Positions 1 to 64,000 of a DNA stretch of 64,000 bases are shown here, one piece after another (position 1 is the first letter of the stretch; each line of letters starts with the position of its first letter). Source of the stretch: Verrucomicrobium sp. GAS474. Lineage in GTDB: Bacteria; Verrucomicrobiota; Verrucomicrobiia; Methylacidiphilales; GAS474. The DNA is taken from assembly GCF_900105685.1 (NCBI RefSeq), contig NZ_LT629781.1, positions 2,108,001-2,172,000 of the forward strand. Reading direction: 5' to 3'. The notes beneath the pieces are model-generated. The model was given only the letters and a program-made list of their open reading frames with translations, was not told the origin of the DNA and did no database searches. Position numbers and translations under genes: made by a program.

Positions 1-397
1 TGAGGAAGACGGTTTTGGGCGGATCGTCGGGGGAAATGCGGAACAGAGTGAATCCGATGAATCGATCGGAGAGAGCGATCCCGGGCGGCACGGCGGGAAT
101 TCCGGGGATGGAAAGGAGCTTTCGATCCTCTTCGCTCAGGAGGCCGTCTTTCACTAAGTAGTTGAGATAAGCCACCGCCGTGGTGCCGGGAGGGAACTCG
201 GACGGATAGCGCGGGCGGTGTCCCTCTTTTTCATGGAGCAGAAAGGCGATCTGTTTGCCGTTGAATACCGCTTTCATGGCGACGGCTTTATTGTACTGCT
301 CGCCAGGCCACGTATAGGGGTGAGCGAAATAGACGATGCCGACGACCGCGGCGACGACAACGCTCCACTTGAAGACGGACTTCCAAGGCGAACGCAT
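1..397 (-). CDS. Hypothetical membrane-anchored protein, partial
   Basis: This open frame starts at an ATG on the minus strand and runs off the left edge, giving 132 residues without a stop. The N-terminus is MRSPWKSVFK followed by a hydrophobic stretch (about residues 12-24), which looks like a signal anchor or uncleaved signal peptide. The rest is soluble and proline-rich, with a segment reading GTTAVAYLNYLVKDGLL. I do not recognise a family. The anchor followed by a globular part would fit a pseudopilin-like or periplasmic protein, but that is a guess. It lies 50 bp downstream of trxB on the same strand, so it may be the distal gene of the ahpC-trxB transcript. Confidence 0.6.
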   Translation of the reverse strand, partial: MRSPWKSVFKWSVVVAAVVGIVYFAHPYTWPGEQYNKAVAMKAVFNGKQIAFLLHEKEGHRPRYPSEFPPGTTAVAYLNYLVKDGLLSEEDRKLLSIPGIPAVPPGIALSDRFIGFTLFRISPDDPPKTVFL

Positions 398-447
398 AGG
401 ATCAGCCTAGGATGATGTGCCCCATTCGGGCAATATCTGTCTTGGCC

Positions 448-1371
448 CTAGCTATGCAGGAACCGCTCCGCGTCGATCGCCGCAGCACACCCCATCCCCG
501 CCGCCGTGATCGCCTGGCGGTAGACGGAGTCGGCGCAGTCGCCTGCGGCGAAGACGCCTTCGACGTTCGTCCGGCTCCCGTTCTTCAGCTGGACGTAGCC
601 CGCCTCGTCGAGGTCGATCTGGCCTTTGAAGAGGGCGGTGTTCGGGATGTGGCCGATGGCGATGAAGACGCCGGCGCAATCGAGGTTGCGGGTCTCGCCG
701 GTCACGGTGTCCTTCAGGCGGACGCCGGTGACTTTGCCTTCACCCTGGCCGAGGACTTCCTCGACGGCGGCGTTCCAGATCGGCTTGATCTTCGGGTTCG
801 CGAGGGTGCGGTCGGCCATGATCTGCGAGGCGCGGAGGCTGTCGCGGCGATGGACGAGGTAGACCTCGGAGGCGAAGTTCGTGAGGTAGGTCGCCTCCTC
901 GCAGGCGGAGTCGCCGCCGCCGACGACGACGAGGGGCTTGTTGCGGAAGATCGGGAGCGCGCCGTCGCAGGTGGCGCAGTAGGTGACGCCCTTGTTCTCC
1001 AGCTCGTGCTCGCCGGGGACGCCGAGGTGGCGGTGGCCCGCGCCGACGGAGATGATGACCGACTTCGCCTCGATCACGTCGCCGTCGACGGTGATCTTGA
1101 AGGGGCGGGAGGAGAAATCGACGCTGTCGACGACGCTCATGTACTGGACGTTCGTCCCGAAACGCTTCGCCTGTTCCTGGAGGGCGACCATGAGGTCGTT
1201 CCCGTCGATGCCCTGGGGGAAGCCGGGGTAGTTCTCGACGATCGTCGTCGTCGTGAGGAGGCCGCCGGGCTGCTGGCCGGTGACGAGGAGGGGCTTCAGG
1301 TTGGCGCGGGCGGCGTAGATGGCGGCGGTCCATCCGGCGGGGCCGGAACCGATGATGACGAGGTTTTCCAT
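448..1371 (-). CDS. trxB: Thioredoxin-disulfide reductase
   Basis: This flavoenzyme reduces thioredoxin with NADPH. The chosen start gives 307 residues, normal for bacterial TrxB; the frame stays open upstream, but only this ATG places the family N-terminus MENLVIIGSGPAGW correctly. Visible features are the FAD-binding GSGPAG (residues 8-13), the redox motif CATC (Cys132 and Cys135), the NADPH-binding GGGDSA (151-156) and the C-terminal FAD motif GVFAAGDCAD. It lies 81 bp downstream of ahpC on the same strand and opposite oxyR, so it probably supplies reducing power to the peroxide-defence module. The family call is secure; co-transcription with ahpC is inferred. Confidence 0.95.
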   Translation of the reverse strand: MENLVIIGSGPAGWTAAIYAARANLKPLLVTGQQPGGLLTTTTIVENYPGFPQGIDGNDLMVALQEQAKRFGTNVQYMSVVDSVDFSSRPFKITVDGDVIEAKSVIISVGAGHRHLGVPGEHELENKGVTYCATCDGALPIFRNKPLVVVGGGDSACEEATYLTNFASEVYLVHRRDSLRASQIMADRTLANPKIKPIWNAAVEEVLGQGEGKVTGVRLKDTVTGETRNLDCAGVFIAIGHIPNTALFKGQIDLDEAGYVQLKNGSRTNVEGVFAAGDCADSVYRQAITAAGMGCAAAIDAERFLHS

Positions 1372-1452
1372 GGAAGTGGGGGAAGAAAAGATAAAGGGAA
1401 AGGGCGGGAACGGCAAGGACCGTCCCCGCCCGCGAGGCGGCGATCGCCGGGC

Positions 1453-1992
1453 CTAGCCGACGGTCAGCGGCTGCTGGCCGGGACGCCACGCGCAGGGCAT
1501 GAGGCCGCCGTGCTGGAGGGCGTCGAGGACGCGGAGGACTTCCTTCGGCTCGCGGCCGACGTTGAGGTCGGTGATGTAGACGAAGCGGATGATCCCCTCG
1601 GGATCGATGATGTAGGTGGCGCGCTGGGCGACGCCCTCGACGGGGTCGAGGATGTTCAGGGCGGCGCAGAGCTCGCGCTTGATGTCGGCGAGCATCGGGA
1701 AGGGGAGGTCCTTCAGCTCGGGATGGTGGGTCCGCCAGGCGAGGTGGACGAACTCGGAATCGGTGCTTGCGCCGAGGAGCTGCGCGTCGCGCTCGGCGAA
1801 TTCCTTGTCGAGGGCGCCGAAGGCGGCGATCTCCGTCGGGCAGACGAAGGTGAAGTCCTTCGGCCAGAAGAAGAGGACCTGCCACTTGCCCTTGTAGCTC
1901 TGGTCCGTGATCTGGACGAAGGCGTGGTTGATATCGGTGGAGACGGTGGCCTTCAGGCTGAAGGCGGGGAGTTTGAGTCCGACGCTGGGCAT
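1453..1992 (-). CDS. ahpC: Alkyl hydroperoxide reductase AhpC (peroxiredoxin)
   Basis: A 179-residue typical peroxiredoxin that reduces H2O2 and organic peroxides. The motif FFWPKDFTFVCPTE carries the peroxidatic Cys51, and the following sequence closely resembles actinobacterial AhpC (EIAAFG, DSEFVHLAWR, LPFPMLADIKREL). The C-terminal tail has a single cysteine in PCAWRPG (Cys167), where mycobacterial AhpC carries a CxC pair. The start was placed at MPSVGLKLPAF because the upstream frame (MHPPSLG...) has no family similarity. It is divergent from oxyR and followed by trxB, so a peroxide-inducible oxyR regulon is likely. No ahpD or ahpF is visible, which makes TrxB/thioredoxin the likely reductant. 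Confidence 0.93.
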   Translation of the reverse strand: MPSVGLKLPAFSLKATVSTDINHAFVQITDQSYKGKWQVLFFWPKDFTFVCPTEIAAFGALDKEFAERDAQLLGASTDSEFVHLAWRTHHPELKDLPFPMLADIKRELCAALNILDPVEGVAQRATYIIDPEGIIRFVYITDLNVGREPKEVLRVLDALQHGGLMPCAWRPGQQPLTVG

Positions 1993-2111
1993 GGTGGTGT
2001 GGTGGGGGTTATGGGTGGGTTGAAAGTCGCTTCCGAGGGACGGAGGATGCATGGGCGTGGGTGTTAGGTAAAATAGATTGTTTTTAATGATTTATTTGAT
2101 GAAATCGAATA
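1993..2111. promoter_or_regulatory. Divergent ahpC/oxyR control region
   Basis: This 119-bp gap separates the divergent ahpC and oxyR start codons. The oxyR-proximal 45 bp (2068-2111) are strikingly AT-rich in an otherwise GC-rich window, with tracts such as ATAGATTGTTTTTAATG. This is where LysR-type regulators normally bind. I see no exact match to the E. coli four-element ATAG OxyR consensus, so the operator is inferred from position and composition. The ahpC side would carry a leader of up to about 75 bp. Confidence 0.5.
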
Positions 2112-2978
2112 ATGAATCTCCGCGACCTCCACTACATCGTCGCCGTTGCCGAGGTGGGGAATATGGCGCGGGCGGCGGAGCGGTGCCACGTCAGCCAGTC
2201 GACCCTCAGCATCCAGGTGAAGAAGCTGGAGGAGACCCTCGGCGTCCCGGTCTTCGAGCGGACGACGAAGCGGCTCCGCGTGACGCGGCCCGGCGAGGAG
2301 GTCGTCCGGATCGCGCGGGAGATCATGGCGCGGGAGCGGGAACTGAGGGCCGTCGGCGAGCGCCATCGGGACCCCCTCGCCGGGGAGTTCCGCCTCGGGG
2401 CGTTCCCGACGCTAGCCCCCTATTGGTATCCCCGGATCGTCCCCCGTCTGCGCGGGGCCTTCGCGAAGCTCCGGTTCGTCCTCGTCGAGGACAAGACCCC
2501 GGCCCTCGACGCCGCGCTGCGCGAGGGGCGGCTCGACGCCGCCGTGATGGCCGAGCCGGAGCAGGAGGGGCTGGAGCGGCGGGAGCTGTTCCGGGAGCCG
2601 TTCCTCCTCGCCGTCCCGCCCGGGCATCGCCTGGGGGAGCGGAAGCGGGTGAGCGCGGGCGACCTCGCCGGGGAGAACCTCCTCCTCCTGGAGGAAGGGC
2701 ATTGTCTGCGCGGACAGGTGCTCGAATTCTGCTCCCGCCTCGGCGCCGACGAGGCCGAGAGCTACCGGGCGACGAGCCTGGAGACGCTCCGCAGCATGGT
2801 CGGCCTCGGCGCGGGGATCACCCTCGTCCCGCGGAGCGCCGTCGCGGCGAAGGCCGACGGCCTGCGCTACCTCCCCTTCGCCGGGGAAGTCCCCTCGCGG
2901 ACCCTCTCCCTCTTCACCCGCAAGGGCGATGCGCGGGAGAAGCTCTTCGCCGCGCTGGCGAAGGCGCTGAAGGGATAG
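2112..2978 (+). CDS. oxyR: LysR-type peroxide sensor OxyR
   Basis: A 288-residue LysR-family activator. The N-terminal winged helix-turn-helix (about residues 1-60) includes ARAAERCHVSQSTLSIQVKKLE. The effector domain carries HCLRGQVLEFC, with Cys198 and Cys207 spaced exactly like redox-active Cys199 and Cys208 of E. coli OxyR. The flanking RATSLETLRSMVGLGAGIT block is also OxyR-like. This distinguishes it from a generic LysR protein. It is divergent from ahpC-trxB, the expected targets. On peroxide exposure the two cysteines should form a disulfide and switch the protein to an activator; that mechanism is transferred from the family. Confidence 0.93.
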   Translation: MNLRDLHYIVAVAEVGNMARAAERCHVSQSTLSIQVKKLEETLGVPVFERTTKRLRVTRPGEEVVRIAREIMARERELRAVGERHRDPLAGEFRLGAFPTLAPYWYPRIVPRLRGAFAKLRFVLVEDKTPALDAALREGRLDAAVMAEPEQEGLERRELFREPFLLAVPPGHRLGERKRVSAGDLAGENLLLLEEGHCLRGQVLEFCSRLGADEAESYRATSLETLRSMVGLGAGITLVPRSAVAAKADGLRYLPFAGEVPSRTLSLFTRKGDAREKLFAALAKALKG

Positions 2979-3039
2979 CATGATCGACGGGAAAGGGGAC
3001 GCCGTGGCGCGGGATTGCCTTGGAATGGCCGGATAGGGC

Positions 3040-4947
3040 ATGGTGCCTCCTCATCGCGTTATGTTCAGGAAGGGAATCGAGTTTCGGATCGGAAGGCATC
3101 CCGGCGTCGTCTTCGCGGGGGCGGTCCTTCTCGCGGCGGGCGCGACCTTGTGGCTCGCTTTCGGCAGGATCCCGCAGGGGTGGCTGCCGACGGGGGGGTA
3201 CGTCTCCCTGGTGTTGTGGCGGTGGGCGGCTCCGTGGGCCTGGCTGGTCATCGGGGCGTTGGCCTGGGCGCGGGCGGTCGAACCGGCCTGGGTCCCGGGA
3301 TGGTTGCGCGGGCGGGCCGCTTTCCTCCTCGCTTTGGCGGGCGGGCTCGCCATCGCCCGGGTGCCGGTCCTCGGCTTGAATCAGATCATCTATGCCGATG
3401 AGGCGAGCGTGCTCGCCTCGGGAATGGCTTTTCTTCACGACCCGGTGCCGTGGCGCTCGACCGACGCGATTTCGAGCGGCCCGCTCAATATCGCCAGCGT
3501 CGTCCCGGGGCTCCTTCTCGGCCTGCCGCCGTCGATCGTCGGCCGGATCCTGTCGCTTCTTTGCGCGGTGGGGACCCTCTATTTCCTGTTCCGCTTCCTG
3601 GAGCGGCTCGTGGGCCCGGGGAAGGGAGGGCTGGCCCTTTTCCCTCTGGTGACGTTCTACCTCGTCATCCAGCAACGCGAATACCTCCACTACACGAACG
3701 AGCAGGTCTCCCTCCTCCTCCTCGCCGCGGCGCTCCCTCTCTCCGCCCGTCTGTACGAGGCCCCCGGCAAGGGGCGGGCCTTCGCCCTCGGCGTGGTGCT
3801 GGGGGCCGTCCCGTGGGCGAAGATCCAGGCGGCCCCGATCGCGCTCTACCTTCTCGCGGTCGGCGGGGGCATCCTCTTCGTGCGTCGGGAGCGTGCCCGT
3901 CCCGTCCCGGCGGCGGCCGGGTTGCTGGCGGGTTTTCTGGTCGTTCCGGCGATCGTCGTGATCCCGGTGGCGGCGGCGGGATTGCTGGGGGAAATGGCGG
4001 GACGCTACTTCCTTTTCGCCGCCGATTACGGTCCGGCGGCCAACTTGGCCCCGGACGATCCGCGGATTCATTTCACGCTCCTCCAGCACCTCGGCCTTCT
4101 CCTCGGGAACGGGGCCGAGGGGACCGCCTACCTCGCCGGGGTCGCGGCGTGGGGCGGCGGGGCGCTCGCGCTTTCCCTTGCGGGGAAAGGCGCGAGGGGG
4201 GGCGGACTCGCCTTCCTGGCCGCCGGAGGGTATCTCCTCGTCTCCTGCGCCGCCGCGTTGAAGCCCGGGACCGATTTCATCCACTATCTCTTTTTCGTCT
4301 TCGTCCCCGTTCTGGTGGCGGCGGCTTGGGCGAGCCGGTACGCCTTCGCCCGCCTCGATCCCTCGCGGCAGGTACGGGGGCTCGTCGTGGCGGTCGCCTT
4401 GGCGTCGGCTCCGGCGGCCACTTTTTTCGTCGCCTCTTGGGGCTTCCCCGATTGGCGGCCCACGTTCCTGGCGGTGGAGCGGCGGGAGCAGCCGGTCGAC
4501 AACGCGCTCAGCGACGAGCTCCGCTCCCTCGCGAGGCCGGGCGACCGGATGGCGGTCTGGGGCTTCGATCCCGCGCTCTACGTCCATGCGGGGATCGCCC
4601 CGGCGGCGCGGGACGTCGTCACGAATTTCTCGATCGTCCCCGGAAGGGCCCGGGATGCCCATCGGCGCGATTATCTCGACGACCTGCGGCGCGCCCGCCC
4701 CGCCTTCTTCGTCGATGCCGCCGCCGCGACCTGGAATCCCTCCTGGCCCGCGCCGCCGGAACGCTCCCGCCACACGCTTTTCCCCGAGCTGGCCGCCTTC
4801 GTCGCGGAGCATTACGTGCTGGTGCGGGGGATGACCTCCGATCCCGCCGTCCCGGCGACGCTGATTTTCGTGCGCCGGGACCGGGCGGAGGAATTGGGGC
4901 TTACCGCCACTCGTGCTTCGGATACTTCCGGGAGAGCTCGACCTTGA
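3040..4947 (+). CDS. Polytopic membrane glycosyltransferase (GT39/ArnT-like)
   Basis: A 635-residue integral membrane protein with about ten hydrophobic segments in the first 430 residues and a soluble C-terminal region. The sequence around residues 108-120 (LNQIIYADEASVLASG) has the acidic first-loop signature typical of GT-C fold enzymes (PMT/ArnT/GT83-like), which use polyprenyl-phosphate sugars to glycosylate lipids or proteins. Substrate cannot be told. An alternative start is the second ATG at 3061 (MFRKGIEF). Its last 47 bp overlap the 3' end of hrpB on the opposite strand. It stands alone, 61 bp after oxyR. Confidence 0.7.
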   Translation: MVPPHRVMFRKGIEFRIGRHPGVVFAGAVLLAAGATLWLAFGRIPQGWLPTGGYVSLVLWRWAAPWAWLVIGALAWARAVEPAWVPGWLRGRAAFLLALAGGLAIARVPVLGLNQIIYADEASVLASGMAFLHDPVPWRSTDAISSGPLNIASVVPGLLLGLPPSIVGRILSLLCAVGTLYFLFRFLERLVGPGKGGLALFPLVTFYLVIQQREYLHYTNEQVSLLLLAAALPLSARLYEAPGKGRAFALGVVLGAVPWAKIQAAPIALYLLAVGGGILFVRRERARPVPAAAGLLAGFLVVPAIVVIPVAAAGLLGEMAGRYFLFAADYGPAANLAPDDPRIHFTLLQHLGLLLGNGAEGTAYLAGVAAWGGGALALSLAGKGARGGGLAFLAAGGYLLVSCAAALKPGTDFIHYLFFVFVPVLVAAAWASRYAFARLDPSRQVRGLVVAVALASAPAATFFVASWGFPDWRPTFLAVERREQPVDNALSDELRSLARPGDRMAVWGFDPALYVHAGIAPAARDVVTNFSIVPGRARDAHRRDYLDDLRRARPAFFVDAAAATWNPSWPAPPERSRHTLFPELAAFVAEHYVLVRGMTSDPAVPATLIFVRRDRAEELGLTATRASDTSGRARP

Positions 4948-7462
4948 TCTTCGGGTAGGATTCCTTCCAGAAGTTTTCGAGGCTCGAGGTGACCTGGATG
5001 GGGCGCTGGTTCGGGGCGAGGATGTGGATCGTGACGGGGACGCGGCCCGAGGCGATGCGGATGTCGCCGCGGACCTCGTAGAGGTCCTGGATGCGGGCGG
5101 CGAGGACGGGGCTGGTCAGCGGATCGGCGGCGTAGGTGATCTTCGCCTTCCGCTCTCCCTTCGAGGTCTTTAGCTCGATCCGTTCCGGGGCGTATTGGTC
5201 GAGCCACCGCTGCTGCTCGTGGGAGAGCCATTCCTTCACGGCGGGCCAGACGGGGCGGTCCTTGATCTCGCGGTAGCTCGTCGCGCCGAGGCAGAGCTGC
5301 TCGATGATCGCCTGGCGGTCGTCGGGGGTGAGGGCGGGGAGCTGCAGGTCGGGCATCCACTCGCGGAGCCGGTTGAGGCGGATGATCCATTGCTCGACCG
5401 CGTCGTCCCAGCCGTGGAGGGGCATCTGGCCGCCGAGGACGCGCTGGGCCAGCAGGGCGGCGGCGGCACCCTCGTCGGGCGTCTCCTCGCCCGACTCGCG
5501 GAGGACGAGGTCGCGGAAGAGGGTCCGCGTCTTCTGGACGACCCGTTTCAGGCTCTCGTCGAAGATGACTTCGGCTTTCGTGCTGAAGTCCTCGGGGAAC
5601 AATTCCCGCAGCCATTCCTCCTCGACGGCGGTCGCCTGGCTGAGCAGCACCTCGACGTCCTTGCCGGAGCGGGTGTTGCGGGAATCGACCTCGCGGACCT
5701 CCCCGGCGACGAAGAGGGGGGCGTCCCGGACGACGCTGTCCCGGACGAGGGTGCCGCGCCGTTTGTGGACGATGTCGCAGCGGAGGGTCCCGCCGTCGAG
5801 GCGGCAGGCGAGGTGGTCGGAGAAGCCGAGGAGGAGGCACTTCCGGATCGCCTCGGAGGCGGCGGGCGTTTCCTCTATCGGGAGTTTCTGCCCTTTCGCC
5901 GCCTTCAGGAAGTGATCGAGAATGGGGCTCACCTGCCGGGCGGCCTGGGCGTGGATGCCGAGGGAGCGGCACTTGTCCATCGAGAAGCCGCTCTTCTCGG
6001 CGTAGCGCCACGCCCGCATCTGGAGGAAGAAGTCCGATTCGCCCTCGGTGCCGAGGAGGTCGTCGCGGAGGGTGTCGGCCTTCTTGTCGACGTCGCGCAG
6101 GAGGATCGGGCGGCCCTGGGTGAGGGCGGCGATGAGAGCGATGGGACGGACGCAGCCGATCTCCCCCGCCTCCAGCAGCATCCGGGCGTAGCGGGGATGC
6201 ATCGGGAAGTGGGCCATCTTGCGGCCGACGGAGGTCAGTTCCCCGGCGGCATCGAACGCGCCGAGGTCGTGGAGGAGGCTCTCGGCCCGCTCCAGTGCGC
6301 GCGGATCGGGAGCCTCGAACCAGGCGAAATCGCGGAGGCTGCCGATGCCGCCCGCCTTCAGCGAGAGGGCGGCCTCAGAGAGGTCGATGCGGCGGATCTC
6401 GGGGAGTTCGGCGACGGCACGCTGGCCATGCTCCTTCTCGGTCCAGAGGCGGAGGCAGTGGCCGGGGGCGGTGCGGCCCGCGCGGCCCGCCCGCTGGTCG
6501 GCGGAGGAGCGGGCGATCTTCTCGACGAGGAGGGTGTTGATCCCGCGGTGGGGATCGAAGCGGGCGATCCGGGCGAGCCCCGAGTCGATGACGATGCGGA
6601 CGCCGTCGATCGTGAGGGAGGTCTCGGCGACGTTGGTCGAGACGACGACCTTCCGCTTCCCGTCGTAACGATTGACGGCCGCGTCCTGCGCGGCGGGGGG
6701 GAGTTCCCCGTGGAGGGGAAGGACGATCCATTCGCTCTCCCGCAGGGCGGCGCGGAGGGCGCCGATGGTCCGGTCGATCTCGTAGCCGCCCGGCATGAAG
6801 ATGAGGACGTCGCCCTCGGGGTGCTTCGGAAGGAGGCGGGTCAGTTCGTCGGCGGCCAGCTGCCAGACGGCGTAGCGGTCGGTGTCGACCGGTTTGTCGA
6901 GGTATTCGTGGGTGACGGGGAAGGTGCGGCCCGCCGAGGAGAGGGAGCGGCAGGGGGCGAGGTAGGTTTCGAGCGAACCGGCCTCCAGGGTTGCCGACAT
7001 GACGATGATCTTGAGATCGGGTCGGAGCCGCTTCTGCATGTCGAGGGCGCGGGCGAGCGTCAGGTCGGTGTAGAGATGGCGCTCGTGGAATTCGTCGAAG
7101 ACGAGGACCGAGACGCCGTCGAGGCGCGGGTCGCCGAGCATCTGCCGGAGGAGGAGCCCCTCGGTGACGAAGCGGATCCGGGTCCGGTCGGAGCAGACGC
7201 GGTCGAAGCGGATCTGGTAGCCGACCTCGTCGCCGAGCTTCCCGTTCCGCTCCGAGGCGACGCGGGCGGCGAGCATCCGGGCCGGAAGGCGGCGGGGCTG
7301 GAGGACGACGACTTCGCCCGTCCCCGCCAGCCCCGCGTCGAGGACGATCTGGGGAACCTGGGTCGACTTGCCCGAGCCGGTCGGGGCCTGGAGGATGAGG
7401 CGGTTCGACTCGCGCAGGGCGGACGCGATCTCGCCCGCGATGTCGTGGATGGGGAGGGCCAT
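4901..7462 (-). CDS. hrpB: ATP-dependent helicase HrpB
   Basis: An 853-residue DExH-box helicase of the DEAH/RHA group. Walker A is APTGSGKS (26-33), the DEFH box at 123-126 continues as DEFHERH, motif III is SAT (156-158), and QRAGRAGRTAPG is motif VI. The C-terminal half contains the HrpB-specific domain (PALTPDDRQAIIEQLC; LSREYPKHEW-like ending with ELSRKYPKHEW). Its biological role in most bacteria is poorly defined, though RNA helicase activity is expected. It starts 7 bp after thiS on the same strand, so it is probably read through from the thi genes. The 3' end overlaps the converging glycosyltransferase gene by 47 bp. Confidence 0.93.
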   Translation of the reverse strand: MALPIHDIAGEIASALRESNRLILQAPTGSGKSTQVPQIVLDAGLAGTGEVVVLQPRRLPARMLAARVASERNGKLGDEVGYQIRFDRVCSDRTRIRFVTEGLLLRQMLGDPRLDGVSVLVFDEFHERHLYTDLTLARALDMQKRLRPDLKIIVMSATLEAGSLETYLAPCRSLSSAGRTFPVTHEYLDKPVDTDRYAVWQLAADELTRLLPKHPEGDVLIFMPGGYEIDRTIGALRAALRESEWIVLPLHGELPPAAQDAAVNRYDGKRKVVVSTNVAETSLTIDGVRIVIDSGLARIARFDPHRGINTLLVEKIARSSADQRAGRAGRTAPGHCLRLWTEKEHGQRAVAELPEIRRIDLSEAALSLKAGGIGSLRDFAWFEAPDPRALERAESLLHDLGAFDAAGELTSVGRKMAHFPMHPRYARMLLEAGEIGCVRPIALIAALTQGRPILLRDVDKKADTLRDDLLGTEGESDFFLQMRAWRYAEKSGFSMDKCRSLGIHAQAARQVSPILDHFLKAAKGQKLPIEETPAASEAIRKCLLLGFSDHLACRLDGGTLRCDIVHKRRGTLVRDSVVRDAPLFVAGEVREVDSRNTRSGKDVEVLLSQATAVEEEWLRELFPEDFSTKAEVIFDESLKRVVQKTRTLFRDLVLRESGEETPDEGAAAALLAQRVLGGQMPLHGWDDAVEQWIIRLNRLREWMPDLQLPALTPDDRQAIIEQLCLGATSYREIKDRPVWPAVKEWLSHEQQRWLDQYAPERIELKTSKGERKAKITYAADPLTSPVLAARIQDLYEVRGDIRIASGRVPVTIHILAPNQRPIQVTSSLENFWKESYPKIKVELSRKYPKHEWR

Positions 7463-7469
7463 GGCGGAA

Positions 7470-7676
7470 TCAGCCCCCGGCGACCATGCGGATGAACTCG
7501 ATCCGGTCGCCCTCGGCGACGGGGCGCGCCGGCCATTCGGAGCGGAGGAGGGCCTCGCCGTTGCACTCGACGAGGACGGCCTTCACGGCGAGGCCGAACT
7601 GCGCGGCGAGGTCGGAGAGGGTCGCGCCGGGGGCGACCTCGGCGGGGGTGCCGTTCACGAGGACGTGGAGGGTCAT
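7470..7676 (-). CDS. thiS: Sulfur carrier protein ThiS
   Basis: A 68-residue ubiquitin-fold protein ending in the diagnostic Gly-Gly (FIRMVAGG), which is adenylated and thiocarboxylated to deliver sulfur to the thiazole of thiamine. The start MTLHVLVNGTPAEV gives the expected length. It lies 2 bp after thiH and 7 bp before hrpB, so it is translationally packed in the thiG-thiH-thiS block. A much longer open frame runs through this region but is only the unbroken frame of thiS extended into thiH. No thiF adenylyltransferase is nearby, so activation must come from elsewhere in the genome. Confidence 0.92.
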   Translation of the reverse strand: MTLHVLVNGTPAEVAPGATLSDLAAQFGLAVKAVLVECNGEALLRSEWPARPVAEGDRIEFIRMVAGG

Positions 7677-7678
7677 GG

Positions 7679-8797
7679 CTAGGGCGCGATGGCGGTATCC
7701 CAGTCCTTCCACACCGGATCGAGGCCGAGCTGGCGGAGGCGGGTGACGACCTCGGAGGGGGTCCGCTCGTCGCCGATCTCGAACTGGACGGTGGCCGAGG
7801 CGGTGGCGACCTCGGCGGGATCGAGGGCGACGGCTTTCCCTTTCTGCGTGCGGTGGAGGGTCTCCCGGCCCGCGCCGGTGTAGCCGCCCGGCTCGGTCCG
7901 CGCCCCGGCGCTCATCGTGGTGATGCCGAGTCCGGCGAGGCTGTCGCGGAGCGGGGCCGGTTCCCGCGTCGAGAGGAGGAGGCCGATCTGGGGGAAGGTG
8001 ATGCGGAGGGCGCAGATGAGCTGGACGAGGTCGCGGTCGCTCAGCGGGTATTCGGGCTTGAAGCCGCTCGCCGCCGGACGGAGGCGGGGGAAGGAGATCG
8101 TGAGGAACGATTTCCAGCAGTGCTTCAGCAGGTGCTCGGCGTGGGCGGCGAGGCGGACCGATTCCTCGCGCCACGGGACGAGGCCGAGGAGGGCGCCGAT
8201 GCCGATCTTGCGGAACCCGGCGGCGTAGGCCCGCTCCGGGCAGTCGAGCCGCCAATCGAAGTCGCGCTTCGGCCCCGCCGTGTGGAGGGGAGCGTAGGCG
8301 TCGCGGTCGTAGGTCTCCTGGAAGACGACGATCCCCTCGGCCCCGGCGTCGACGATCTTTTGGTATTCGGGCGTCTCCATCGGGGCGACCTCGATCGAGA
8401 TCGAGGGGACGAGCGCGCGGAGGCGGCGGGTGCAGTCGGCGAGGTAGTCGGGCGCGACGAATTTCGGGTGCTCCCCGGCGACGACGAGGATCGAGCGGAA
8501 CCCCTCGGCGGCGAGGTGCCGGGCCTCGGCCTCGACCTGGTCGAGGGAGAGGGTGGTGCGGAAGATCGGGTTGTCCCGGGAAAAGCCGCAATAGGTGCAG
8601 ATGTTGACGCACTCGTTGGAGACGTAGAGCGGCGCGAAGAGCCGCATCGTCCTGCCGAAGTGGCGGCGCGTCGTCGCGGCGGCCTGCGCGGCCAGGGCCT
8701 CGAGCGCGGCGTCGTCGCACGGGGCGATCAGCTCGGCGAAGCGGCGCAGGGCGGGACTCGGGGGCGGCCCATTGCGAAAGACTTCGGAGAAGGTCAT
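7679..8797 (-). CDS. thiH: 2-iminoacetate synthase ThiH (radical SAM)
   Basis: A 372-residue radical SAM enzyme that cleaves tyrosine to dehydroglycine (2-iminoacetate) and p-cresol, giving a thiazole precursor. The [4Fe-4S] motif CVNICTYC (CxxxCxxC) is near residue 64 and is followed by GFSRDNPI, as in ThiH. The C-terminal half contains GITTMSAGARTEPGGY, a family-typical block. It sits between thiG (4-bp gap) and thiS (2-bp gap). Use of ThiH rather than the glycine oxidase ThiO suits an organism that can live at low oxygen; this is inference. Confidence 0.93.
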   Translation of the reverse strand: MTFSEVFRNGPPPSPALRRFAELIAPCDDAALEALAAQAAATTRRHFGRTMRLFAPLYVSNECVNICTYCGFSRDNPIFRTTLSLDQVEAEARHLAAEGFRSILVVAGEHPKFVAPDYLADCTRRLRALVPSISIEVAPMETPEYQKIVDAGAEGIVVFQETYDRDAYAPLHTAGPKRDFDWRLDCPERAYAAGFRKIGIGALLGLVPWREESVRLAAHAEHLLKHCWKSFLTISFPRLRPAASGFKPEYPLSDRDLVQLICALRITFPQIGLLLSTREPAPLRDSLAGLGITTMSAGARTEPGGYTGAGRETLHRTQKGKAVALDPAEVATASATVQFEIGDERTPSEVVTRLRQLGLDPVWKDWDTAIAP

Positions 8798-8801
8798 GGC
8801 G

Positions 8802-9617
8802 CTAGTTCAGGACGGGGCTCGGCCGCAGGAAGCCGGTGAGGGGGCTGGTCGGCGCGGCCTTCGCGGAGGCGGCGGCGAGGCCGGTCTCGTAGGCGATCCG
8901 TCCGGCGTCGACGGCGAGGCGGAAGGCGTGGGCCATCGCGGCGGGATCGGGGGCGATGGCGATGGCCGTGTTCACCAGCACGGCGTCGGCACCGAGCTCG
9001 AGCGCGGCGGCGGCGTGGGAGGGGGCGCCGAGGCCCGCGTCGACGACGACGGGGACGGTCGCCTGCTCGATGATGAGCTCGAGCATCGCGCGGGTCTCCA
9101 GCCCCCGGTTCGTCCCGATGGGGGCGCCGAGGGGCATGACGGCGGCGGTGCCGACTTCCTGGAGCCGCTTCGCCAGGACGGGATCGGCGTTGATGTAGGG
9201 GAGGACGGTGAAGCCTTCCTTCACCAGCTGCTCGGCGGCGAGGAGGGTCTCGATGGGGTCGGGGAGGAGGTGGCGGGGATCGGGGTGGATCTCCAGCTTG
9301 ATCCACTTCGGCAGCCCCGCGCTGGCGGCGAGGCGGGCGAGGCGGACGGCCTCGGCGGCGGTGTTCGCCCCGCTGGTGTTCGGGAGGAGGAGGTAACGCT
9401 CGGGATCGATGTGGGTCAGGATGTCGGCGAAGGGATCGCGCTCCCCGGAGAGGTCGGCCCGGCGGAGGGCGACGGTGACGATCTCGGTCCCGCTCGCCTC
9501 GAGGGCCCGGCGCATCGCCTCGGGGGAGGGGAACTTCCCCGTCCCGGTCAGGAGGCGGGAGCGGAAGGAACGGCCCGCGATGACCAAAGGTTGCGGCTGA
9601 GGCTGGGGGATGCTCAT
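8802..9617 (-). CDS. thiG: Thiazole synthase ThiG
   Basis: A 271-residue TIM-barrel enzyme that condenses 1-deoxy-xylulose 5-phosphate, iminoacetate and ThiS-thiocarboxylate into the thiazole phosphate of thiamine. Recognisable blocks are [42 protein letters not shown] (with the Schiff-base lysine), [14 protein letters not shown] and [13 protein letters not shown]. Length is typical. It follows mqnD by 54 bp and precedes thiH. The short upstream gap holds no recognisable TPP riboswitch, so TPP control, if any, must act upstream of mqnD or be absent. Confidence 0.95.
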
Positions 9618-9671
9618 GGGAGAGTGAAAGACTACGCCTTCCGGCGCGGCCTTTCAACCCCTAGTCGCCGC

Positions 9672-10514
9672 CTAGTCGACAAAGACCAGGTCGATGTCGG
9701 CGGGGATCAGCTTCGCCTTGGCGGCGCGGCCGAGGAATTCCCGGATTCCGGCGCGGCCCCGCTCGCCGTAGTCGACGGTGAGGTCGTTCACGTACATCCC
9801 GATGAAGTCGTCGGCCAGCTGCGTGTCGAGGCCCCGGCCGTAGGGGAGGGAGTGGGCGACGCCCTCCTTCCGGTGGGCGAGGCCGTAGGCGATGCTCTCC
9901 TTCATGATCGCCGTCAAGGTGCGGCAGAGGTCGATGCCGAGGCTCTTCTTCACGACGTTGCCGCCGAGGGGGAGGGGGAGGCCGTTCGTTTCCTGGAACC
10001 ACCACGCGCCGAGGTCCTCGCAGAGGACGAAGCCTTCGGCGGCGTAGGTGAGCTGCCCCTCGTGGATGATGAGGCCGACGTCGGCCTTGCCCGCCTTCAC
10101 GAACTCGAAGATCTGGTCGAAGGGAACCTCGACCCAGTCGATCTCGGCCAGCGGCTTGCCGAGGTAGAGCTGGAGGGCGAGGGAGGCCGAGGTCATCCGT
10201 CCGGGGACGGCGATCTTCGCCTTGGAGATCTCCTCCTTGGAGAACGGCTTCAGCGCGACGAGGCGGGGCCCGTAGTTGTCCCCCATGCTCGCCCCGCACG
10301 GCATCAGGGCGTACTTGTCGGTCAGGTGGGCGTAGGCGTGGATCGAGACGGCGGTGGTGTCGAGTTCCTCGCGGAAGGCCCGCTGGTTCAGCGTCTCGAT
10401 ATCCTGGAGGATGTGCTCGAAGGTGTGGCCCCGGCTGTCGATCAGGCCCTTCGCGAGGGCGTAGAACATGAAGGCGTCATCGGGATCGGGGGAGTGGCCG
10501 AGGGTAAAGTGCAT
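9672..10514 (-). CDS. mqnD: 1,4-dihydroxy-6-naphthoate synthase (futalosine pathway)
   Basis: A 280-residue periplasmic-binding-protein-fold enzyme that turns cyclic dehypoxanthine futalosine into 1,4-dihydroxy-6-naphthoate in the alternative menaquinone pathway. The start was set at MHFTLGHSPDPDDAFMFYAL, the family's characteristic N-terminus; 39 upstream codons are open but look like leader sequence. Other family blocks are SMGDNYGPRLV and GLIIHEGQLTY. It is the first gene of the tight run mqnD-thiG-thiH-thiS-hrpB. No other mqn gene is present in this window. Menaquinone via futalosine is common in Verrucomicrobiota. Confidence 0.93.
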   Translation of the reverse strand: MHFTLGHSPDPDDAFMFYALAKGLIDSRGHTFEHILQDIETLNQRAFREELDTTAVSIHAYAHLTDKYALMPCGASMGDNYGPRLVALKPFSKEEISKAKIAVPGRMTSASLALQLYLGKPLAEIDWVEVPFDQIFEFVKAGKADVGLIIHEGQLTYAAEGFVLCEDLGAWWFQETNGLPLPLGGNVVKKSLGIDLCRTLTAIMKESIAYGLAHRKEGVAHSLPYGRGLDTQLADDFIGMYVNDLTVDYGERGRAGIREFLGRAAKAKLIPADIDLVFVD

Positions 10515-10580
10515 AGGAAGGAGCGTCTTTCTTAAAGCCCCCCCCTTTCCCCTGCGAGGATTTTTTGCGGGGAGGGTCAT

Positions 10581-10609
10581 TTGACAGGGCCGGTTTCCAG
10601 TGCGATCCT
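10581..10609 (+). promoter_or_regulatory. Sigma70-type promoter upstream of exported paralogue 1
   Basis: A perfect -35 TTGACA (10581-10586) is followed after 17 bp by GATCCT (10604-10609), a weak -10 keeping the important second A and last T. The predicted transcript would have a leader of about 40 nt containing the ribosome-binding site GAAAGGGG before the ATG at 10657. The divergent mqnD start lies 67 bp to the left. Confidence 0.45.
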
Positions 10610-10656
10610 TAGGGAGCAACAGGTACATCAATCACCAAAAGAAAGGGGTAAGTTCT

Positions 10657-11352
10657 ATGGAAACGGGGTTTTCTTTAAAGGGTCTCTCTTCGGTTCGGCT
10701 TCAATTTCAGGGGTTCCTGATGGCGCTCGCCGTCCTGGCCCTGACGGCGCTTCCCGGCTTCGCGGCCCAGGGAGAGCCCGAATCGTTCTCGCTCAAGGTG
10801 GAGCGCAATCACTTGCTGGTCATTGACTTGAACGGGAAGACCGTAGTCAATCTCCCGCCCGAGACGATCGGACGGCCCGTCACCGTCGGCGGTTATTCTT
10901 TCACCCTGACCTACGGACGGAACTCGGTGGGCGACCTCGCCGTCGTCCTCGCCCCCAGCGCCTCGAATCCCGGCGGCCTCAGCTTCTCGATGAACGGCCA
11001 TCATGTGGAAATGGATCGCGGCGCGGGGATCGGCAGCCTGCCGGTCGCGGTCACGATCACCGTCTCCAACGTGGCGGGGCAGACCCAGACCCGGATCGAG
11101 GCCTCGAGCAGTGACGCCCCCGTGAAGGTCGACGGCCAGGTCGCCACCGTCGCGGCCTCCTCGGCGGCCCCGCTGAACGCGGTGAACCTGGCGGGGATCG
11201 ACACCGTTCCGGGCGATACCTCGGCCCAGACGCCCGTTCCTTACAAGGCGAACGGCGACGATCCGAACGCCCTCGGTGCCTCCTACACCCTCCTGCCGAC
11301 CACGGGGACGGTGACGATCAACCTGAATCCGGCGGCGACGACTCCGTTCTAA
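10657..11352 (+). CDS. Exported protein of unknown function, tandem paralogue 1
   Basis: A 231-residue protein with an N-terminal signal sequence (LMALAVLALTALPGFAAQ, cleavage probably after GFAA). The mature part starts with ESFSLKVERNHLLVIDLNGKTVV and is Ser/Thr/Ala/Gly-rich and apparently all-beta. It aligns along its length with the next gene: FSxKxE, NGKxV, TVGG, a beta-rich repeat ending in SFxxNGxxVE, VKVxGQxVA, and the C-terminal NLNPAATTxF. I do not recognise a family. A final phenylalanine can be a signal for outer-membrane beta-barrels, but the predicted chain looks too short of alternating strands for that to be clear. The start was chosen by the ribosome-binding site just upstream of METGFSLKG. 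Confidence 0.75.
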   Translation: METGFSLKGLSSVRLQFQGFLMALAVLALTALPGFAAQGEPESFSLKVERNHLLVIDLNGKTVVNLPPETIGRPVTVGGYSFTLTYGRNSVGDLAVVLAPSASNPGGLSFSMNGHHVEMDRGAGIGSLPVAVTITVSNVAGQTQTRIEASSSDAPVKVDGQVATVAASSAAPLNAVNLAGIDTVPGDTSAQTPVPYKANGDDPNALGASYTLLPTTGTVTINLNPAATTPF

Positions 11353-11363
11353 GGCCTTGATGG

Positions 11364-11405
11364 CCTGAAGGTAGGTCTCGGGTAAATCCTTCAGGAAAGG
11401 AGACC
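11364..11405 (+). other. Two mutually exclusive hairpins after paralogue 1
   Basis: CCTGAAGG (11364-11371) pairs perfectly with CCTTCAGG (11388-11395). GGTCTC (11374-11379) pairs with GAGACC (11400-11405). The arms interleave, so only one hairpin can form at a time. There is no following T-run, so it is not a canonical terminator. It could be a 3' stabilising structure or a weak attenuator between the two paralogues. Confidence 0.4.
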
Positions 11406-11472
11406 CGGCGCGATCAGTCCGAATGCCGCTCTAGGGGAAAATAGGGCTTGTCTTTTCAGAGTCGGGGAGGGA

Positions 11473-11487
11473 AATTGGTACCCAATT
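11473..11487 (+). promoter_or_regulatory. Palindromic operator-like site before paralogue 2
   Basis: AATTGG-TAC-CCAATT is a perfect 6-bp inverted repeat with a 3-bp centre, 12 bp before the ATG at 11500. It is AT-rich compared with its surroundings. Its closeness to the start codon suggests an operator, or an RNA hairpin near the ribosome-binding site. No strong Shine-Dalgarno sequence is present between it and the ATG. Confidence 0.35.
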
Positions 11488-11499
11488 ACCCCCCCGAAT

Positions 11500-12207
11500 A
11501 TGAAAACCTTCCTTCTCTCGTTTTCCAAGATCGGTTTCGGCGTGGCCGTCCTCGCCGTGGCGATGATGCTCTCGCTCACGCCCGCCTTCGCGGCCGACGA
11601 AAAGAAGGCCGAGTTCTCGATCAAGATCGAGGGCGGCAAGGCGATCGTCTCCGATGCCAACGGCAAGGTCGTCGCGACCGTCGCGACCGGCACCGTCGCC
11701 CAGACCCTCACCGTCGGCGGCAGTGCGATCCAGATCACCTTCGGCAACGACGCTTCCGGCAATGCCTCCCTCAGCGTCACCCCCGCCCCCGGCTCGACCG
11801 CCCCGGTGAGCTTCACGATCAACGGCAAGCGGGTCGAGGTTGCCGCCCCCGCGCCCGGCGCCACCTCCCCTTCCGTCGTCAACGTCACGGTCGCCTCGAA
11901 CGGCCAGACCACGGTGACCTCCTCCGGCGGCGGCAGCGTGAAGGTCAACGGCCAGACCGTCGCCAACACCCCGGCGGCGACGAGCCCCGCCACCACCGGC
12001 GGCGTCGATCTCTCCAACGTCACCTCGACGCCCTCCGACGCCTCGGTCGCCGCCGTCGGCACGGCCGGTGCCACCGGGATCAACGCCGACGGGACGAAGT
12101 CGAACGGCACCGGGACGACCACGGCGACCCTCGCCTCGACCACGCCGACCATCCCCAATCCCCCCGTCGTCCCGAACCTCAATCCCGCCGCGACGACGCA
12201 GTTCTGA
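11500..12207 (+). CDS. Exported protein of unknown function, tandem paralogue 2
   Basis: A 235-residue protein with a clear signal peptide (hydrophobic VAVLAVAMMLSLTPAFA, cleavage after AFA). The mature protein is very rich in Thr, Ser, Val and Ala. It shares with its left neighbour the frame FSIKIEGGKAIVSDANGKVV, TVGG, SFTINGKRVEV, VKVNGQTVA and the ending NLNPAATTQF. The middle is lower in complexity than in paralogue 1, as if it has expanded. The pair probably arose by tandem duplication, since order and strand match. Function unknown; a secreted or surface beta-rich protein is the most that can be said. It ends at a strong intrinsic terminator. Confidence 0.78.
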   Translation: MKTFLLSFSKIGFGVAVLAVAMMLSLTPAFAADEKKAEFSIKIEGGKAIVSDANGKVVATVATGTVAQTLTVGGSAIQITFGNDASGNASLSVTPAPGSTAPVSFTINGKRVEVAAPAPGATSPSVVNVTVASNGQTTVTSSGGGSVKVNGQTVANTPAATSPATTGGVDLSNVTSTPSDASVAAVGTAGATGINADGTKSNGTGTTTATLASTTPTIPNPPVVPNLNPAATTQF

Positions 12208-12234
12208 TCGCCCTTCCGCCTTTCCTTTTCCCAA

Positions 12235-12266
12235 CGCCGCATTTCCCCGGGAATGCGGCGTTTTTT
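12235..12266 (+). terminator. Rho-independent terminator after paralogue 2
   Basis: A perfect 9-bp GC-rich stem, CGCCGCATT (12235-12243) with AATGCGGCG (12252-12260), closes an 8-nt loop and is followed directly by TTTTTT. This is a textbook intrinsic terminator separating the paralogue pair from the sensor kinase gene. Confidence 0.9.
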
Positions 12267-12361
12267 ATTGCGCTGGGATCGCTTCGGGACAGGCTCCCTT
12301 TCATGTTGCTGATGCCGCCCATGCCGCTGGCTGACGACACAACGGGGCTGAGGGGACCCGC

Positions 12362-15100
12362 ATGAGCGCCATCGCTCCCGCCTCCGTTTTTCCGCCGCGC
12401 CCCCCGCGCATCCCCGCGTGGCGGATCTTCTTCTGGGTCGCGGGCGGCATCGGCCTTCTCCTGCTCCTACTCGGGATCACCGTCATGGTCGGCTGGCATT
12501 TCGGGATCAAGGAGCTGGTCCAGATCCGGCCCGATTACCCGCAGATGCAGTACCTCACGGCCCTCGTCTTCCTTCTCTCGGGGATGGGGCTGCTGGCGCT
12601 GCTGGGGGAATGGCGGAGGGTGGCGTCGGTGATCGGGGCGTTCGTCTGCTGGATCGGTTTGGCCGTCCTCAGCGAGGCCCTCCTCGGCACCCTTTTCCCC
12701 ATCAACCGCTGGATCGATTTTCTCCCCGCGTTGCCGAACGGCTATCACGGGCGCCCCGCCCCGGTCACCGCCTTCTGCTGGATCGTCATGGGCGGGCTTT
12801 TCATGATCACCGGATCGTCCCGGGTTCCGAAGGCCGTCCGTTCCCCCCTCGTCTGGCTCGGCGCGATGGTGATCCTCTTCGTCTGCCTGCTGAAGCTGAT
12901 GAGCTACTTCGTCGGCTTCGTCTCGCTCTACACCTGGGGGAATTACATCGGGATGGCCTTCCATACCGCGTGGGGGCTGGTCCTCTTCGGCATCGCGATC
13001 CTCGCGGTCGAGATGAACCTGGAGGGGCGGCGGGGCGAGGCCGGACTCCTCCACTCCCGTTGGCTGCCGCTGCTGACGGGCGCGGCCTCGGCCCTCTCGG
13101 TCATCCTGGTCTGGGAGGGGCTCCGCATCGACCACTACCACCAGATGGAGGCCAAGGCGCGGCTGGTCGCCGAGACGCTGAAGCTCCAGATCGTGGAGCG
13201 GGTCAACGCGCGGATCCAGGAGATCGACCGGATCGCCCTCCGCTGGGAGGAGCGGAACGGGACGCCCCGCGACGAGTGGGAGAGTGACGCCACGCGGCAC
13301 ACCGGGGCGCTCGAGTCGTTCCTCGCGATCGAATGGATCGACGTCGCCGGACGGCTCCGCTGGGCGGTGCCGACGACGGGGGCGCAGAAGGCCGGCGGCA
13401 AGGTCGTCGGCGAGGTCGGCTTCTGGAACGCCGCCCCGGCGCTCGAGCGGGCGCGGCGGGACCGGTGCATGGTCTTTTCCCCGACCGTCGACCTCATGCT
13501 CGGCGGGCGCGGCTTCCTCGTCTACCGCCCCCTCTTCCCGGCGAAGGGCTTCGACGGCTTCATCGTCGCCGTGCTGCGGACCGGCGACCTCTTCCACGGC
13601 GTCTTCTCCTCGGCCGGGTTCTCCGCCTATTCGGTCGCCATCTGCGAGGAGGACGAGCCGGTCTACCTCTCCACCGGCTTCGCCGAGGCGATCGAGAGCG
13701 TCCAGGCGCAGGCGACGCTCGATTTTTGCGGGCACCAGTGGGTCCTCACCGTCTCGCCGACGACGGCGATGGAGGAGGAGGCAGGCGGCGGCCTGCCCCG
13801 GCTGATCCTCTTCCTGGGGCTCGGATTCTCCCTGGCCCTCGCGTTCTCGGTCCGCGCGTTCCAGCAGGCCCGGGCGAAGACGGCCGTCGCCGACGCCGCC
13901 CGGGAGCGGCTCCAGCGCGAGATCGTCGAGCGGCGGCGGATCGAGGAACAGCTCCGCCACAGCGAGGAGCAATACCGCTTCATGGTGAACAACGTGAAGG
14001 ACTACGCCATCTTCCTTCTCGACGCGACGGGGCACGCCGTCTCGTGGAATCCAGGCGTCGCCCAGATCAAGGGCTATTCCGAAGGGGAATTCCTCGGGAA
14101 GCACATTTCCGTCTTCTACCGTCCCGACGACATCGCCGAGGGGAAGCCCGAACGGGGGCTGAAGATCGCCGAGGAGACGGGCCGCTACGAGGACGAGGGG
14201 TGGCGCATCCGCAAGGACGGGACGCCGTTCTGGGCCGTGGTGACGATCAACGCCCTGCGCGACGACGACGGGCGGCTCCTCGGCTTCACGAAGTTCACCC
14301 ACGACCTCACCGACAAGAAGAACGTCGAGGACCAGCTCCGCGAGGAGAGCCGCAAGGCCCAGGAGGCGAACCGGCTGAAGGGGGAGTTCCTCACGAACAT
14401 GACCCACGAGCTGCGGACCCCCCTCAACGCCATCATCGGCTTCTCCCAGTTCCTCGCCGGGGAGACTCCCGGGCCGCTCAACGACAAGCAGAAGGAATTC
14501 CTCCGCGACGTCGAGGCGAGCGGCAAGCACCTGCTGCGGCTCATCAACGAGATCCTCGACCTGGCGAAGATCGAGGCCGGGAAGCTCGAGCTCTCCATCG
14601 AGTCGTTCTCCGTGAAGGCCCTCGTCGAGGAGGTCACCGGCGTCCTCCGCCCGCTCCTGACCGAAAAGGGGCTGATCGTCGAGACCGAGTTCTCGATGGG
14701 CGACGACCAGGTGGCCCTCGATCTCCTGAAGATCCGACAGGCGCTCTACAATCTCCTTTCCAACGCGATCAAGTTCACCGACAGCGGCGGGCGGATCTTC
14801 GTCCAGGCCCAGGCGGCGGAGGCCGGCTTCTTCGAGATCCGGGTCAGCGACACCGGCCTCGGCATCAAGAAGGAGGATTTCTCTCGTCTTTTCGTCGAGT
14901 TCCAGCAGCTTGATTCGGGCGCGAGCCGGAATTATCCGGGAACGGGTCTCGGGTTGGTGCTGGTCAAGAAGATCGTCGAGGGTCACGGGGGACGGGTCGA
15001 GGTTGCCAGCGATTACGGCCATGGGACGACGTTCTCGATCATCCTGCCCCGCCTCTACAAGAAAGCCACCGACCCCGCGAAAGCCCGAGAGAACCCATGA
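12362..15100 (+). CDS. Membrane PAS sensor histidine kinase
   Basis: A 912-residue kinase. The N-terminal ~220 residues hold about six membrane segments. A further segment near 235-250 and one near 480-500 bracket a roughly 220-residue extracytoplasmic region resembling CHASE-type sensors. A short coiled coil (RERLQREIVERRRIEEQLRHSEE) leads to one PAS domain (from about 536). The HisKA motif MTHELRTPLNAIIGFSQ carries phospho-acceptor His682. The ATPase domain shows NLLSNAIKF (N box), DTGLGI and GTGLGLVLVKK. The ligand is unknown. Its last codons overlap the start of the response regulator (ATGA), so the two are translationally coupled and form a cognate pair. The gene follows a terminator and the exported paralogues, which could be targets. 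Confidence 0.9.
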   Translation: MSAIAPASVFPPRPPRIPAWRIFFWVAGGIGLLLLLLGITVMVGWHFGIKELVQIRPDYPQMQYLTALVFLLSGMGLLALLGEWRRVASVIGAFVCWIGLAVLSEALLGTLFPINRWIDFLPALPNGYHGRPAPVTAFCWIVMGGLFMITGSSRVPKAVRSPLVWLGAMVILFVCLLKLMSYFVGFVSLYTWGNYIGMAFHTAWGLVLFGIAILAVEMNLEGRRGEAGLLHSRWLPLLTGAASALSVILVWEGLRIDHYHQMEAKARLVAETLKLQIVERVNARIQEIDRIALRWEERNGTPRDEWESDATRHTGALESFLAIEWIDVAGRLRWAVPTTGAQKAGGKVVGEVGFWNAAPALERARRDRCMVFSPTVDLMLGGRGFLVYRPLFPAKGFDGFIVAVLRTGDLFHGVFSSAGFSAYSVAICEEDEPVYLSTGFAEAIESVQAQATLDFCGHQWVLTVSPTTAMEEEAGGGLPRLILFLGLGFSLALAFSVRAFQQARAKTAVADAARERLQREIVERRRIEEQLRHSEEQYRFMVNNVKDYAIFLLDATGHAVSWNPGVAQIKGYSEGEFLGKHISVFYRPDDIAEGKPERGLKIAEETGRYEDEGWRIRKDGTPFWAVVTINALRDDDGRLLGFTKFTHDLTDKKNVEDQLREESRKAQEANRLKGEFLTNMTHELRTPLNAIIGFSQFLAGETPGPLNDKQKEFLRDVEASGKHLLRLINEILDLAKIEAGKLELSIESFSVKALVEEVTGVLRPLLTEKGLIVETEFSMGDDQVALDLLKIRQALYNLLSNAIKFTDSGGRIFVQAQAAEAGFFEIRVSDTGLGIKKEDFSRLFVEFQQLDSGASRNYPGTGLGLVLVKKIVEGHGGRVEVASDYGHGTTFSIILPRLYKKATDPAKARENP

Positions 15101-15717
15101 GCGTCCCCATCCTGATCGCCGACGACCACGAGCTGAACCGCAAGCTCCTCGTCTCCCTCCTCTCCACGAAGGGCTACGCCATCGAGGAGGCGAAGGACGG
15201 CACCGAGGCCCTCGCGAAGCTCACCGCCGCCGCCGAGAAGGGCCCCGTCGTCGGCCTCATCGACTGGCAGATGCCCGGCCTCGAGGGGATCGACGTCTGC
15301 CGCAAGGCGCGAGAGGTCGCCAACGCCGACCAGCTCTATCTCATCCTCCTCACCGTCCGCGACGCCAAGTCCGACATCGTCGCCGGCCTCGAGGCGGGGG
15401 CGAACGATTACATCACGAAGCCCTTCAACGGGGAGGAACTCCTCGCCCGCGTCGGCATCGGCGCGAAGATGGTCCTCCTCCAGCAGAACCTCGCAGCCCG
15501 CGTCGCCGAGCTGGAGGTGGCGCTGGGACAGGTGAAGCAGCTTTCCGGGCTTCTTCCGATCTGCATGTACTGCAAGAAAATCCGGGACGACAAGGATTAC
15601 TGGCAGCAGGTGGAGCACTACATCACCGCCCACACCGAGGCGGTCTTCAGCCACGGGATCTGTCCCGAGTGCTTCGACGGACGGCTCCAGTCGGCGCTGC
15701 AGGAATTGGATAAGTAG
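15097..15717 (+). CDS. Response regulator with C-terminal four-cysteine tail
   Basis: A 206-residue protein. The receiver domain (1-~120) carries the acidic pocket ADD (8-10), phospho-acceptor Asp56 (LIDWQMPG), Thr86 and Lys108. After a short helical linker, the C-terminus (151-193) reads LLPICMYCKKIRDDKDYW and ends with GICPEC, giving a CxxC plus CxxC (Cys156, 159, 189, 192). This looks like a zinc-binding or redox module rather than a DNA-binding domain. Similar LLPICxxCKKIRDD tails follow receiver, PAS or GAF modules in many environmental bacteria, where their role is not established. Output is therefore probably protein interaction rather than transcription. It overlaps the kinase gene by 4 bp. 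Confidence 0.9.
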   Translation: MSVPILIADDHELNRKLLVSLLSTKGYAIEEAKDGTEALAKLTAAAEKGPVVGLIDWQMPGLEGIDVCRKAREVANADQLYLILLTVRDAKSDIVAGLEAGANDYITKPFNGEELLARVGIGAKMVLLQQNLAARVAELEVALGQVKQLSGLLPICMYCKKIRDDKDYWQQVEHYITAHTEAVFSHGICPECFDGRLQSALQELDK

Positions 15718-15727
15718 GGCCCTACTT
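15712..15727. repeat. 16-bp palindrome containing two convergent stop codons
   Basis: AAGTAGGGCCCTACTT is a perfect palindrome. On each strand it reads AAG-TAG, so the response regulator and the converging small membrane protein gene both end in Lys-stop inside the same 16 bp. The genes are 4 bp apart. No T-run follows, so termination by this site alone is uncertain. Confidence 0.6.
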
Positions 15728-16036
15728 CCGGTTCCGCCTCACCTCCCCGAAGCGCCACGCCATCGCCGTCCCGAGGAGCAACACCCCGAGGAAAAACAGC
15801 GCGCCGTCGAGCCGCATCCCGAGCGCGAAGGGATGGGCGCGCAGCAGCGCCAGCCCCGCGACCAGGTTCGCGAACCCCCAGAGGAAATTCACGACCGGGC
15901 TCGAGTCGCCGACGCCCCGCGGCTTGGCGAACGGGGTCGGGAACGGCTCCCCCCTCACTCCGGCGGCGAGGTGAGGCAGGGCATTGCAGAGGAAGGCTCC
16001 GGCAAAGAATGGGGCGAGGTGGGGGAGGGGATTCAT
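15722..16036 (-). CDS. Small hypothetical membrane protein
   Basis: A 104-residue protein with three hydrophobic stretches: HLAPFFAGAFLCNALPHL, NFLWGFANLVAGLALL and GALFFLGVLLLGTAMAWRF. The charged C-terminus is GEVRRNRK. I do not recognise the family. Its start overlaps the 3' end of the abrB-like gene by 4 bp, so it is the last gene of the marR operon. The conserved-looking N-terminus and tight packing support it being real. Confidence 0.65.
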   Translation of the reverse strand: MNPLPHLAPFFAGAFLCNALPHLAAGVRGEPFPTPFAKPRGVGDSSPVVNFLWGFANLVAGLALLRAHPFALGMRLDGALFFLGVLLLGTAMAWRFGEVRRNRK

Positions 16037-17124
16037 GGCGTGGGGGTGGGGTTGGGTTTCATCGGCGGCGGCGTCCTCATCCAATGGGCCCCGCCCCGGG
16101 CCAGCCAGGGACCGAAGGCGAGGACGCAGAGAAGCCGGGCGAACTGCATCGCGAGGACGACGGCGGTCTCCCCGTGGAGATCGGCGGCGACGGCGGCGAC
16201 CGAATCGAGCCCGCCCGGCGTCGCGGCGAGGTAGGCGCTCGGCAGGTCGACGTCCATCCGCCAGGCGATCATCCAGGCGAGGAGCGCCGAGGCGAGGAGG
16301 AGGAGCGCCGTGGTGCCGCAGACGGCGGGGAGGACGCGCCGCAGCGTGGCGATCGTCGAAGGGTGGAAGCGTCCGCCGATCCGCCACCCCATCGCCATGT
16401 AGGCGGCGGCGAGGATCGGCCAGGGCCAGGGGGAAGGCTTCACGGCGATCCCGAGCGGGCCCAGGGCGAAGCTGAGCGAAATGGGGACGAGGAATGCCGC
16501 GGCGGGAATCGGCGTCTTCGCCGCCGCGAGCCACCCCGTCGCCGCCAGCGCGATGGTCACGAGGAGGCCTATCCCGGAGAACGGTGCGACGGGCCTGACC
16601 AACGCGGCCACCGCAGGCTGCCCCGACGCCGGATGGGGCAGGTGGGCGAGGACCGGCGCGGCGATGGCCAGCGTGCCGAGGACGAGGAGGATGCGGACAT
16701 ACTGGATCGAGGTGACGAGGCGGGTGTCGGCCCCGAGGCTGTCGCTCATCGCCGTCATCGCCCCGGCCCCGCCCGGCATCGTTCCGAGGAGGGAGACGAT
16801 GAGGGGGAGCCGCGTGAGGCGGGAGAGGAGGAGGCCGTTGAGGAGGCTCGCCGCCAGGATGAAGAGGACGGCGAAGGCGAAGAGCCCCGCATGCCGCCCC
16901 CACTCCGGAAAGACCCCCGGCGGGAAGCTCCCCGCGAGGGAGGTCCCGATCACCGCCTGGGCCGCGAGGTAGAGGGGAAGGGGGAGCGAGACCGCTTGCC
17001 ATCCCCGCACCGCGAAGAGCGCCGAGACGGCGAGCGGCCCGAAGAGCCACGCGCCGGGGAGGTGGAGCGCCCGGAAGACGAGGGCCAGGGCGACGGAGAG
17101 GACGATGAGGAGGAAGAGCCTCAT
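16033..17124 (-). CDS. AbrB-family membrane protein (putative transporter)
   Basis: A 363-residue polytopic protein of the AbrB/DUF945-type family often misannotated as ammonia monooxygenase. It has two similar halves of about five membrane helices. Each contains a proline/glycine block: LPGAWLFGPLAVSALF with TMPGGAGAMTAMSDSLGAD in the first half, and ATPGGLDSVAAVAADL in the second. The true substrate is unknown. It overlaps the stop of the isochorismatase-like gene by 4 bp and is probably regulated with it by the upstream MarR protein, suggesting efflux or uptake of a small aromatic compound (inference). Confidence 0.8.
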   Translation of the reverse strand: MRLFLLIVLSVALALVFRALHLPGAWLFGPLAVSALFAVRGWQAVSLPLPLYLAAQAVIGTSLAGSFPPGVFPEWGRHAGLFAFAVLFILAASLLNGLLLSRLTRLPLIVSLLGTMPGGAGAMTAMSDSLGADTRLVTSIQYVRILLVLGTLAIAAPVLAHLPHPASGQPAVAALVRPVAPFSGIGLLVTIALAATGWLAAAKTPIPAAAFLVPISLSFALGPLGIAVKPSPWPWPILAAAYMAMGWRIGGRFHPSTIATLRRVLPAVCGTTALLLLASALLAWMIAWRMDVDLPSAYLAATPGGLDSVAAVAADLHGETAVVLAMQFARLLCVLAFGPWLARGGAHWMRTPPPMKPNPTPTP

Positions 17125-17708
17125 GCCGGGGCCAGGGCGGCCAGAATTTCCTCCGTCGAGCGGACGACCGCGATCCGGGGGAAGATCGTCTCGCAGGCGA
17201 AGCGGTGGGCCTCCGCGCCGTTGCCCGAGGCCATGGCATCCTCGGCGAGGACGAGGGTGTAGCCGTGCTCGTAGGCGGCGCGGGCGGTCGACTCGACGCC
17301 GATGTTCGTCGAGACGCCGCCGAGGACGATCTTCGTGATGCCGCGTCGGCGGAGCTGGAGATCGAGTTCGGTGCCGTGGAAGGCGCCCCACTGGCGTTTC
17401 GTGATCCGGAGGTCGGAAGGCTGGGCGTTCAGTTCGGGGGCCAGCTCCATCCAGTCGGGAGGAAGGGGAGGCATCTTGGCGGGAGCGTCGACCTCGGGCT
17501 GGAGGCGGTCGGCCCCGTCGGCGGAGAATCCGACGTTGACGAGGACGACGGTCGCCCCGGCCTTGCGGAAGGCCTCGGTGAGGCGGGCGGCGTTCTGCAC
17601 CACCTCGGCGCCGGAGCGCGGCGCGGCGGGGATGGCGAGGATCCCCTTCTGGAGATCGATCAGGACGAGGGCGGTGCGGGCGGGATCGATGGGCGTGGTG
17701 GTTTTCAT
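17121..17708 (-). CDS. Isochorismatase-family hydrolase lacking the nucleophilic cysteine
   Basis: A 195-residue cytosolic protein of the cysteine-hydrolase/isochorismatase superfamily. The N-terminal ALVLIDLQKG provides the catalytic Asp18, and the glycine-rich GGVSTNIGVESTA occupies the nucleophile loop. In amidohydrolases of this fold that loop has Cys at the position that is Gly here (NIGVES). Glycine at this position is the condition in isochorismatases such as EntB and PhzD, so vinyl-ether hydrolysis rather than amide hydrolysis is possible, though the substrate cannot be assigned. It overlaps marR upstream and abrB downstream by 4 bp each. Confidence 0.85.
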   Translation of the reverse strand: MKTTTPIDPARTALVLIDLQKGILAIPAAPRSGAEVVQNAARLTEAFRKAGATVVLVNVGFSADGADRLQPEVDAPAKMPPLPPDWMELAPELNAQPSDLRITKRQWGAFHGTELDLQLRRRGITKIVLGGVSTNIGVESTARAAYEHGYTLVLAEDAMASGNGAEAHRFACETIFPRIAVVRSTEEILAALAPA

Positions 17709-18145
17709 GGGGTGCGGATTCGGGAGGCGGCGGCAATCTGCTCGAAGGCGGGGAGGGCGGCGCGGAGCGCCTTGAAGTCGGCGGGGGAGAGCTTGGCCAT
17801 CTCGGAGGCGAGCCAGGCCTGGCGGCGGTCGCGGCCCTTCTCGATGACGCGGCGGCCCGCCGCGCTGAGGGAGATGAGGATGCGGCGGCGGTCGGTGGGG
17901 TGGGGGGAGCGGACGATCCACTTGCGGCGGTCGAGGGAGTCGAGGGTCTGCCCGATGGTCTGGGGGCGGAGCTGGGTCGCGGCGGCGAGGTCGCTGGGGG
18001 TCATTTTTTCCCGTTCGTCGAGGCGGAGGAGGATGTCCTTTTGCGATTCGTTCGGGCCGTCGGGGTGGGAGAGGGCGCGGGCTTTGCGGAGGATGGGGCG
18101 GAGGGCCATGCGGAGGCGGATGGCGGTCTGCTCGATTTCGGTCAT
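17705..18145 (-). CDS. MarR-family transcriptional regulator
   Basis: A 146-residue winged-helix regulator. The recognition region reads MTPSDLAAATQLRPQTIGQTLDSLDRR and is followed by the wing IVRSPHPTDRRRILISLS, typical of MarR. It is the first gene of a four-gene operon (marR-isochorismatase-abrB-small membrane protein) with 4-bp overlaps throughout. A strong promoter and a palindrome immediately precede the start codon, indicating autoregulation. Ligand is probably a small aromatic, as for most of the family. Confidence 0.92.
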   Translation of the reverse strand: MTEIEQTAIRLRMALRPILRKARALSHPDGPNESQKDILLRLDEREKMTPSDLAAATQLRPQTIGQTLDSLDRRKWIVRSPHPTDRRRILISLSAAGRRVIEKGRDRRQAWLASEMAKLSPADFKALRAALPAFEQIAAASRIRTP

Positions 18146-18149
18146 TTAT

Positions 18150-18181
18150 TCAGTTATACTGATGATAAGGATACCTGTCAA
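18150..18181 (-). promoter_or_regulatory. marR promoter with overlapping palindromic operator
   Basis: On the minus strand TTGACA (18176-18181) is followed after exactly 17 bp by TATAAC (18153-18158), then 7 bp, then the ATG. The palindrome TCAGT-TAT-ACTGA (18150-18162) covers the -10 and lies 4 bp before the start codon. Binding there would block RNA polymerase, the usual mode of MarR autorepression. The spacing puts transcription start at about the A of the ATG, so the mRNA is probably leaderless. Confidence 0.75.
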
Positions 18182-18203
18182 TTTTGGTTTTTGGAGGTGA
18201 GAC

Positions 18204-18436
18204 GGCCTTTGGGGCTGGCGCGGTCGACCCTATACAGCTGGAGGCGACCCGCTTTATAGCCCAAGAGGGGCTTTGCCCCTCCTGGAACCTCCTGTTCTGA
18301 GGGCCTGAACTAGGCGGACGCGCTTGGGCGGCACCGTGTCTCCGAACTGGATTAAAATCGGCTGCTTCCCTGAGCGTCCGAGGGTGCGAGCGATAGGGAG
18401 AGAGGGGCCAATACGCCTAGACTCCTATTGGGAGAG
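18204..18436 (+). repeat. Intergenic repeat family, copy A (short form)
   Basis: A 233-bp unit between marR and dinG. It shares with copies B, C and D a left block (CGGTCGACCC..TACAGCTGG), a perfect hairpin GAGGGGC-ttt-GCCCCTC, the core AACTAGGCGGACGCG, CTGGATTAAAATCGG, CGAGGGT, and a right terminal hairpin CCAATA...TATTGG followed by GGAGAG. It lacks the ~60-bp insert of copies B and C. Its right end lies 6 bp from the dinG stop codon, which is transcribed towards it. Confidence 0.85.
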
Positions 18437-18442
18437 GGGGCC

Positions 18443-20488
18443 TTAGGGCTGATCTAGGATCTCGACGGGGCACTTGGGGAGCATGTTCAGGAATGCTTTT
18501 CCGTAGGTCTTCGAGAGGACGCGGTTGTCGAGGATGACGATGATGCCGGTGTCCTGCTTGGTCCGGATCAATCGGCCGACGCCCTGGCGGAATTTCAGGA
18601 TCGCCTCGGGGAGCGAGTAGTCGCGGAAGGGATCGCCTCCCTCCAGCTCGATCCGTTCCAGCCGCGCCTGGGTCAGCGGATGGTCGGGGACGGCGAAGGG
18701 GAGGCGGGTGAGGATGACGTTGCCCAGCGCGTCGCCCGGGACGTCGACGCCCTGCCAGAAGCTGTCGGTGCCGAAGAGGACGGCCTTCTTTCCCGTGCGG
18801 AAACGCTGCAGCAGCTTGTGCCGGGGCTGGCTCCCGTCCTGGAGGAGGAGGGTGAAGTCGTGGTTGCGGAAGAAGAGCTCCATCCGGTCGGCGATGGCCA
18901 GGAGGAGCTTGTAGCTGGTGAAGAGGACGAAGGCGCGACCTTCCGTCTCGAGGACGAAGTGCTCGATCCACCGCGCCAGCGCCCGCTCGTAGTCCTCGCC
19001 CGAGTTCGGTTCCGGCATCTTGCGCGGGATATAGACCCGCATCTGCTTCGCGTAATCGAAGGGGGAATCGAGCTTCAGCGACTCGACCGAGGGCTCGTCG
19101 GCCCCGATCCGTTTTTGAAAAAAGTGGAGGTCGCGGGCGACGGCGAGGGTGGCGCTCGTCATGATCGCCGTCTGGCCGGGGCGGAAGACGAGGCGTTTCA
19201 GCAGCGGGGCGACGTCGGTCGGGGCGGCGACGAGCTGGATCTCCTTGTACTTCGGGCTCCGCTCGACCCAGTAGACGTGGTCCTCGCGCGATTGGGTGAG
19301 GAACTCCGAGATCCCGTTCTTGAAGGAGGCGATCCGCTGGGCGCTGTCCTTCACCTCGAGGCGGAGATCGCTTTTTCCACTCGATGATTCTCCTTCCCCG
19401 ACGCCGTCTTCCTCCAGGTCGTCGAGGGCCTCGATGAGGGTCCGGTGGATGCGGAGGAGGAGATAGGAGAGGGTGTCCTCGACGAGGCCGGGCTTCGAGA
19501 TGCGGACCTCGTTCCCCCGGTTGAAGGGGGTCGCCCCCTCGACCTTCGCGAAGAAATCCTCGGAGGCGTGGTGGGTCTCCCCGACCAGCTTCGCCCCCTC
19601 GCCGCGCTGGAGGACCTGGAAGAGCCCCTTCTGGGTCTTCGTGTTGTAGAGCCGGTTCAGCAGGAAGCGGAGCCGGGACTGGGAGACGGTGAGGCCGAGG
19701 TGGCGGGCGGCGACGTTCTCCATCGTGTGGGCCTCGTCGAAGACGACGAAGTCGTTGTGGAAGAGGTAGCCGTTCCCCTCCTCGTCGGAGGGCGTGTTCT
19801 CGCTCTCGGCCTCGGCGGCGAGGAGGGAAAAAAAGAGTGAGTGGTTCACCACCAGCACCTGCGCCGTCTGCGCCTTCAGCCGGAGGCGCTGGTAGAAGCA
19901 CCGGCTGTTCTCGCCGCCGCAGGTGCGGGGCGTGCAGACGTGGGGCTCCGAGCAGACCTGGGACCAGACGAGCATGTCGGGCGCGGGATCGAGGTCGGCC
20001 AGGGTCCCGTCCTCGGTCTTCTGGTGCCATTCCCAGAGGCGCTTCAGCTCCTCGGTCTGCGCCGTGGCGAAGAGCCCCTCGGCGTTCCGCATCGCCCGGT
20101 CGAGGCGGCGCGGGCAGAGGTAGTTCTGGCGGCCCTTCAGGAGGACGGCGGTGAACTCCTGCGGGATCAGTTTCTGGACGAGGGGGATGTCCTTCAGGAA
20201 GAGCTGCTCCTGGAGGTTGATCGTGTGGGTCGAGAGGATCGCCTGCCGCCCTTCCTCCAGCGCGTGATAGATCGCGGGGACGAGGTAGGCGAGGCTCTTC
20301 CCGGTCCCGGTCCCGGCCTCGACGACGAGGTGGCGGCGCTCGATCAGCGCCCGGGCGACGGCCTCGGCCATCCGGGTCTGCTCCGGCCGGAGCTCGAAAT
20401 TACGGGCCTCGCCGAGAGGCCCCTCGGGCGAAAAAAAACGCCCCACGCGGATGTCCAGGTCGGAGAATCCGTCGCGGGGCGCAATCAT
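18443..20488 (-). CDS. dinG: ATP-dependent DNA helicase, DinG/XPD type
   Basis: A 681-residue superfamily 2 Fe-S helicase. Walker A is AGTGTGKS (58-65), the DEAH box is at 251-254 (FDEAHTMENVA), and cysteines at 125, 179, 185, 190 and 197 provide the Fe-S cluster ligands expected between motifs I and II. The C-terminal QGVGRLIRTKQDTGI is motif VI. Such helicases resolve R-loops and other damage-related structures. There is no N-terminal exonuclease domain as in Firmicutes DinG. It starts 14 bp after dapL and ends against repeat copy A. Confidence 0.9.
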   Translation of the reverse strand: MIAPRDGFSDLDIRVGRFFSPEGPLGEARNFELRPEQTRMAEAVARALIERRHLVVEAGTGTGKSLAYLVPAIYHALEEGRQAILSTHTINLQEQLFLKDIPLVQKLIPQEFTAVLLKGRQNYLCPRRLDRAMRNAEGLFATAQTEELKRLWEWHQKTEDGTLADLDPAPDMLVWSQVCSEPHVCTPRTCGGENSRCFYQRLRLKAQTAQVLVVNHSLFFSLLAAEAESENTPSDEEGNGYLFHNDFVVFDEAHTMENVAARHLGLTVSQSRLRFLLNRLYNTKTQKGLFQVLQRGEGAKLVGETHHASEDFFAKVEGATPFNRGNEVRISKPGLVEDTLSYLLLRIHRTLIEALDDLEEDGVGEGESSSGKSDLRLEVKDSAQRIASFKNGISEFLTQSREDHVYWVERSPKYKEIQLVAAPTDVAPLLKRLVFRPGQTAIMTSATLAVARDLHFFQKRIGADEPSVESLKLDSPFDYAKQMRVYIPRKMPEPNSGEDYERALARWIEHFVLETEGRAFVLFTSYKLLLAIADRMELFFRNHDFTLLLQDGSQPRHKLLQRFRTGKKAVLFGTDSFWQGVDVPGDALGNVILTRLPFAVPDHPLTQARLERIELEGGDPFRDYSLPEAILKFRQGVGRLIRTKQDTGIIVILDNRVLSKTYGKAFLNMLPKCPVEILDQP

Positions 20489-20502
20489 CAGCTTAGTCTA
20501 TC

Positions 20503-21750
20503 CTACCAGGCAAACGTGAAGCGGGAGAGCCGCTTCTCGATCTCGGCCAGCGCGCGCTTCTCGTCCTCCTCGCCCTGGGCGATGAAGGTGACGCTGAAGC
20601 GGACGAAGGCCCCGGCCTCGTCCCAGGGGACGGTCGAGATCAGGTTCTCCGTGATCATCCACTGGGAGAACTCCTCGCCCGAGGCGAAGGCGAACTGCCT
20701 GCCGCCGTCCTTCGCCGTCGCCGTCTTCGGCGCGGCGACGTAGAGGAAGAAGGAACCCTTCGGCTTCTTCGCGTCGAAGCCGAGGCGCTTCAGCACCGGG
20801 ACGATGAGGTCCATGCGGCGGGAGTACTTCGCCGCGATCTTCTGGGTGATCTCGGGATGGTCGAAGCAGTAGGCCGTGGCGTTCTGGATGCCGAGGAACT
20901 GGCCCGAGTCGGTGTTGTCCTTCACCGTGGCGTAGGCTTTCACGAGGAGCTCGTTGCCCGCGACGAAGCCGCAGCGCCAGCCGGTCATGTTGAAGTTCTT
21001 GCTTGCGGAATGGAGCTCGATGCCGACGTCGAGGGCGCCGGGGGTGGCGAGGAAGCTCAGCGGCTTCCCCTCGAAGACGAGGGCGGCGTAGGCGAAGTCG
21101 TGGATCACGACGATGCCGTTCGCCTTCGCGAAGGCGACGACCTCGGCGAAGAACTCGGGCGTCGCGCTCGCGCCGGTCGGGTTGTTCGGGTAGTTGATGA
21201 CCAGGACCTTCGCCTTCGCCACGACGTCGGCGGGGATCGACTTCAGGTCGGGGAGGAAGTGGTTCGCGGCGAGCAGCGGAAGGTTGTGGACCACGCCGCC
21301 GTAGTACTTCGCATGGGTGCCGAAGACCGGATAGCCGGGGACCGTCATGAGGACGACGTCGCCGGGGTTGATCAGCGCGGCGGGGAGGATCGAGAGGGCC
21401 GCCTTCGAGCCGATCGAGTGGACGATCTGGGTTTCGGGATCGACCGACACGCCGCAGACGTTCTTCAGGTAACGGGCCGCCGCGTCCTTCAGGGGGGAGC
21501 CGCCGTTGTCGGCATAGCCGCGGTTGTCGGCCTTCTTCGCCTCCTTGTAGAGCTCCTCGATCACTTCGGGGAAGGCCGGTTCGTCGGGCTCGCCGACGCC
21601 GAGGTCGAAGAGTTCGGTCCCGGGGTTCGCGGCCAGCGCGGCGCGCTTCGCCCGCTTGATCTTCTCGAACTTGTAGATCGCCGTGTCCTTGCCGAAACGG
21701 TTGCCGCCGATGCGCTCGGCGAAGAGGTCTTGAATGTAGGATTCGCTCAT
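20503..21750 (-). CDS. dapL: LL-diaminopimelate aminotransferase
   Basis: A 415-residue fold-type I PLP enzyme converting tetrahydrodipicolinate directly to LL-diaminopimelate for lysine and peptidoglycan synthesis. Family signatures include the N-terminal FERIGGNRF-like AERIGGNRFGKDTAIYKFE, LGVGEPDEPAF, NYPNNPTGA, and the PLP-lysine motif SASKNFNMTGWR. DapL is typical of plants, Chlamydiae, Verrucomicrobiota and some others, which supports the taxonomic inference. The gene leads into dinG after 14 bp. Confidence 0.93.
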   Translation of the reverse strand: MSESYIQDLFAERIGGNRFGKDTAIYKFEKIKRAKRAALAANPGTELFDLGVGEPDEPAFPEVIEELYKEAKKADNRGYADNGGSPLKDAAARYLKNVCGVSVDPETQIVHSIGSKAALSILPAALINPGDVVLMTVPGYPVFGTHAKYYGGVVHNLPLLAANHFLPDLKSIPADVVAKAKVLVINYPNNPTGASATPEFFAEVVAFAKANGIVVIHDFAYAALVFEGKPLSFLATPGALDVGIELHSASKNFNMTGWRCGFVAGNELLVKAYATVKDNTDSGQFLGIQNATAYCFDHPEITQKIAAKYSRRMDLIVPVLKRLGFDAKKPKGSFFLYVAAPKTATAKDGGRQFAFASGEEFSQWMITENLISTVPWDEAGAFVRFSVTFIAQGEEDEKRALAEIEKRLSRFTFAW

Positions 21751-21880
21751 AAAGATGGAGGGTGGAGATTAGAGGCAATCGAGGGGGCAGGGCAAGCTGG
21801 GGATTATTACCCGGTTTCCCGGGCAACCTGGCAAACACGCTAGACCGATTCCTCTCTTTCACCTTCAATGGCGACACCTG

Positions 21881-23260
21881 ATGAAACAGCATGCCTTCCC
21901 TGCGGTGGCGGTCCTCGGCCTGGCTTTCCAGCTCCTTTCCCTCCCCGTCTTCGCGGGAACGGAGGTGGTAAGCACCAAGGCAGGAGCCCAAGCCTCGACC
22001 GCCCCCTCCACCGAGGCGGACGACCTCTGGCACCGGGATACCCTCCTCGGCGAGCTCGGCGGCTACCGTACGAAGCTCTCCGACCACGGGATCGTCATCA
22101 CCCCCCTCTTCACGGCCGAACTGATGGGGAATCTCGGCGGCGGTTCCGGTGCGGGCTACAGCAGCGGCGGCGTCGGGCGGGGGCTCGGTTATGCCGGGCT
22201 GCTCAACGTCCCCGTCGATGTCGATCTCAGCAAGATGGTCGACGGCTGGAAGGGGGCGACGTTCCACGTGAACGGCCTCTGGACCAGCGGCCCGGGCCTC
22301 AGCCCCCCCTACCTCGGTGACATCGGCAACACGAGCAACATCCAGGCCTACAACACCGTCCGCCTCCAGGAGCTTTGGTTCCAGCAGACCTTCCTGGAGG
22401 AGAAGCTCTCGCTGCGGGTCGGGGAGATGGCGGCCGACGCCGAGTTCTTCACCACCTCGACGGGGGCGCTCTTCCTGAACTCGACCTTCGGGGCCTTCAC
22501 CCTCCTCAGCGCGAACCTCACGAACCCCTACAATCCGCCTTCCTACCCGATGGCCGCCCCCGGCGTCCGCCTCCGGGCCCAGCCCCGCTCCGACGTCTAC
22601 GTCATGGCCGGGATCTACGACGGGAACACCGAGAGCCAGACCGCGAACAAGCACGGCACCGACTTCCACCTGAACAGCGAGAGCGGCGCGGCGATCTTCA
22701 CCGAGGCGGGCTACCTCCTCAACGCCGACCATGCCGAGCGCCTTCAGGGAGCCTACAAATTCGGCTCCTTCGTCCACACCCACAACTGGAACTCGTGGCA
22801 ATCCCAGGCCGCCGCCGCCGCGGGGACCGGGACGAAGGTCAGCGGCGGGGTCGACGCCCTCCTTTACGGGGTGATCGACCAGCAGGTCTACCGCCGGGGA
22901 GACGCCGCGATTTCGGTCTACACCCGGGCCGGACACGGCAGCGCCGACCGAAACGCGGTCGACTGGTACGTCGATGGAGGCTTCAACTTCGCCGGGTTCG
23001 TCCCCGACCGGGAGAAGGATGTCTTCGGCGTCGCCGTCACGCGGTCGAGCTTCAGCGGGAATTACAGCGATTATCAGCTGACCACCGGGGCCGCCGCGAA
23101 TCCCTACGTCGCCGAGACGACGATCGAGGCGACCTACCGCTTCCAGCTGACGCCGTGGTGGACCCTCCAGCCCGACTACCAGCACATCTTCACCCCCGGC
23201 GGGATCGACGGCGCGAAGGACGCCGACGTCCTCGGCCTCCGGACGAGCGTGGCGTTCTGA
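21881..23260 (+). CDS. Carbohydrate-selective porin, OprB-like
   Basis: A 459-residue outer-membrane protein with a signal peptide ending near LPVFAG. The frame DTLLGELGGYRTKLSDHGIVI resembles the start of OprB-family porins, followed by many alternating beta strands. Blocks such as LQELWFQQTFLEEKLSLRVGEMAADAEFF are typical of the family. It ends in LRTSVAF; a terminal Phe is the expected beta-barrel assembly signal. It probably admits sugars through the outer membrane. It is monocistronic, converging on the sugar transferase gene with a 24-bp gap. Confidence 0.85.
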   Translation: MKQHAFPAVAVLGLAFQLLSLPVFAGTEVVSTKAGAQASTAPSTEADDLWHRDTLLGELGGYRTKLSDHGIVITPLFTAELMGNLGGGSGAGYSSGGVGRGLGYAGLLNVPVDVDLSKMVDGWKGATFHVNGLWTSGPGLSPPYLGDIGNTSNIQAYNTVRLQELWFQQTFLEEKLSLRVGEMAADAEFFTTSTGALFLNSTFGAFTLLSANLTNPYNPPSYPMAAPGVRLRAQPRSDVYVMAGIYDGNTESQTANKHGTDFHLNSESGAAIFTEAGYLLNADHAERLQGAYKFGSFVHTHNWNSWQSQAAAAAGTGTKVSGGVDALLYGVIDQQVYRRGDAAISVYTRAGHGSADRNAVDWYVDGGFNFAGFVPDREKDVFGVAVTRSSFSGNYSDYQLTTGAAANPYVAETTIEATYRFQLTPWWTLQPDYQHIFTPGGIDGAKDADVLGLRTSVAF

Positions 23261-23284
23261 TCGGACGGACAGAAGGGGAGAGGC

Positions 23285-24718
23285 CTAATAGGCCGTCCGG
23301 ATCGGCGAGAGCATCTGCCACGCCGTCTTCATCATGATGACGAAGTCGAGCGTGAGGGACCAATTCTCCAGGTAGAAGAGATCGCTCTCGACCCGCTTCA
23401 CCAGGTCGCTCTCCGTGTGGACGGCCCCGCGATGGCCGCGCACCTGGGCGAGCCCGGTGATGCCGGGCTTGATCGCCGCGCGGATCCGGTAGCTGTTGAT
23501 GAACGGGGCGAAGGTCTCGTCGTGGACGGTGAAGTGGGGGCGGGGCCCGACGATGCTCATTTCCCCCCGCAGCACGTTCCAGAACTGGGGGACCTCGTCG
23601 AGGCTGTAGCGGCGGAGCCATGCCCCGGCGGGATAGAGGCGGGGATCGCCGACGCTCGTCTGGAGGGTGGCCAGCTCGTGGTCGTTCCGCATGGTGCGGA
23701 ACTTCAGCATGTAGAAATGCTCCCCGCGAAGGCCGGTCCGTTCCTGGTGGAAGAAGAGGGGGCCGGGCGACTGCCGCCGCTGGAGGATCCAGACGAAGAG
23801 GCAGACCGGGGGGAGGACGAGGGCCACCGCGACCGAGGCGATGGCGACGTCGGTGATCCGCTTCAGGAGACGGTTGAAGGGATTCTCCAGCGGCTCCTCC
23901 CGGAGGGCAATGAACTGATAGCCGCCGTCGGTGAAGTAGGTGAGGGGATGGTGGAGCTTTTCCGAGAGGTTGCTGACGATGAGGAGGCGGGCGCCGTAAC
24001 GCTCGCAAAGGAGGGGGATCTCCCGCAGCTGCTCCTCGCCGGGAGGGATCTCGGTGAGGACGACCATCTGGATCGTCCGCGTCTTGAGGATCGCTTCCAG
24101 TTCCGAGGTGTCGCCGAGCCACGGGATCTCCTCCCCATGGCCGCCGTTCTCGGGGGCGGGGGGGCGGACGGCGCTCAGGAAGCCCTCGATGCGGAGGCCG
24201 AGGGACGACTTCGTCCGGATCCATTCGAGGAAGAGGCGGAGTCGGTGGACCGGCTCGTCCCCGAGGCTGACGAGGAGGATCCGCTCCTCCCGCGAGCCGT
24301 CGAAGAAGATCCGGCTGAGCTTGATCGGGACGAAGTAGTGGGAGGCGAGGAGGAGGGCGTAGAGGGAGGGGATGTAGCCGACGAGGAAGGTTCGGGAGAC
24401 GGCCTTGTCCTTCGCGCCGACGAGGAAGAGGACGAGGAGGCCGAGGACGAAGAGGATCTGGCGGCGGGCGAGGCGCTCCTTCTCGACGAGGTCGGGGGTG
24501 AGGATCTGGTGGACCTTCTCCGGCCGCGTCGCCGCCTCGGCGACGAGGGCGAGGACGACGAGGAAGGCGTAGACGCCGTATTGCTGGAGGAAGAAGGGGC
24601 TGTCGACGAGGTCGGAAAAGACGGTCAGCGCCGCGCAGCCGGCGAAGAGGAGGAGCGATAAAACGATCTGGCCTGCGAGGACGAGTCCGTATAAACCTTT
24701 TGCCCGTTGCGTGAACAC
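23285..24718 (-). CDS. Polyprenyl-phosphate sugar transferase for exopolysaccharide
   Basis: A 477-residue membrane enzyme that transfers a sugar phosphate to undecaprenyl phosphate to begin exopolysaccharide or O-antigen repeat synthesis. The N-terminus has about four hydrophobic helices, a CoA-binding-like central domain lies around 150-280, and a further membrane helix follows KRITDVAIASVAVALVLPP. The C-terminal bacterial sugar transferase domain has KFRTMRND, DEVPQFWNVLRGEMSIVGPRP and PGITGLAQVRG. This is the WbaP/ExoY/CpsE group; the sugar cannot be told. It is divergent from the O-antigen ligase gene (about 120-bp gap), so the two probably share one pathway. Confidence 0.9.
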   Translation of the reverse strand: MFTQRAKGLYGLVLAGQIVLSLLLFAGCAALTVFSDLVDSPFFLQQYGVYAFLVVLALVAEAATRPEKVHQILTPDLVEKERLARRQILFVLGLLVLFLVGAKDKAVSRTFLVGYIPSLYALLLASHYFVPIKLSRIFFDGSREERILLVSLGDEPVHRLRLFLEWIRTKSSLGLRIEGFLSAVRPPAPENGGHGEEIPWLGDTSELEAILKTRTIQMVVLTEIPPGEEQLREIPLLCERYGARLLIVSNLSEKLHHPLTYFTDGGYQFIALREEPLENPFNRLLKRITDVAIASVAVALVLPPVCLFVWILQRRQSPGPLFFHQERTGLRGEHFYMLKFRTMRNDHELATLQTSVGDPRLYPAGAWLRRYSLDEVPQFWNVLRGEMSIVGPRPHFTVHDETFAPFINSYRIRAAIKPGITGLAQVRGHRGAVHTESDLVKRVESDLFYLENWSLTLDFVIMMKTAWQMLSPIRTAY

Positions 24719-24841
24719 GATGTCTTTCCTGATTGAAGAGGTTGCCGCTGCCCTTGCCGTCGGGAATTACGCTAAGGTACGGAACGGAATTGGCAATAGC
24801 CGGATCGAATCGGCACCCCTTATTTTTTGAATCCCCCCTCC

Positions 24842-27205
24842 ATGCTTTCCTTCCGCATCTGGCTCCTCCTCGGTCTCGCCTTCCTGCCGTGCTTCCTCGG
24901 CGGCGGCTGGACCGAGGCGGAGGCGGGCTGGATCGTCGCCGCCGTCGGGCTCTACATGGCCGTCTTCCCCCCGGCGCGCTGGCCCTCGCGCCCGCTCGCC
25001 CTCGGGATGGGGCTGCTGCTCGTCACCCCGTTCTTCAGCTTCCTCCCCCTGGCCCACGGCTCCCTCCTGGCCGGGGCGTGGCGGAGCCAGCTCGAGAGCG
25101 GCGGCCACATCGACCTCGGGAACCTCGTCACGCCCCAGCCGTGGATGAGCGCCGACGCCGCCGTCTTCTTCCTCTGCGGCTGGGTCTTCCTCGCCGTCCG
25201 CCTCGCCGAGCAGCCCGAGGAGGAGGACCGGCTCGAGCTCAGTACCATCTTTTCCCTCGCCTGCGCCACGATGGCCGTCCTGGCGCTCGTCCAGCATTTC
25301 CTCGGGGGCTTCCTCCCCTGGTGGAACCAGGCGATCCACACCTCCTTCGGCCCGTTCCCGAACCGGAACGAGTTCGGCAACCTCCTCGCCCTCGGCGGCA
25401 TCTGCTCCCTGGTCGGCGCCCTCCAGCGGCTCCACCAGTCGCCGCTGCGGATGACGCTCCATTACACCGCCCTGGTGCTGATCTTCGTGGCGCTGATCTG
25501 CAACGGCTCGCGCGGCGGGATGGCTCTCTTCTTCGGCGGAGGCCTCCTGTGGCTCGTCTGGATCTCGATCCAGTCCCGGAGCCTCCGTTTCGGCGGCCGG
25601 ATCACGGCGATCATCATGGCCTTCCTCGCCCTCTTCCTCGCCTTCGGCGGGACGCTGGTGGAGCGGGTCCTCTCGATGCGCCTCTCGGGCGCGGTGATGG
25701 AGGCCGACTTCCGGATGCTGATGGCCCGCGACGTCTTCTGGATGATCCGCCACATCCCCCTCTTCGGGATCGGCATCGGGAACTTCGAGCCGATCTTCGC
25801 CATGTTCCGCCGCTTCTCGGAAAACGGGATGACCGTCCTCCATCCCGACAGCGACCTGATGTGGGCCCTCGGCGAGTGCGGCTTCATCGGCCTCATCGTC
25901 TTCCTCGCGGGGCTGATCCTCGGGGCCGGGGCCTGGTTCCCCGTCCGGCGGGGCTCGGCCCGCAGCCTCCACGCCGGGGCGATCATCGCCTCGCTTTCCT
26001 TCCTCATCCACGGGGCCTTCGAGGTGCCGATGCACCGCCTCGGCTCGCTCCTGCCGGGACTCTTCCTGCTCGGCTCGGCCCTCGCCTCGCCGGGGAAGCC
26101 TTCGATGGTCCCGAAGGGGCCGAAGGTCATCCCCCACTTCATTTTCTGGGGCGGGGCGCGGTACTTCCTGCGGCTCCTCGGCGGGGCGCTGGTCGTCGTC
26201 GGCGCCCTCTGGGTGATGCCCGGCGGCGGGAAGTTCTGGCCCCCCCGCGCCGCCGCCGAGGCGAAGGAACGGGCCATCGCGGAGCGCGATGCGAAGGACT
26301 ACCTCCGCAGCGACGAGGACGCCACGCGCGCCCTGGCCGTCCGGCCCCTCGATTGGCGTCTCTACTACCTGCGCGGGGAATCCCGCTACGCCGGGAAGCG
26401 CGATTTCGACGCCGCCGCGGCTGACTTCCTCGTCGCCCGCTCCCTCCAGCCCGCCCGGAGCGACATCCGGCTGCGGGAGGCGACGCTCTGGTATCCCGTC
26501 CGCCCCTTCTACGGCCTCTCCATCGAGGCCGAGGCCCTGAAGCTGAGCCCCGGGGCCGACCGCGCGAAAATCTACGACAACATCGTCGAGAACACCTACA
26601 GCAACGTCTTCCTCCGCCCCGCCCTCCTCAACATGGCGGGGGACAACTTCTCCCTCCAGCTCGTCTACTTCTCCCACGCGGAGCGGGAGGACGCCGCCAT
26701 CGTCCTCCAGCGGCTGATGGCCGTCGACAGCGAGCTCCGGTTCATCAACGCGGCGCAGCTCGGCCAGATCCTCCAGCGTTGGGCGACGATCGGGAACCTC
26801 CCCGACCTCGTCGCCCGGATCGAGGCCTCGGCCTCGTGGGAGGCGGCCGGCTGGACGATCGCCGCGAAGTATTACGCCGAGAGCGGCAATCCCCGCAAGG
26901 CCTACCAGATGGCCCGGAAGCGCGACCCCCTCCCTCCCTTCCCGAAGATGGACCCGACCGATTCCAAGGAGCAGCTCTCCCTCGACGCGAAGCTCAACCC
27001 GAACGCGATCAAGCCCCGGATCTACCTCCTCCAGATCGCCCGGAACTCCAACGACAGCGTCTCGGCCTCCCGCCTCCTCCAGCAGCTCGTCCGGTTGGAC
27101 GGCTGCCCGGGCTATCTTTATTACTACATGGCCGAAGACCGGGCCGGGGCCGGGGACTGGGCGGGCGCGTGGTCGTGGTACCAGCGGTACCATCCCCTTC
27201 CTTGA
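24842..27205 (+). CDS. O-antigen ligase/polymerase-like protein with TPR C-terminus
   Basis: A 787-residue protein. The first ~430 residues have about eleven membrane segments and the Wzy_C/WaaL region, with FPNRNEFGNLLALGG, NGSRGGMALF and the periplasmic-loop block HIPLFGIGIGNFEPIFAMF...HPDSDLMWALGE. The C-terminal ~350 residues are soluble and helical with degenerate TPR-like repeats (DATRALAVRPLDWRLYYLRGE). The fusion is common among surface-polymer ligases. It starts at the ATG near 24842; an in-frame TTG lies five codons upstream. It is divergent from the sugar transferase gene. Confidence 0.85.
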   Translation: MLSFRIWLLLGLAFLPCFLGGGWTEAEAGWIVAAVGLYMAVFPPARWPSRPLALGMGLLLVTPFFSFLPLAHGSLLAGAWRSQLESGGHIDLGNLVTPQPWMSADAAVFFLCGWVFLAVRLAEQPEEEDRLELSTIFSLACATMAVLALVQHFLGGFLPWWNQAIHTSFGPFPNRNEFGNLLALGGICSLVGALQRLHQSPLRMTLHYTALVLIFVALICNGSRGGMALFFGGGLLWLVWISIQSRSLRFGGRITAIIMAFLALFLAFGGTLVERVLSMRLSGAVMEADFRMLMARDVFWMIRHIPLFGIGIGNFEPIFAMFRRFSENGMTVLHPDSDLMWALGECGFIGLIVFLAGLILGAGAWFPVRRGSARSLHAGAIIASLSFLIHGAFEVPMHRLGSLLPGLFLLGSALASPGKPSMVPKGPKVIPHFIFWGGARYFLRLLGGALVVVGALWVMPGGGKFWPPRAAAEAKERAIAERDAKDYLRSDEDATRALAVRPLDWRLYYLRGESRYAGKRDFDAAAADFLVARSLQPARSDIRLREATLWYPVRPFYGLSIEAEALKLSPGADRAKIYDNIVENTYSNVFLRPALLNMAGDNFSLQLVYFSHAEREDAAIVLQRLMAVDSELRFINAAQLGQILQRWATIGNLPDLVARIEASASWEAAGWTIAAKYYAESGNPRKAYQMARKRDPLPPFPKMDPTDSKEQLSLDAKLNPNAIKPRIYLLQIARNSNDSVSASRLLQQLVRLDGCPGYLYYYMAEDRAGAGDWAGAWSWYQRYHPLP

Positions 27206-27302
27206 GTTTTTTTGAGCGGGCCCCGATGGCGTCCGCGCCTTCATGGCGCTTGGATGGAACGAGTTCCCCACCTTCTTCAGTCCCTCAGTACACTCGAAAG
27301 AG

Positions 27303-27336
27303 TTGACTTTTTACGTACTCTAAGTAAAATTAGAGT
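27303..27336 (+). promoter_or_regulatory. Promoter and palindrome before the LysM/NlpC gene
   Basis: TTGACT (27303-27308), 17 bp, then AAAATT (27326-27331), 7 bp, then ATG at 27339. A 7-bp perfect inverted repeat ACTCTAA...TTAGAGT (27317-27323 / 27330-27336) straddles the -10 and nearly touches the start codon. This AT-rich patch stands out from its surroundings. The layout predicts a leaderless transcript controlled by a dimeric repressor. Confidence 0.5.
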
Positions 27337-27338
27337 CC

Positions 27339-28496
27339 ATGATCGAAAAAGCCGGTTCCCTCTCCCTCGTCATGGCCTTCGGGATCGCCCTGGGGCTCAC
27401 TGGCTTGCCGCGGAATGCCGGGGCCGAAGAAGTCCGCATCTACCGCCCCCTTGGCGACGAGGCGGCGATCCCGCTGCCCGCGCCGACTCCTGCTCCCGCC
27501 CCTGCTTCTGAAGCGGCGGCTCCGAAGGCCCTCCCCGTCGTCGCCACGGCGAAGGCGGTCCCGGCTGCCGTCCCCGCTCCCGCCGCCCCTGCCAAGACCT
27601 ACACCGTCCAGAAAGGGGATACCCTTTGGAAAATCAGCCGGAAGTGCAACGTCACCGTCGAGGCCCTGAAAAAGGCCAACCACCTCCCTTCGGACCAGAT
27701 CGCCGTCGGCACCGCCCTCACGGTTCCTTCCGAGGGGAAGAGCCTCTCCGCCGCTTCTGCCGCCCCCGCGACGGAGGAAATCCGCCGCGCCCAGCCCGTT
27801 CCCGTCGCGCTCGCCACGCCTGCCGCTCCTTCCGCTGCCCCCGCCGTCTCGGCCCCCGTCCCGACGGTCGTCCCCGTCTCCAGCACCGGGGAGGGGAAGA
27901 TCGTTTCGAGCCAGGCCGAGCTCCAAAGCCGCTTTCTCGCCGAGACGAAGGCCCTCGCCGTGAAGGGCGTCGGCTACGACCAGGATTGGACCCCGCCCGG
28001 CGAGGACGAGGCCTGGGACATGGATTGCTCCAACACCAGCCGCTACCTCTACCGCAAGGTCACCGGTATCTCGATGCAGCGGACCGCCTCCGACCAGTAT
28101 TACGACCTCCAGCAGCAGGGCCGCGCCTGGGACGCCCCCCTCGACGCCGACGGCAAGCCCGACGTCGCCTGGCTCGACACCCATCTCCGCGTCGGCGATC
28201 TCCTCTTCTGGGAGAACACCTACAAGCCCCGCCGCGACCCGAACATCACCCACGTCATGATCTATCTCGGCAAGAACAACCGGAACCAGTGGCTCATGGC
28301 CGGTTCGCAATCGGGCGGCGGCTTCTTCAACACCTCGGGGAGCGGCCCCGACGTCTACGTCTTTAAGCCGACCGCCTCGGTCGGCGGCTACTACAAGAAC
28401 CTGGGCTTCACCCACGTTTCCGGCCGCTTCGTCTCCTTCGGCCGCCCCCTGGCCCCCCTCGCGCCGAAGCCCCAGGTACAGATCGCCTCGCGTTAA
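27339..28496 (+). CDS. Exported LysM-NlpC/P60 cell-wall hydrolase
   Basis: A 385-residue protein. A signal peptide (about residues 1-29) is followed by a Pro/Ala-rich linker, a LysM domain (about 87-130, YTVQKGDTLWKISRKCNVTVEALKKAN) that binds peptidoglycan, another Pro/Ala-rich linker, and an NlpC/P60-like domain from about 195. The catalytic cysteine is Cys230 (DMDCSNTSRYLY) and the probable catalytic His is His305 (ITHVMIYLG). It likely cleaves peptide stems in the periplasm. The promoter lies immediately upstream and an intrinsic terminator follows, so it is transcribed alone. Confidence 0.88.
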   Translation: MIEKAGSLSLVMAFGIALGLTGLPRNAGAEEVRIYRPLGDEAAIPLPAPTPAPAPASEAAAPKALPVVATAKAVPAAVPAPAAPAKTYTVQKGDTLWKISRKCNVTVEALKKANHLPSDQIAVGTALTVPSEGKSLSAASAAPATEEIRRAQPVPVALATPAAPSAAPAVSAPVPTVVPVSSTGEGKIVSSQAELQSRFLAETKALAVKGVGYDQDWTPPGEDEAWDMDCSNTSRYLYRKVTGISMQRTASDQYYDLQQQGRAWDAPLDADGKPDVAWLDTHLRVGDLLFWENTYKPRRDPNITHVMIYLGKNNRNQWLMAGSQSGGGFFNTSGSGPDVYVFKPTASVGGYYKNLGFTHVSGRFVSFGRPLAPLAPKPQVQIASR

Positions 28497-28513
28497 GCCC
28501 CTTCGGGGCTTTT
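28496..28513 (+). terminator. Rho-independent terminator after the LysM/NlpC gene
   Basis: AGCCCC-TT-C-GGGGCT followed by TTTT begins at the last base of the TAA stop codon. The stem is 6 bp with a very short loop. Confidence 0.8.
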
Positions 28514-28529
28514 CTCCCTGTCTACTTAT

Positions 28530-28561
28530 TGTTTTTCGCCTAACGAAATGGGCGAAAAACA
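28530..28561 (+). promoter_or_regulatory. Inverted repeat upstream of the haemagglutinin-type gene
   Basis: GTTTTTCGCC (28531-28540) and GGCGAAAAAC (28551-28560) form a perfect 10-bp inverted repeat around a 10-nt centre; one more outer T-A pair extends it. It lies about 100 bp before the ATG at 28658 and after the previous terminator. It could be an operator for the giant surface-protein gene or a second back-up terminator. The left arm's T-run precedes the hairpin on this strand, so termination is less likely. Confidence 0.5.
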
Positions 28562-28657
28562 TTGAGCATTGCCATTCGGCCCGGTACCTGCTTCCCTATC
28601 GGCGAAACGCGATTCACTTAACCGATTGCAAATCACTGATTTAAAGGGAAACAGGAC

Positions 28658-31600
28658 ATGAAAGGATTCAAAGGGGCCCGGTACGGGCAAAGCCAGCTAG
28701 GGCAGCTGGCCGGTATCTTTTTGTTGGGGATCATGGTGGGCCTCAGCGTCACCCCGTGGGAGCTACGGGCGAACCCCACCGGGGGCGACGTCGTCAGTGG
28801 CAGCGCCAACATCAGCAGCAGCGGCAACACATTGACCGTCGTCAACAGCAACGGAGCCGTCATCAACTGGCAAGACTTCAGCATCGGGGCTGGGGAATTG
28901 ACCAAATTCATCCAGAGCGACGCCAACAGCACCGTCCTCAACCGCGTCGTCGGGACCAACCTTTCCCAGATCTACGGCACCCTGAGCAGCAACGGCAAAG
29001 TCTTCCTCATCAACCCCAACGGCGTCATGATCGGCGCCACCGGCATCGTCAACACCGCCGGGTTCATGGCGAGCACCCTCGACATCAACAACGCCGACTT
29101 CATCGCCAACAACGGGAGCGGAGCGATGCACTTCGTCGGCAATAGCACCGCCGCCATCACCAACCTCGGCACCATCAACGCCGTCGGCGGAGATGTTTAC
29201 CTCATCGCCAAACACATCGACAACCAGGGCACCGTCAACGCCAGCGAAGTCGCGGGCAAAGGCGGCCTCGTCGGCCTCTACGCCACCGACGAACTCTACC
29301 TCACCACCGGCGTCCCCGAAGGCGGCCTCGTCCGAGTCGGGAGCGGCAGCCTCAGCAGTGGAGCCGGCACCGGCATCAACAACAGCGGCATCATCAACGC
29401 CGTCCAGGCCGACCTCAAAGCCACCGGCAACCTCTACAGCCTCGCCATCAACAACACCGGCGTCGTCCGCGCCACCGGAGCCACGGCCAAGAACGGCGTC
29501 GTCCACCTCAGCGCCGCGGGCGGCACCCTCAGCAGCAGCGGCACCCTCGTCGCCAAGAACGCCGACGGCAGCGGCGGCACCATCAAAGTCCAGAGCGGAT
29601 CGGGTGGCACCACCCTCGTCAACGGCGTCGTCGATGCCAGCAGCACGACCGGCCTTGGCGGTCTGGTCGAATTGAGCGGCGATAATGTCGCCCTCTACGA
29701 TCATGGCAGCATCGATGCCAGCGGTGCCCTCGGAGGCGGTACCGTCTACGTCGGCGGCAGCGCCCACGGCACCGGCGATCCCTCCGTCTACAACTCGAAG
29801 GCGACCTACATCGGGGCCAACACCACGATCAAGGCCGACGCCACGGTCTCCGGCAAGGGCGGCACCGTCGTTGCCTGGTCCGACGGCACCACCCGCTTCT
29901 ACGGCACCATCAGCGCCAAGGGCGTCGGCGCGGGCAACGGCGGCTGGGTCGAGACCAGCGGCAAGGTCTACCTCGATGCCGTCGGCCTCGTGAACACCGG
30001 CGGCGGCGTCTGGCTCCTCGATCCGACCGACGTCGACATCGGCGACAGCGTCACCGATACGGTTTCCTATTCCGACTCCACCTCCTACGACTTCAGCGCG
30101 GCCGGTTCGACCAGTTACATCTCCACCGCTTCCCTCTTCGCCGCCCTCGCCGACAACGACGTCACGGTCACGGCCTCCGGCAACATCATCGTCACCAGCT
30201 CCCACCAGTCGGGCATCACCGGCCTCCACACCCTGACCCTCACCGCCGACGGCAACGTCATCCTCACCAACGTCACGTGGTCGGGCGATTACGGCCTCTC
30301 GCTCGTCTCGAACAACGGCAATATCGAGTTCCACACCGTCGCCCTCACCGGCTCCGCCGTCACCGATGTCTACAACTCCAGCGGATCCGTCTACTCGGCC
30401 TACGCGGCGGTCGGGAACATCACCCTCGACGGGCTCACCGTCACGATGTCGAACTTGCAGAATTACGGCGCTGATTCCCTCCAACTCGAGGCGGGCGGTG
30501 CCATCGCCACGACCGGCGCAGGCCTGATCGTTTCGGGCGGCAAGATCTCCCTGATTTCCGACAACAGCACCATCACACTCACGTCGGGCAGCCTCAGCGG
30601 CATCAGCCAGGACTACGACGACGCGGTCTACATCAGCGCCGACGGAACGATCGGTATCGGCGTCGACATCACCAGCGTCGGTTCTACGGAGATCGTGTCG
30701 AACAACGGCAATATCTATCTCGGCGGCAACATCACGTTGGCCGACTCGACGGAGAGCGGCTATGCGGCTTCCAATCTCTACGTCATGACTTACGACGGCG
30801 ATATCGTCATCGGTTACGGGGCCGACGGCTTGACGGCGTCGAGTGTCACGATTCAGTCCCTGGAACAGAATTACTATCCCGAAGGGTACGCCATCTCGAT
30901 GGAGGCGCGGGGCGGCATGAGGATCAACGGAACGATCACGACGGCGGGCGCGGCCCGCAACTACGGCAATGGCAACTACATTTCGGGCATGGACATCAAC
31001 CTGACCACGGGCCAGACCGAAGAGACCAGCATCGCCGATATCACGATGTCCTCGACGAGCGAGATCAACGGCGGCGGGGGCCACGTCAAGATCACCCTCG
31101 GTGGCAGCGGCTATGGCGGGACCGGTACGATCACCTATTCCAAGATCACCTCCCTGGGCGACGATGGTTGGATCACGTTGGAAAACAACGGTGGCGACAT
31201 TGTTGGCCTCAACACGAGCAGCAAACTCACCGCAAGTTACGAAATCCAACTCACGGCCTCGGGCTCCCTCGGCACCTCGGGCAATCACATCCTGATCGGC
31301 GACGGCGCGGGCTCGAGCGATGCCCTCTCCCTCGACTTCACCGTGGGGGGCACGGGGGTCGCCTATATCGACTCTCAGGATTCGCGGACTCTCCAGGTCA
31401 ATAACGGCACCCTGAACGGCGGCTCCGCCACCCTCACTGCCCTCCACGACATCGAGTTCTCCGCCGGCAATCTCGACCTCGGCAGCGGCGGCACGGCGAC
31501 CTTCACGGCGGTCGGGAACATCGTCTTCGACGATAGCTACTACAGCCTGTATGGCCAGGGCACGGCGACCTTCTCCGCAGGCCAGGACATTTACGTTCGC

Positions 31601-34600
31601 GGCGTCGATTGGGAATCGAGCAACGGCATCACGGGTGCCTTCAATCTCAATTTCTACGCCAACAATACCGGGACCGGAACCGGTTCGATCTACGTCATCG
31701 ACAGCACGATCTCCACCCTCGGCGGCAGCGTCGTGATGGGCGGCGGGAGCGACGGCACCGGCTACGCGGTCGAGAATGCCACCAATTACAATTCGAGCCA
31801 CACCGGGGTTACCTTGGGTGGCGTCGCCATCCTCAGCTCCACGATCAACGCGGGGACCGGCAGCATCACCCTCAAGGGCAAAAGCGCCAACGTCAACGGC
31901 GGGATGGGCGTCGAGATCAGCAACTTCAGCGTCTCTGGCGGCACCTACGACGGCACCGCCTCGAACGTCTTCACCAGCGGCTCGGGCGTGATCACGATCA
32001 CCGGCGTCAGCGGCGCGACGAGCAATACCGTGAGCAACAGCCACGGCGTCTTCATCTCCGCCTCGAACGTCAGTGCTTCCGGGGTCACCTCGGGCGGTAT
32101 CCACATCACTGGCACCGGGAGTGCCTCCGCCGACAGCTCCTCGGGCGTCCTGATCGACAACGGCGCCGCCGTCAGCCTCACGAATCCCTACGGAGAAGGA
32201 ACGACTTCCCTCACGATCACCGGCACCTCCCTCGGCGGCGGGGCGAACAACCACGGCGTCACCTTCCGCGATGGCTCCTACGCCTCGGTCTCCGGGACCT
32301 CGGCGGTGCTGAACGTGAATGCCTACTCCTCGGGCACCGGCGAGGCCCTCGCCTTCACGACCTCCACCCCCCTCGTCGCGACGGCGAGCAAGGGCGACCT
32401 GAGCACGCCCTCGCTCATCCCCTACCTTTCCGCGACCAACGGCGCGATCAAGGTGAGCGCGAACAGCATCCTCTACCCCACGGCCTCCTACGAGAGCTCG
32501 ACCATCAGCTACGATCAGATCCTTCAGAATAACTCGTCCAACGTGGGGGTCTTCCGGGGAGCCTACGGCACCGAGACGCTCAGCATCGCCCCCACAAGCC
32601 TGACCAGCGTCGGCGTCGGCGACGCCGCCGCCTCGCTCGGCACCCTCTGGGTCGACGGGATGACGGGCTTCGGCACGATCAACATCGGCAGCCTCGACGG
32701 CGGGACGACGATCACGGCGGGCACGCTCACCTTCTCCCAGTCCCACGTCACGATGGACGAGGCGAACGACAACCTCTACGCGAACAAGATCGCCATCGAG
32801 GACAGCGTTATCAGCGCCTACGGGAACCTGAAGCTCCATGCGACCGGCGACATCACCCTCTCCGGCTCGTTGTACCTCAGCCACGGTTCGGTCGGGAACG
32901 GGACCTTGATCTCGACCGACGCCGTCAGCGACGGGACGCTCACCATCGAGGCGGGCGGCAACGTCCTCATCGGCTACCACAGCGACGGTTCCGCCGACGA
33001 CGGCAGCTCCGGCATCTACGAGGATATCTCCAACCTCGGCACCAACGCCCTCTCGGTCACGGCCAACCAATCGGTGAACCTCAACGGCACGATCGACTTC
33101 ACCAACGTCGACCAGGCGAACGGCTTCTCCATCACGGCCAATGCGACGGGGGCGGGCGGCAGCTTCTCCATGACCGGGGCTTCCCTCATCCAGAACGACT
33201 ACGGCACGGTGACGATCAAGGTCGGTTCCGCCACGCCCGCGACCGGCGGCTCGCTCAATTACGGCACGATCTACGCCAAGGATCTCTCCCTGGTGAATAC
33301 GAAGGGGAGCATCGCCGGCATCTCCGCCGGCCAAGGCCTCCTCCATGTCGGGAACACCGCCTACTTCAACGCGACCTCCGGGTCGATTGGCACCAGCGGG
33401 AACCAGGTCGTCTTCGGCGCCCCCGGAGCCAGCCCGAGCGCCTCCCTCGCCGTCACCGCCCATGCCACCACCGGCGACGTCTACCTCGACGCGACGGGCG
33501 ACGGCCGCGACCTCTACCTGAACTCCTACGCCGGGGGGACGATCCTCAACGCGGCGACCGGGACCTTCAGCGCCACGAACGGGGCGGCGGTCTACGTCAG
33601 CAGCGCCCTTTCCGGCGGCAATATCGCGCTGACCTCCACCGGCAATTCGGTCGTCGTCTCCAGCGCGGTGACGGCGACTTCGAGCGCCGCGATGACGGCG
33701 GCCACGGCGCTCACGATCACGGGGACCACGGTGTCGGGCAGCAATATCACGCTCAACTCCGGGGGGACGATCTCGGTGTCTAGCTCGACGGTGGCGGCGA
33801 CCTCGACCGCCGCCATGAGCGCCACCGGCCCGATCGCGATCTCGGCGAGCAAGATCACCGCCGCGACGAGCATCAACCTGGCCTCGGCATCGACCATCAC
33901 GATCCAGAATATCTCGGGCAACTTCTCGGTCGTCCATTCGGCGAACACGACGATCGACGGGGCCACCGGGCTGACCTTCTCCGGCCCCGGCATCTTCGGG
34001 ACGACGAATTCGACCGATCTGACGACGAAGCTCCTCTCGACCGACACGATCACGCTCAAGTCCGACGGCCATATCGGCATCGGCGGCGCGAGCTTCTCCG
34101 TCCCGTCCTATGGCTCCGGCTCCCTCCACATCGAGACCCACACGGCGGGCGGAACCCTCGCCGTCGATCCTGTCACGGCGCCCGGCGGGCAGGCCTACAT
34201 CACCAGCAGCGATCTCACCGCCCTCTCCAACTTCACGACCGACGGCGGGACGGTCTACCTCGGCAGCACGACGGGGACGGTCAACGTCGGCCAGGACATC
34301 AGCAGCCTGATTACGGGGGCCGTCTTTCAAGGGGCCTACACCGGCTACACCTACATGCAGTCCCTGAGCGGCGGGGGCACCCTCCAGGTCGACGCCAACG
34401 GGACGACCGTCGCGGGCAACGTCGGCACGGTAACGATCAAGATCTCCGGCTCGAAGGTCAACCTCGACGGGGTCACCGGCAACGTCACCCTCGTCAGCGT
34501 CAACGATCCCGACCTGACCGGCACGGTCATCGGCAACCTCACTGGCACCTTCGGCGAGAGCGTCACCGGAAGCTCGGCCCTCGTCGTGACCGGGCAGCTC

Positions 34601-35137
34601 TCCCTGACCGTGACCGGGGATATCACCCTCACGGCCTCGGGAACGTCGATCGGCTCCTTCGGGACGATCTCGGCGACCGGGACGACGAACATCACCGGCT
34701 ACTCCGGTTCGACGACGACCACCACGACTCCGGTGAGCAACACGCCGGTGGTGATAACGACTGTCCAGAAGACCGATCCGACGGTGACGTCGAACTCGGC
34801 CAATTCCACGACGAACAGCGGCCTCACTGTCAACGACGTGAAGACCGGCGACACGAAGCCGACCGACAGCGTCGAAAGCACCAGCGGCGACAGCAGCGGC
34901 AAGTCGTCGAGCGGCGACCGCAAGAGCGACAAGAAGAGCGCGACGATGGGCAACAACACGACCCCCGCGTCGAGCGGCGGCGACGGCAAGGAAACGGTCA
35001 TGGGTCCCGGCTCCTCCTCGGTCATCGGCGCGAGCGGCATTTCGACGGGCGTCAACGTCCCGCCGCCCCCGCAGCTCGACCGCGGCCTCTCCTCCGGCTC
35101 GCGGCACGACCTGAGCAACGCGATCTTCGGCCATTGA
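28658..35137 (+). CDS. Giant filamentous-haemagglutinin-type exoprotein (TpsA-like)
   Basis: A 2159-residue protein with an N-terminal hydrophobic signal (IFLLGIMVGLSVTPWELRA). The haemagglutination-activity domain follows at about 40-270: NPTGGDVVSGSA, VINWQDFSIGAGE and VFLINPNGVMIGATG (near 115), the hallmark of two-partner secretion. The body is a long Gly/Ser/Thr/Asn-rich beta-helix-like array with repeated GxxxLxxxGxIxLxG patterns and motifs such as GNITLDG and TLTADGNVI. The C-terminus switches to a charged, disordered region (SSGDRKSDKKSATMG) and a short conserved-looking end, LDRGLSSGSRHDLSNAIFGH. No TpsB transporter gene is in the window. It is flanked by terminators and is probably an adhesin or surface fibre; no catalytic domain was seen. 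Confidence 0.9.
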   Translation: MKGFKGARYGQSQLGQLAGIFLLGIMVGLSVTPWELRANPTGGDVVSGSANISSSGNTLTVVNSNGAVINWQDFSIGAGELTKFIQSDANSTVLNRVVGTNLSQIYGTLSSNGKVFLINPNGVMIGATGIVNTAGFMASTLDINNADFIANNGSGAMHFVGNSTAAITNLGTINAVGGDVYLIAKHIDNQGTVNASEVAGKGGLVGLYATDELYLTTGVPEGGLVRVGSGSLSSGAGTGINNSGIINAVQADLKATGNLYSLAINNTGVVRATGATAKNGVVHLSAAGGTLSSSGTLVAKNADGSGGTIKVQSGSGGTTLVNGVVDASSTTGLGGLVELSGDNVALYDHGSIDASGALGGGTVYVGGSAHGTGDPSVYNSKATYIGANTTIKADATVSGKGGTVVAWSDGTTRFYGTISAKGVGAGNGGWVETSGKVYLDAVGLVNTGGGVWLLDPTDVDIGDSVTDTVSYSDSTSYDFSAAGSTSYISTASLFAALADNDVTVTASGNIIVTSSHQSGITGLHTLTLTADGNVILTNVTWSGDYGLSLVSNNGNIEFHTVALTGSAVTDVYNSSGSVYSAYAAVGNITLDGLTVTMSNLQNYGADSLQLEAGGAIATTGAGLIVSGGKISLISDNSTITLTSGSLSGISQDYDDAVYISADGTIGIGVDITSVGSTEIVSNNGNIYLGGNITLADSTESGYAASNLYVMTYDGDIVIGYGADGLTASSVTIQSLEQNYYPEGYAISMEARGGMRINGTITTAGAARNYGNGNYISGMDINLTTGQTEETSIADITMSSTSEINGGGGHVKITLGGSGYGGTGTITYSKITSLGDDGWITLENNGGDIVGLNTSSKLTASYEIQLTASGSLGTSGNHILIGDGAGSSDALSLDFTVGGTGVAYIDSQDSRTLQVNNGTLNGGSATLTALHDIEFSAGNLDLGSGGTATFTAVGNIVFDDSYYSLYGQGTATFSAGQDIYVRGVDWESSNGITGAFNLNFYANNTGTGTGSIYVIDSTISTLGGSVVMGGGSDGTGYAVENATNYNSSHTGVTLGGVAILSSTINAGTGSITLKGKSANVNGGMGVEISNFSVSGGTYDGTASNVFTSGSGVITITGVSGATSNTVSNSHGVFISASNVSASGVTSGGIHITGTGSASADSSSGVLIDNGAAVSLTNPYGEGTTSLTITGTSLGGGANNHGVTFRDGSYASVSGTSAVLNVNAYSSGTGEALAFTTSTPLVATASKGDLSTPSLIPYLSATNGAIKVSANSILYPTASYESSTISYDQILQNNSSNVGVFRGAYGTETLSIAPTSLTSVGVGDAAASLGTLWVDGMTGFGTINIGSLDGGTTITAGTLTFSQSHVTMDEANDNLYANKIAIEDSVISAYGNLKLHATGDITLSGSLYLSHGSVGNGTLISTDAVSDGTLTIEAGGNVLIGYHSDGSADDGSSGIYEDISNLGTNALSVTANQSVNLNGTIDFTNVDQANGFSITANATGAGGSFSMTGASLIQNDYGTVTIKVGSATPATGGSLNYGTIYAKDLSLVNTKGSIAGISAGQGLLHVGNTAYFNATSGSIGTSGNQVVFGAPGASPSASLAVTAHATTGDVYLDATGDGRDLYLNSYAGGTILNAATGTFSATNGAAVYVSSALSGGNIALTSTGNSVVVSSAVTATSSAAMTAATALTITGTTVSGSNITLNSGGTISVSSSTVAATSTAAMSATGPIAISASKITAATSINLASASTITIQNISGNFSVVHSANTTIDGATGLTFSGPGIFGTTNSTDLTTKLLSTDTITLKSDGHIGIGGASFSVPSYGSGSLHIETHTAGGTLAVDPVTAPGGQAYITSSDLTALSNFTTDGGTVYLGSTTGTVNVGQDISSLITGAVFQGAYTGYTYMQSLSGGGTLQVDANGTTVAGNVGTVTIKISGSKVNLDGVTGNVTLVSVNDPDLTGTVIGNLTGTFGESVTGSSALVVTGQLSLTVTGDITLTASGTSIGSFGTISATGTTNITGYSGSTTTTTTPVSNTPVVITTVQKTDPTVTSNSANSTTNSGLTVNDVKTGDTKPTDSVESTSGDSSGKSSSGDRKSDKKSATMGNNTTPASSGGDGKETVMGPGSSSVIGASGISTGVNVPPPPQLDRGLSSGSRHDLSNAIFGH

Positions 35138-35156
35138 CGCCGCACGCTTCCCTCCC

Positions 35157-35194
35157 AAAAAGAAACCCGCCGAATGTTCGGCGGGTTTCTTTTT
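35157..35194. terminator. Bidirectional rho-independent terminator
   Basis: An 18-bp perfect stem: AAAAAGAAACCCGCCGAA (35157-35174) with its reverse complement at 35177-35194, around a 2-nt centre. It is GC-rich inside and has T-runs on both strands, so it ends both the haemagglutinin-type gene (+) and the SDR gene (-). Confidence 0.93.
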
Positions 35195-35218
35195 GCCCGG
35201 AGAGCGGGAGGGGGAGCC

Positions 35219-36067
35219 TTACTTTCGGTCCCGCGTATAGACCGGCGTGAGGGCGCAGTAGCCGACCCGCAGGAGGGCCAGGGGGACGCGGTGGAGGAGG
35301 AAGGAGAGGAACCGCATCAGGCCGCCGGGGACGAAGCGGGGCTTGCCCGCCAGGACCGTCCGCAACGATTCCCGCACCGCCTGGGCGGCGCTGATATGGA
35401 GGCGGCGGTGGAGCCAGTCGCACCGGGGCGGGGTGCTGGTGTCGCGCCGTTCGGCATGGAAGAACTCGGTCGGCACCGGGCCGGGGCAGATCGCCGTGAC
35501 GGTGATGCCGAGCGGGCGCAGCTCCCAGTAGAGGGCCTCGGAGAAGCTGTTCACGAAGGCCTTCGAGGCCGCGTAGAGGGCGCGGGACGGAAGGGGAAGG
35601 AATCCGGCGACGGAGCCGACGTTGACGATGGCCCCCCGCTTCCGTTCGACCATGCCGGGGAGGAGGTGGAGGGTGAGGCGGGTGAGGGCCTCGATGTTCA
35701 CGCGGAGGAGTTCCTCGGCGCGGCGGGCCGGGGTCAGCTCAAAGAGGCCCGAATCGCCGAGCCCGGCGTTGTTCAGCAGGAGATCGATCCGCGCCTCGGC
35801 GAGGCGGGGGAGAAGGGCGGAGACGGCGGCCGGATCGGAGAGATCGACGGGGAGGACCTCGACGGCGAGGCCGGGATGGGCCGTGGTCAGCGCGGCGGCG
35901 AGGGCCGCCAGCCGCTCCTCCCGGCGGGCGACGAGAAGGAGGCGGCCGCCGTCCCCGGGTGCGGTCTGGAGGAGCGGGGCGAGCTGACGCGCATACTCCT
36001 CGCCGAGCCCTGCCGAGGCACCGGTGACGAGGGCGGTCCAGCCGCGGAAGTCGTGCCGGGACATCAT
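35219..36067 (-). CDS. Short-chain dehydrogenase/reductase
   Basis: A 282-residue classical SDR. The cofactor motif TGASAGLG is at about 15-22, NNAG near 98, and the catalytic Ser...YAASK (NVGSVAGFLPLPSRALYAASK) follows. A PGPVPTEFF block is typical of reductases acting on lipophilic substrates. The C-terminus is hydrophobic (LMRFLSFLLHRVPLALLRVG), suggesting membrane association. Substrate unknown. It is 54 bp downstream of pyk on the same strand. Confidence 0.88.
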   Translation of the reverse strand: MMSRHDFRGWTALVTGASAGLGEEYARQLAPLLQTAPGDGGRLLLVARREERLAALAAALTTAHPGLAVEVLPVDLSDPAAVSALLPRLAEARIDLLLNNAGLGDSGLFELTPARRAEELLRVNIEALTRLTLHLLPGMVERKRGAIVNVGSVAGFLPLPSRALYAASKAFVNSFSEALYWELRPLGITVTAICPGPVPTEFFHAERRDTSTPPRCDWLHRRLHISAAQAVRESLRTVLAGKPRFVPGGLMRFLSFLLHRVPLALLRVGYCALTPVYTRDRK

Positions 36068-36121
36068 GAAAAGCCTTCGAAAATCTTTGCTGTTCCTTCC
36101 CTTTCGCCCCCTTTCGACGCC

Positions 36122-37528
36122 CTAGCGGACGTCGTGGAGGAGGACGGAGCTGACGAGTTCGTCGTCGAGGCGGATGTCGGAGATGAAGACGACCTTGTCG
36201 CCGCTCTTCAGGAGGCCCTTGTCGCGGAGGAACTTCTCGGCGCGGACGACGGTCTCGTTCGGCGACTGCGGGAAGGGGAGGACGAAGGCGCGGACGCCGT
36301 AGTTCAGGGTCAGCCGGGTGCAGAGCGCCTCCTCTTCGGAGAAGGCGTAGATGAGGGACTTCTTCGGGCGGAGGGCGGCGGTGACCTCGGCGAAGTGGCC
36401 GGTCCGGGTGAAGACGCAGATGGCGGCCGCGTTTGCGCGGTCGGCGAGATCGACCGCAGAGCGGACGACGAACTCGCGGTCGCTCTTCAGGACGATGGTC
36501 CCCTGGTGTTCCGAGGTGCCGCTCTCCTCGATCCGTTTGGCGATCCGGTCGAGGGTCTGGACCGACTCGATGGGGTAGGCGCCGACGGTGGTCTCGCCGG
36601 AGAGCATGATGCAGTCGGCCTGCTCGAAGACGGCGTTGGCGACGTCGGTGATCTCGGCGCGGGTCGGGATCGGATTCTGGATCATGCTTTCGAGCATGTG
36701 GGTGGCGACGATGACGGCGGTCTTCTCCCGGATGCAGGTCCGGACGATGCGGCGCTGGATGATGGGGAGATCCTCGAAGGGGCACTCGATGCCGAGGTCG
36801 CCGCGGGCGACCATCACGCCGTCGGCCTCGGCGATGATCTCGTCGAGGTTCTTCACGGCCTGCTGGTCCTCGATCTTGGCGACGGCCTTGATGTGGGAGG
36901 CGTTCTTCTCGGCGAGGAGCTTGCGGAGGGTGCGGATGTCGTTCGCCTCGCGGACGAAGGAGAGGGCGACGTAGTCGATCCCGCACTCGATGCCGAGGAG
37001 GATGTCGGCGATGTCCTTCTCGGTGAGGGCGGGGAGGTTGACCTTCACGCCGGGAAGATTGATGTGGCGGCGGCTGCCCATGACACCCTCGGTGAGGACT
37101 TCGCAGACGAGGTGGTTCTTCTCCTTCTCGAGGACCTTCATGCGGATGACGCCGCTGTCGACGAGGATGACGTCGCCGACGGCGATGTCGTCGACCATGT
37201 CGTTATAGTTCACGTCGACGGAATACTCTTCCTCGCGCTTCGCGCCGCGGACGGTGAAGGTGAACTTGTCGCCCGCCTTCAGGTTGAGCTTGTTCGGGAG
37301 GTCGCCGGTGCGGATCTCGGGCCCCTGGGTATCGAGGAGGAGGCCGACGTGGAGGTTCAGTTCCTTGCTGATGGCGCGGATCGAGGTGCAGAGATTGCGG
37401 ACCCAATCATGCTTCGCATGGGACATGTTCAGCCGGAAGATATTGACCCCGGCGAGCATCATTTCCTTGAGGCGTTCGGGGGATTCGGAGACAGGGCCGA
37501 GGGTGGCGATGATTTTGGTGCGGCGCAT
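36122..37528 (-). CDS. pyk: Pyruvate kinase
   Basis: A 468-residue glycolytic enzyme making pyruvate and ATP from phosphoenolpyruvate. Start MRRTKIIATLGPVSESPE is canonical; LRLNMSHA-like FRLNMSHA, DTQGPEIRTG, IAKIEDQQAVKN-type AKIEDQQAVKN, the metal-binding MVARGDLGIE and MLSGETTVGAYP are visible. The B domain and a complete C-terminal allosteric-type domain are present. No neighbouring glycolytic gene. The upstream 505-bp gap contains repeat copy B. Confidence 0.96.
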   Translation of the reverse strand: MRRTKIIATLGPVSESPERLKEMMLAGVNIFRLNMSHAKHDWVRNLCTSIRAISKELNLHVGLLLDTQGPEIRTGDLPNKLNLKAGDKFTFTVRGAKREEEYSVDVNYNDMVDDIAVGDVILVDSGVIRMKVLEKEKNHLVCEVLTEGVMGSRRHINLPGVKVNLPALTEKDIADILLGIECGIDYVALSFVREANDIRTLRKLLAEKNASHIKAVAKIEDQQAVKNLDEIIAEADGVMVARGDLGIECPFEDLPIIQRRIVRTCIREKTAVIVATHMLESMIQNPIPTRAEITDVANAVFEQADCIMLSGETTVGAYPIESVQTLDRIAKRIEESGTSEHQGTIVLKSDREFVVRSAVDLADRANAAAICVFTRTGHFAEVTAALRPKKSLIYAFSEEEALCTRLTLNYGVRAFVLPFPQSPNETVVRAEKFLRDKGLLKSGDKVVFISDIRLDDELVSSVLLHDVR

Positions 37529-37733
37529 GGGAGGGGTCGTTAAATTAGGGTGGAAAAGCGATATGAAATCGGAATGTACGGACCTTTAAATAGCTAGAGC
37601 AATTTCGAGGCCGGACAAGCATTTCCGAAGTGATTTTCGGTGTCATTAGGGGAAAGGAAACGCTTGGGAAAGAGATCGATGGGAGAGGGGCGCATGGGAG
37701 AAAAGCGCGTCCTTTGCGCCGTCTTCCCGGAGT
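37529..37733. other. pyk upstream region, no gene seen
   Basis: About 205 bp between the pyk start and repeat copy B. The pyk-proximal 60 bp are AT-rich (TTTAAATAGCTAG) and probably carry the pyk promoter, but no convincing -35/-10 pair was found. No convincing open reading frame is present: the short frames here run into repeat DNA. Confidence 0.5.
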
Positions 37734-38016
37734 GCCCTTCGGGACTGGCGCGGTCAACCCTGTACAGCTGGGGGCGATCCCAAGAGGGGCTTTGCCCCTC
37801 CTGGAACTTGTCTCCCGACCCTGCCAGTTAGTTTCCCCTTTACGAGGTATTGCGCTATCGCGCAGGCAGTCCCCCTCTGAGGGCTTGAACTAGGCGGACG
37901 CGCTTTGGCGGCGCCTCGTCTCCGAACTGGATTAAAATCGGATGGTTCCGGTACGCCCGAGGGTACGGATTGCGGGGGGAGACGGGGCCAATACGCCCAG
38001 ACTCCTATTGGGAGAG
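37734..38016 (+). repeat. Intergenic repeat family, copy B (long form)
   Basis: A 283-bp unit between pyk and aspS, same orientation as copies A, C and D. It has the hairpin GAGGGGC-ttt-GCCCCTC and a ~60-bp insert shared almost identically with copy C, which itself contains CTGCC...GGCAG around GCGC-TATC-GCGC. The right hairpin CCAATA...TATTGG ends 17 bp from the aspS stop. It lacks the ACCCGCTTTATAG block of the other copies. Confidence 0.85.
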
Positions 38017-38033
38017 GTGCGCTGGCGGGGGGG

Positions 38034-39824
38034 CTAAACCTTCGTGTTGATATGCAGTTCCCGTAGCTGCCTTGCCTCGACCTTCGCGGGGGACTGGGTC
38101 ATGAGATCGGCTCCGCGGTTGTTCTTCGGGAAGGCGATGACGTCGCGGATGGTCTCGGCCCCGGCGACGAGCATGACGAGGCGGTCGAGGCCGAGGGCGA
38201 GGCCGCCGTGGGGCGGCGCGCCGAAGCGGAAGGCCTTCAGGATGTGGCCGAACATGCTCTGCTGGGTCTCCTCGTCGACGCCGAGGATGGTGAACATCTT
38301 CGACTGGAGGTCGGCCTCGTGGATCCGGATGCTGCCGCCGCCGACTTCGACGCCGTTCAGGACGAGGTCGTAGGCCTCGGCGCGGATCTTGCCGTAGTTG
38401 GCCGGATCGTCGAGAAGGGCGAGGTCTTCGGCCTTCGGGCGGGTGAAGGGATGGTGGACGGCGTTCCACTTGCTCTCCTCGGCGTTGAACTGGAGGAGGG
38501 GGAAGTCGACGACCCAGAGGAAGTTCAGGGCGTCGATGTCGTCGACGAGCTTCAGGATCTCGGCGACGCGGAGGCGGATGCGTCCGAGGACCTCGACGAC
38601 GGTCTCCCACTTGTCGGCGCCGAAGAGGATGAGGTCGCCCTCCTCGATCTCGAGGCGCTCGGTGAGGGCCTTCTTCTCGGCCTCGCTGAAGAACTTCACG
38701 ATGGGCGACTTCCACTCGCCGCCCTCGACCTTGATGAAGGCGAGGCCCTTCGCGCCGTACTGCTGGGCGGTCTTGGTGAGGTCCTCGATCTGGCCGGTGG
38801 TGATCGAGGCGAATTTCTTCGCGTTGATCGCCTTGATGACGCTCCCGTTCGCCGCGTTGTCGGCGGCGGCGCGGAAGACCTTGAACTGGCTCTCGGCAAA
38901 GACGTCGGTCAGCTCGACGAGGCGGAGGCCGAAGCGGACGTCGGGCTTGTCGCTGCCGTAGGCGTTCATCGCGTTGGCCCAGGTCATGCGGGGGAAGGGG
39001 GTCTTGATGTCGATCCCCTTCGCTTCCTTGAAAATGGCGTGCATCAGGCCTTCGAGCCAGGCGTAGAGGTCCTCCGTGGTGACGAAGGAGGCCTCGAGGT
39101 CGACCTGGGTGAACTCGGGCTGGCGATCGGCGCGGAGGTCCTCGTCGCGGAAGCAGCGGGCGATCTGGAAGTAGCGCTCGAGCCCGGCGACCATCAGCAG
39201 CTGCTTGTACTGCTGCGGGGCCTGGGGGAGGGCGTAGAAGCTGCCGGGGGCGAGGCGGCTGGGGACGAGGAAGTCCCGCGCGCCCTCGGGGGTGCTCTTC
39301 GAGAGGATGGGGGTCTCGACCTCGATGAAGCCGAGCTTGTCGAGGCCGTCGCGGAGGACCTTCGTGATCCGGTGCCGGAGGCGGATGTTGTTGAAGAGGG
39401 CCGGGCGGCGGAGGTCGAGGTAGCGGTGGGAGAGGAGGAGGTCCTCGTTCTCGACGCTGCCGTCGAGGGGGAAGGGCGGGGTGAGGGAGGCGTTGAGGAC
39501 GTCGAGCTGGGAGGCGACGATCTCGATCTCGCCGGTCGGGAGGTTCTTGTTCTCGGTGCCGGTGAGGCGGGCGACGACCTTGCCGGTGACGCGGATGACG
39601 AATTCGTCGCGGAGAGTGTGGGCGAGGTCGGCGACGGCCTTGTTCGTCTCCGGGTTGAAGACGATCTGGGTGAGGCCCTCGCGGTCGCGGAGATCGATGA
39701 AGATGACGCCGCCGTGGTCGCGGCGCGACTTGACCCAGCCGGAGAGGGTGACGGTCTGGCCGATGTCGGCGGCGCGGAGTTCGTGGCAGAGGTGGGTGCG
39801 GTAGACGGGGACGGTGTTCGGCAT
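38034..39824 (-). CDS. aspS: Aspartyl-tRNA synthetase
   Basis: A 596-residue class II synthetase. An N-terminal OB-fold anticodon domain (about 1-130, LSGWVKSRRDHGGVIFIDLRDREG) is followed by motif 2 (FRDEDLRADRQPEFTQVDLE), the bacterial-specific GAD insert (about 300-415) and motif 3 (GLALGLDRLVML). The bacterial-length insert indicates AspRS rather than the archaeal type; whether it is discriminating or not cannot be told. The first codon is 13 nt from the end of hisS, so hisS-aspS form an operon, as in many bacteria. Confidence 0.96.
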   Translation of the reverse strand: MPNTVPVYRTHLCHELRAADIGQTVTLSGWVKSRRDHGGVIFIDLRDREGLTQIVFNPETNKAVADLAHTLRDEFVIRVTGKVVARLTGTENKNLPTGEIEIVASQLDVLNASLTPPFPLDGSVENEDLLLSHRYLDLRRPALFNNIRLRHRITKVLRDGLDKLGFIEVETPILSKSTPEGARDFLVPSRLAPGSFYALPQAPQQYKQLLMVAGLERYFQIARCFRDEDLRADRQPEFTQVDLEASFVTTEDLYAWLEGLMHAIFKEAKGIDIKTPFPRMTWANAMNAYGSDKPDVRFGLRLVELTDVFAESQFKVFRAAADNAANGSVIKAINAKKFASITTGQIEDLTKTAQQYGAKGLAFIKVEGGEWKSPIVKFFSEAEKKALTERLEIEEGDLILFGADKWETVVEVLGRIRLRVAEILKLVDDIDALNFLWVVDFPLLQFNAEESKWNAVHHPFTRPKAEDLALLDDPANYGKIRAEAYDLVLNGVEVGGGSIRIHEADLQSKMFTILGVDEETQQSMFGHILKAFRFGAPPHGGLALGLDRLVMLVAGAETIRDVIAFPKNNRGADLMTQSPAKVEARQLRELHINTKV

Positions 39825-39840
39825 GGCGATGGGGATGGAA

Positions 39841-41112
39841 TTAGGAGAGTTGGGAAATCAGGTCGGAAAGGGAAACTTCGCGCTGGGTGCGGTCGGCGAG
39901 GGTCTTCAGCTCGACGAGGTTGTTTTCGAGCTTCGCGTCGGCGATGACGGCCCAGCGGGCGCGGCGGCCTTCGGCGTTCTCGAACTGCTTCTTCATCTTC
40001 GTCGGGACGAGGGGATAGTCGACGGCGTGGCCCGCCTCGCGGAGGGTCTGGACGACGCCGAGCGCCCGGGCGCGGTAGGCCTCGTCGGGGATGACGACGT
40101 AGGCGTCGATCTCCGGGGGGAGGTCCTCGGTCTTGAGGAGGCCCTTCGCCTTCAGGAGGTCGCCGAGGACGACGTCGCCCATGCCGAAGCCGGCGGCGGG
40201 GAGGGATTCGTTGCCGAGTTTCTCCAGCAGGTCGTCATACCGGCCGCCGCCCGCGATGGCGCGGTGCTGCCCGGCGCGGTCGAAGGCCTCGAAGACGATG
40301 CCGGTGTAGTAGGCGAGGCCGCGGACGATGCGGAAATCGACCCGGGCGTAGCCGTCGAGGCCCCGGGCCTTCAATCCGGCGAGGACGAGGTCGAGGCGTT
40401 CCCACGGGGCACCGTTTTCAAGGACCTGGTAGACGGCGTCGGTCAACCCAAGGGGGTCGAGGCGTCCGGCGATCTTCTCGCGCGGCTCGCGCTCCGATTT
40501 GTCGATGGCCTGGAAGACCTCGTACCACTGGGCTTCGGGGACGTTCTTTTCCTTCAGGAAGTGGGTCCAGAACTGGCGATCGCTGAGGCGGACGACGAAG
40601 TCTTCCGCCGTCAGGCCGAGGTTGCGGAGCTGGTCGACGAGGAGGGCGATGAGCTCGATGTCGGCCTCGATCCCGGCCTCGCCGACGAGGTCGCAATTGA
40701 GCTGGAAGTGCTCGCGGAGGCGGCCTTTCTGGGCGCGCTCGTAGCGGAAGACCTGGGGGACGGAGAACCACTTCAGCGGCTTGCGGAACTGCTGGTGCTT
40801 CGCGGCGACCATCCGGGCCAGGGTGGGGGTCATCTCGGCGCGGAGGGAGACGGGGCGGTCGCCCTTGTCGACGAAGTTGTAAAGCTGGCCGACGAGCTCG
40901 TCGCCCGACTTCTTCTGGTAAAGCTCGAGCGATTCGAGCGGGGGGCCGTCGTATTCGACGAAGCCGTAGGTGCGGGCCGTGCGCCGCCACGAGGAGACGA
41001 TCTGGTGGCGGAAGGCGTAATCCTCGGGATAGAAGTCCCGAAAGCCGGGGAGCGATTGCACGGTCTGGAAAGGGGAGGGGGTGAAGAGGCGGAGAACGAA
41101 TAAGGGGGGCAT
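39841..41112 (-). CDS. hisS: Histidyl-tRNA synthetase
   Basis: A 423-residue class II synthetase. Family blocks are LPGFRDFYPEDYAFR near residue 21, motif 2-like LRAEMTPTLARMVA, the histidine-A motif RGLAYYTGIVFEAFD, GGGRYDDLLE, and GFGMGDVVLGDLL. The C-terminal anticodon-binding domain is present. Residues 1-18 precede the family start, so a slightly later start is possible. It sits 16 bp upstream of aspS. Confidence 0.93.
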   Translation of the reverse strand: MPPLFVLRLFTPSPFQTVQSLPGFRDFYPEDYAFRHQIVSSWRRTARTYGFVEYDGPPLESLELYQKKSGDELVGQLYNFVDKGDRPVSLRAEMTPTLARMVAAKHQQFRKPLKWFSVPQVFRYERAQKGRLREHFQLNCDLVGEAGIEADIELIALLVDQLRNLGLTAEDFVVRLSDRQFWTHFLKEKNVPEAQWYEVFQAIDKSEREPREKIAGRLDPLGLTDAVYQVLENGAPWERLDLVLAGLKARGLDGYARVDFRIVRGLAYYTGIVFEAFDRAGQHRAIAGGGRYDDLLEKLGNESLPAAGFGMGDVVLGDLLKAKGLLKTEDLPPEIDAYVVIPDEAYRARALGVVQTLREAGHAVDYPLVPTKMKKQFENAEGRRARWAVIADAKLENNLVELKTLADRTQREVSLSDLISQLS

Positions 41113-41195
41113 GAGCGCCCCCCTTAATATCGTCTACTCGCCTCGTATACTATACTTGAGGGAGTCGGGAGGGAGGCGAGCCCCCCTCCATTTCG

Positions 41196-41510
41196 CTACG
41201 GCTGGGCGGCGAGGGTCTCCGTGAGCTTGGAGAGCATCGCCTTCAGTTCCTTGCCGGGCTTGAACTTGATCACGGCGCGGGGGGGGATGACGATGTCCTT
41301 CTCGGGCTTGTTCGGGTTGCGGCCGACGCGGGCCTTCCGCATCTTCACCTCGAAGACCCCGAAGTTGCGGAGTTCGATGGTCTGACCCTTGGCCATGCTC
41401 TCCGCGAAGGAGTCGAGGAGTTTCTGGACGACTTTCATCACGTCCTGCTGGACGAGGCCGGTCTCGTCACTGATTCGCACTACTAAGTCTCTCTTGGTCA
41501 GGTTGCTCAT
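41196..41510 (-). CDS. HU/IHF-family DNA-binding protein
   Basis: A 104-residue nucleoid protein with NLTKRDLVVRISDETGL at the N-terminus, the beta-arm region VKMRKARVGRNPNKP (conserved GRNP) and KFKPGKELKA. The start was put at ATG (MSNLTKRD); an in-frame TTG lies two codons upstream. It bends DNA and helps organise the chromosome. The 83-bp gap to hisS contains no obvious terminator. Confidence 0.9.
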   Translation of the reverse strand: MSNLTKRDLVVRISDETGLVQQDVMKVVQKLLDSFAESMAKGQTIELRNFGVFEVKMRKARVGRNPNKPEKDIVIPPRAVIKFKPGKELKAMLSKLTETLAAQP

Positions 41511-41668
41511 GGTCAAATGGTTATGAACCGCCTATACAGTCCGATCCGGGAGGGGATTGCAAGTTATAAATGTTTTCCCCGGGGTGTTTTCTTGATTTAC
41601 AACCGATCCAAACTGATTTTATCGCGGAATTGACAAAAAAGCCCCCATCCCGGATCGTTACACCTTTA

Positions 41669-42409
41669 ATGGACACCACGACTTCCTCTCCTCACGCCGC
41701 ACCCGCCTACAAGCGCATTCTACTGAAACTGAGCGGAGAAGTCCTTGCGGGAGAAAAGGATGTGATCGACCGGGCGGTGGCCCTCCAGATCGCCCGGCAG
41801 ATCGCCGCCATTCATAATTTGGGCATCGAGGTCGCCATCGTCATCGGGGGCGGCAACATCTGGCGCGGCCTCACCTCCTCCCAGGCCGGGATGGACCGGA
41901 CGACGGCCGATTACATGGGGATGCTCGCCACGATCATCAACGGCCTCGGCCTCCAGGACGCCCTGGGCCACGTCGGCATCTCGACCCGCGTCCAGACCGC
42001 CATCGAGATCAAGAACGTCGCCGAGCCCTTCATCCGGGGCCGGGCGATCCGCCACCTGGAGAAGGGGCGCGTCGTCATCTTCGTCGCCGGGACGGGCAAT
42101 CCCTTCTTCTCCACCGACACGGCGGCGGCCCTCCGCGCCAGCGAGATCGGGGCCGAGGTGATCCTGAAGGCGACGAAGGTCGACGGCATCTACGATTCCG
42201 ACCCGAAGAAGAACCCCGACGCGAAGCGTTACGACAAGATCACCTATATCGAGGCCCTGCGGAACCGCCTCGCGGTGATGGACTCGACGGCTTTCTCCCT
42301 CTGCATGGACAACAAGGTCCCGATCATCGTCTTCGACATGTTCCGCGAGGAGAACCTCCACGACGTCGTCATGGGGAAGCGGGTCGGGACGCTGGTCAGC
42401 GACAAGTAA
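41669..42409 (+). CDS. pyrH: UMP kinase
   Basis: A 246-residue amino-acid-kinase-fold enzyme making UDP from UMP. The start gives the family N-terminus [15 protein letters not shown] after a 12-residue extension; the frame continues upstream but has no similarity. Motifs are [59 protein letters not shown] in separate blocks, and [13 protein letters not shown]. It leads the run pyrH-nadC-rhomboid-thrB, and is divergent from the HU-like gene. Confidence 0.95.
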
Positions 42410-42430
42410 GGGCGGGGCTTCCGCTTTAGG

Positions 42431-42439
42431 TGTTATATT
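42431..42439 (+). promoter_or_regulatory. Extended -10 element just before nadC
   Basis: TGTTATATT matches the extended -10 pattern TGnTATAAT at eight of nine places. It ends 5 bp before the nadC ATG. There is no good -35 and no Shine-Dalgarno sequence in front of the ATG. It may be an internal promoter giving a leaderless nadC message. Confidence 0.35.
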
Positions 42440-42444
42440 AGGGC

Positions 42445-43383
42445 ATGGCCTCCTTTCCTCCTCCCGCCCCTGCGCCCGAGGTCGTCCGGGAGGCGGTCCA
42501 TCGCGCGTTGACCGAGGACATCGGGCCGGGGGACATCACCTCGGCGGTCTTCATCCCCCTTTCGGCCCGGGCCTCGGCCCGGATCTTCTGCAAGGAGCCG
42601 TGCGTCCTCGCGGGGCTCCCCGTGGCGGAGCAGGTCTTCGCCTCGATGGAATCGGTCTCCCCCCTCGCGGTGGCGACGAACGTGGCCGACGGGGACCGGC
42701 TGGAGAAGGGGGCGACGGTCCTCCTCGTCGAGGGCTCCCTCCGGGCGATCCTGACGGCGGAACGGGCCGCGCTGAATTACCTCCAGCATCTCTCCGGCGT
42801 CGCGACGATGACCCGCGCCTTCGCCGACGCGGTGAGCCTGGCCGGGGGCAAGGCCCGCATCCTCGACACCCGCAAGACGACGCCCGGCCTCCGCGTGCTG
42901 GAGAAGTACGCCGTGGCCTGCGGCGGCGGCCTCAATCACCGGATGGGGCTCCACGACCAGTTCCTCGTGAAGGACAACCACCTCGTCTGGTGGAGCGGCG
43001 GGACGGTCGAGAGCGGCGGCGGCGCCCACGGCGCCTCCCTCCCGAGGGAAAAGCTGGCCGAGGCGATCGCGGCGGCCCGCGCCCACGCCCCGGCGGCGCT
43101 CCTCGAGTTCGAGGCCGACACGCTGGAGCAGGTGGCGGTCCTGGCCGACCTCGGCGTCGACCGGATCCTCCTCGACAACATGACGAACGAGACGATGGCG
43201 GAGGCCGTTGCCCTCGTCGCCGGGCGGTGCCCGCTCGAGGCGTCGGGGAACATGACGCTGGAGCGGATTCCCGGCGTGGCGAAGACGGGGGTCGATTTCA
43301 TCTCGGTGGGGGCGCTGACCCACAGCGCGCCGTCGATCGACTTCTCGCTGGAGGTCATGGGGTCGCTTCCCGATCTCGGTTAA
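42445..43383 (+). CDS. nadC: Nicotinate-nucleotide pyrophosphorylase (carboxylating)
   Basis: A 312-residue enzyme that joins quinolinate with PRPP to nicotinate mononucleotide in de novo NAD synthesis. Blocks are LTEDIGPGDITSAVF, ERAALNYLQHLSGVATMTRAFAD, LDTRKTTPGLRVLEKYAV, GGGLNHRMGLHDQFLVKDNH, EASGNMTLERI and ISVGALTHSAPSIDFSLEV. No nadA or nadB is nearby. It starts 35 bp after pyrH and 13 bp before the rhomboid gene. Confidence 0.95.
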   Translation: MASFPPPAPAPEVVREAVHRALTEDIGPGDITSAVFIPLSARASARIFCKEPCVLAGLPVAEQVFASMESVSPLAVATNVADGDRLEKGATVLLVEGSLRAILTAERAALNYLQHLSGVATMTRAFADAVSLAGGKARILDTRKTTPGLRVLEKYAVACGGGLNHRMGLHDQFLVKDNHLVWWSGGTVESGGGAHGASLPREKLAEAIAAARAHAPAALLEFEADTLEQVAVLADLGVDRILLDNMTNETMAEAVALVAGRCPLEASGNMTLERIPGVAKTGVDFISVGALTHSAPSIDFSLEVMGSLPDLG

Positions 43384-43396
43384 AGAAGAGGATCCG

Positions 43397-44158
43397 ATGG
43401 CGACCCGACCGATTTCGCTCACCCGGCTCCTCATTTGGAGCCTCATCGCCGTTTTCCTCCTCCAGCTCTTCCAGGCGGGGCACGGGATTCCCTCGGCGTT
43501 CGATCTCCGCTTCGGCCTCTCCGATCGCTCCCTCGGCGCGGGGCGGTGGTGGACGCTGCTGACTTACGGCTGGCTCCACGCCGAAGGCGGGTTGCCGCTC
43601 CACCTGGTCTGGAATCTTCTGTGGTTGAATCTCCTCGGCCCGACGGTCGAGGCGGCGTTCGGGAAGGCGCGGTTCGTCGGCCTCTACCTCGCCTCGGTCC
43701 TCGCCTCGGCGGTGGTGTGGCGGCTTTGCTCCTTCGGGGCCGGAGCCGACGGCCTCCTGATGGGGGCGAGCGGGGCGATCTTCGGCCTCATGGCGGCCTA
43801 CTCCCGCATCGAGGTCGGCGGGGTGCGCGGCTTCGTGCGGCTCGGCGTCGGTTTCTTCTTCCGCGTGGCGGTCGGGTTCGAGATCGCCTCCATTCTCTTC
43901 GGCTGGATGCCGGAGACGGCCCATTGGGCCCACTTGGGCGGGGCCTTCGGCGGCTGGTGGTTTGCGCGGGTCTTCGGCCCGGAGCAGGCCGCGGCCCCGT
44001 CTTCGTCCCAGGGGGCGACTTTCCGGGAAGCGCCCCGCCCCCAGGCCGCGCCGCGGCGAGAGACGGAGGCCGAGGCCGGGGACGAGAAGGAAATCCCCGC
44101 CGACGAGAGCTATTTTTCCAACTATAATTCGACTCCCCAACCGCCCGAAGGGCGCTAA
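43397..44158 (+). CDS. Rhomboid-family intramembrane serine protease
   Basis: A 253-residue protein with about six membrane helices in the first 195 residues and a disordered charged tail. The nucleophile is Ser125 in MGASGAIFG (GxSG) and the partner is His179 in HWAHLGGAFGGWWFA, the expected catalytic dyad. The N-terminal half includes WWTLLTYGWLHAEGGLPLHLVWN, a typical rhomboid L1/TM2 pattern. The substrate cannot be predicted. It lies 13 bp after nadC and 12 bp before thrB. Confidence 0.9.
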   Translation: MATRPISLTRLLIWSLIAVFLLQLFQAGHGIPSAFDLRFGLSDRSLGAGRWWTLLTYGWLHAEGGLPLHLVWNLLWLNLLGPTVEAAFGKARFVGLYLASVLASAVVWRLCSFGAGADGLLMGASGAIFGLMAAYSRIEVGGVRGFVRLGVGFFFRVAVGFEIASILFGWMPETAHWAHLGGAFGGWWFARVFGPEQAAAPSSSQGATFREAPRPQAAPRRETEAEAGDEKEIPADESYFSNYNSTPQPPEGR

Positions 44159-44170
44159 CCTTTTTCCCTT

Positions 44171-45052
44171 ATGAGCAAGAAAACGTCCTCCCCCAGCCGC
44201 GCCACGGTGCGCGTCCCCGCGACCTCGGCCAACCTCGGCCCGGGCTTCGACACGATGGGCGTCGCCCTCAAGATCTACAACACGGTGACGGTGCGCCGGA
44301 CCGAGGAATCGGTGACGGCGAGCGGGATGACGGCCGAGACGACCATCGCCTTCTTCGACCAGACGGGCATCGATCCCTTTTCCTTCAAGGCGGACATCGC
44401 CGGGCAGGTGCCGCCCGCCCGGGGCCTCGGCAGCAGCGTCACGGTCCGCCTCGGCCTCGTCGCCGGCCTCAACGCGCTGGCCGGGGAACCCCTCGATCCC
44501 GAGGAGGTCCTGGCCCTGGTCGTCGACCTCGAAGGCCATCCGGACAACGCCGTCTCGGCCTTCCACGGCGGCTTCGCGACCTGCACGCCCGACCGCTTCT
44601 ATCGGACCGAGGTCGGCTCCTCCCTGAAGTTCGTCGGCCTCGTCCCCGAGTTCGAGCTGGAGACGAAGAAGGCGCGCGCCGTCCTGCCGAAGAAGGTCGC
44701 CCTCGCCGACGCCATCGCGAATCTCCAATACGCCTCGCTGATCGCCGTCGCCTTCGCCCAGAAGGATTATGCGAAGCTCGACGGCCTCTTCCAGGATCGG
44801 TGGCACCAGCCGTTCCGCTCCCCCCTCATCCCGTGCTGGGAACCGGTGAAGGCGGCGGCGGAGAAGGCCGGGGCGCTCGGCTTCTACCTGAGCGGCGCCG
44901 GATCGACGCTGATGGCCCTCGTCCACGGCAGCGAGGCGGCGGCCGAGGCCGTCGCGGAGAAGATGGAAGCCGCCGCGAAGAAGGCGAAGGTTCCCGCGAA
45001 TGCCTTCGTGACGACGGCCGACAACGCCGGGTGCAGGATCACTGTCGCGTAG
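44171..45052 (+). CDS. thrB: Homoserine kinase
   Basis: A 293-residue GHMP-family kinase phosphorylating homoserine on the way to threonine. N-terminal RVPATSANLGPGFDTMGVAL and the ATP loop RGLGSSVTVRLGLVAGLNAL are diagnostic; GFYLSGAGSTLMAL is the third GHMP motif. The reading frame ends in GCRITVA then TAG. The last two bases of the stop codon come from the inserted palindromic element that follows, so its original stop was probably TAA. No thrA, thrC or hom nearby. Confidence 0.93.
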   Translation: MSKKTSSPSRATVRVPATSANLGPGFDTMGVALKIYNTVTVRRTEESVTASGMTAETTIAFFDQTGIDPFSFKADIAGQVPPARGLGSSVTVRLGLVAGLNALAGEPLDPEEVLALVVDLEGHPDNAVSAFHGGFATCTPDRFYRTEVGSSLKFVGLVPEFELETKKARAVLPKKVALADAIANLQYASLIAVAFAQKDYAKLDGLFQDRWHQPFRSPLIPCWEPVKAAAEKAGALGFYLSGAGSTLMALVHGSEAAAEAVAEKMEAAAKKAKVPANAFVTTADNAGCRITVA

Positions 45053-45321
45053 AGCCTGTCCTGCACTTTGGAAAGCCCGCGTTGCTTCTAAAAGGTTCTC
45101 CATCTAGGCGCGAGCGACGCGGTGTGGCCGCAAGCCACTCAAGGAGCGAGCAACGAGGGAGAACCTTTTAGAAGCAACCCTTTGGGCCGGGGTTCTACGA
45201 CCCTTCCCCGTTGTTGTGCAATGCCTTACGTGCCATTCAGGCACGCGACGGCATTGCACGCCTAGGGGAGAGGGGCGCAGCCCCTCCGGCGCGGGCTTTC
45301 CAAAGTGCAGGACAGGCTCTA
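45050..45321. mobile_element. 272-bp MITE-like nested palindromic element
   Basis: Bounded by TA on both sides (45050-45051 and 45320-45321) with 30-bp perfect terminal inverted repeats starting GAGCCTGTCCTGCACTTTGG (45052-45081 with 45290-45319). Inside are a 21-bp perfect stem (45081-45101 / 45158-45178, GTTGCTTCTAAAAGG...) and a second arm (GTGCAATGCC, 45216-45225, with GGCATTGCAC, 45250-45259) holding an inner CGTGCC-attca-GGCACG. A small GGGGC-gca-GCCCC hairpin lies near 45272-45284. No coding capacity. The TA flanks fit target duplication by an IS630/mariner-type transposase, so this looks like a MITE. No source transposon is in the window. Confidence 0.75.
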
Positions 45322-45387
45322 ATTGTCACAGAGCGTTCCAGAAGCCCGCTTGCCACCCGCAACCCCACCCCCTAGAAAAGATCCCGC

Positions 45388-46065
45388 ATGGCCTCCGCAC
45401 GTACTGAAAGTTTCAAGATCCTCATTCCGCTCGGCATCGCGATCCTCCTCGCGCTCTTTTTCCTGCACGGCCTTTGGGCGGGGATCGTCGGCGGGCTGCT
45501 GATCGGGCTCTTCGTTTTCTGCCTCAATTTCTTCCGCGATCCCGAGCGGACGGCCCCGGACGATCCCGCGCTGATGATTTCGAGCGCCGACGGCGTGGTG
45601 ACCCACGTCGAGGTCGTCGAGGAGTCGCCCTTCGGCCTCGGCAAGATGAAGCGGATTTCGGTTTTCCTCAACGTCTTCGACGTCCACGTGAACCGCACCT
45701 TTTACGGCGGGACGATCGTCGACCGGGTCCACGTCCCGGGGAAGTTCCTCGATGCGCGCCACCCGACGTGCCACGTCGAGAACGAGCGGATGGACTGGCA
45801 CCTCCAGACCGAGCACGGCCCGATCGTCCTCCGCCAGATCGCCGGGCTGATCGCCCGCCGGATCGTCGGCTGGGCCGAGAAGGGGCAGGAGGTCGTTCGC
45901 GGCGAGCGGATCGGGATGATCCGCTTCGGTTCCCGCACCGATCTCTTCATGCCGCTCCATTGCGAGGTCTTGGTGAAGGTCGGCGAACGGGTGAAGGGCG
46001 GCGAGACGCCGCTCGCCCGCTGGACGCCTTCCAACTTCGACCAGATGTTCAAGGAGCAGGCTTAG
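45388..46065 (+). CDS. psd: Phosphatidylserine decarboxylase proenzyme (short type)
   Basis: A 225-residue membrane-associated enzyme making phosphatidylethanolamine from phosphatidylserine. Two N-terminal membrane helices (about 10-48) are followed by NFFRDPERTAP, SSADGVV, FLNVFDVHVNRTFYGG and the self-cleavage site IRFGSRTDLF, where Gly181-Ser182 would split to create the pyruvoyl group. This is the short archaetidyl/type-II form lacking the E. coli extension. It runs into pssA after 17 bp, giving the usual PE pathway pair in one transcript. Confidence 0.93.
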   Translation: MASARTESFKILIPLGIAILLALFFLHGLWAGIVGGLLIGLFVFCLNFFRDPERTAPDDPALMISSADGVVTHVEVVEESPFGLGKMKRISVFLNVFDVHVNRTFYGGTIVDRVHVPGKFLDARHPTCHVENERMDWHLQTEHGPIVLRQIAGLIARRIVGWAEKGQEVVRGERIGMIRFGSRTDLFMPLHCEVLVKVGERVKGGETPLARWTPSNFDQMFKEQA

Positions 46066-46082
46066 CCTAACCGTCCCTTCCC

Positions 46083-46937
46083 ATGAGCACGCCGCAGCCT
46101 CCCCACGACGACAACGCGACGAAGATCTATCTTTGGCCGAACCTCTTCACGGCGGGCAACCTGCTCTGCGGGTTCATGGCGATCCTGAAGATCCTCCAGG
46201 GGACCATCGAGCGGGCCAACGGGATGATGTCGGAGACCGGCTGGATCCAGATCTATCTCTCCAGCCTCTACTTCATCCTCGCGGCGTGCATCTTCGACCT
46301 CCTCGACGGGCGGGTCGCCCGGACGACGAAGTCGGAGAGCCCCTTCGGTCGGGAGTTCGACTCGATCGCCGACATCGTTTCCTTCGGCGTCGCCCCGGCG
46401 CTCCTCGTCTACGAGATCGTGCTGAAGGACATCGGCCTCGGCTGGCTGATCGCCGGGTTCTACCTCGTCTGCGGCGCGCTCCGCCTCGCCCGGTTCAACG
46501 TCTTCGCCGCCGTGGCGCACAAGGACAAGGGGCCGGGCAACGAGTTCACCGGCTTCCCGATCCCGGCGGGGGCGGGGCTCGTCTCGTCGATCACCCTCCT
46601 CATCCTCCACTTCTACGGGACCGACGTCGCCCTCGACCGGGGCTGGGGGAAGTATTTCCTCGTCGCGATCCTGATCTTCGTCTCGCTGATGATGTTCAGC
46701 GGGTTCAAGTATCCGAGCTTCAAGTCGTTCAGCTTCCGCACGGCCCATTCCCCGCTGAAGTTCGGCATCGCGGTCGTCGTCCTCGCGCTCACGATCAAGT
46801 ATTACGAGTGGATGCTGGCGGTCGTCTTCGTCAGCTACCTGCTCTACGGCTTCTGCCGTCCCTTCGTCTCCCGGGCCACCCGGCGGCAGATCGAGGACGA
46901 CGATGACGACGACGAAGACGAAGCCAGCCAGGCCTAG
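46083..46937 (+). CDS. pssA: CDP-diacylglycerol-serine O-phosphatidyltransferase
   Basis: A 284-residue polytopic enzyme making phosphatidylserine. The CDP-alcohol phosphatidyltransferase signature is spread over DLLDGRVAR, FGREFDSIADIVSFGVAPA (DGxxAR...GxxxDxxxD). About eight hydrophobic segments are visible. The C-terminus is a run of acidic residues (EDDDDDDEDEASQ), unusual but not disruptive. It sits between psd and the ATR gene with 17- and 18-bp gaps. Confidence 0.93.
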   Translation: MSTPQPPHDDNATKIYLWPNLFTAGNLLCGFMAILKILQGTIERANGMMSETGWIQIYLSSLYFILAACIFDLLDGRVARTTKSESPFGREFDSIADIVSFGVAPALLVYEIVLKDIGLGWLIAGFYLVCGALRLARFNVFAAVAHKDKGPGNEFTGFPIPAGAGLVSSITLLILHFYGTDVALDRGWGKYFLVAILIFVSLMMFSGFKYPSFKSFSFRTAHSPLKFGIAVVVLALTIKYYEWMLAVVFVSYLLYGFCRPFVSRATRRQIEDDDDDDEDEASQA

Positions 46938-46955
46938 CCTCCGCCCCGGTTTCTC

Positions 46956-47456
46956 ATGAGCAGCATCGCCACGCGGACGGGGGACGGGGGGTCGACGGGG
47001 CTCCTCGGCGGCGGGCGCGTCCCGAAGATCGATCCCCGGATCGAGGCGCTGGGGGAGATCGACGAATTGAGCGCTGTCCTCGCCTGCGCCATCGCCCGGT
47101 CGACCGATCCGATCCTCCGCTCCGAGGCGGCGCTGATCCGCGAGGACCTCGTCAACCTGATGGCCGACGTCGCCGAGACGCGGGAAAAAATCTGGCTCGG
47201 CCCCGCGGCCCTCGCCTACCTCGACAGCCGGATCGTCGCCCTCGAGGCCGAGGGGATCCTTTTCCGGAAATGGGATGTCGAGGGGTTCTCCGACGGCGCG
47301 GCGACGGTCGAACTGGGCCGCGCGGTCTGCCGCCGGGCGGAGCGCCGGGTCTGGGCGCTGGGCGAGGTCTTCGCCCAGGCCCGCCCGATCCCGGTCCGCT
47401 ACCTGAACCGGCTCTCCGATTTCCTCTGGCTGCTGGCCCGGAAGGATCTTCCTTAG
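46956..47456 (+). CDS. Cob(I)alamin adenosyltransferase, PduO type
   Basis: A 166-residue trimeric ATR converting cob(I)alamin to adenosylcobalamin. The N-terminal TRTGDGGSTGLLGGGRV is the ATP-binding signature. The C-terminal block RRAERRVWALGE and RYLNRLSDFLWLLAR are also diagnostic. Its presence implies a B12-dependent enzyme elsewhere. It is the last gene of the psd-pssA run and converges on the SGNH gene with a 4-bp gap. Confidence 0.93.
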   Translation: MSSIATRTGDGGSTGLLGGGRVPKIDPRIEALGEIDELSAVLACAIARSTDPILRSEAALIREDLVNLMADVAETREKIWLGPAALAYLDSRIVALEAEGILFRKWDVEGFSDGAATVELGRAVCRRAERRVWALGEVFAQARPIPVRYLNRLSDFLWLLARKDLP

Positions 47457-47460
47457 CCGC

Positions 47461-49725
47461 CTAATTCACCTTCAGGCCGATCCAGTTGTAGGTGCCGGTA
47501 TCGGTCGAGAGGCCGGTGACGACCGCCGATCCGGCGCTGACGTCGACGCGGGGCGCGTAGCTTCCCGCCGTTCCCCCCGCCGTCTTCCGGCTGAGGACGA
47601 TGACGGTATTTGCGGTGATCGCCGTGCTGGTGATCGTCGCGGTGCCGGAGGAGAGGGTGACGGTCCCGGCGAGGGCGTTCGTCCCGCTTTTCACGGTGAG
47701 GGTCGCCCCGGGGGCGATGCTCAGCCCCCCGCCTCCGATCGTCACCGCGCCGCCGCCGTCGGCGATGTGGACATCGGCGCTCCCGTAGTGGGCGATGAAT
47801 CCCGGATTGTTCGACGTGTTGCTCTCGATGAGGAACCCCCCGGTCGCCGATCCGTAAAGGGGGCTCGATTGGACGCCGAATTGTGCCCCCGTGGCGAGGA
47901 GGCCGCCTCCGGTGGTGAAGCCGCCGTTCGGCCCGTCGAGCTGTCCCGCCACGGTGAGGCCGCCCGAGCCGATGCTGACCGCCCCGCCGTTGTGGCCGAT
48001 GTCGACGGGCGCGTGCGAGTAGTAGTTGATGTAGGCGGTGCTGGTCGGGGCTCCCGATTCGATGAGGACGCCGCCGCCGTTCGAGCCGTACATCGCCGAG
48101 CCCGAGACGTAGTTTGTGATCAGCCCGGAGACCGAGACGTAGGGGGCCGCCGAGAGGGTTCCGCTGAACGCGGCCGAGGTGCCGGAGAGGGAGCCGGTCA
48201 GCGTCCCGCCTGCGAGCGGGAGATAGCCGGTGGAGGGCGTGCCGGGGCTCCAGGCCGCGCCGTTCCACGTCAGGACCTGCCCGCTCGCCGCGCTGCCGCT
48301 GGCGAGGGAGGAGAGCGGGAGGTTTGTCAGGCCGCTTCCGGAGCCCAAGAACGACCCGGAGAAGGAGGAGGCTGAGACGACGCCGGAGAACGAGGCCGCC
48401 CCGCCGCTCAGCGCCCCGCCGAGCGCGATCGGGCCGCCGGTCACGTCCTGGAGCCTGATGGCATGGGTGTTGTCGGCCGAGTTCAGGCAGAGGTCCGATT
48501 GGTTGGTGAAGATCCACGGCGTCCCGGCGGTGGGCTGCGCGTTGGTGAAGTTGAACATGAAATCGAGGGCGTCCTTCTGCACGCCCGTGTCGAGGGTGGT
48601 GTACCAGAACGACAGGGCCTTCGTGTTCACCGGGGAGAAGTTCATCACGTTGCCGGGGAGCGAGGTCGGCTGGATGCCGACGAGGTGGCCGCCCGCGAGG
48701 AGCTGGCTGTTCAGGCTGCTGGCCAGCGCGAGGTGGCCCGCCGCCGAGGGGTGGAGGTTGTCGGGGAAGAGGGCGGTGTCGTTGGGATTCGGAAGGGCGA
48801 GGGCGGCGTCCCAGACGTAGTCGCACGGCACCTGCCGGGTGCGGATGGCGGCGTTGCAGGCCTCGTAGACGGCCCGCAGGGGGACGGTGTTGTTCCGGGC
48901 CGCGGGAAGGAGCGTGGCGAGGACGACGGTGAAGCCGTCGGTCCGGGCCTGCGCGGTGTAGGCGGAGAGCGCGGAGAGGAGGGCCGAGGCGGAGCTGCCC
49001 GAGGCGATGTCGTTGATCCCGATCATGAGGACGAGGTAGGCCGCCGGACCGCCGTCGCCGCCGCTCGCCGCCGGGCGGTGGGGGTAGACGTTGGCGGCGT
49101 AGCGGGAGGAGGCCCCGGCGATGTCACTGCCCGAGACGGCGTCGTTGCGGATCGCGGCGGAGCCGGTGGCGAAGGGTTGCGCGGCGAAGAGGGCCGAATA
49201 GCACTGGGTCGCGGGGGTCGCGAGGTATTGGCCGTAGGTGATCGAGTCCCCCTCGAAGAGGAAGGTCGCGCCGATTCCGCTGCCGAGCGCCGACTTGGCG
49301 AGCCTGCCCCGGACATCGGCCTGGAGGAGCTGGGAGGCGCCGTTGAAGGTGTTGCCCTGCGTGGTGAGCGAGGGCGACGGGGCGACGTAGTCGGTCCCCG
49401 CCGCGGCGGGGGTGAAGCCGCCCGAGCCGTTCCCCTTCTGGAGGCCGGTGCCGCTGGAGGGGGAGAGGGTGCCATCCCCGGCGACGGCGATGCCGCTGCC
49501 GATCTTCACGGCGCCGAGGGTGCCGGAGCTCGCCTTCGGCAGGTTGAGGGTGACGGTGCCGCTGCCGTCAATGACGGCGTTCTTCAACGTGTGGCCGCCG
49601 AGGTCGACGTCGGACTGGATCGCGCCCTGAACGGTCGGATCGAGGACGGCGGTCTTGGCCGGGAGCCTCGCCCCGGGAATCAGGAGCAAAAAGAAGAGGA
49701 GCAGGCGGAGAAGGGGATGGTGCAT
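47461..49725 (-). CDS. Exported SGNH hydrolase with phage tail-fibre-like repeats
   Basis: A 754-residue protein with a hydrophobic signal sequence (LLLFFLLLIPGARLPA). Residues 30-150 hold GSGIAVAGDGTLS, GTGLQKGNGSGGFTPA and similar Gly/Ser/Thr repeats characteristic of phage tail fibres. An SGNH hydrolase domain occupies about 155-345: GDSITYGQ (Ser161), GIND (Asn238) and DNLHPSAAGH (Asp322, His325), all three catalytic residues present. After a bridging region, the C-terminal 350 residues have GSGLTNLPLSSLASGSAASGQ, YLPLAGGTLTGSLSGT and VAGQLDGPNGG repeats, again like tail fibres, ending in YNWIGLKVN. No phage structural genes surround it. It probably deacylates a polysaccharide at the cell surface. 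Confidence 0.82.
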   Translation of the reverse strand: MHHPLLRLLLFFLLLIPGARLPAKTAVLDPTVQGAIQSDVDLGGHTLKNAVIDGSGTVTLNLPKASSGTLGAVKIGSGIAVAGDGTLSPSSGTGLQKGNGSGGFTPAAAGTDYVAPSPSLTTQGNTFNGASQLLQADVRGRLAKSALGSGIGATFLFEGDSITYGQYLATPATQCYSALFAAQPFATGSAAIRNDAVSGSDIAGASSRYAANVYPHRPAASGGDGGPAAYLVLMIGINDIASGSSASALLSALSAYTAQARTDGFTVVLATLLPAARNNTVPLRAVYEACNAAIRTRQVPCDYVWDAALALPNPNDTALFPDNLHPSAAGHLALASSLNSQLLAGGHLVGIQPTSLPGNVMNFSPVNTKALSFWYTTLDTGVQKDALDFMFNFTNAQPTAGTPWIFTNQSDLCLNSADNTHAIRLQDVTGGPIALGGALSGGAASFSGVVSASSFSGSFLGSGSGLTNLPLSSLASGSAASGQVLTWNGAAWSPGTPSTGYLPLAGGTLTGSLSGTSAAFSGTLSAAPYVSVSGLITNYVSGSAMYGSNGGGVLIESGAPTSTAYINYYSHAPVDIGHNGGAVSIGSGGLTVAGQLDGPNGGFTTGGGLLATGAQFGVQSSPLYGSATGGFLIESNTSNNPGFIAHYGSADVHIADGGGAVTIGGGGLSIAPGATLTVKSGTNALAGTVTLSSGTATITSTAITANTVIVLSRKTAGGTAGSYAPRVDVSAGSAVVTGLSTDTGTYNWIGLKVN

Positions 49726-49817
49726 GCCCGCCGACGGTACGGGGAAAGCCGGCCGCCGCCCTTAAACGGGGGAAGGGGGGGAATGGAGCAGGGTCGGTAC
49801 CTGGGACGGCACCCGAT

Positions 49818-49833
49818 GGGACTTGAAAGTCCC
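49818..49833 (-). other. Hairpin directly after the TMTC-like gene
   Basis: GGGACTT-GA-AAGTCCC is a perfect 7-bp inverted repeat that abuts the stop codon of the TPR membrane gene. No T-run follows on the minus strand. It could weakly attenuate transcription into the SGNH gene 108 bp away. Confidence 0.4.
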
Positions 49834-51696
49834 TCAAAGGTTCTTCTCGACGAGATGGAGCTGCTCCAGCTGGTTCCGGGCTTCCTCGTCCCCCGGGCTG
49901 AGGGCGAGGGCGCGGCGGAGGTGCCAGGCGGCTTCCTCCGGGCGGTGGAGCCGGGCGAGGGCGATGCCGATCCCCGTGTGGGCGCGGGGATGGTCCGGGT
50001 TGAGGCGGAGGACGGTGGCGAAGGAGACGAGCGCCTCGGAGGGGCGGTCGATCTTCAGGCAGAGGTAGCCGATGTTGAGGTAGGCCAGGGGGTGGGTCGG
50101 GGCGAGGGTGGTGGCCTTCGTGAACTCGGTCCAGGCGGGGCCGATCTGGTCGACCGAGAGGAGGAGGGAGCCGAGGTTGTTCCGGGCGTCGATGTACTTC
50201 GGGTTCAGCCGCAGCGCCTCGCGGATCGCCGCCTCGGCGTCGGCGCGGTGGGCGGGGCCTTCGAGGTAGAAGACGGTGCCGAGGTTGTTCCACGCCTCGG
50301 CGTAGTCGGGGGAAAGGGCGCAGGCCCGGCGGAGGTGGGCCTCGGCCTCCTGCAGCCGCCCAGCATGGCAGAGGGCGGTGCCGAGGTTGTTCTGCGAGCG
50401 GCGGTTGTCGGGGATCTTCGCGACCGAATCGCTCCAGAACGCGACCTCGTTCTGCCAGGTGAAGTTCCGCGCGAAAGTCGTCCCGGCGGCGAGGCAGGCG
50501 AGGACGACGAGGAGGGCCCGGGCCAGCAACGGTCGTTGCCTCCGCACGCCGACCCAATGGAAGAGGCCGAGGACGATCAGGAGCAGGGGCGCGGCGAGGG
50601 GGAGGTAGAGGCGGTGTTCCCAGACGGGATCGTAGAGGGGGAGGATCGTCGAGGTGGGGGCAAGGATCACGAAGAACCAGACCCCCGCATAACCGATCCG
50701 GGGCCGCCGCCACGCCGCCAGGAGGGCCACGAAAAGGAGGGGAGCGATCAGGACGGCCCAGGGAAGGACGGCGAGGAAGACGGGAGGCCGGGGGACGAAG
50801 ACGGTCCCGTAATCGAAGACGAGCGGGTGGGGCCAGACGACGAGGCGGAGGTAATGGGCGAGGGCGTGGAACTGGGAGAGACCGTATTTCCACCACGGCA
50901 TCGCGATCTCGAACCCGGCGGTGTTCCCCCGGCCCGGATTGAGGGACATGCAGAGGAGGAGGATCGACCACGTCGAGGCGAGGGCGAGGTAATAGCCGGG
51001 ACGGCGGCGGAGCGGGGAGAGGAAGCGGAAGTCGGGGGAAACGAAGGCGCGGTCGTAGAGCCAGACGAGGACGGGGAGGACGGCGACGGTTTCCTTCGAC
51101 GCCATGCCGAGGGCGGCGGCGGCGAGGGAAAGGCCCTGCCAGCGCCGGGGATGCCGTTCATCGGCCTCGACGCTGCGGGCGAAGCCGTAGAGGGAGAGGA
51201 GGGTGAGGGTTCCGGCGAGCGACTCGGCCCGCTGGACGAGGTAGGTGACCGATTCGGTCTGGACGGGGTGGAGCGCCCAGAGCAGCGCAGTCCCGGCGGC
51301 GGCGGGGACCGCGAGGGGGGCGCAGGAAGTCCGCCGCACGGTCCGCCAGAGGAGGCCGTAGAGCAGGAAGGCGGCGGCGGCGTGGATGAGGAGGTTGACC
51401 AGGTGATAGCCCGCCACGGCGAGGCCCGAGCCGAAGAGCCACCGGTTCAGCGCGAAGTTCAGCGCGAAGGAGACATTGAGGAGGGGCCGCCCGCCGACGG
51501 TCGTGCCGTTCTCGGTCGGCGGCGAGAAGGAGGTGAAGAGGCGGCGGATCGTCGGGTTGTCCGAGATCGAGGCCGTGTCGTCGAAGACATAGATCCCGCT
51601 GAAGCTGTTGCCGTAGGCGAGGAGGAGGCCGAGCGCCAGGAAGAGGAGGAAAAAACCGGTCTGCCAGCGGCTGGGGCGGACCGGGGCGGCGTTCAT
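49834..51696 (-). CDS. TMTC-like polytopic membrane protein with TPR domain
   Basis: A 620-residue protein with about nine membrane helices in the first 400 residues and a TPR domain (about 410-610) of at least five repeats (DYAEAWNNLGTVFYLEGP, EALRLNPKYIDARNNLGSLL, HPLAYLNIGYLCLKIDRPSEAL, HPRAHTGIGIALARL). The N-terminal loop IYVFDDTASISDNPTIRRLF carries the DD motif seen in GT-C O-mannosyltransferases of the TMTC family. It may glycosylate exported proteins. It precedes the SGNH surface protein on the same strand. Its substrate is not determinable. Confidence 0.8.
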   Translation of the reverse strand: MNAAPVRPSRWQTGFFLLFLALGLLLAYGNSFSGIYVFDDTASISDNPTIRRLFTSFSPPTENGTTVGGRPLLNVSFALNFALNRWLFGSGLAVAGYHLVNLLIHAAAAFLLYGLLWRTVRRTSCAPLAVPAAAGTALLWALHPVQTESVTYLVQRAESLAGTLTLLSLYGFARSVEADERHPRRWQGLSLAAAALGMASKETVAVLPVLVWLYDRAFVSPDFRFLSPLRRRPGYYLALASTWSILLLCMSLNPGRGNTAGFEIAMPWWKYGLSQFHALAHYLRLVVWPHPLVFDYGTVFVPRPPVFLAVLPWAVLIAPLLFVALLAAWRRPRIGYAGVWFFVILAPTSTILPLYDPVWEHRLYLPLAAPLLLIVLGLFHWVGVRRQRPLLARALLVVLACLAAGTTFARNFTWQNEVAFWSDSVAKIPDNRRSQNNLGTALCHAGRLQEAEAHLRRACALSPDYAEAWNNLGTVFYLEGPAHRADAEAAIREALRLNPKYIDARNNLGSLLLSVDQIGPAWTEFTKATTLAPTHPLAYLNIGYLCLKIDRPSEALVSFATVLRLNPDHPRAHTGIGIALARLHRPEEAAWHLRRALALSPGDEEARNQLEQLHLVEKNL

Positions 51697-51723
51697 TTGG
51701 GGACTGTAGCTTCTCTTCCGGGC

Positions 51724-51751
51724 TTGCCAACTCGAACTCTCCGCCTATCAA
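51724..51751 (+). promoter_or_regulatory. Promoter of the small basic protein gene
   Basis: TTGCCA (51724-51729), 16 bp, TATCAA (51746-51751), then 6 bp to the ATG at 51758. The AGAGGGG sequence is against the ATG, too close to act as an ordinary Shine-Dalgarno site. A leaderless transcript is therefore likely. Confidence 0.45.
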
Positions 51752-51757
51752 GAGGGG

Positions 51758-51877
51758 ATGGGACAGCAAACGAACAAGATCCAGAAACAGAACCGCCGCA
51801 AGAATTACCTCAAGCGGAAGAAGCTCGCAGCGAAGACGGCGGCCCCCGCCGCCAAGCCTGAAAAGGCGAAGAAGTAA
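51758..51877 (+). CDS. Very basic 39-residue protein
   Basis: A 39-residue open frame, MGQQTNKIQKQNRRKNYLKRKK, then an Ala/Lys/Pro-rich tail ending in EKAKK. Net charge is strongly positive. Similar very short QxTNK...RRxxYxKRKK proteins are, from memory, widespread in Verrucomicrobiota, but I have not verified this by search. It has its own promoter-like sequence and lies in the gap between the divergent TMTC-like and NYN genes. The high charge suggests binding to rRNA or another nucleic acid. It is a clean frame too short for most gene finders. Confidence 0.6.
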   Translation: MGQQTNKIQKQNRRKNYLKRKKLAAKTAAPAAKPEKAKK

Positions 51878-51980
51878 GAGCTGCGGCTTTTCAGTTTTCA
51901 GGACTCAGAGAAGGCGGAATCGGCGCTCCCGGTTTCGCCTCTTTTTGTGCCCGGAGGCCGTCTCCCTTTTTTCGACCGCC

Positions 51981-52427
51981 ATGTCCCGCTACCTCCTCAT
52001 CGACGGCCACAGCGTGATCCATTGCTGGCCCGATCTCCTCGCCCTCCATCGGCGGCAGCCCCGGAACGCGCGGGAGGAGTTGATCCGCCGGATGCGGAAT
52101 CTCCACGACATGGGGACCTACGACGTCACGATCATCTTCGACGGCAAGCAGGGGACGCCCGAGCCGAAGCGGCCCGGCGACATCAACGTCGGTTATTCCC
52201 GCGCCGGGCAGACCGCCGATGCCGTGATCGAGGCGATCGTCGCCAAGCAAAAGCCCGAGCACCGCAGCGCCATCACCGTCATCACCGCCGACGGCGGGGA
52301 GCGGACGACGGTCGAGTCGCTCGGCGCCTATTGCATGTCGCCGGACTGGCTGGAGGCCGAGATGCGGGCGGTCTCGGCCGATTTCGAGGAGGAGTTCAAA
52401 AGGGCGCGAAAAAGGTGGCAAAAATAG
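51981..52427 (+). CDS. NYN/PIN-domain ribonuclease, YacP-like
   Basis: A 148-residue protein of the NYN (YacP/Rae1) family of PIN-fold nucleases. The N-terminal RYLLIDGHSVIHCWPDL provides the first metal-binding Asp. IIFDGKQG carries another acidic residue, and ITVITADGGERTTVESLGA the third. In relatives these cut mRNA at ribosomes or process RNA. The start at MSRYLL was picked because the upstream extension has no similarity. It lies 104 bp after the small basic gene. Confidence 0.82.
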   Translation: MSRYLLIDGHSVIHCWPDLLALHRRQPRNAREELIRRMRNLHDMGTYDVTIIFDGKQGTPEPKRPGDINVGYSRAGQTADAVIEAIVAKQKPEHRSAITVITADGGERTTVESLGAYCMSPDWLEAEMRAVSADFEEEFKRARKRWQK

Positions 52428-52497
52428 GGGTTGTCTCTTTCGCCATAGTTGCGTTTTTTTCTATACAAACACGTAGTAACTCGGTTAATTTCTCACG

Positions 52498-53247
52498 ATG
52501 GTCGTTCGCATTTTACTTATCCTTTCTCTCATTTTGAGCCTGGCCGGCGGATTCCTCGGCTGGCAGATCAATAGCCAGAAAACCGAGGCCCTCAGCGGCA
52601 AGGCCGCCGCCGAGCAGCAGCTCGACACCACGAAGAAGACCCTCGGCAAGGTCCAGGAAGACCTGAAGCAGACCAAGTCGAGCCTCGACGACACCAAGGG
52701 CCAGCTCACCACGGCCCAGCAGAGCGTCGAGCAGACGAAGCGCGACCTCGCCGCCGCCCAGGCGAAGGCGACCGAGCTCGAGACGAAGGCGACCGACGCC
52801 CAGTCGAAGGCGACCGCGGCCCAGTCCCAGCTCGACGACGTGAAGAAGCAGGTTTCCCAGCAGTCCGACGCGACGAAGGCCGCCGAAGCGAAGGTCGCCG
52901 ACCTCGACAAGGCGAAGCGCGTCGCCGAGGACGCCCTCGCCAAGCAGAAGGCCGAGGTCGACCGCCTCAGCGACATCCTGAAGCGCCGCGTGACCGGCGA
53001 CATGCCTCCCGGCATCTCCGGCAAGATCGTCAGCGTGAACCGGAACTGGAACTTCGTCGTCCTCAACATCGGCGACAAGCAGGGCGTCGTCGAGAACGGC
53101 GAGCTGATCGTCTCCCGGAACAAGAGCGTCATCGGCCGCATCCGCGTCACCTCGACCAACGGCGACACCGCCGTCGCCGACATCCTGGTGAACACGCTGA
53201 AGGACCCCTCCCTCCAGCTGCAGCCTGGCGACGACGTTCAGAATTGA
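52498..53247 (+). CDS. Membrane-anchored coiled-coil protein with C-terminal beta domain
   Basis: A 249-residue protein. One N-terminal membrane helix (3-24) is followed by a long coiled coil (about 30-160) of KATELETKATDAQSKA-type heptads, then a C-terminal beta domain (about 168-249) with GKIVSVNRNWNFVVLNIGDKQGV, ENGELIVSR and IGRIRVTS. The last part resembles the beta-domain layout of MreC-like proteins. It probably acts in the periplasm as a scaffold. I do not recognise a named family. A lipoprotein gene follows after 32 bp. Confidence 0.75.
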   Translation: MVVRILLILSLILSLAGGFLGWQINSQKTEALSGKAAAEQQLDTTKKTLGKVQEDLKQTKSSLDDTKGQLTTAQQSVEQTKRDLAAAQAKATELETKATDAQSKATAAQSQLDDVKKQVSQQSDATKAAEAKVADLDKAKRVAEDALAKQKAEVDRLSDILKRRVTGDMPPGISGKIVSVNRNWNFVVLNIGDKQGVVENGELIVSRNKSVIGRIRVTSTNGDTAVADILVNTLKDPSLQLQPGDDVQN

Positions 53248-53279
53248 TTCCCCTGCCTTGGCTCTCTAACGTTCCAGGC

Positions 53280-53474
53280 ATGAATCGCTTTCTCCTCCTT
53301 TTCCTCGCCGCCGCGACCCTCGCCCTGGCGGGATGCGCCGGTGGCGCGAAGCCCGACGACACCCAGTCGACCTCCGACGTCGACGGCAACGGGAACAAGG
53401 TTTCGAGCATCCCCTGGAACCGTCCCCAGTCGTGGGAAGGCGGCGGGATGCTGGGCGGGGCGATGGGGCATTAG
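53280..53474 (+). CDS. Small lipoprotein
   Basis: A 64-residue lipoprotein with a signal and lipobox LALAGC (Cys18 area), then a short Asp/Gly/Ser-rich segment ending in PQSWEGGGMLGGAMGH. The function is unknown. Its start follows the coiled-coil gene by 32 bp, and an intrinsic terminator follows, so the two form a transcription unit. The Trp/Gly-rich end may be a short binding tail. Confidence 0.7.
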   Translation: MNRFLLLFLAAATLALAGCAGGAKPDDTQSTSDVDGNGNKVSSIPWNRPQSWEGGGMLGGAMGH

Positions 53475-53495
53475 GAGTTTTGCGATTGTGGAAAG

Positions 53496-53522
53496 GCCGT
53501 TCTGAAAGGAACGGCTTTTTTG
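53496..53522 (+). terminator. Rho-independent terminator after the lipoprotein gene
   Basis: GCCGTTC (53496-53502) and GAACGGC (53509-53515) form a 7-bp stem with a 6-nt loop, followed by TTTTTTT. Confidence 0.88.
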
Positions 53523-53544
53523 TTGGATGCGATGGGAGCGGGGC

Positions 53545-53839
53545 GGCCCTTTGGGGCTTGCGAGGGCGACCCTGTACAGGTGGATGTAACCCGCTTTATA
53601 GCCCAAGAGGGGCTTTGCCCCTCTTGGAACTTGTCTCCCGACCCTGCCAGTTAGTTTCCCCTTTACGAGGTATTGCGCTATCGCGCAGGCAGTCCCCTTC
53701 TGAGGGCCTCAACTAGGCGGACGCGTTTCCCCCTGCGCCTTATCTCCTCACTGGATTAAAATCGGATGGTTCCGGTACGCCCGAGGGTACGTACTGAAGG
53801 GGTAGCAGTACCAATACGCCTAGACTCCTATTGGGAGAG
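53545..53839 (+). repeat. Intergenic repeat family, copy C (long form)
   Basis: A 295-bp unit between the lipoprotein and recG, in the same orientation as A, B and D. It has the ACCCGCTTTATAGCCC block of A and D and the ~60-bp insert of B, so it is the fullest copy. The hairpin GAGGGGC-ttt-GCCCCTC and the terminal CCAATA...TATTGG hairpin are intact. The right end is 19 bp from the recG stop codon. Confidence 0.85.
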
Positions 53840-53858
53840 GGGTGCTTGGGGGAGGAAA

Positions 53859-55970
53859 TCAGCTTACTGAGGCCAGCGATTGACGTCGCGCCCCGTCTCC
53901 TTCGAGGATCGCCTTCAGGGACGGATATTTCTTCAACTCCGGATCGACGCGCAGGAGTTCTTCCGCGTCGGTCTTCGCCCGGCGGAGCATCTCGAAGTCG
54001 CGCAGCGGATCGCCGAAGCGGAGGGGCGGAAGGCCGCTCTGGTCGGTGCCGAGGATATCCCCGGGGCCGCGGATGCGGAGGTCTTCCTCGGCGATCTTGA
54101 AGCCGTCGGTAGTCTGTTCCATGACCTTCAGCCGCCGCCAGCTCTCCTCGCTCTTCGGCTGGCCGACGAGGACGCAGTAGGACTTGTTCCCGCCCCGCCC
54201 GATCCGGCCCCGGAGCTGGTGAAGCTGGGCGAGGCCGAAGCGCTCGGCGTTCTCGATCACCATGATCGTCGAGTTCGGGACGTCGACGCCGACCTCGATG
54301 ACGGGGGTGCTGACGAGGACCTGGATCTCGTTGTTGCGGAATTGCGTCATCACCTCGTCCTTCTCGTCGGGCTTCAATCGCCCGTGGAGGAGGCCGACGC
54401 GGGCGGGGGCGAGCTCGACCTTCAGCCGCTCGTATTCCTTCTGGACGGCCTTCGCCTCGATCTTGTCCGATTCGTCGATGAGGGGGTAGACGACGTAGGC
54501 CTGGCGGCCGGCGGCGGTCTCGTCCCGGATGAATTTCCAGACCTTCGGAAGGTCGGCCTCGCCCCGGCAGGCGGTGACGATCTTGCCCCGGCCCGGCGGC
54601 AGCTCGTCGAGGATCGAGGCGTCGAGGTCGCCGTAGACCGACATCGCGAGGGTGCGCGGGATGGGCGTCGCCGTCATGACGAGGATGTCGGGATGGCTCG
54701 CCTTTCTGGAGAGCGCCAGGCGCTGCATCACGCCGAATTTATGCTGCTCGTCGATGACGACGAGGCCGAGCTTGTCGGCGACGAAGCCGTCGTGGATCAG
54801 GGCGTGGGTGCCGACGGTGATCGAGCCCTTGTTGCCGAAGAGGCTGCGGAGGAGGGGCTCGTTGTCGAGCGGGGAGCGGTCGCCCTTCTTCTTGCTCCCG
54901 GTATGGAGGCCGACGGAGATGCCGAGGGGGTCGAGCCACCGCTTGAGGTTGAGGTAGTGCTGCTCGGCCAGGATCTCGGTCGGCGCCATGAGGGCGGCGG
55001 CCTCGCCCCGCTCGACGGCGCGGAGCATGGCGTGGACGGCGACGAGGGTCTTGCCGGAGCCGACGTCGCCCTGGAGGAGGCGGTTCATCGGGGTCGGGAG
55101 CTGGAGGTCGCGGTCGATCTCGGCCATCGCCCGGGCCTGCGCCCCGGTGGGGGCGAAGGGGAGGGTGGCGAGGAAGGCGGCGTGGAGCGGGGGGACGACG
55201 GCTTTGCCCTTGGCGGAGGGGGCGGCGACCTGGGCGCGGGACTTGAAGATCTTCTCCCGGCTCATCCGGCGGCGGCAGAGGATGCACTGCTGGACGAAGA
55301 ACTCGTCGTAGACGAGGCGGCGGCGGGCGGCGATCTGGGCTTCCCACGAGTCGGGGAAGTGGGACTGGGGAAGGGCCTCGCGGAGGGGCGGGAGGTCGTC
55401 GGGGAAGGGGTGGGGATCGTCGATGAGGACGGGCATTTCCTTCACGACGCGGTAGAGGAGCCGCCGGAGGGCCCGCTGGGGCAACCCTTCGGTGAGGGCG
55501 TAGATGGGGACGATGCGGTTCAGGTGGATCGATTCGTCGCCGTCGTGCTCCATGATCTCGAACTCGGGATGGGTCATCACCCAGCCCTTGCCGTTCTTGT
55601 CCCGCTTCGCCTTGCCGTAGAGGAGGATCTCCATGTCGGCGACGAACGACTTCATCAGGTAGTAGGCGCTGAACCAGAGGGCGCGGAGGCCCTCGGCGCG
55701 GTCGTCGGGGTGGAGGGGCTGGAGGATCGCCTCGAAGACGGCCCGCCCGCCGCGCCAGCGGTTCAGCTTGCTGCGGATGACCCTGGCGGCGACGGTGATC
55801 GGTTCCCCCTCGGGGGCGATGGCGAGGGAGATCGGGTCGAGGCGGTCCTCGTAGCGGCGGGGGAGGTGGAAGAGGAGATCGTCCCGGGTGTTCAATCCCA
55901 TCTTTTTCAGCAGGGCGACGCGCTGGGGAGGGATGCCGGGAATCTCGGAGATCGGAACGGGCCGGGGCAT
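53859..55970 (-). CDS. recG: ATP-dependent DNA helicase RecG
   Basis: A 703-residue superfamily 2 helicase that regresses stalled forks and resolves Holliday junctions. An N-terminal OB/wedge domain (about 15-180) includes LLFHLPRRYEDR. Motif I is LLQGDVGSGKTLVAVHAML, motif Ia MAPTEILAEQH, the DEQH box is IDEQHKFGV, motif III TATPIPRTLAM, and motif VI QLRGRIGRGGNKSYC. The start at 55970 (MPRPVPISEIPGI) is preferred: the longer frame's start overlaps a good promoter (TTGAAC-18-TATACA). It ends against repeat copy C. Confidence 0.95.
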   Translation of the reverse strand: MPRPVPISEIPGIPPQRVALLKKMGLNTRDDLLFHLPRRYEDRLDPISLAIAPEGEPITVAARVIRSKLNRWRGGRAVFEAILQPLHPDDRAEGLRALWFSAYYLMKSFVADMEILLYGKAKRDKNGKGWVMTHPEFEIMEHDGDESIHLNRIVPIYALTEGLPQRALRRLLYRVVKEMPVLIDDPHPFPDDLPPLREALPQSHFPDSWEAQIAARRRLVYDEFFVQQCILCRRRMSREKIFKSRAQVAAPSAKGKAVVPPLHAAFLATLPFAPTGAQARAMAEIDRDLQLPTPMNRLLQGDVGSGKTLVAVHAMLRAVERGEAAALMAPTEILAEQHYLNLKRWLDPLGISVGLHTGSKKKGDRSPLDNEPLLRSLFGNKGSITVGTHALIHDGFVADKLGLVVIDEQHKFGVMQRLALSRKASHPDILVMTATPIPRTLAMSVYGDLDASILDELPPGRGKIVTACRGEADLPKVWKFIRDETAAGRQAYVVYPLIDESDKIEAKAVQKEYERLKVELAPARVGLLHGRLKPDEKDEVMTQFRNNEIQVLVSTPVIEVGVDVPNSTIMVIENAERFGLAQLHQLRGRIGRGGNKSYCVLVGQPKSEESWRRLKVMEQTTDGFKIAEEDLRIRGPGDILGTDQSGLPPLRFGDPLRDFEMLRRAKTDAEELLRVDPELKKYPSLKAILEGDGARRQSLASVS

Positions 55971-55991
55971 TGAGAGGGGAATTAAGTCAAA

Positions 55992-56021
55992 TGTATAACG
56001 GCGCATCAGGGTTCTGTTCAA
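55992..56021 (-). promoter_or_regulatory. recG promoter
   Basis: On the minus strand TTGAAC (56016-56021) is followed by 18 bp and TATACA (55992-55997), 21 bp before the ATG at 55970. This supports the shorter recG start. Confidence 0.5.
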
Positions 56022-56091
56022 GACATTCTGGAAGGAGAGTGCGGAAGGCAGTCCGTGGAGCGCACGGGGAAAGGGATCGCGGAACGGGGAC

Positions 56092-56326
56092 GGCCCTTCG
56101 GGGCATGCGCGGTCGACCCTGTACAGCTGGATGTAATCCGCTTTATAGCCACAGAGGGGCTATCGCCCCTCCGTGACCTCCTGTTCCGAGGGCCTTAACT
56201 AGGCGGACGCGCTTCCCCTGCGCCTCGTCTCCTCACTGGATTAAAATCCGCTGCTTCCTGGAGCGCCCGAGGGTACGGGTGCAGGGAGAGACAGGGCCAA
56301 TACGCCCAGACTCCTATTGGGAGAGG
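56092..56326 (+). repeat. Intergenic repeat family, copy D (short form)
   Basis: A 235-bp unit, same orientation as the other full copies. Its main hairpin is GAGGGGC-tatc-GCCCCTC, with a loop different from that of A-C but an intact stem. The core AACTAGGCGGACGCG, the GGATTAAAATC block, GCCCGAGGGTACG and the terminal CCAATA...TATTGG hairpin are all present. It lacks the insert of B and C. It starts 122 bp upstream of the recG start codon. Confidence 0.85.
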
Positions 56327-56594
56327 AGCGTTTGAAAGAATGGCCGCTTCGATTCCGCCAGCCCTAGGACGCGTGATTCCTCCCAAGCGCGTTAGAAGCA
56401 GCCGAGAACCCTCCGAAGGAGCCAAGCCTCCAGCTGGAGGTAACAGTTCCTCCTACCGCCTCTTACGGGAGAGGTTCAAGGAGGGGCGAAGCCCGCTCCT
56501 TGGCGTTAAAGCGGGTCGCCTCCAGCTGTTACAGGCAAGCGCGTAGCGCGATTCTACCCTGCCCCGAAGGGGATGCAGTCCTCTTCGCGAACCC
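56327..56594. repeat. Repeat-fragment mosaic with inverted copy E
   Basis: This gene-free 268-bp stretch holds an inverted left part of the repeat family at about 56471-56573: reading the minus strand gives CTGTAACAGCTGGAGGCGAC, CCCGCTTTA and GGGCTTCGCCCCTCC. The rest of the unit is missing. Next to it is a 14-bp perfect palindrome CCTCCAGCTGGAGG (56427-56440), which looks like a second, decayed piece of the same left block. The fragment ends 22 bp from the rnhC stop. No open reading frame of note. Confidence 0.65.
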
Positions 56595-57593
56595 CTACTT
56601 CGGTCGCGAAAACTTCCGGAACGGATTGGGGGGGGTGATCGGCGGCTCTCCGGTGATCTCGGAGAAGGTCTTGAAGTGGCGCTTGGAGAGGCGGGCGAGG
56701 GCCTCGCTGCCGTGGGCGGCGAAGTATTTCCGTCCCAGCGCGGCGACGTGGCCGGAGGCTCCCTTCGGGAGCGGGCCGCCGAGGCCGGCGTCCTGGCCGA
56801 GGCGCTCCATGCGGCGGAGGAACTCGGCCCGGGCCAGGATCGAGGCGGCGGCGACGGCGACGTCGGACTCGGCCTTCGTCCGCTGGACGAGCTCGATGGT
56901 CTTCCCCCGTTCCTTCAGCGCGGAGCGGAGGACGGCGGCGTTGGCGAACTGGTCGGAAATCGCCCGCTTGCAGCCCGGATGCTGGGTGAGGAGGTTCTCC
57001 AGGACGGTGGCATGGCCCCAGGCGAGGAAGCGGTTCAGGTTCTTGAACTTCGCGTAGAGCTCGTTGTACTTCTCCGGCCCGAGGGCGAGGACGCTGTAGC
57101 GGGTCGGCCCGAGGATCTCGACGATGGCGTCGCCGATCTTCAGGGCGACGGCGTCGCTCCCGATCTGCTTGCTGTCCTTCACCCCGGCGGAGAGGAGCTG
57201 CTTCGCGGTGAGGTCGTTGGTGTAGGCGGCGGCGACGACGAGGGGGCCGAAGAAGTCGCCCTTGCCGCTTTCGTCGATGCCGATGTGGGGCTCGTAGGCC
57301 TCGGGGTTGTGGACCTCGTCGTAGCCGAGCTTGGCGACGCCGGTGATCTCCGGCTCGATGAGGAACTCGATGACCTCGGGCGCGCCCTTGCCGGAGACGA
57401 CGAGCTTCCCCGAGAGGTAGGCGTCGAGGCCGACCATGGTGACTCCCTTCCCCTTCCGGGCGCGGTAGTAGCCGTAGGGGAGGTCGGAGAAGTCGTAGCC
57501 CTGTTCCGTGAGGCGGACGCGGAGGAGCTCGATTTGTTCTTCGGTCAGCTTGAAGGTGAAGCTCGAGGGAGGTTTAATCACGGTCTTGGACAA
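56595..57593 (-). CDS. rnhC: Ribonuclease HIII
   Basis: A 332-residue type 2 RNase H that removes RNA from RNA-DNA hybrids. An N-terminal TBP-like substrate-binding domain (about 1-95) precedes the catalytic motif IGIDESGKGDFFGPLVVAA, which with its GKGD spacing is diagnostic of HIII. SDQFANA supplies a further active-site Asp, and RTKAESDVAVAAASILAR the last. It starts with TTG, and overlaps the likely mutY start region on the other strand. RNase HIII is typical of Firmicutes, Chlamydiae and Verrucomicrobiota. Confidence 0.93.
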   Translation of the reverse strand: MSKTVIKPPSSFTFKLTEEQIELLRVRLTEQGYDFSDLPYGYYRARKGKGVTMVGLDAYLSGKLVVSGKGAPEVIEFLIEPEITGVAKLGYDEVHNPEAYEPHIGIDESGKGDFFGPLVVAAAYTNDLTAKQLLSAGVKDSKQIGSDAVALKIGDAIVEILGPTRYSVLALGPEKYNELYAKFKNLNRFLAWGHATVLENLLTQHPGCKRAISDQFANAAVLRSALKERGKTIELVQRTKAESDVAVAAASILARAEFLRRMERLGQDAGLGGPLPKGASGHVAALGRKYFAAHGSEALARLSKRHFKTFSEITGEPPITPPNPFRKFSRPK

Positions 57594-58644
57594 AAGGATA
57601 AAAGTATCAAAAAGCCCCGGCGAGGCGAGAATTGAAAAAAACGTTCTCCGCGCCTTCCACCGCGCCCTCGCGGCCTGGTTCGCCCGGGCGGCCCGGGACC
57701 TGCCGTGGCGGCGGACGCGCGATCCCTATGCCATCGCCCTCTCGGAGTTCATGCTCCAGCAGACGCAGGTGGTGACGGTCCTTCCCTATTACCATCGTTG
57801 GCTCCGACTCTTCCCCGACTGGAAGGCGCTGGCCGGGGCGCCGACCGAGGCGGTTCTGAAGACGTGGGAGGGCCTCGGCTATTACCAGCGGGCGCGGAAT
57901 TTCCAGAAGCTGGCCCAGGCGGTCGCCGGGTTGCCGGAGCTGAACGGGGAGCTGCCCCGGACGGTCGAAGGGCTCCGCGCCCTGCCGGGGATCGGGCCGT
58001 ACACGGCGGGGGCGATCGCGAGTCTCGCCTTCGGGGGGCGGGCGGCGTTGATCGACGGGAATGTGATCCGGGTCTTCACCCGGGTCTTCGGGATCGGCGA
58101 GGACGTGGCGCTGAAGGAGACGCAGGCCCGGCTCTGGGCCTTGGCCGAGGGGTTGCTGCCGGAGGCGGAGGCGTGCGCCGTCCATAACTCGGCCCTGATG
58201 GAGCTGGGGGCGCTGATCTGCACGCCCCGGAATCCCGGCTGCCTCCTCTGCCCGCTGGCCTCGGTCTGCGTCGCCAAGGCGTCGGGGGAGCCGGAGCGGT
58301 TCCCGGTGAAGGGGAGGAAGCTCGTCGAGCGGCGGGAGGAGGTGGTGGCGCTGATCGAGGAAAAGGGCCGGTATTGGTGCGTCCCCGGGCCGAAGAAGGG
58401 GAGGCTGGTCGGGTTCTGGCACTTCCCGCTCTTCGACGCGGCGACGATGCGGGGAGGGGAGACGGTGGCCGAGTTCGATTATTCGATCACCAAGTATCGC
58501 GTCCACATGAGGGGCTTGCGGGCTGCGTTTGCCTCCGCGGGGCGCCGGGAGGAGGGAGGGGGACGCTGGTGTTCCATGGCGGAAATGGAGGCATTGCCGA
58601 TGCCGAGCGCCCACCGGAAAATGAGGGGTTTTCTCGGTTCTTAG
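57586..58644 (+). CDS. mutY: A/G-specific adenine glycosylase MutY
   Basis: A 352-residue base-excision enzyme removing A opposite 8-oxoG. The helix-hairpin-helix region LRALPGIGPYTAGAIASLAF precedes VIDGNVIRV with the catalytic Asp. The Fe-S cluster cysteines are in CTPRNPGCLLCPLASVC (Cx6Cx2Cx5C). SEFMLQQTQVVTVLPYY carries the catalytic Glu region. The C-terminal NUDIX-like domain recognises 8-oxoG. The start is uncertain: TTG at 57586 has GGGAGG upstream, while an ATG at 57508 would lie deep in rnhC antisense sequence. Family similarity begins near 57640. Confidence 0.9.
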   Translation: MDKRIKVSKSPGEARIEKNVLRAFHRALAAWFARAARDLPWRRTRDPYAIALSEFMLQQTQVVTVLPYYHRWLRLFPDWKALAGAPTEAVLKTWEGLGYYQRARNFQKLAQAVAGLPELNGELPRTVEGLRALPGIGPYTAGAIASLAFGGRAALIDGNVIRVFTRVFGIGEDVALKETQARLWALAEGLLPEAEACAVHNSALMELGALICTPRNPGCLLCPLASVCVAKASGEPERFPVKGRKLVERREEVVALIEEKGRYWCVPGPKKGRLVGFWHFPLFDAATMRGGETVAEFDYSITKYRVHMRGLRAAFASAGRREEGGGRWCSMAEMEALPMPSAHRKMRGFLGS

Positions 58645-58696
58645 ACAAAAAGAATTGGGAAAAGGAAAAGTCGGGCTAGATTCTCCAAACCGGCTT

Positions 58697-59116
58697 ATGG
58701 AAATCATCTCCTCCCTGCTCTGCGATGCCGCGGAGGATTATCAGGGAAAACTCTGCGTCCTCGGGGCGTTCGACACCTTTGTCTCCCTTCACTTCCCGGT
58801 TTCCCACCCCCATTGCGCGATCGCGCTGCGGGTGATCTTCCGCCCCGGCGACGAGGGGCAGCACCAGCTCCGGGTCCGGCTCATCGATTCGGACGGCCAT
58901 TGCCCGGTCCCCGAGATCCAGACGGCCTTCGAGGTCCCGCCCCTGCCCGAGGAGGTCTTCTTCCTTTCCCGCAACATCATCGTGAACCTCCAGGGGCTTC
59001 CCTTCGCCGCGCCGGGGCAGTTCTCCCTCGACGTCATGTCGGAGGAGGGGCTGCTGGCCCGGATCCCGATCCAGGCGCTCCAGGCTCCCGAGGAGATGAG
59101 GACGCCGGGTCTTTAA
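58697..59116 (+). CDS. Conserved hypothetical protein, DUF6941-like
   Basis: A 139-residue soluble protein, apparently beta-rich. The start MEIISSLLCDAAEDYQGKLCVLGAFD is characteristic of a family widely seen in bacteria without assigned function. The later part is IIVNLQGLPFAAPGQFSLDV. It lies between mutY and the PBP1A gene, 28 bp before the latter. The promoter TTGGGA-16-TAGATT (58655-58682) is plausible just upstream. No enzymatic motif seen. Confidence 0.65.
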   Translation: MEIISSLLCDAAEDYQGKLCVLGAFDTFVSLHFPVSHPHCAIALRVIFRPGDEGQHQLRVRLIDSDGHCPVPEIQTAFEVPPLPEEVFFLSRNIIVNLQGLPFAAPGQFSLDVMSEEGLLARIPIQALQAPEEMRTPGL

Positions 59117-59144
59117 TCTTTTTCAATCGATCGCTTTTCCCTGC

Positions 59145-61472
59145 ATGAAACGTCTCCGCGCCTTCCTCCTCTCCGTCGACCTCTTCCTGCGGCGCTTCCT
59201 CGTCCGCTTCCGGGGCCGCCCGCTCTATGCCGCCACGGCGTTCGTCGCGGCGATCGCGATCGGGATCGGCATCTTCGTCGTCTATTACGCGGGCTGGGCT
59301 CTCGCCTTCGACATGAAGCGGATCAAGGAGATGCCGCTGACGACGACGATCTACGACCGCAACGGGACGGTCTTCCGGCAGGTCTTCCAGGAGAACCGCC
59401 AGTGGATCCCCTCCGAGGAGATCCCCGACGTGATGCGCCACGCCGTCGTGGCGACCGAGGACCGGCGTTTCTATTCCCACCTCGGCGTCGACCCGATCTC
59501 GATCTTCCGCGCGGCGGTGGGGAACATCCTGCGCGGCCGCATCTCCTCGGGTGCCAGCACGATCACGCAGCAGCTGGCCCGGAACTCCGCCGACATGAGC
59601 GAGCGGACGATGGGGCGGAAGCTGAAGGAGATGTTCCTCGCGGTCCGCATCGAGACGGTCTACACGAAGGACCAGATCCTCACCTTCTATCTCAACCGGA
59701 TCTTCTGGGGCCGGGATTGCTACGGCATCGGGGCCGCCGCCGACGCCTACTTCGGCAAGAAGCCGTCCGAATTGACTCTCTCCGAGGCGGCGATGCTGGC
59801 GGGGATCATCTCGGGGCCGAACACGTTCTCCCCCTGGCGGAGCCCGACGAAGGCGCGGCAGGCGATGGATCGCGCCCTCTCCCGGATGGAGGAACGGCAC
59901 TTCATCACGAAGGAGGACGAGGCGAAGGCGAAGGCGGAGCCCCTGGCGCTCCGCCCGTTGCGGCAGCTCCCCGCCTCCTACGCGGCGGCGGAGGCGATCG
60001 AGGAGGCGCGGAAGATCCTCGGCGAGGAGACCGTGGAGCGCGGCGGCCTGAAGATCGAAACGGCGATCGACGCCGCCTTCCAGCAGACCGCCGAAATCGA
60101 GGTCGAGCGGCAGCTGGCCGAGATCGAGGCGGAGCCCGGCTACAATCACACCACGCGGAACACCTTCCTCCAGCACCTCGGGGAGCGGGAGCCGTCGGGG
60201 ATCCCCTACCTCGAGGCGGCCTTCGTCGCGATCGGGAACGCCGACGGCGGCATCCTCGCCCTCGTCGGCGGGCGGAACTTCGCCGAGAGCCGCTTCGACC
60301 GGGCGATCCATTCCCGCCGCCAGGTCGGCTCGACGGTGAAGCCGTTCGTCTACGCGAACGCCTTCGACACCCTCAACGTCAGCGCCGGGACCCTCGTCGA
60401 CTGGAGCCCCTACGACCTCCGCAACGCCGCCCCGGGCAAGACGCCGCTCTACGGGAACCAGCCCGACTTCGTCCCCCTCCGGCAGGCCCTCGCGCAGAGC
60501 AACAACTACGCCTCGGTCCGCGTCGTCCTCGCCTCCGGGGTCGACAGCTACGCCCATCTCCTGACGCGGGCGACGGGGACGCCGATCGCCGCCCTTCCCT
60601 CCTCGGCCCTCGGCGCGTGCGACGTGACGCCGCTGCGGATGGTCTCCGCTTTCTCGATCTTCCCGAACAAGGGGATGCGGATCGAGCCCTACCTCATCCG
60701 CCGCATCCTCGCCGCCGACGGCCTCGTCCTCTACGAGCACCAGGACCGGCGGGAGCCGATCCTCTCCCCCCAGATCGCCTTCCAGGTGGCCGACATGATG
60801 CGCGCCGTCGTCGACGAGGGGACCGGGCGCGGTCTCCGGACGATGGGCCTCGTCGGCGACATCGCGGGGAAGACCGGGACGACGAACGATTACCGCGACG
60901 CCTGGTTCATCGGCTTCACCAGCGAGGTGACGGCGGGCGTCTGGGTCGGCCTCGACAAGCCCCAGCCCATCACCGCCTCGGGCTACGGCAGCCGCATCGC
61001 CCTCCCGATCTGGGGCCGCGTCATGGCGGCGGCGAACGAGCATTACCTCCCCCAGCCCTTCAACCCTCCCTCCGGGCTCTTCCGCGAGGGGCTCCTCTCG
61101 TTCCTCGGGAGCGGCGACGGCGCGTGGCTCCGGGACGACCAGCGCGACGGCTACCTGAAACGGATCGGCGATTCGGTCGCCGTCGGGAACAACGTCGCCA
61201 GCGTCCCCGAATCGAACGGGAACGGGGCCGGCCCGGCCGACTCGGGCGACGACAGCGGGTTCTTCGGCTGGATGAGCCGCGCCTTCGGCGGCGCGCGCAA
61301 GGCGAAGGCCGTCCCTGCCCCGGAGATCCTCGACGACGACGCGACGATTCCCGCGGGGGTCGATCCGGCGATGCCCGATCCCGACAAGGGGAAGGTGCCG
61401 AGGGCGGTGCCGGTCTTCCCGATCCCGCCGGAGGAGGGGGCGGCCCCTACCCCGCCTGGCAGCGGGCGATGA
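59145..61472 (+). CDS. Penicillin-binding protein 1A (bifunctional)
   Basis: A 775-residue class A PBP. One N-terminal membrane anchor (about 25-50). The glycosyltransferase domain has VATEDRRFYSHLGVD (catalytic Glu) and GASTITQQLARN. The transpeptidase domain has the nucleophile Ser396 in GSTVK, SNN (AQSNNYASVR) and KTGTTNDYRDAWFIGF. The tail is disordered and acidic/proline-rich. It polymerises and cross-links peptidoglycan. The last 26 bp overlap the 3' end of the parA-like gene on the other strand. Confidence 0.95.
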   Translation: MKRLRAFLLSVDLFLRRFLVRFRGRPLYAATAFVAAIAIGIGIFVVYYAGWALAFDMKRIKEMPLTTTIYDRNGTVFRQVFQENRQWIPSEEIPDVMRHAVVATEDRRFYSHLGVDPISIFRAAVGNILRGRISSGASTITQQLARNSADMSERTMGRKLKEMFLAVRIETVYTKDQILTFYLNRIFWGRDCYGIGAAADAYFGKKPSELTLSEAAMLAGIISGPNTFSPWRSPTKARQAMDRALSRMEERHFITKEDEAKAKAEPLALRPLRQLPASYAAAEAIEEARKILGEETVERGGLKIETAIDAAFQQTAEIEVERQLAEIEAEPGYNHTTRNTFLQHLGEREPSGIPYLEAAFVAIGNADGGILALVGGRNFAESRFDRAIHSRRQVGSTVKPFVYANAFDTLNVSAGTLVDWSPYDLRNAAPGKTPLYGNQPDFVPLRQALAQSNNYASVRVVLASGVDSYAHLLTRATGTPIAALPSSALGACDVTPLRMVSAFSIFPNKGMRIEPYLIRRILAADGLVLYEHQDRREPILSPQIAFQVADMMRAVVDEGTGRGLRTMGLVGDIAGKTGTTNDYRDAWFIGFTSEVTAGVWVGLDKPQPITASGYGSRIALPIWGRVMAAANEHYLPQPFNPPSGLFREGLLSFLGSGDGAWLRDDQRDGYLKRIGDSVAVGNNVASVPESNGNGAGPADSGDDSGFFGWMSRAFGGARKAKAVPAPEILDDDATIPAGVDPAMPDPDKGKVPRAVPVFPIPPEEGAAPTPPGSGR

Positions 61473-62229
61473 ACTCCTTCGCCAGGAGGCGGTAGCTCTG
61501 CGCGCCGATCCCGGACGAATCGTACTGGAGGATGTTCTTCCCGTGGCTCGGCGCCTCGGCGAGGCGGACCGTGCGGGGGATCACGCTCTGGAAGACGACC
61601 TCCGGCGCATGCTTCCGCACGTCGTCGGCGACCTGCTGGCTGAGGTTCGTCCGGGCGTCGTACATCGTCAGGATCACGCCGCCGATCACGGGGCGGAGCT
61701 CCGGGTTCGTCGTCCGGATCTGCTCGATGAGGTGGATGATCTTGCTGAGCCCTTCGAGGGCGAAGTACTCGCACTGGAGGGGGACGAGGACGGCGTCGGC
61801 GGCGGCGAGCGCGTTCGTCATCAGGATGCCCAAAGACGGGGGACAGTCGAGGAGGACGTAGTCGAACCCGGCCGACTCGGGCTCCTCGCGGAAGCGGTTG
61901 AAGAGGTCGCGGAGGACGACGAGGGGGCTTTCCTGGCGGGCGATCTCGACCTCGCACCCGGCGAGGTCGGTCTCGCACGGGATGATGAAGAGGTTTTCCT
62001 GCGTCGTGGCGACGATCTGGGCGGCGAAGGTCGATTCCCCGTTCATCACCGGGTAGAGGCTCCGGCCGGTCTGGGGCTCGATGCCGAGGCCGCTGGTGGC
62101 GTTCGACTGGGGGTCGAGGTCGATGACGAGGGTCGGATGCCCGGCCTCGGCCAGCGCGGCGGCGAGGTTGATGGTGGTCGTCGTCTTGCCGACGCCGCCT
62201 TTCTGGTTCGCGATGGCGTAGATTTTCAT
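61447..62229 (-). CDS. ParA/Soj-family ATPase
   Basis: A 260-residue deviant Walker ATPase. KGGVGKTTTTINLAAALA is the deviant Walker A (with the signature lysine), DLDPQSNATSGLG follows, and LLDCPPSLGILMTNAL is Walker B. Length and sequence fit chromosomal ParA/Soj rather than MinD. No parB is in the window, so it may be an orphan or the partner is elsewhere. The start MKIYAIANQKGG is the family norm. It is divergent from the ABC transporter. Confidence 0.88.
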   Translation of the reverse strand: MKIYAIANQKGGVGKTTTTINLAAALAEAGHPTLVIDLDPQSNATSGLGIEPQTGRSLYPVMNGESTFAAQIVATTQENLFIIPCETDLAGCEVEIARQESPLVVLRDLFNRFREEPESAGFDYVLLDCPPSLGILMTNALAAADAVLVPLQCEYFALEGLSKIIHLIEQIRTTNPELRPVIGGVILTMYDARTNLSQQVADDVRKHAPEVVFQSVIPRTVRLAEAPSHGKNILQYDSSGIGAQSYRLLAKEFIARCQAG

Positions 62230-62282
62230 GTGGGCGGGTCGATCTTGAAAGAGAGGACTAGGAAGGGGAGGTTGGGGGACTC

Positions 62283-62313
62283 TTGACAACGGATCAAAAT
62301 GATTTTTTATAAA
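62283..62313 (+). promoter_or_regulatory. Promoter of the ABC transporter operon
   Basis: TTGACA (62283-62288) is followed by TATAAA (62308-62313) with a 19-bp spacer, or TTTATA (62306-62311) with 17. The region is AT-rich. A leader of about 40 nt would precede the ATG at 62361. Confidence 0.55.
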
Positions 62314-62360
62314 TCACTCCACCTTTTGGGCGAAAAAGCCTAAAATCCCCGCTCTGCCCC

Positions 62361-63296
62361 ATGATTGAAGTCTCCCATTTTTCCAAGACCTACGCCGGGT
62401 TCAAGGCGGTGCGGGATATCTCCTTCCACGTGAACAAGGGGGAGATCGTCGGGTTCCTCGGGCCGAACGGGGCCGGGAAGAGTACCACGATGAAGGTGCT
62501 GGCCGGATACCTCCCCCCCACCGACGGGCGGATCAAGGTGGCCGGGTATGACGTCGTCGCCGACTCCCTCGAGGTCCGCCGCCGCGTCGGCTACATGCCG
62601 GAGAACGTCCCGCTCTACACCGACATGCGGGTCGACGAGTTCCTCCGATTCCGCGCCGCGCTGAAGGGCGTGCCGTCGAAAAAGGTGAAGGACCGCGTCG
62701 AGCGGGTGAAGGCGCTCTGCCACCTGAAGGACGTCCAGCGGAAGATCATCGGCACCCTCTCGAAGGGCTACCGCCAGCGGGTCGGCCTCGCCGACGCGAT
62801 GGTCCACGATCCCGACCTCCTCATCCTCGACGAGCCGACAATCGGCCTCGATCCCCACCAGATCCGCTCCGTCCGCGAGTTGATCCGCGACCTCGGGAAG
62901 CACCACACGATCCTCCTCTCGACCCACATTCTCAGCGAGGTCGAGGCGACCTGCAACCGCGTCCTGATCCTGAACCGCGGGAAGATCGAGGCCTCCGACA
63001 CGCCGGGCAACCTGACGCGCCTCGTCCGCGGCGGCGGCGCGGTGATGGTCGAGGTCAACCCGAACGGGACGCTGCTGAAGCAGGCCTTCGCGGAGATCCC
63101 CGAGGTCGACGAGGTCGAGATCGTCTCGGAGAACGGCCCGTGGGTCACGGCGAAGGTCTACTCCCGGCTCGGCGCGGGCGGCGACATCCGCGACGGCCTC
63201 TACTCGGTCATCCAGCGGAACGGCTGGGGTCTCCGCGAGATGAGCCGGACCCGGGCGACGCTCGAGGACGTCTTCGTCGAGCTGACGCAGGATTAA
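62361..63296 (+). CDS. ABC transporter ATP-binding protein (GldA-like)
   Basis: A 311-residue ATPase of an ABC-2 exporter. Walker A is GPNGAGKSTT (near 35-44), the signature LSKGYRQRVGLADAMV, and Walker B LLILDEPTIGLDPHQ, with an H-loop in LSTHILSEVE. It has the C-terminal extension seen in the GldA/NatA group. It pairs with the permease 28 bp downstream. In Bacteroidetes the related genes gldA/F/G are needed for gliding, but in other phyla this type of exporter is unassigned. Confidence 0.9.
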   Translation: MIEVSHFSKTYAGFKAVRDISFHVNKGEIVGFLGPNGAGKSTTMKVLAGYLPPTDGRIKVAGYDVVADSLEVRRRVGYMPENVPLYTDMRVDEFLRFRAALKGVPSKKVKDRVERVKALCHLKDVQRKIIGTLSKGYRQRVGLADAMVHDPDLLILDEPTIGLDPHQIRSVRELIRDLGKHHTILLSTHILSEVEATCNRVLILNRGKIEASDTPGNLTRLVRGGGAVMVEVNPNGTLLKQAFAEIPEVDEVEIVSENGPWVTAKVYSRLGAGGDIRDGLYSVIQRNGWGLREMSRTRATLEDVFVELTQD

Positions 63297-63324
63297 TTTC
63301 ATCCCTTTCTTCCACTACTCCACT

Positions 63325-64000
63325 ATGTCGATTCGCACGCTTTGGGTTCTCTACCGCCGGGAAATGCGGGGGATCTTCGTCTCCCCCGTCGCCTGGATCG
63401 TCCTCGCCGGCTGCGCCGTCATCGTCGGCGCCGGGTTCTCCGCGATCCTCAGCACCCTCCTCGACCGGACGGCCCGCGGGTTCTCGATCCTCAACATCAC
63501 GCTGACCTCCTACATCTTCTGGTTCACCGTCCTCATCCAGACGCCGCTGATCTCGATGCGTTCCTTCTCCGAGGAATACAAGATGGGGACGATCGAGATG
63601 CTCCTCACCGCCCCCGTCCGGGAGTGGGAGGTGGTCCTCTCGAAGTTCGCCGCCGTCTTCTCCTTCTACCTCGTCCTCTGGCTCCCGGCGGCGCTGAACA
63701 TCGTCTGGCTCTACACCTTCAGCGACCAGGTGTTCGACCTCACCTGGCCCGTCGTCTTCCTCTCCTTCGGAATGGTCTCGATGCTCGGGATGCTCTTCGT
63801 CTCGATCGGCCTCTTCACCTCGGCGATGACGAAGAACCAGATCATCGCGGCGATCGTCGGCTTCGCCCTCGTCTTCCTGATCTTCAGCATCAGCATCTTC
63901 GGCTCCCTCGTCTCCAGCGACGCGGCGCAGGAGGTGATCCGCTACTTCTCCGTCTACCAGCACATGGAAGGGTTCTCCGGCGGCGTCTTCGACACGCGGC
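63325..64000 (+). CDS. ABC-2 permease, GldF-like, partial
   Basis: The frame starts at an ATG 28 bp after the ATPase gene and stays open to the right edge (225 codons, no stop). It begins MSIRTLWVLYRREMRGIFVS, then has hydrophobic segments AWIVLAGCAVIVGAGFSAIL, TSYIFWFTVLIQTPLISM, FAAVFSFYLVLWLPAALNIVW, VVFLSFGMVSMLGMLFVSIG and IIAAIVGFALVFLIFSISIF. The block RSFSEEYKMGTIEMLLTAPV is the conserved cytoplasmic loop of ABC-2 permeases. The gene is incomplete because the window ends. Confidence 0.88.
   Translation, partial: MSIRTLWVLYRREMRGIFVSPVAWIVLAGCAVIVGAGFSAILSTLLDRTARGFSILNITLTSYIFWFTVLIQTPLISMRSFSEEYKMGTIEMLLTAPVREWEVVLSKFAAVFSFYLVLWLPAALNIVWLYTFSDQVFDLTWPVVFLSFGMVSMLGMLFVSIGLFTSAMTKNQIIAAIVGFALVFLIFSISIFGSLVSSDAAQEVIRYFSVYQHMEGFSGGVFDTR

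Follow-up and report, generated by a model that had tools for sequence, protein, structure and literature searches.

Introduction

Bacterial non-autonomous DNA elements (MITEs), their TA ends and their folds are reviewed in PMC2229807 and PMC10969869, and the available sections of these two reviews describe no three-armed family like the one treated here, ISfinder and the subscription literature lying outside the scope of the comparison. Verrucomicrobia find no mention in the available text of PMC10969869, and searching the literature for the motif strings of the element gave, among the matches listed, off-topic studies only. As presented in the available part of PMC2229807, the ERIC/IRU and Correia/NEMIS repeats are like our element (hereafter the Y element) in being small, non-coding and multi-copy, in their TA termini and strongly folding transcripts, and in a mobiliser that is unseen or acts in trans. 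They are armless long stem loops of 107-155 bp (the ERIC/IRU consensus has 127 bp), whereas the Y element has 268 bp, three arms, 25 end types and a phylum-wide range; these differences set it apart at the level of description. The same part of that review presents the pneumococcal RUP, with IS630-Spn1, as a MITE that targets TA and has ends in common with a complete insertion sequence (IS), in which it is like the Y element, but the family is IS630 instead of IS5 and no conserved covarying core is described there. CIR of Caulobacter and Brucella, from the same pages of PMC2229807, shares the two hairpin arms and the linker; it is described without terminal inverted repeats and hence without an outer stem, both of which the Y element has. 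The GTAG REPs of Opitutus and others, which supply stop codons also in a Verrucomicrobium relative, are palindromic and their ends often provide the TAG stop of neighbouring genes, like those of the Y element, but they are 20-40 bp long, go with Y1 transposases and have no terminal inverted repeats with TA duplication (PMC3733652). IS5-family ISs (NF033580, DUF4096 + DDE_Tnp_1) are alike in end sequence and in their TA/YTAR target; they carry a transposase and the Y element none, and the IS copies that we inspected contained no Y core.

Here we analysed a window of 64,000 nucleotides of Verrucomicrobium sp. GAS474 (NZ_LT629781.1). We consider it probable, at roughly 80%, that the element between thrB and psd is a MITE of a Verrucomicrobiota-wide family that is mobilised by IS5-type transposases and whose core takes exchangeable ends.

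Results and discussion

A three-armed palindrome at the thrB–psd junction

The GHMP kinase gene thrB (44171-45052) ends in a TAG made of the flanking TA and the first G of the element, and psd starts beyond it, at 45388 (Table 1). The first-pass annotation had described a 272-bp unit (45050-45321) with perfect terminal inverted repeats flanked by TA, two large internal stems, the ability to fold on either strand, and a thrB stop created at the junction. Its location was right, the element proper being 268 bp with a TA on each side, and the structural claims were borne out. A repeat search gave outer arms at 45050-45081 and 45290-45321 (32 nt, 100% complementary, that is, the 30 bp repeat plus TA) and internal pairs at 45081-45104/45155-45178 (24 nt, 96% complementary) and 45195-45225/45250-45280 (31 nt, 74%). 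The RNA of the two strands folds at -183 and -191 kcal/mol, with z scores of -15.6 and -14.7 against shuffles, and the DNA fold has a z score of -16. The 20-nt end of the element occurs twice in the window, with 0.00 occurrences expected by chance. Within the element we found neither a promoter-like site nor an intrinsic terminator (GC stem plus T-run), and the earlier proposal that its hairpin isolates thrB from psd loses its footing, as no T-run or terminator-like site is present.

Table 1. Coordinates of the Y element and its parts in the window
Feature	Position	Strand	Remarks
Whole element, Y-shaped palindromic MITE	45052..45319	.	268 bp; repeats, copies, fold, model match
Left flanking TA (target dinucleotide)	45050..45051	.	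first two bases of thrB stop TAG 45050-45052
Left terminal inverted repeat GAGCCTGTCCTGCACTTTGGAAAGCC (exchangeable, IS5-like)	45052..45077	+	
Right terminal inverted repeat	45294..45319	-	perfect reverse complement of left repeat
Conserved core (CGCGTTGC ... CCGGCGCG)	45078..45293	.	common to elements with differing ends
Hairpin A + linker	45078..45190	+	covariance model R1, 112 bits (copy in training set)
Internal-loop motif CTAGGCGCGAG in hairpin A	45104-45114		
Internal-loop motif GCGAGCAACGAG in hairpin A	45146-45157		
Linker GCAACCCTTTGGGCCGG common to both hairpins	45174..45190	+	
Hairpin B + linker, inverted relative of hairpin A	45174..45293	-	R1 on opposite strand, 44 bits; not in training set
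Right flanking TA	45320..45321	.	with A45322 gives TAA 45320-45322, inferred original thrB stop

Copies in the genome and an empty junction

The source genome (G000; complete, one contig, 3.76 Mb) holds 9 full copies of the element and several shortened ones at unrelated sites, in line with the first reading of the unit as mobile and TA-flanked; these numbers come from searches only and may be an undercount. Four full-length elements have window-type ends, as do some partial ones, and 5 have other ends, so that some matches to the window element share its interior while their ends are unrelated. The copies L001 and L002 are 95% identical and L003 and L004 97.5%, with flanks at ~50%, the background level, and these copies must therefore have moved, L003 and L004 recently. 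The congener G001 has no element at the junction: its thrB has a TAA stop, with the start of psd 31 nt downstream. This provides the empty-site relative that had been sought and, together with the TAA at the right flank, agrees with the claim that removing the element restores TAA; the thrB of G001 is only 62% identical to that of the window, so that the element may conceivably have been lost in its lineage. The pre-insertion thrB allele of the source species would have read ...GTCGCGTAATTGTC... with a single TA. A TA stands on both sides of 13 of 20 elements of the genus, and equal flanking TA is found in only 22 of 71 elements overall. Short and non-coding, carrying no transposase, with 26-bp terminal repeats, a target duplication and multiple copies, the element has what defines a MITE.

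In the draft genome of the congener G002 many Y elements lie at contig ends (C332, C112, C251, C484, C41), and they therefore probably break assemblies and are undercounted. One copy of the source genome (L032, G000:C1:2670752-2671021) directly follows the apparent T-run of the terminator hairpin that belongs to a neighbouring gene.

A covarying core conserved across the phylum

Compensatory changes were found in 24 of 34 pairs when 16 hairpin-A regions were aligned. We built a covariance model (R1) from half of the element, hairpin A with the linker. Its matches to hairpin A and to hairpin B fall on opposite strands and overlap at the linker, and the element therefore contains one hairpin module twice, in inverted orientation, enclosed by a third stem. 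The 72 elements collected are mostly 268-281 bp long, with a core of ~216-226 bp that consists of the two inverted hairpins around the short linker. R1 has 19 matches in the source genome (often at least two per element), 5 in G001, 27 in G002 and 34 in G045, and under strict filters it matched 16 genomes of 14 genera among 388 sampled genomes of the phylum, which we take to be the Verrucomicrobiota, as it is there that the best thrB relatives with a name belong. When 50 named genomes were scanned, matches appeared in six Verrucomicrobia-type MAGs and one Omnitrophota genome, and none in the sampled Firmicutes, cyanobacteria, Chloroflexi, Gemmatimonadetes and Latescibacterota; plasmid and phage records gave no blastn match to the element.

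In the 150 R1 matches 92.7% of cells are paired and 33 of the 34 pairs change on both sides, with a covariation score of 0.737 compared with 0.188 after shuffling and at most 0.131 after sliding; the size of this score is inflated because the alignment was fitted to R1, and both controls are still far lower. Sequence conservation extends to the unpaired motifs CAAGGCGCGAG and GAGCAACGC but not to the stems. The element is of a known kind, a MITE, but its core is unusually conserved and covarying; the conservation of the nested palindromes as a structure throughout the phylum and the exchangeability of the ends are features that the first-pass annotation had missed.

Palindromes are corrected by a well-established mutational process, in which replication switches templates at hairpins, and the arms within one element are indeed far more alike than the arms of other copies. 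It is nonetheless unlikely that the perfect stems come merely from such correction, a reading compatible with a MITE, since the unpaired loops CAAGGCGCGAG / CGAGCAACGC persist across genera, where correction would erase them, and since length is held within the narrow range given above. We regard it as rather improbable, too, that the core is a structured RNA (an attenuator, an mRNA stabiliser or a small RNA) needed at the 3' ends of genes, which would likewise be compatible with a MITE. The strong covariation and the position of the elements at gene ends would suit such an RNA, and in the stems of hairpin A G-T mismatches outnumber A-C mismatches by 69 to 20 (A strand), which fits RNA or single-stranded DNA and hints at a function of the single strand. 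Hairpin B, however, has no G-T bias (30 to 24) and that of the outer stem is slight (48 to 36); the counts depend on the model and on sequences related by descent, and the elements occur in both orientations relative to the flanking gene, with no Rfam family and no terminator signal.

No element matched Rfam over the gathering score, save for a separate Acido-Lenti-1 hairpin in L171, which we rejected as a part of the Y element because it is a separate repeat. At that locus (L171:2574-2741, in G284) an inverted pair of Acido-Lenti-1 (RF01687) hairpins stands ~80 nt apart, which suggests that the Rfam 'sRNA' in its turn belongs to a palindromic repeat.

Exchangeable ends resembling IS5 termini

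The ends of the elements are ~26 bp long, complementary to each other and different between subfamilies. Among the 72 elements we distinguished 25 end types that are less than 60% identical to one another, and each end pairs at 77-100% with the opposite end of its element; a few of these are register variants of one type, and the true number is somewhat lower. The clearest case lies within the complete source genome, where L005 and L003/L004 have cores that are 99.1% identical and ends that are only 35-38% identical on both sides, the switch falling exactly at CGCG. Near-identical cores with unrelated ends indicate that the core can exchange its ends. We did not count L176/L234, L190/L234 and the pairs with L229, in which the appearance of end exchange is due to a shifted register.

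In sequence, the ends resemble the termini of IS5-family ISs. The congener G002 holds an 883-bp IS with an IS5-family transposase in two frames (L268; IS5_3/DUF4096/DDE_Tnp_1), whose NF033580 score is below the full-length cut-off because each frame is partial, and its end TTA-GAAGCTGTGAAAAAAGTC can be set against GAAGCTGTGAAAGAAGTAGG of the Y element L211 in the same genome. The window-type end resembles that of the IS5-type elements of G242 (TAGAGCGTGTTATGAACTTTGA), in which a transposase ORF begins ~60 bp inside; the match is 16/20 at best for the window family and 15/20 for the window copy, and G242 belongs to a different family. The end of L005 resembles an IS5-type element of G438, where an IS5-type ORF adjoins the matching end. 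In all, 11 of 106 end 20-mers (sequences that are not independent of one another) lie within 4 mismatches of TA-preceded sites at 27 transposase loci, against a mean of 0.17 and a maximum of 1 in the shuffled control. Among the 388 genomes the window-type end occurs only in the source genome, G242, G239 and G151, and the reversed-pattern control gave 0. Elements of the IS5 family with such ends insert at TA or YTAR.

Two smaller elements were seen beside these. In G151, a ~147-bp element (L309:1501-1647) has the window-type end TAGAGGCTGTCATGCACTTTGA on both sides and is too short for a Y core; it is a simple MITE that shares its type of end with the window element. In G002, a bare hairpin of ~50 bp (L268:1085-1137; TTA-GAGCCTATCCGAATAACC...GGCTC-TTA), an end-only mini-element, lies directly beside the IS5-family element.

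The search for a transposase that had been proposed along with the search for copies found none, as the profiles DDE_3, DDE_Tnp_1, DDE_Tnp_1_2 and Y1_Tnp have no match in the complete source genome; with no IS630, IS5 or Y1 transposase there, its copies are orphans. IS5-type matches are absent also from the carriers G309, G340 and G213. A candidate partner IS in the same genome is present in G002, for L210/L211, and absent in the source genome, which speaks against mobilisation by IS5 in so far as some copies there are 97.5% identical and no mobiliser is seen. An autonomous partner in the same genome is usual for a MITE, but it is not required, for the partner can be lost. The mobiliser named at first, an IS630/Tc1-mariner transposase (DDE_3) acting in trans on a TA target, now appears very improbable: the TA flanks and target duplication that suggested it are not specific to IS630, DDE_3 is absent from the source genome, the ends are like IS5-family termini beyond chance, and a congener has an IS5-family IS with similar ends. 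A REP/REPIN-like nature, with a Y1 (RAYT) transposase mobilising the element as single-stranded DNA, can practically be dismissed, for although the hairpins have conserved loops and most carriers have Y1_Tnp, it is missing from the source genome and the carrier G384, and the TA flanks and IS5-like terminal inverted repeats do not suit it.

For the IS5-type MITE that we favour, we propose that a transposase of this family (DUF4096 + DDE type, as in G002 and G242) would recognise the ends, to judge from their sequence, and insert the unit at YTAR sites with a 2-bp duplication of TA. Once the local IS5 element is lost, the copies would be orphaned, as in the source genome, and the core may outlive the loss by exchanging both of its ends at once for those of other IS5 elements, perhaps via recombination at the CGCG core boundary followed by template switching from arm to arm. 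We hypothesise, tentatively and with the odds somewhat against it, that the Y core is an entity of its own, a structured DNA or RNA module that is selected for its fold and loop motifs and has lasted across a phylum by wearing the ends of any IS5-family element active at the time. If so, the mobile lineage would be defined by its core and not by its transposase-binding ends, and the fold would serve the transposition cycle or the host in ways in which ordinary MITE interiors do not. MITEs are usually regarded as short-lived deletion relics tied to one IS, and here structure maintains one interior across a large part of a phylum, with changing ends. As this change of ends is seen with a 99% identical interior inside one genome, what such interiors do and how ends are swapped become questions that can be asked.

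Stop codons as landing sites

The boundary TA is part of the stop codon of a neighbouring gene in 11 of 23 elements of the genus, on both sides in one of them, and several further elements lie within 10 nt of a stop. Because antisense open frames in GC-rich DNA confound such counts, we based them on a codon model whose training set was frames rich in GC at the third position. Reconstruction of the targets gave CTAG in 6 cases, CTAA in 3, and four others. Only 7 of the 82 YTAR sites of the window are coding, and 22 of the 75 non-coding ones (29%) are stop codons. Against all TA sites the 11 of 23 are clearly enriched (binomial p 0.0002), but against non-coding YTAR sites barely so (binomial p 0.047, Fisher p 0.084), and therefore the choice of YTAR-type targets, together with the loss of harmful insertions, mainly accounts for the siting. 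This gives a quantitative account of elements on stops in this GC-rich genome: coding DNA seldom contains the target motif, and outside coding DNA almost one in three of the motif's occurrences is a stop codon. The regeneration of the stop takes no special mechanism, because the target is TA and the element starts with G or A; a stop-codon target would keep TAG or TAA, and such insertions would thus be nearly neutral and persist.

The element at L147:1473-1748 in G001 lies between two convergent genes, and its two boundary TAs make both of their TAG stops. A viral contig (IMGVR_UViG_3300022695_000189) carries two Y elements, L196:3119-3386 and L197:5233-5499, whose outer repeat holds GGAGG...ATG; the ORF of the next gene begins within the end of the element, which seems to supply it with a ribosome site and a start codon.
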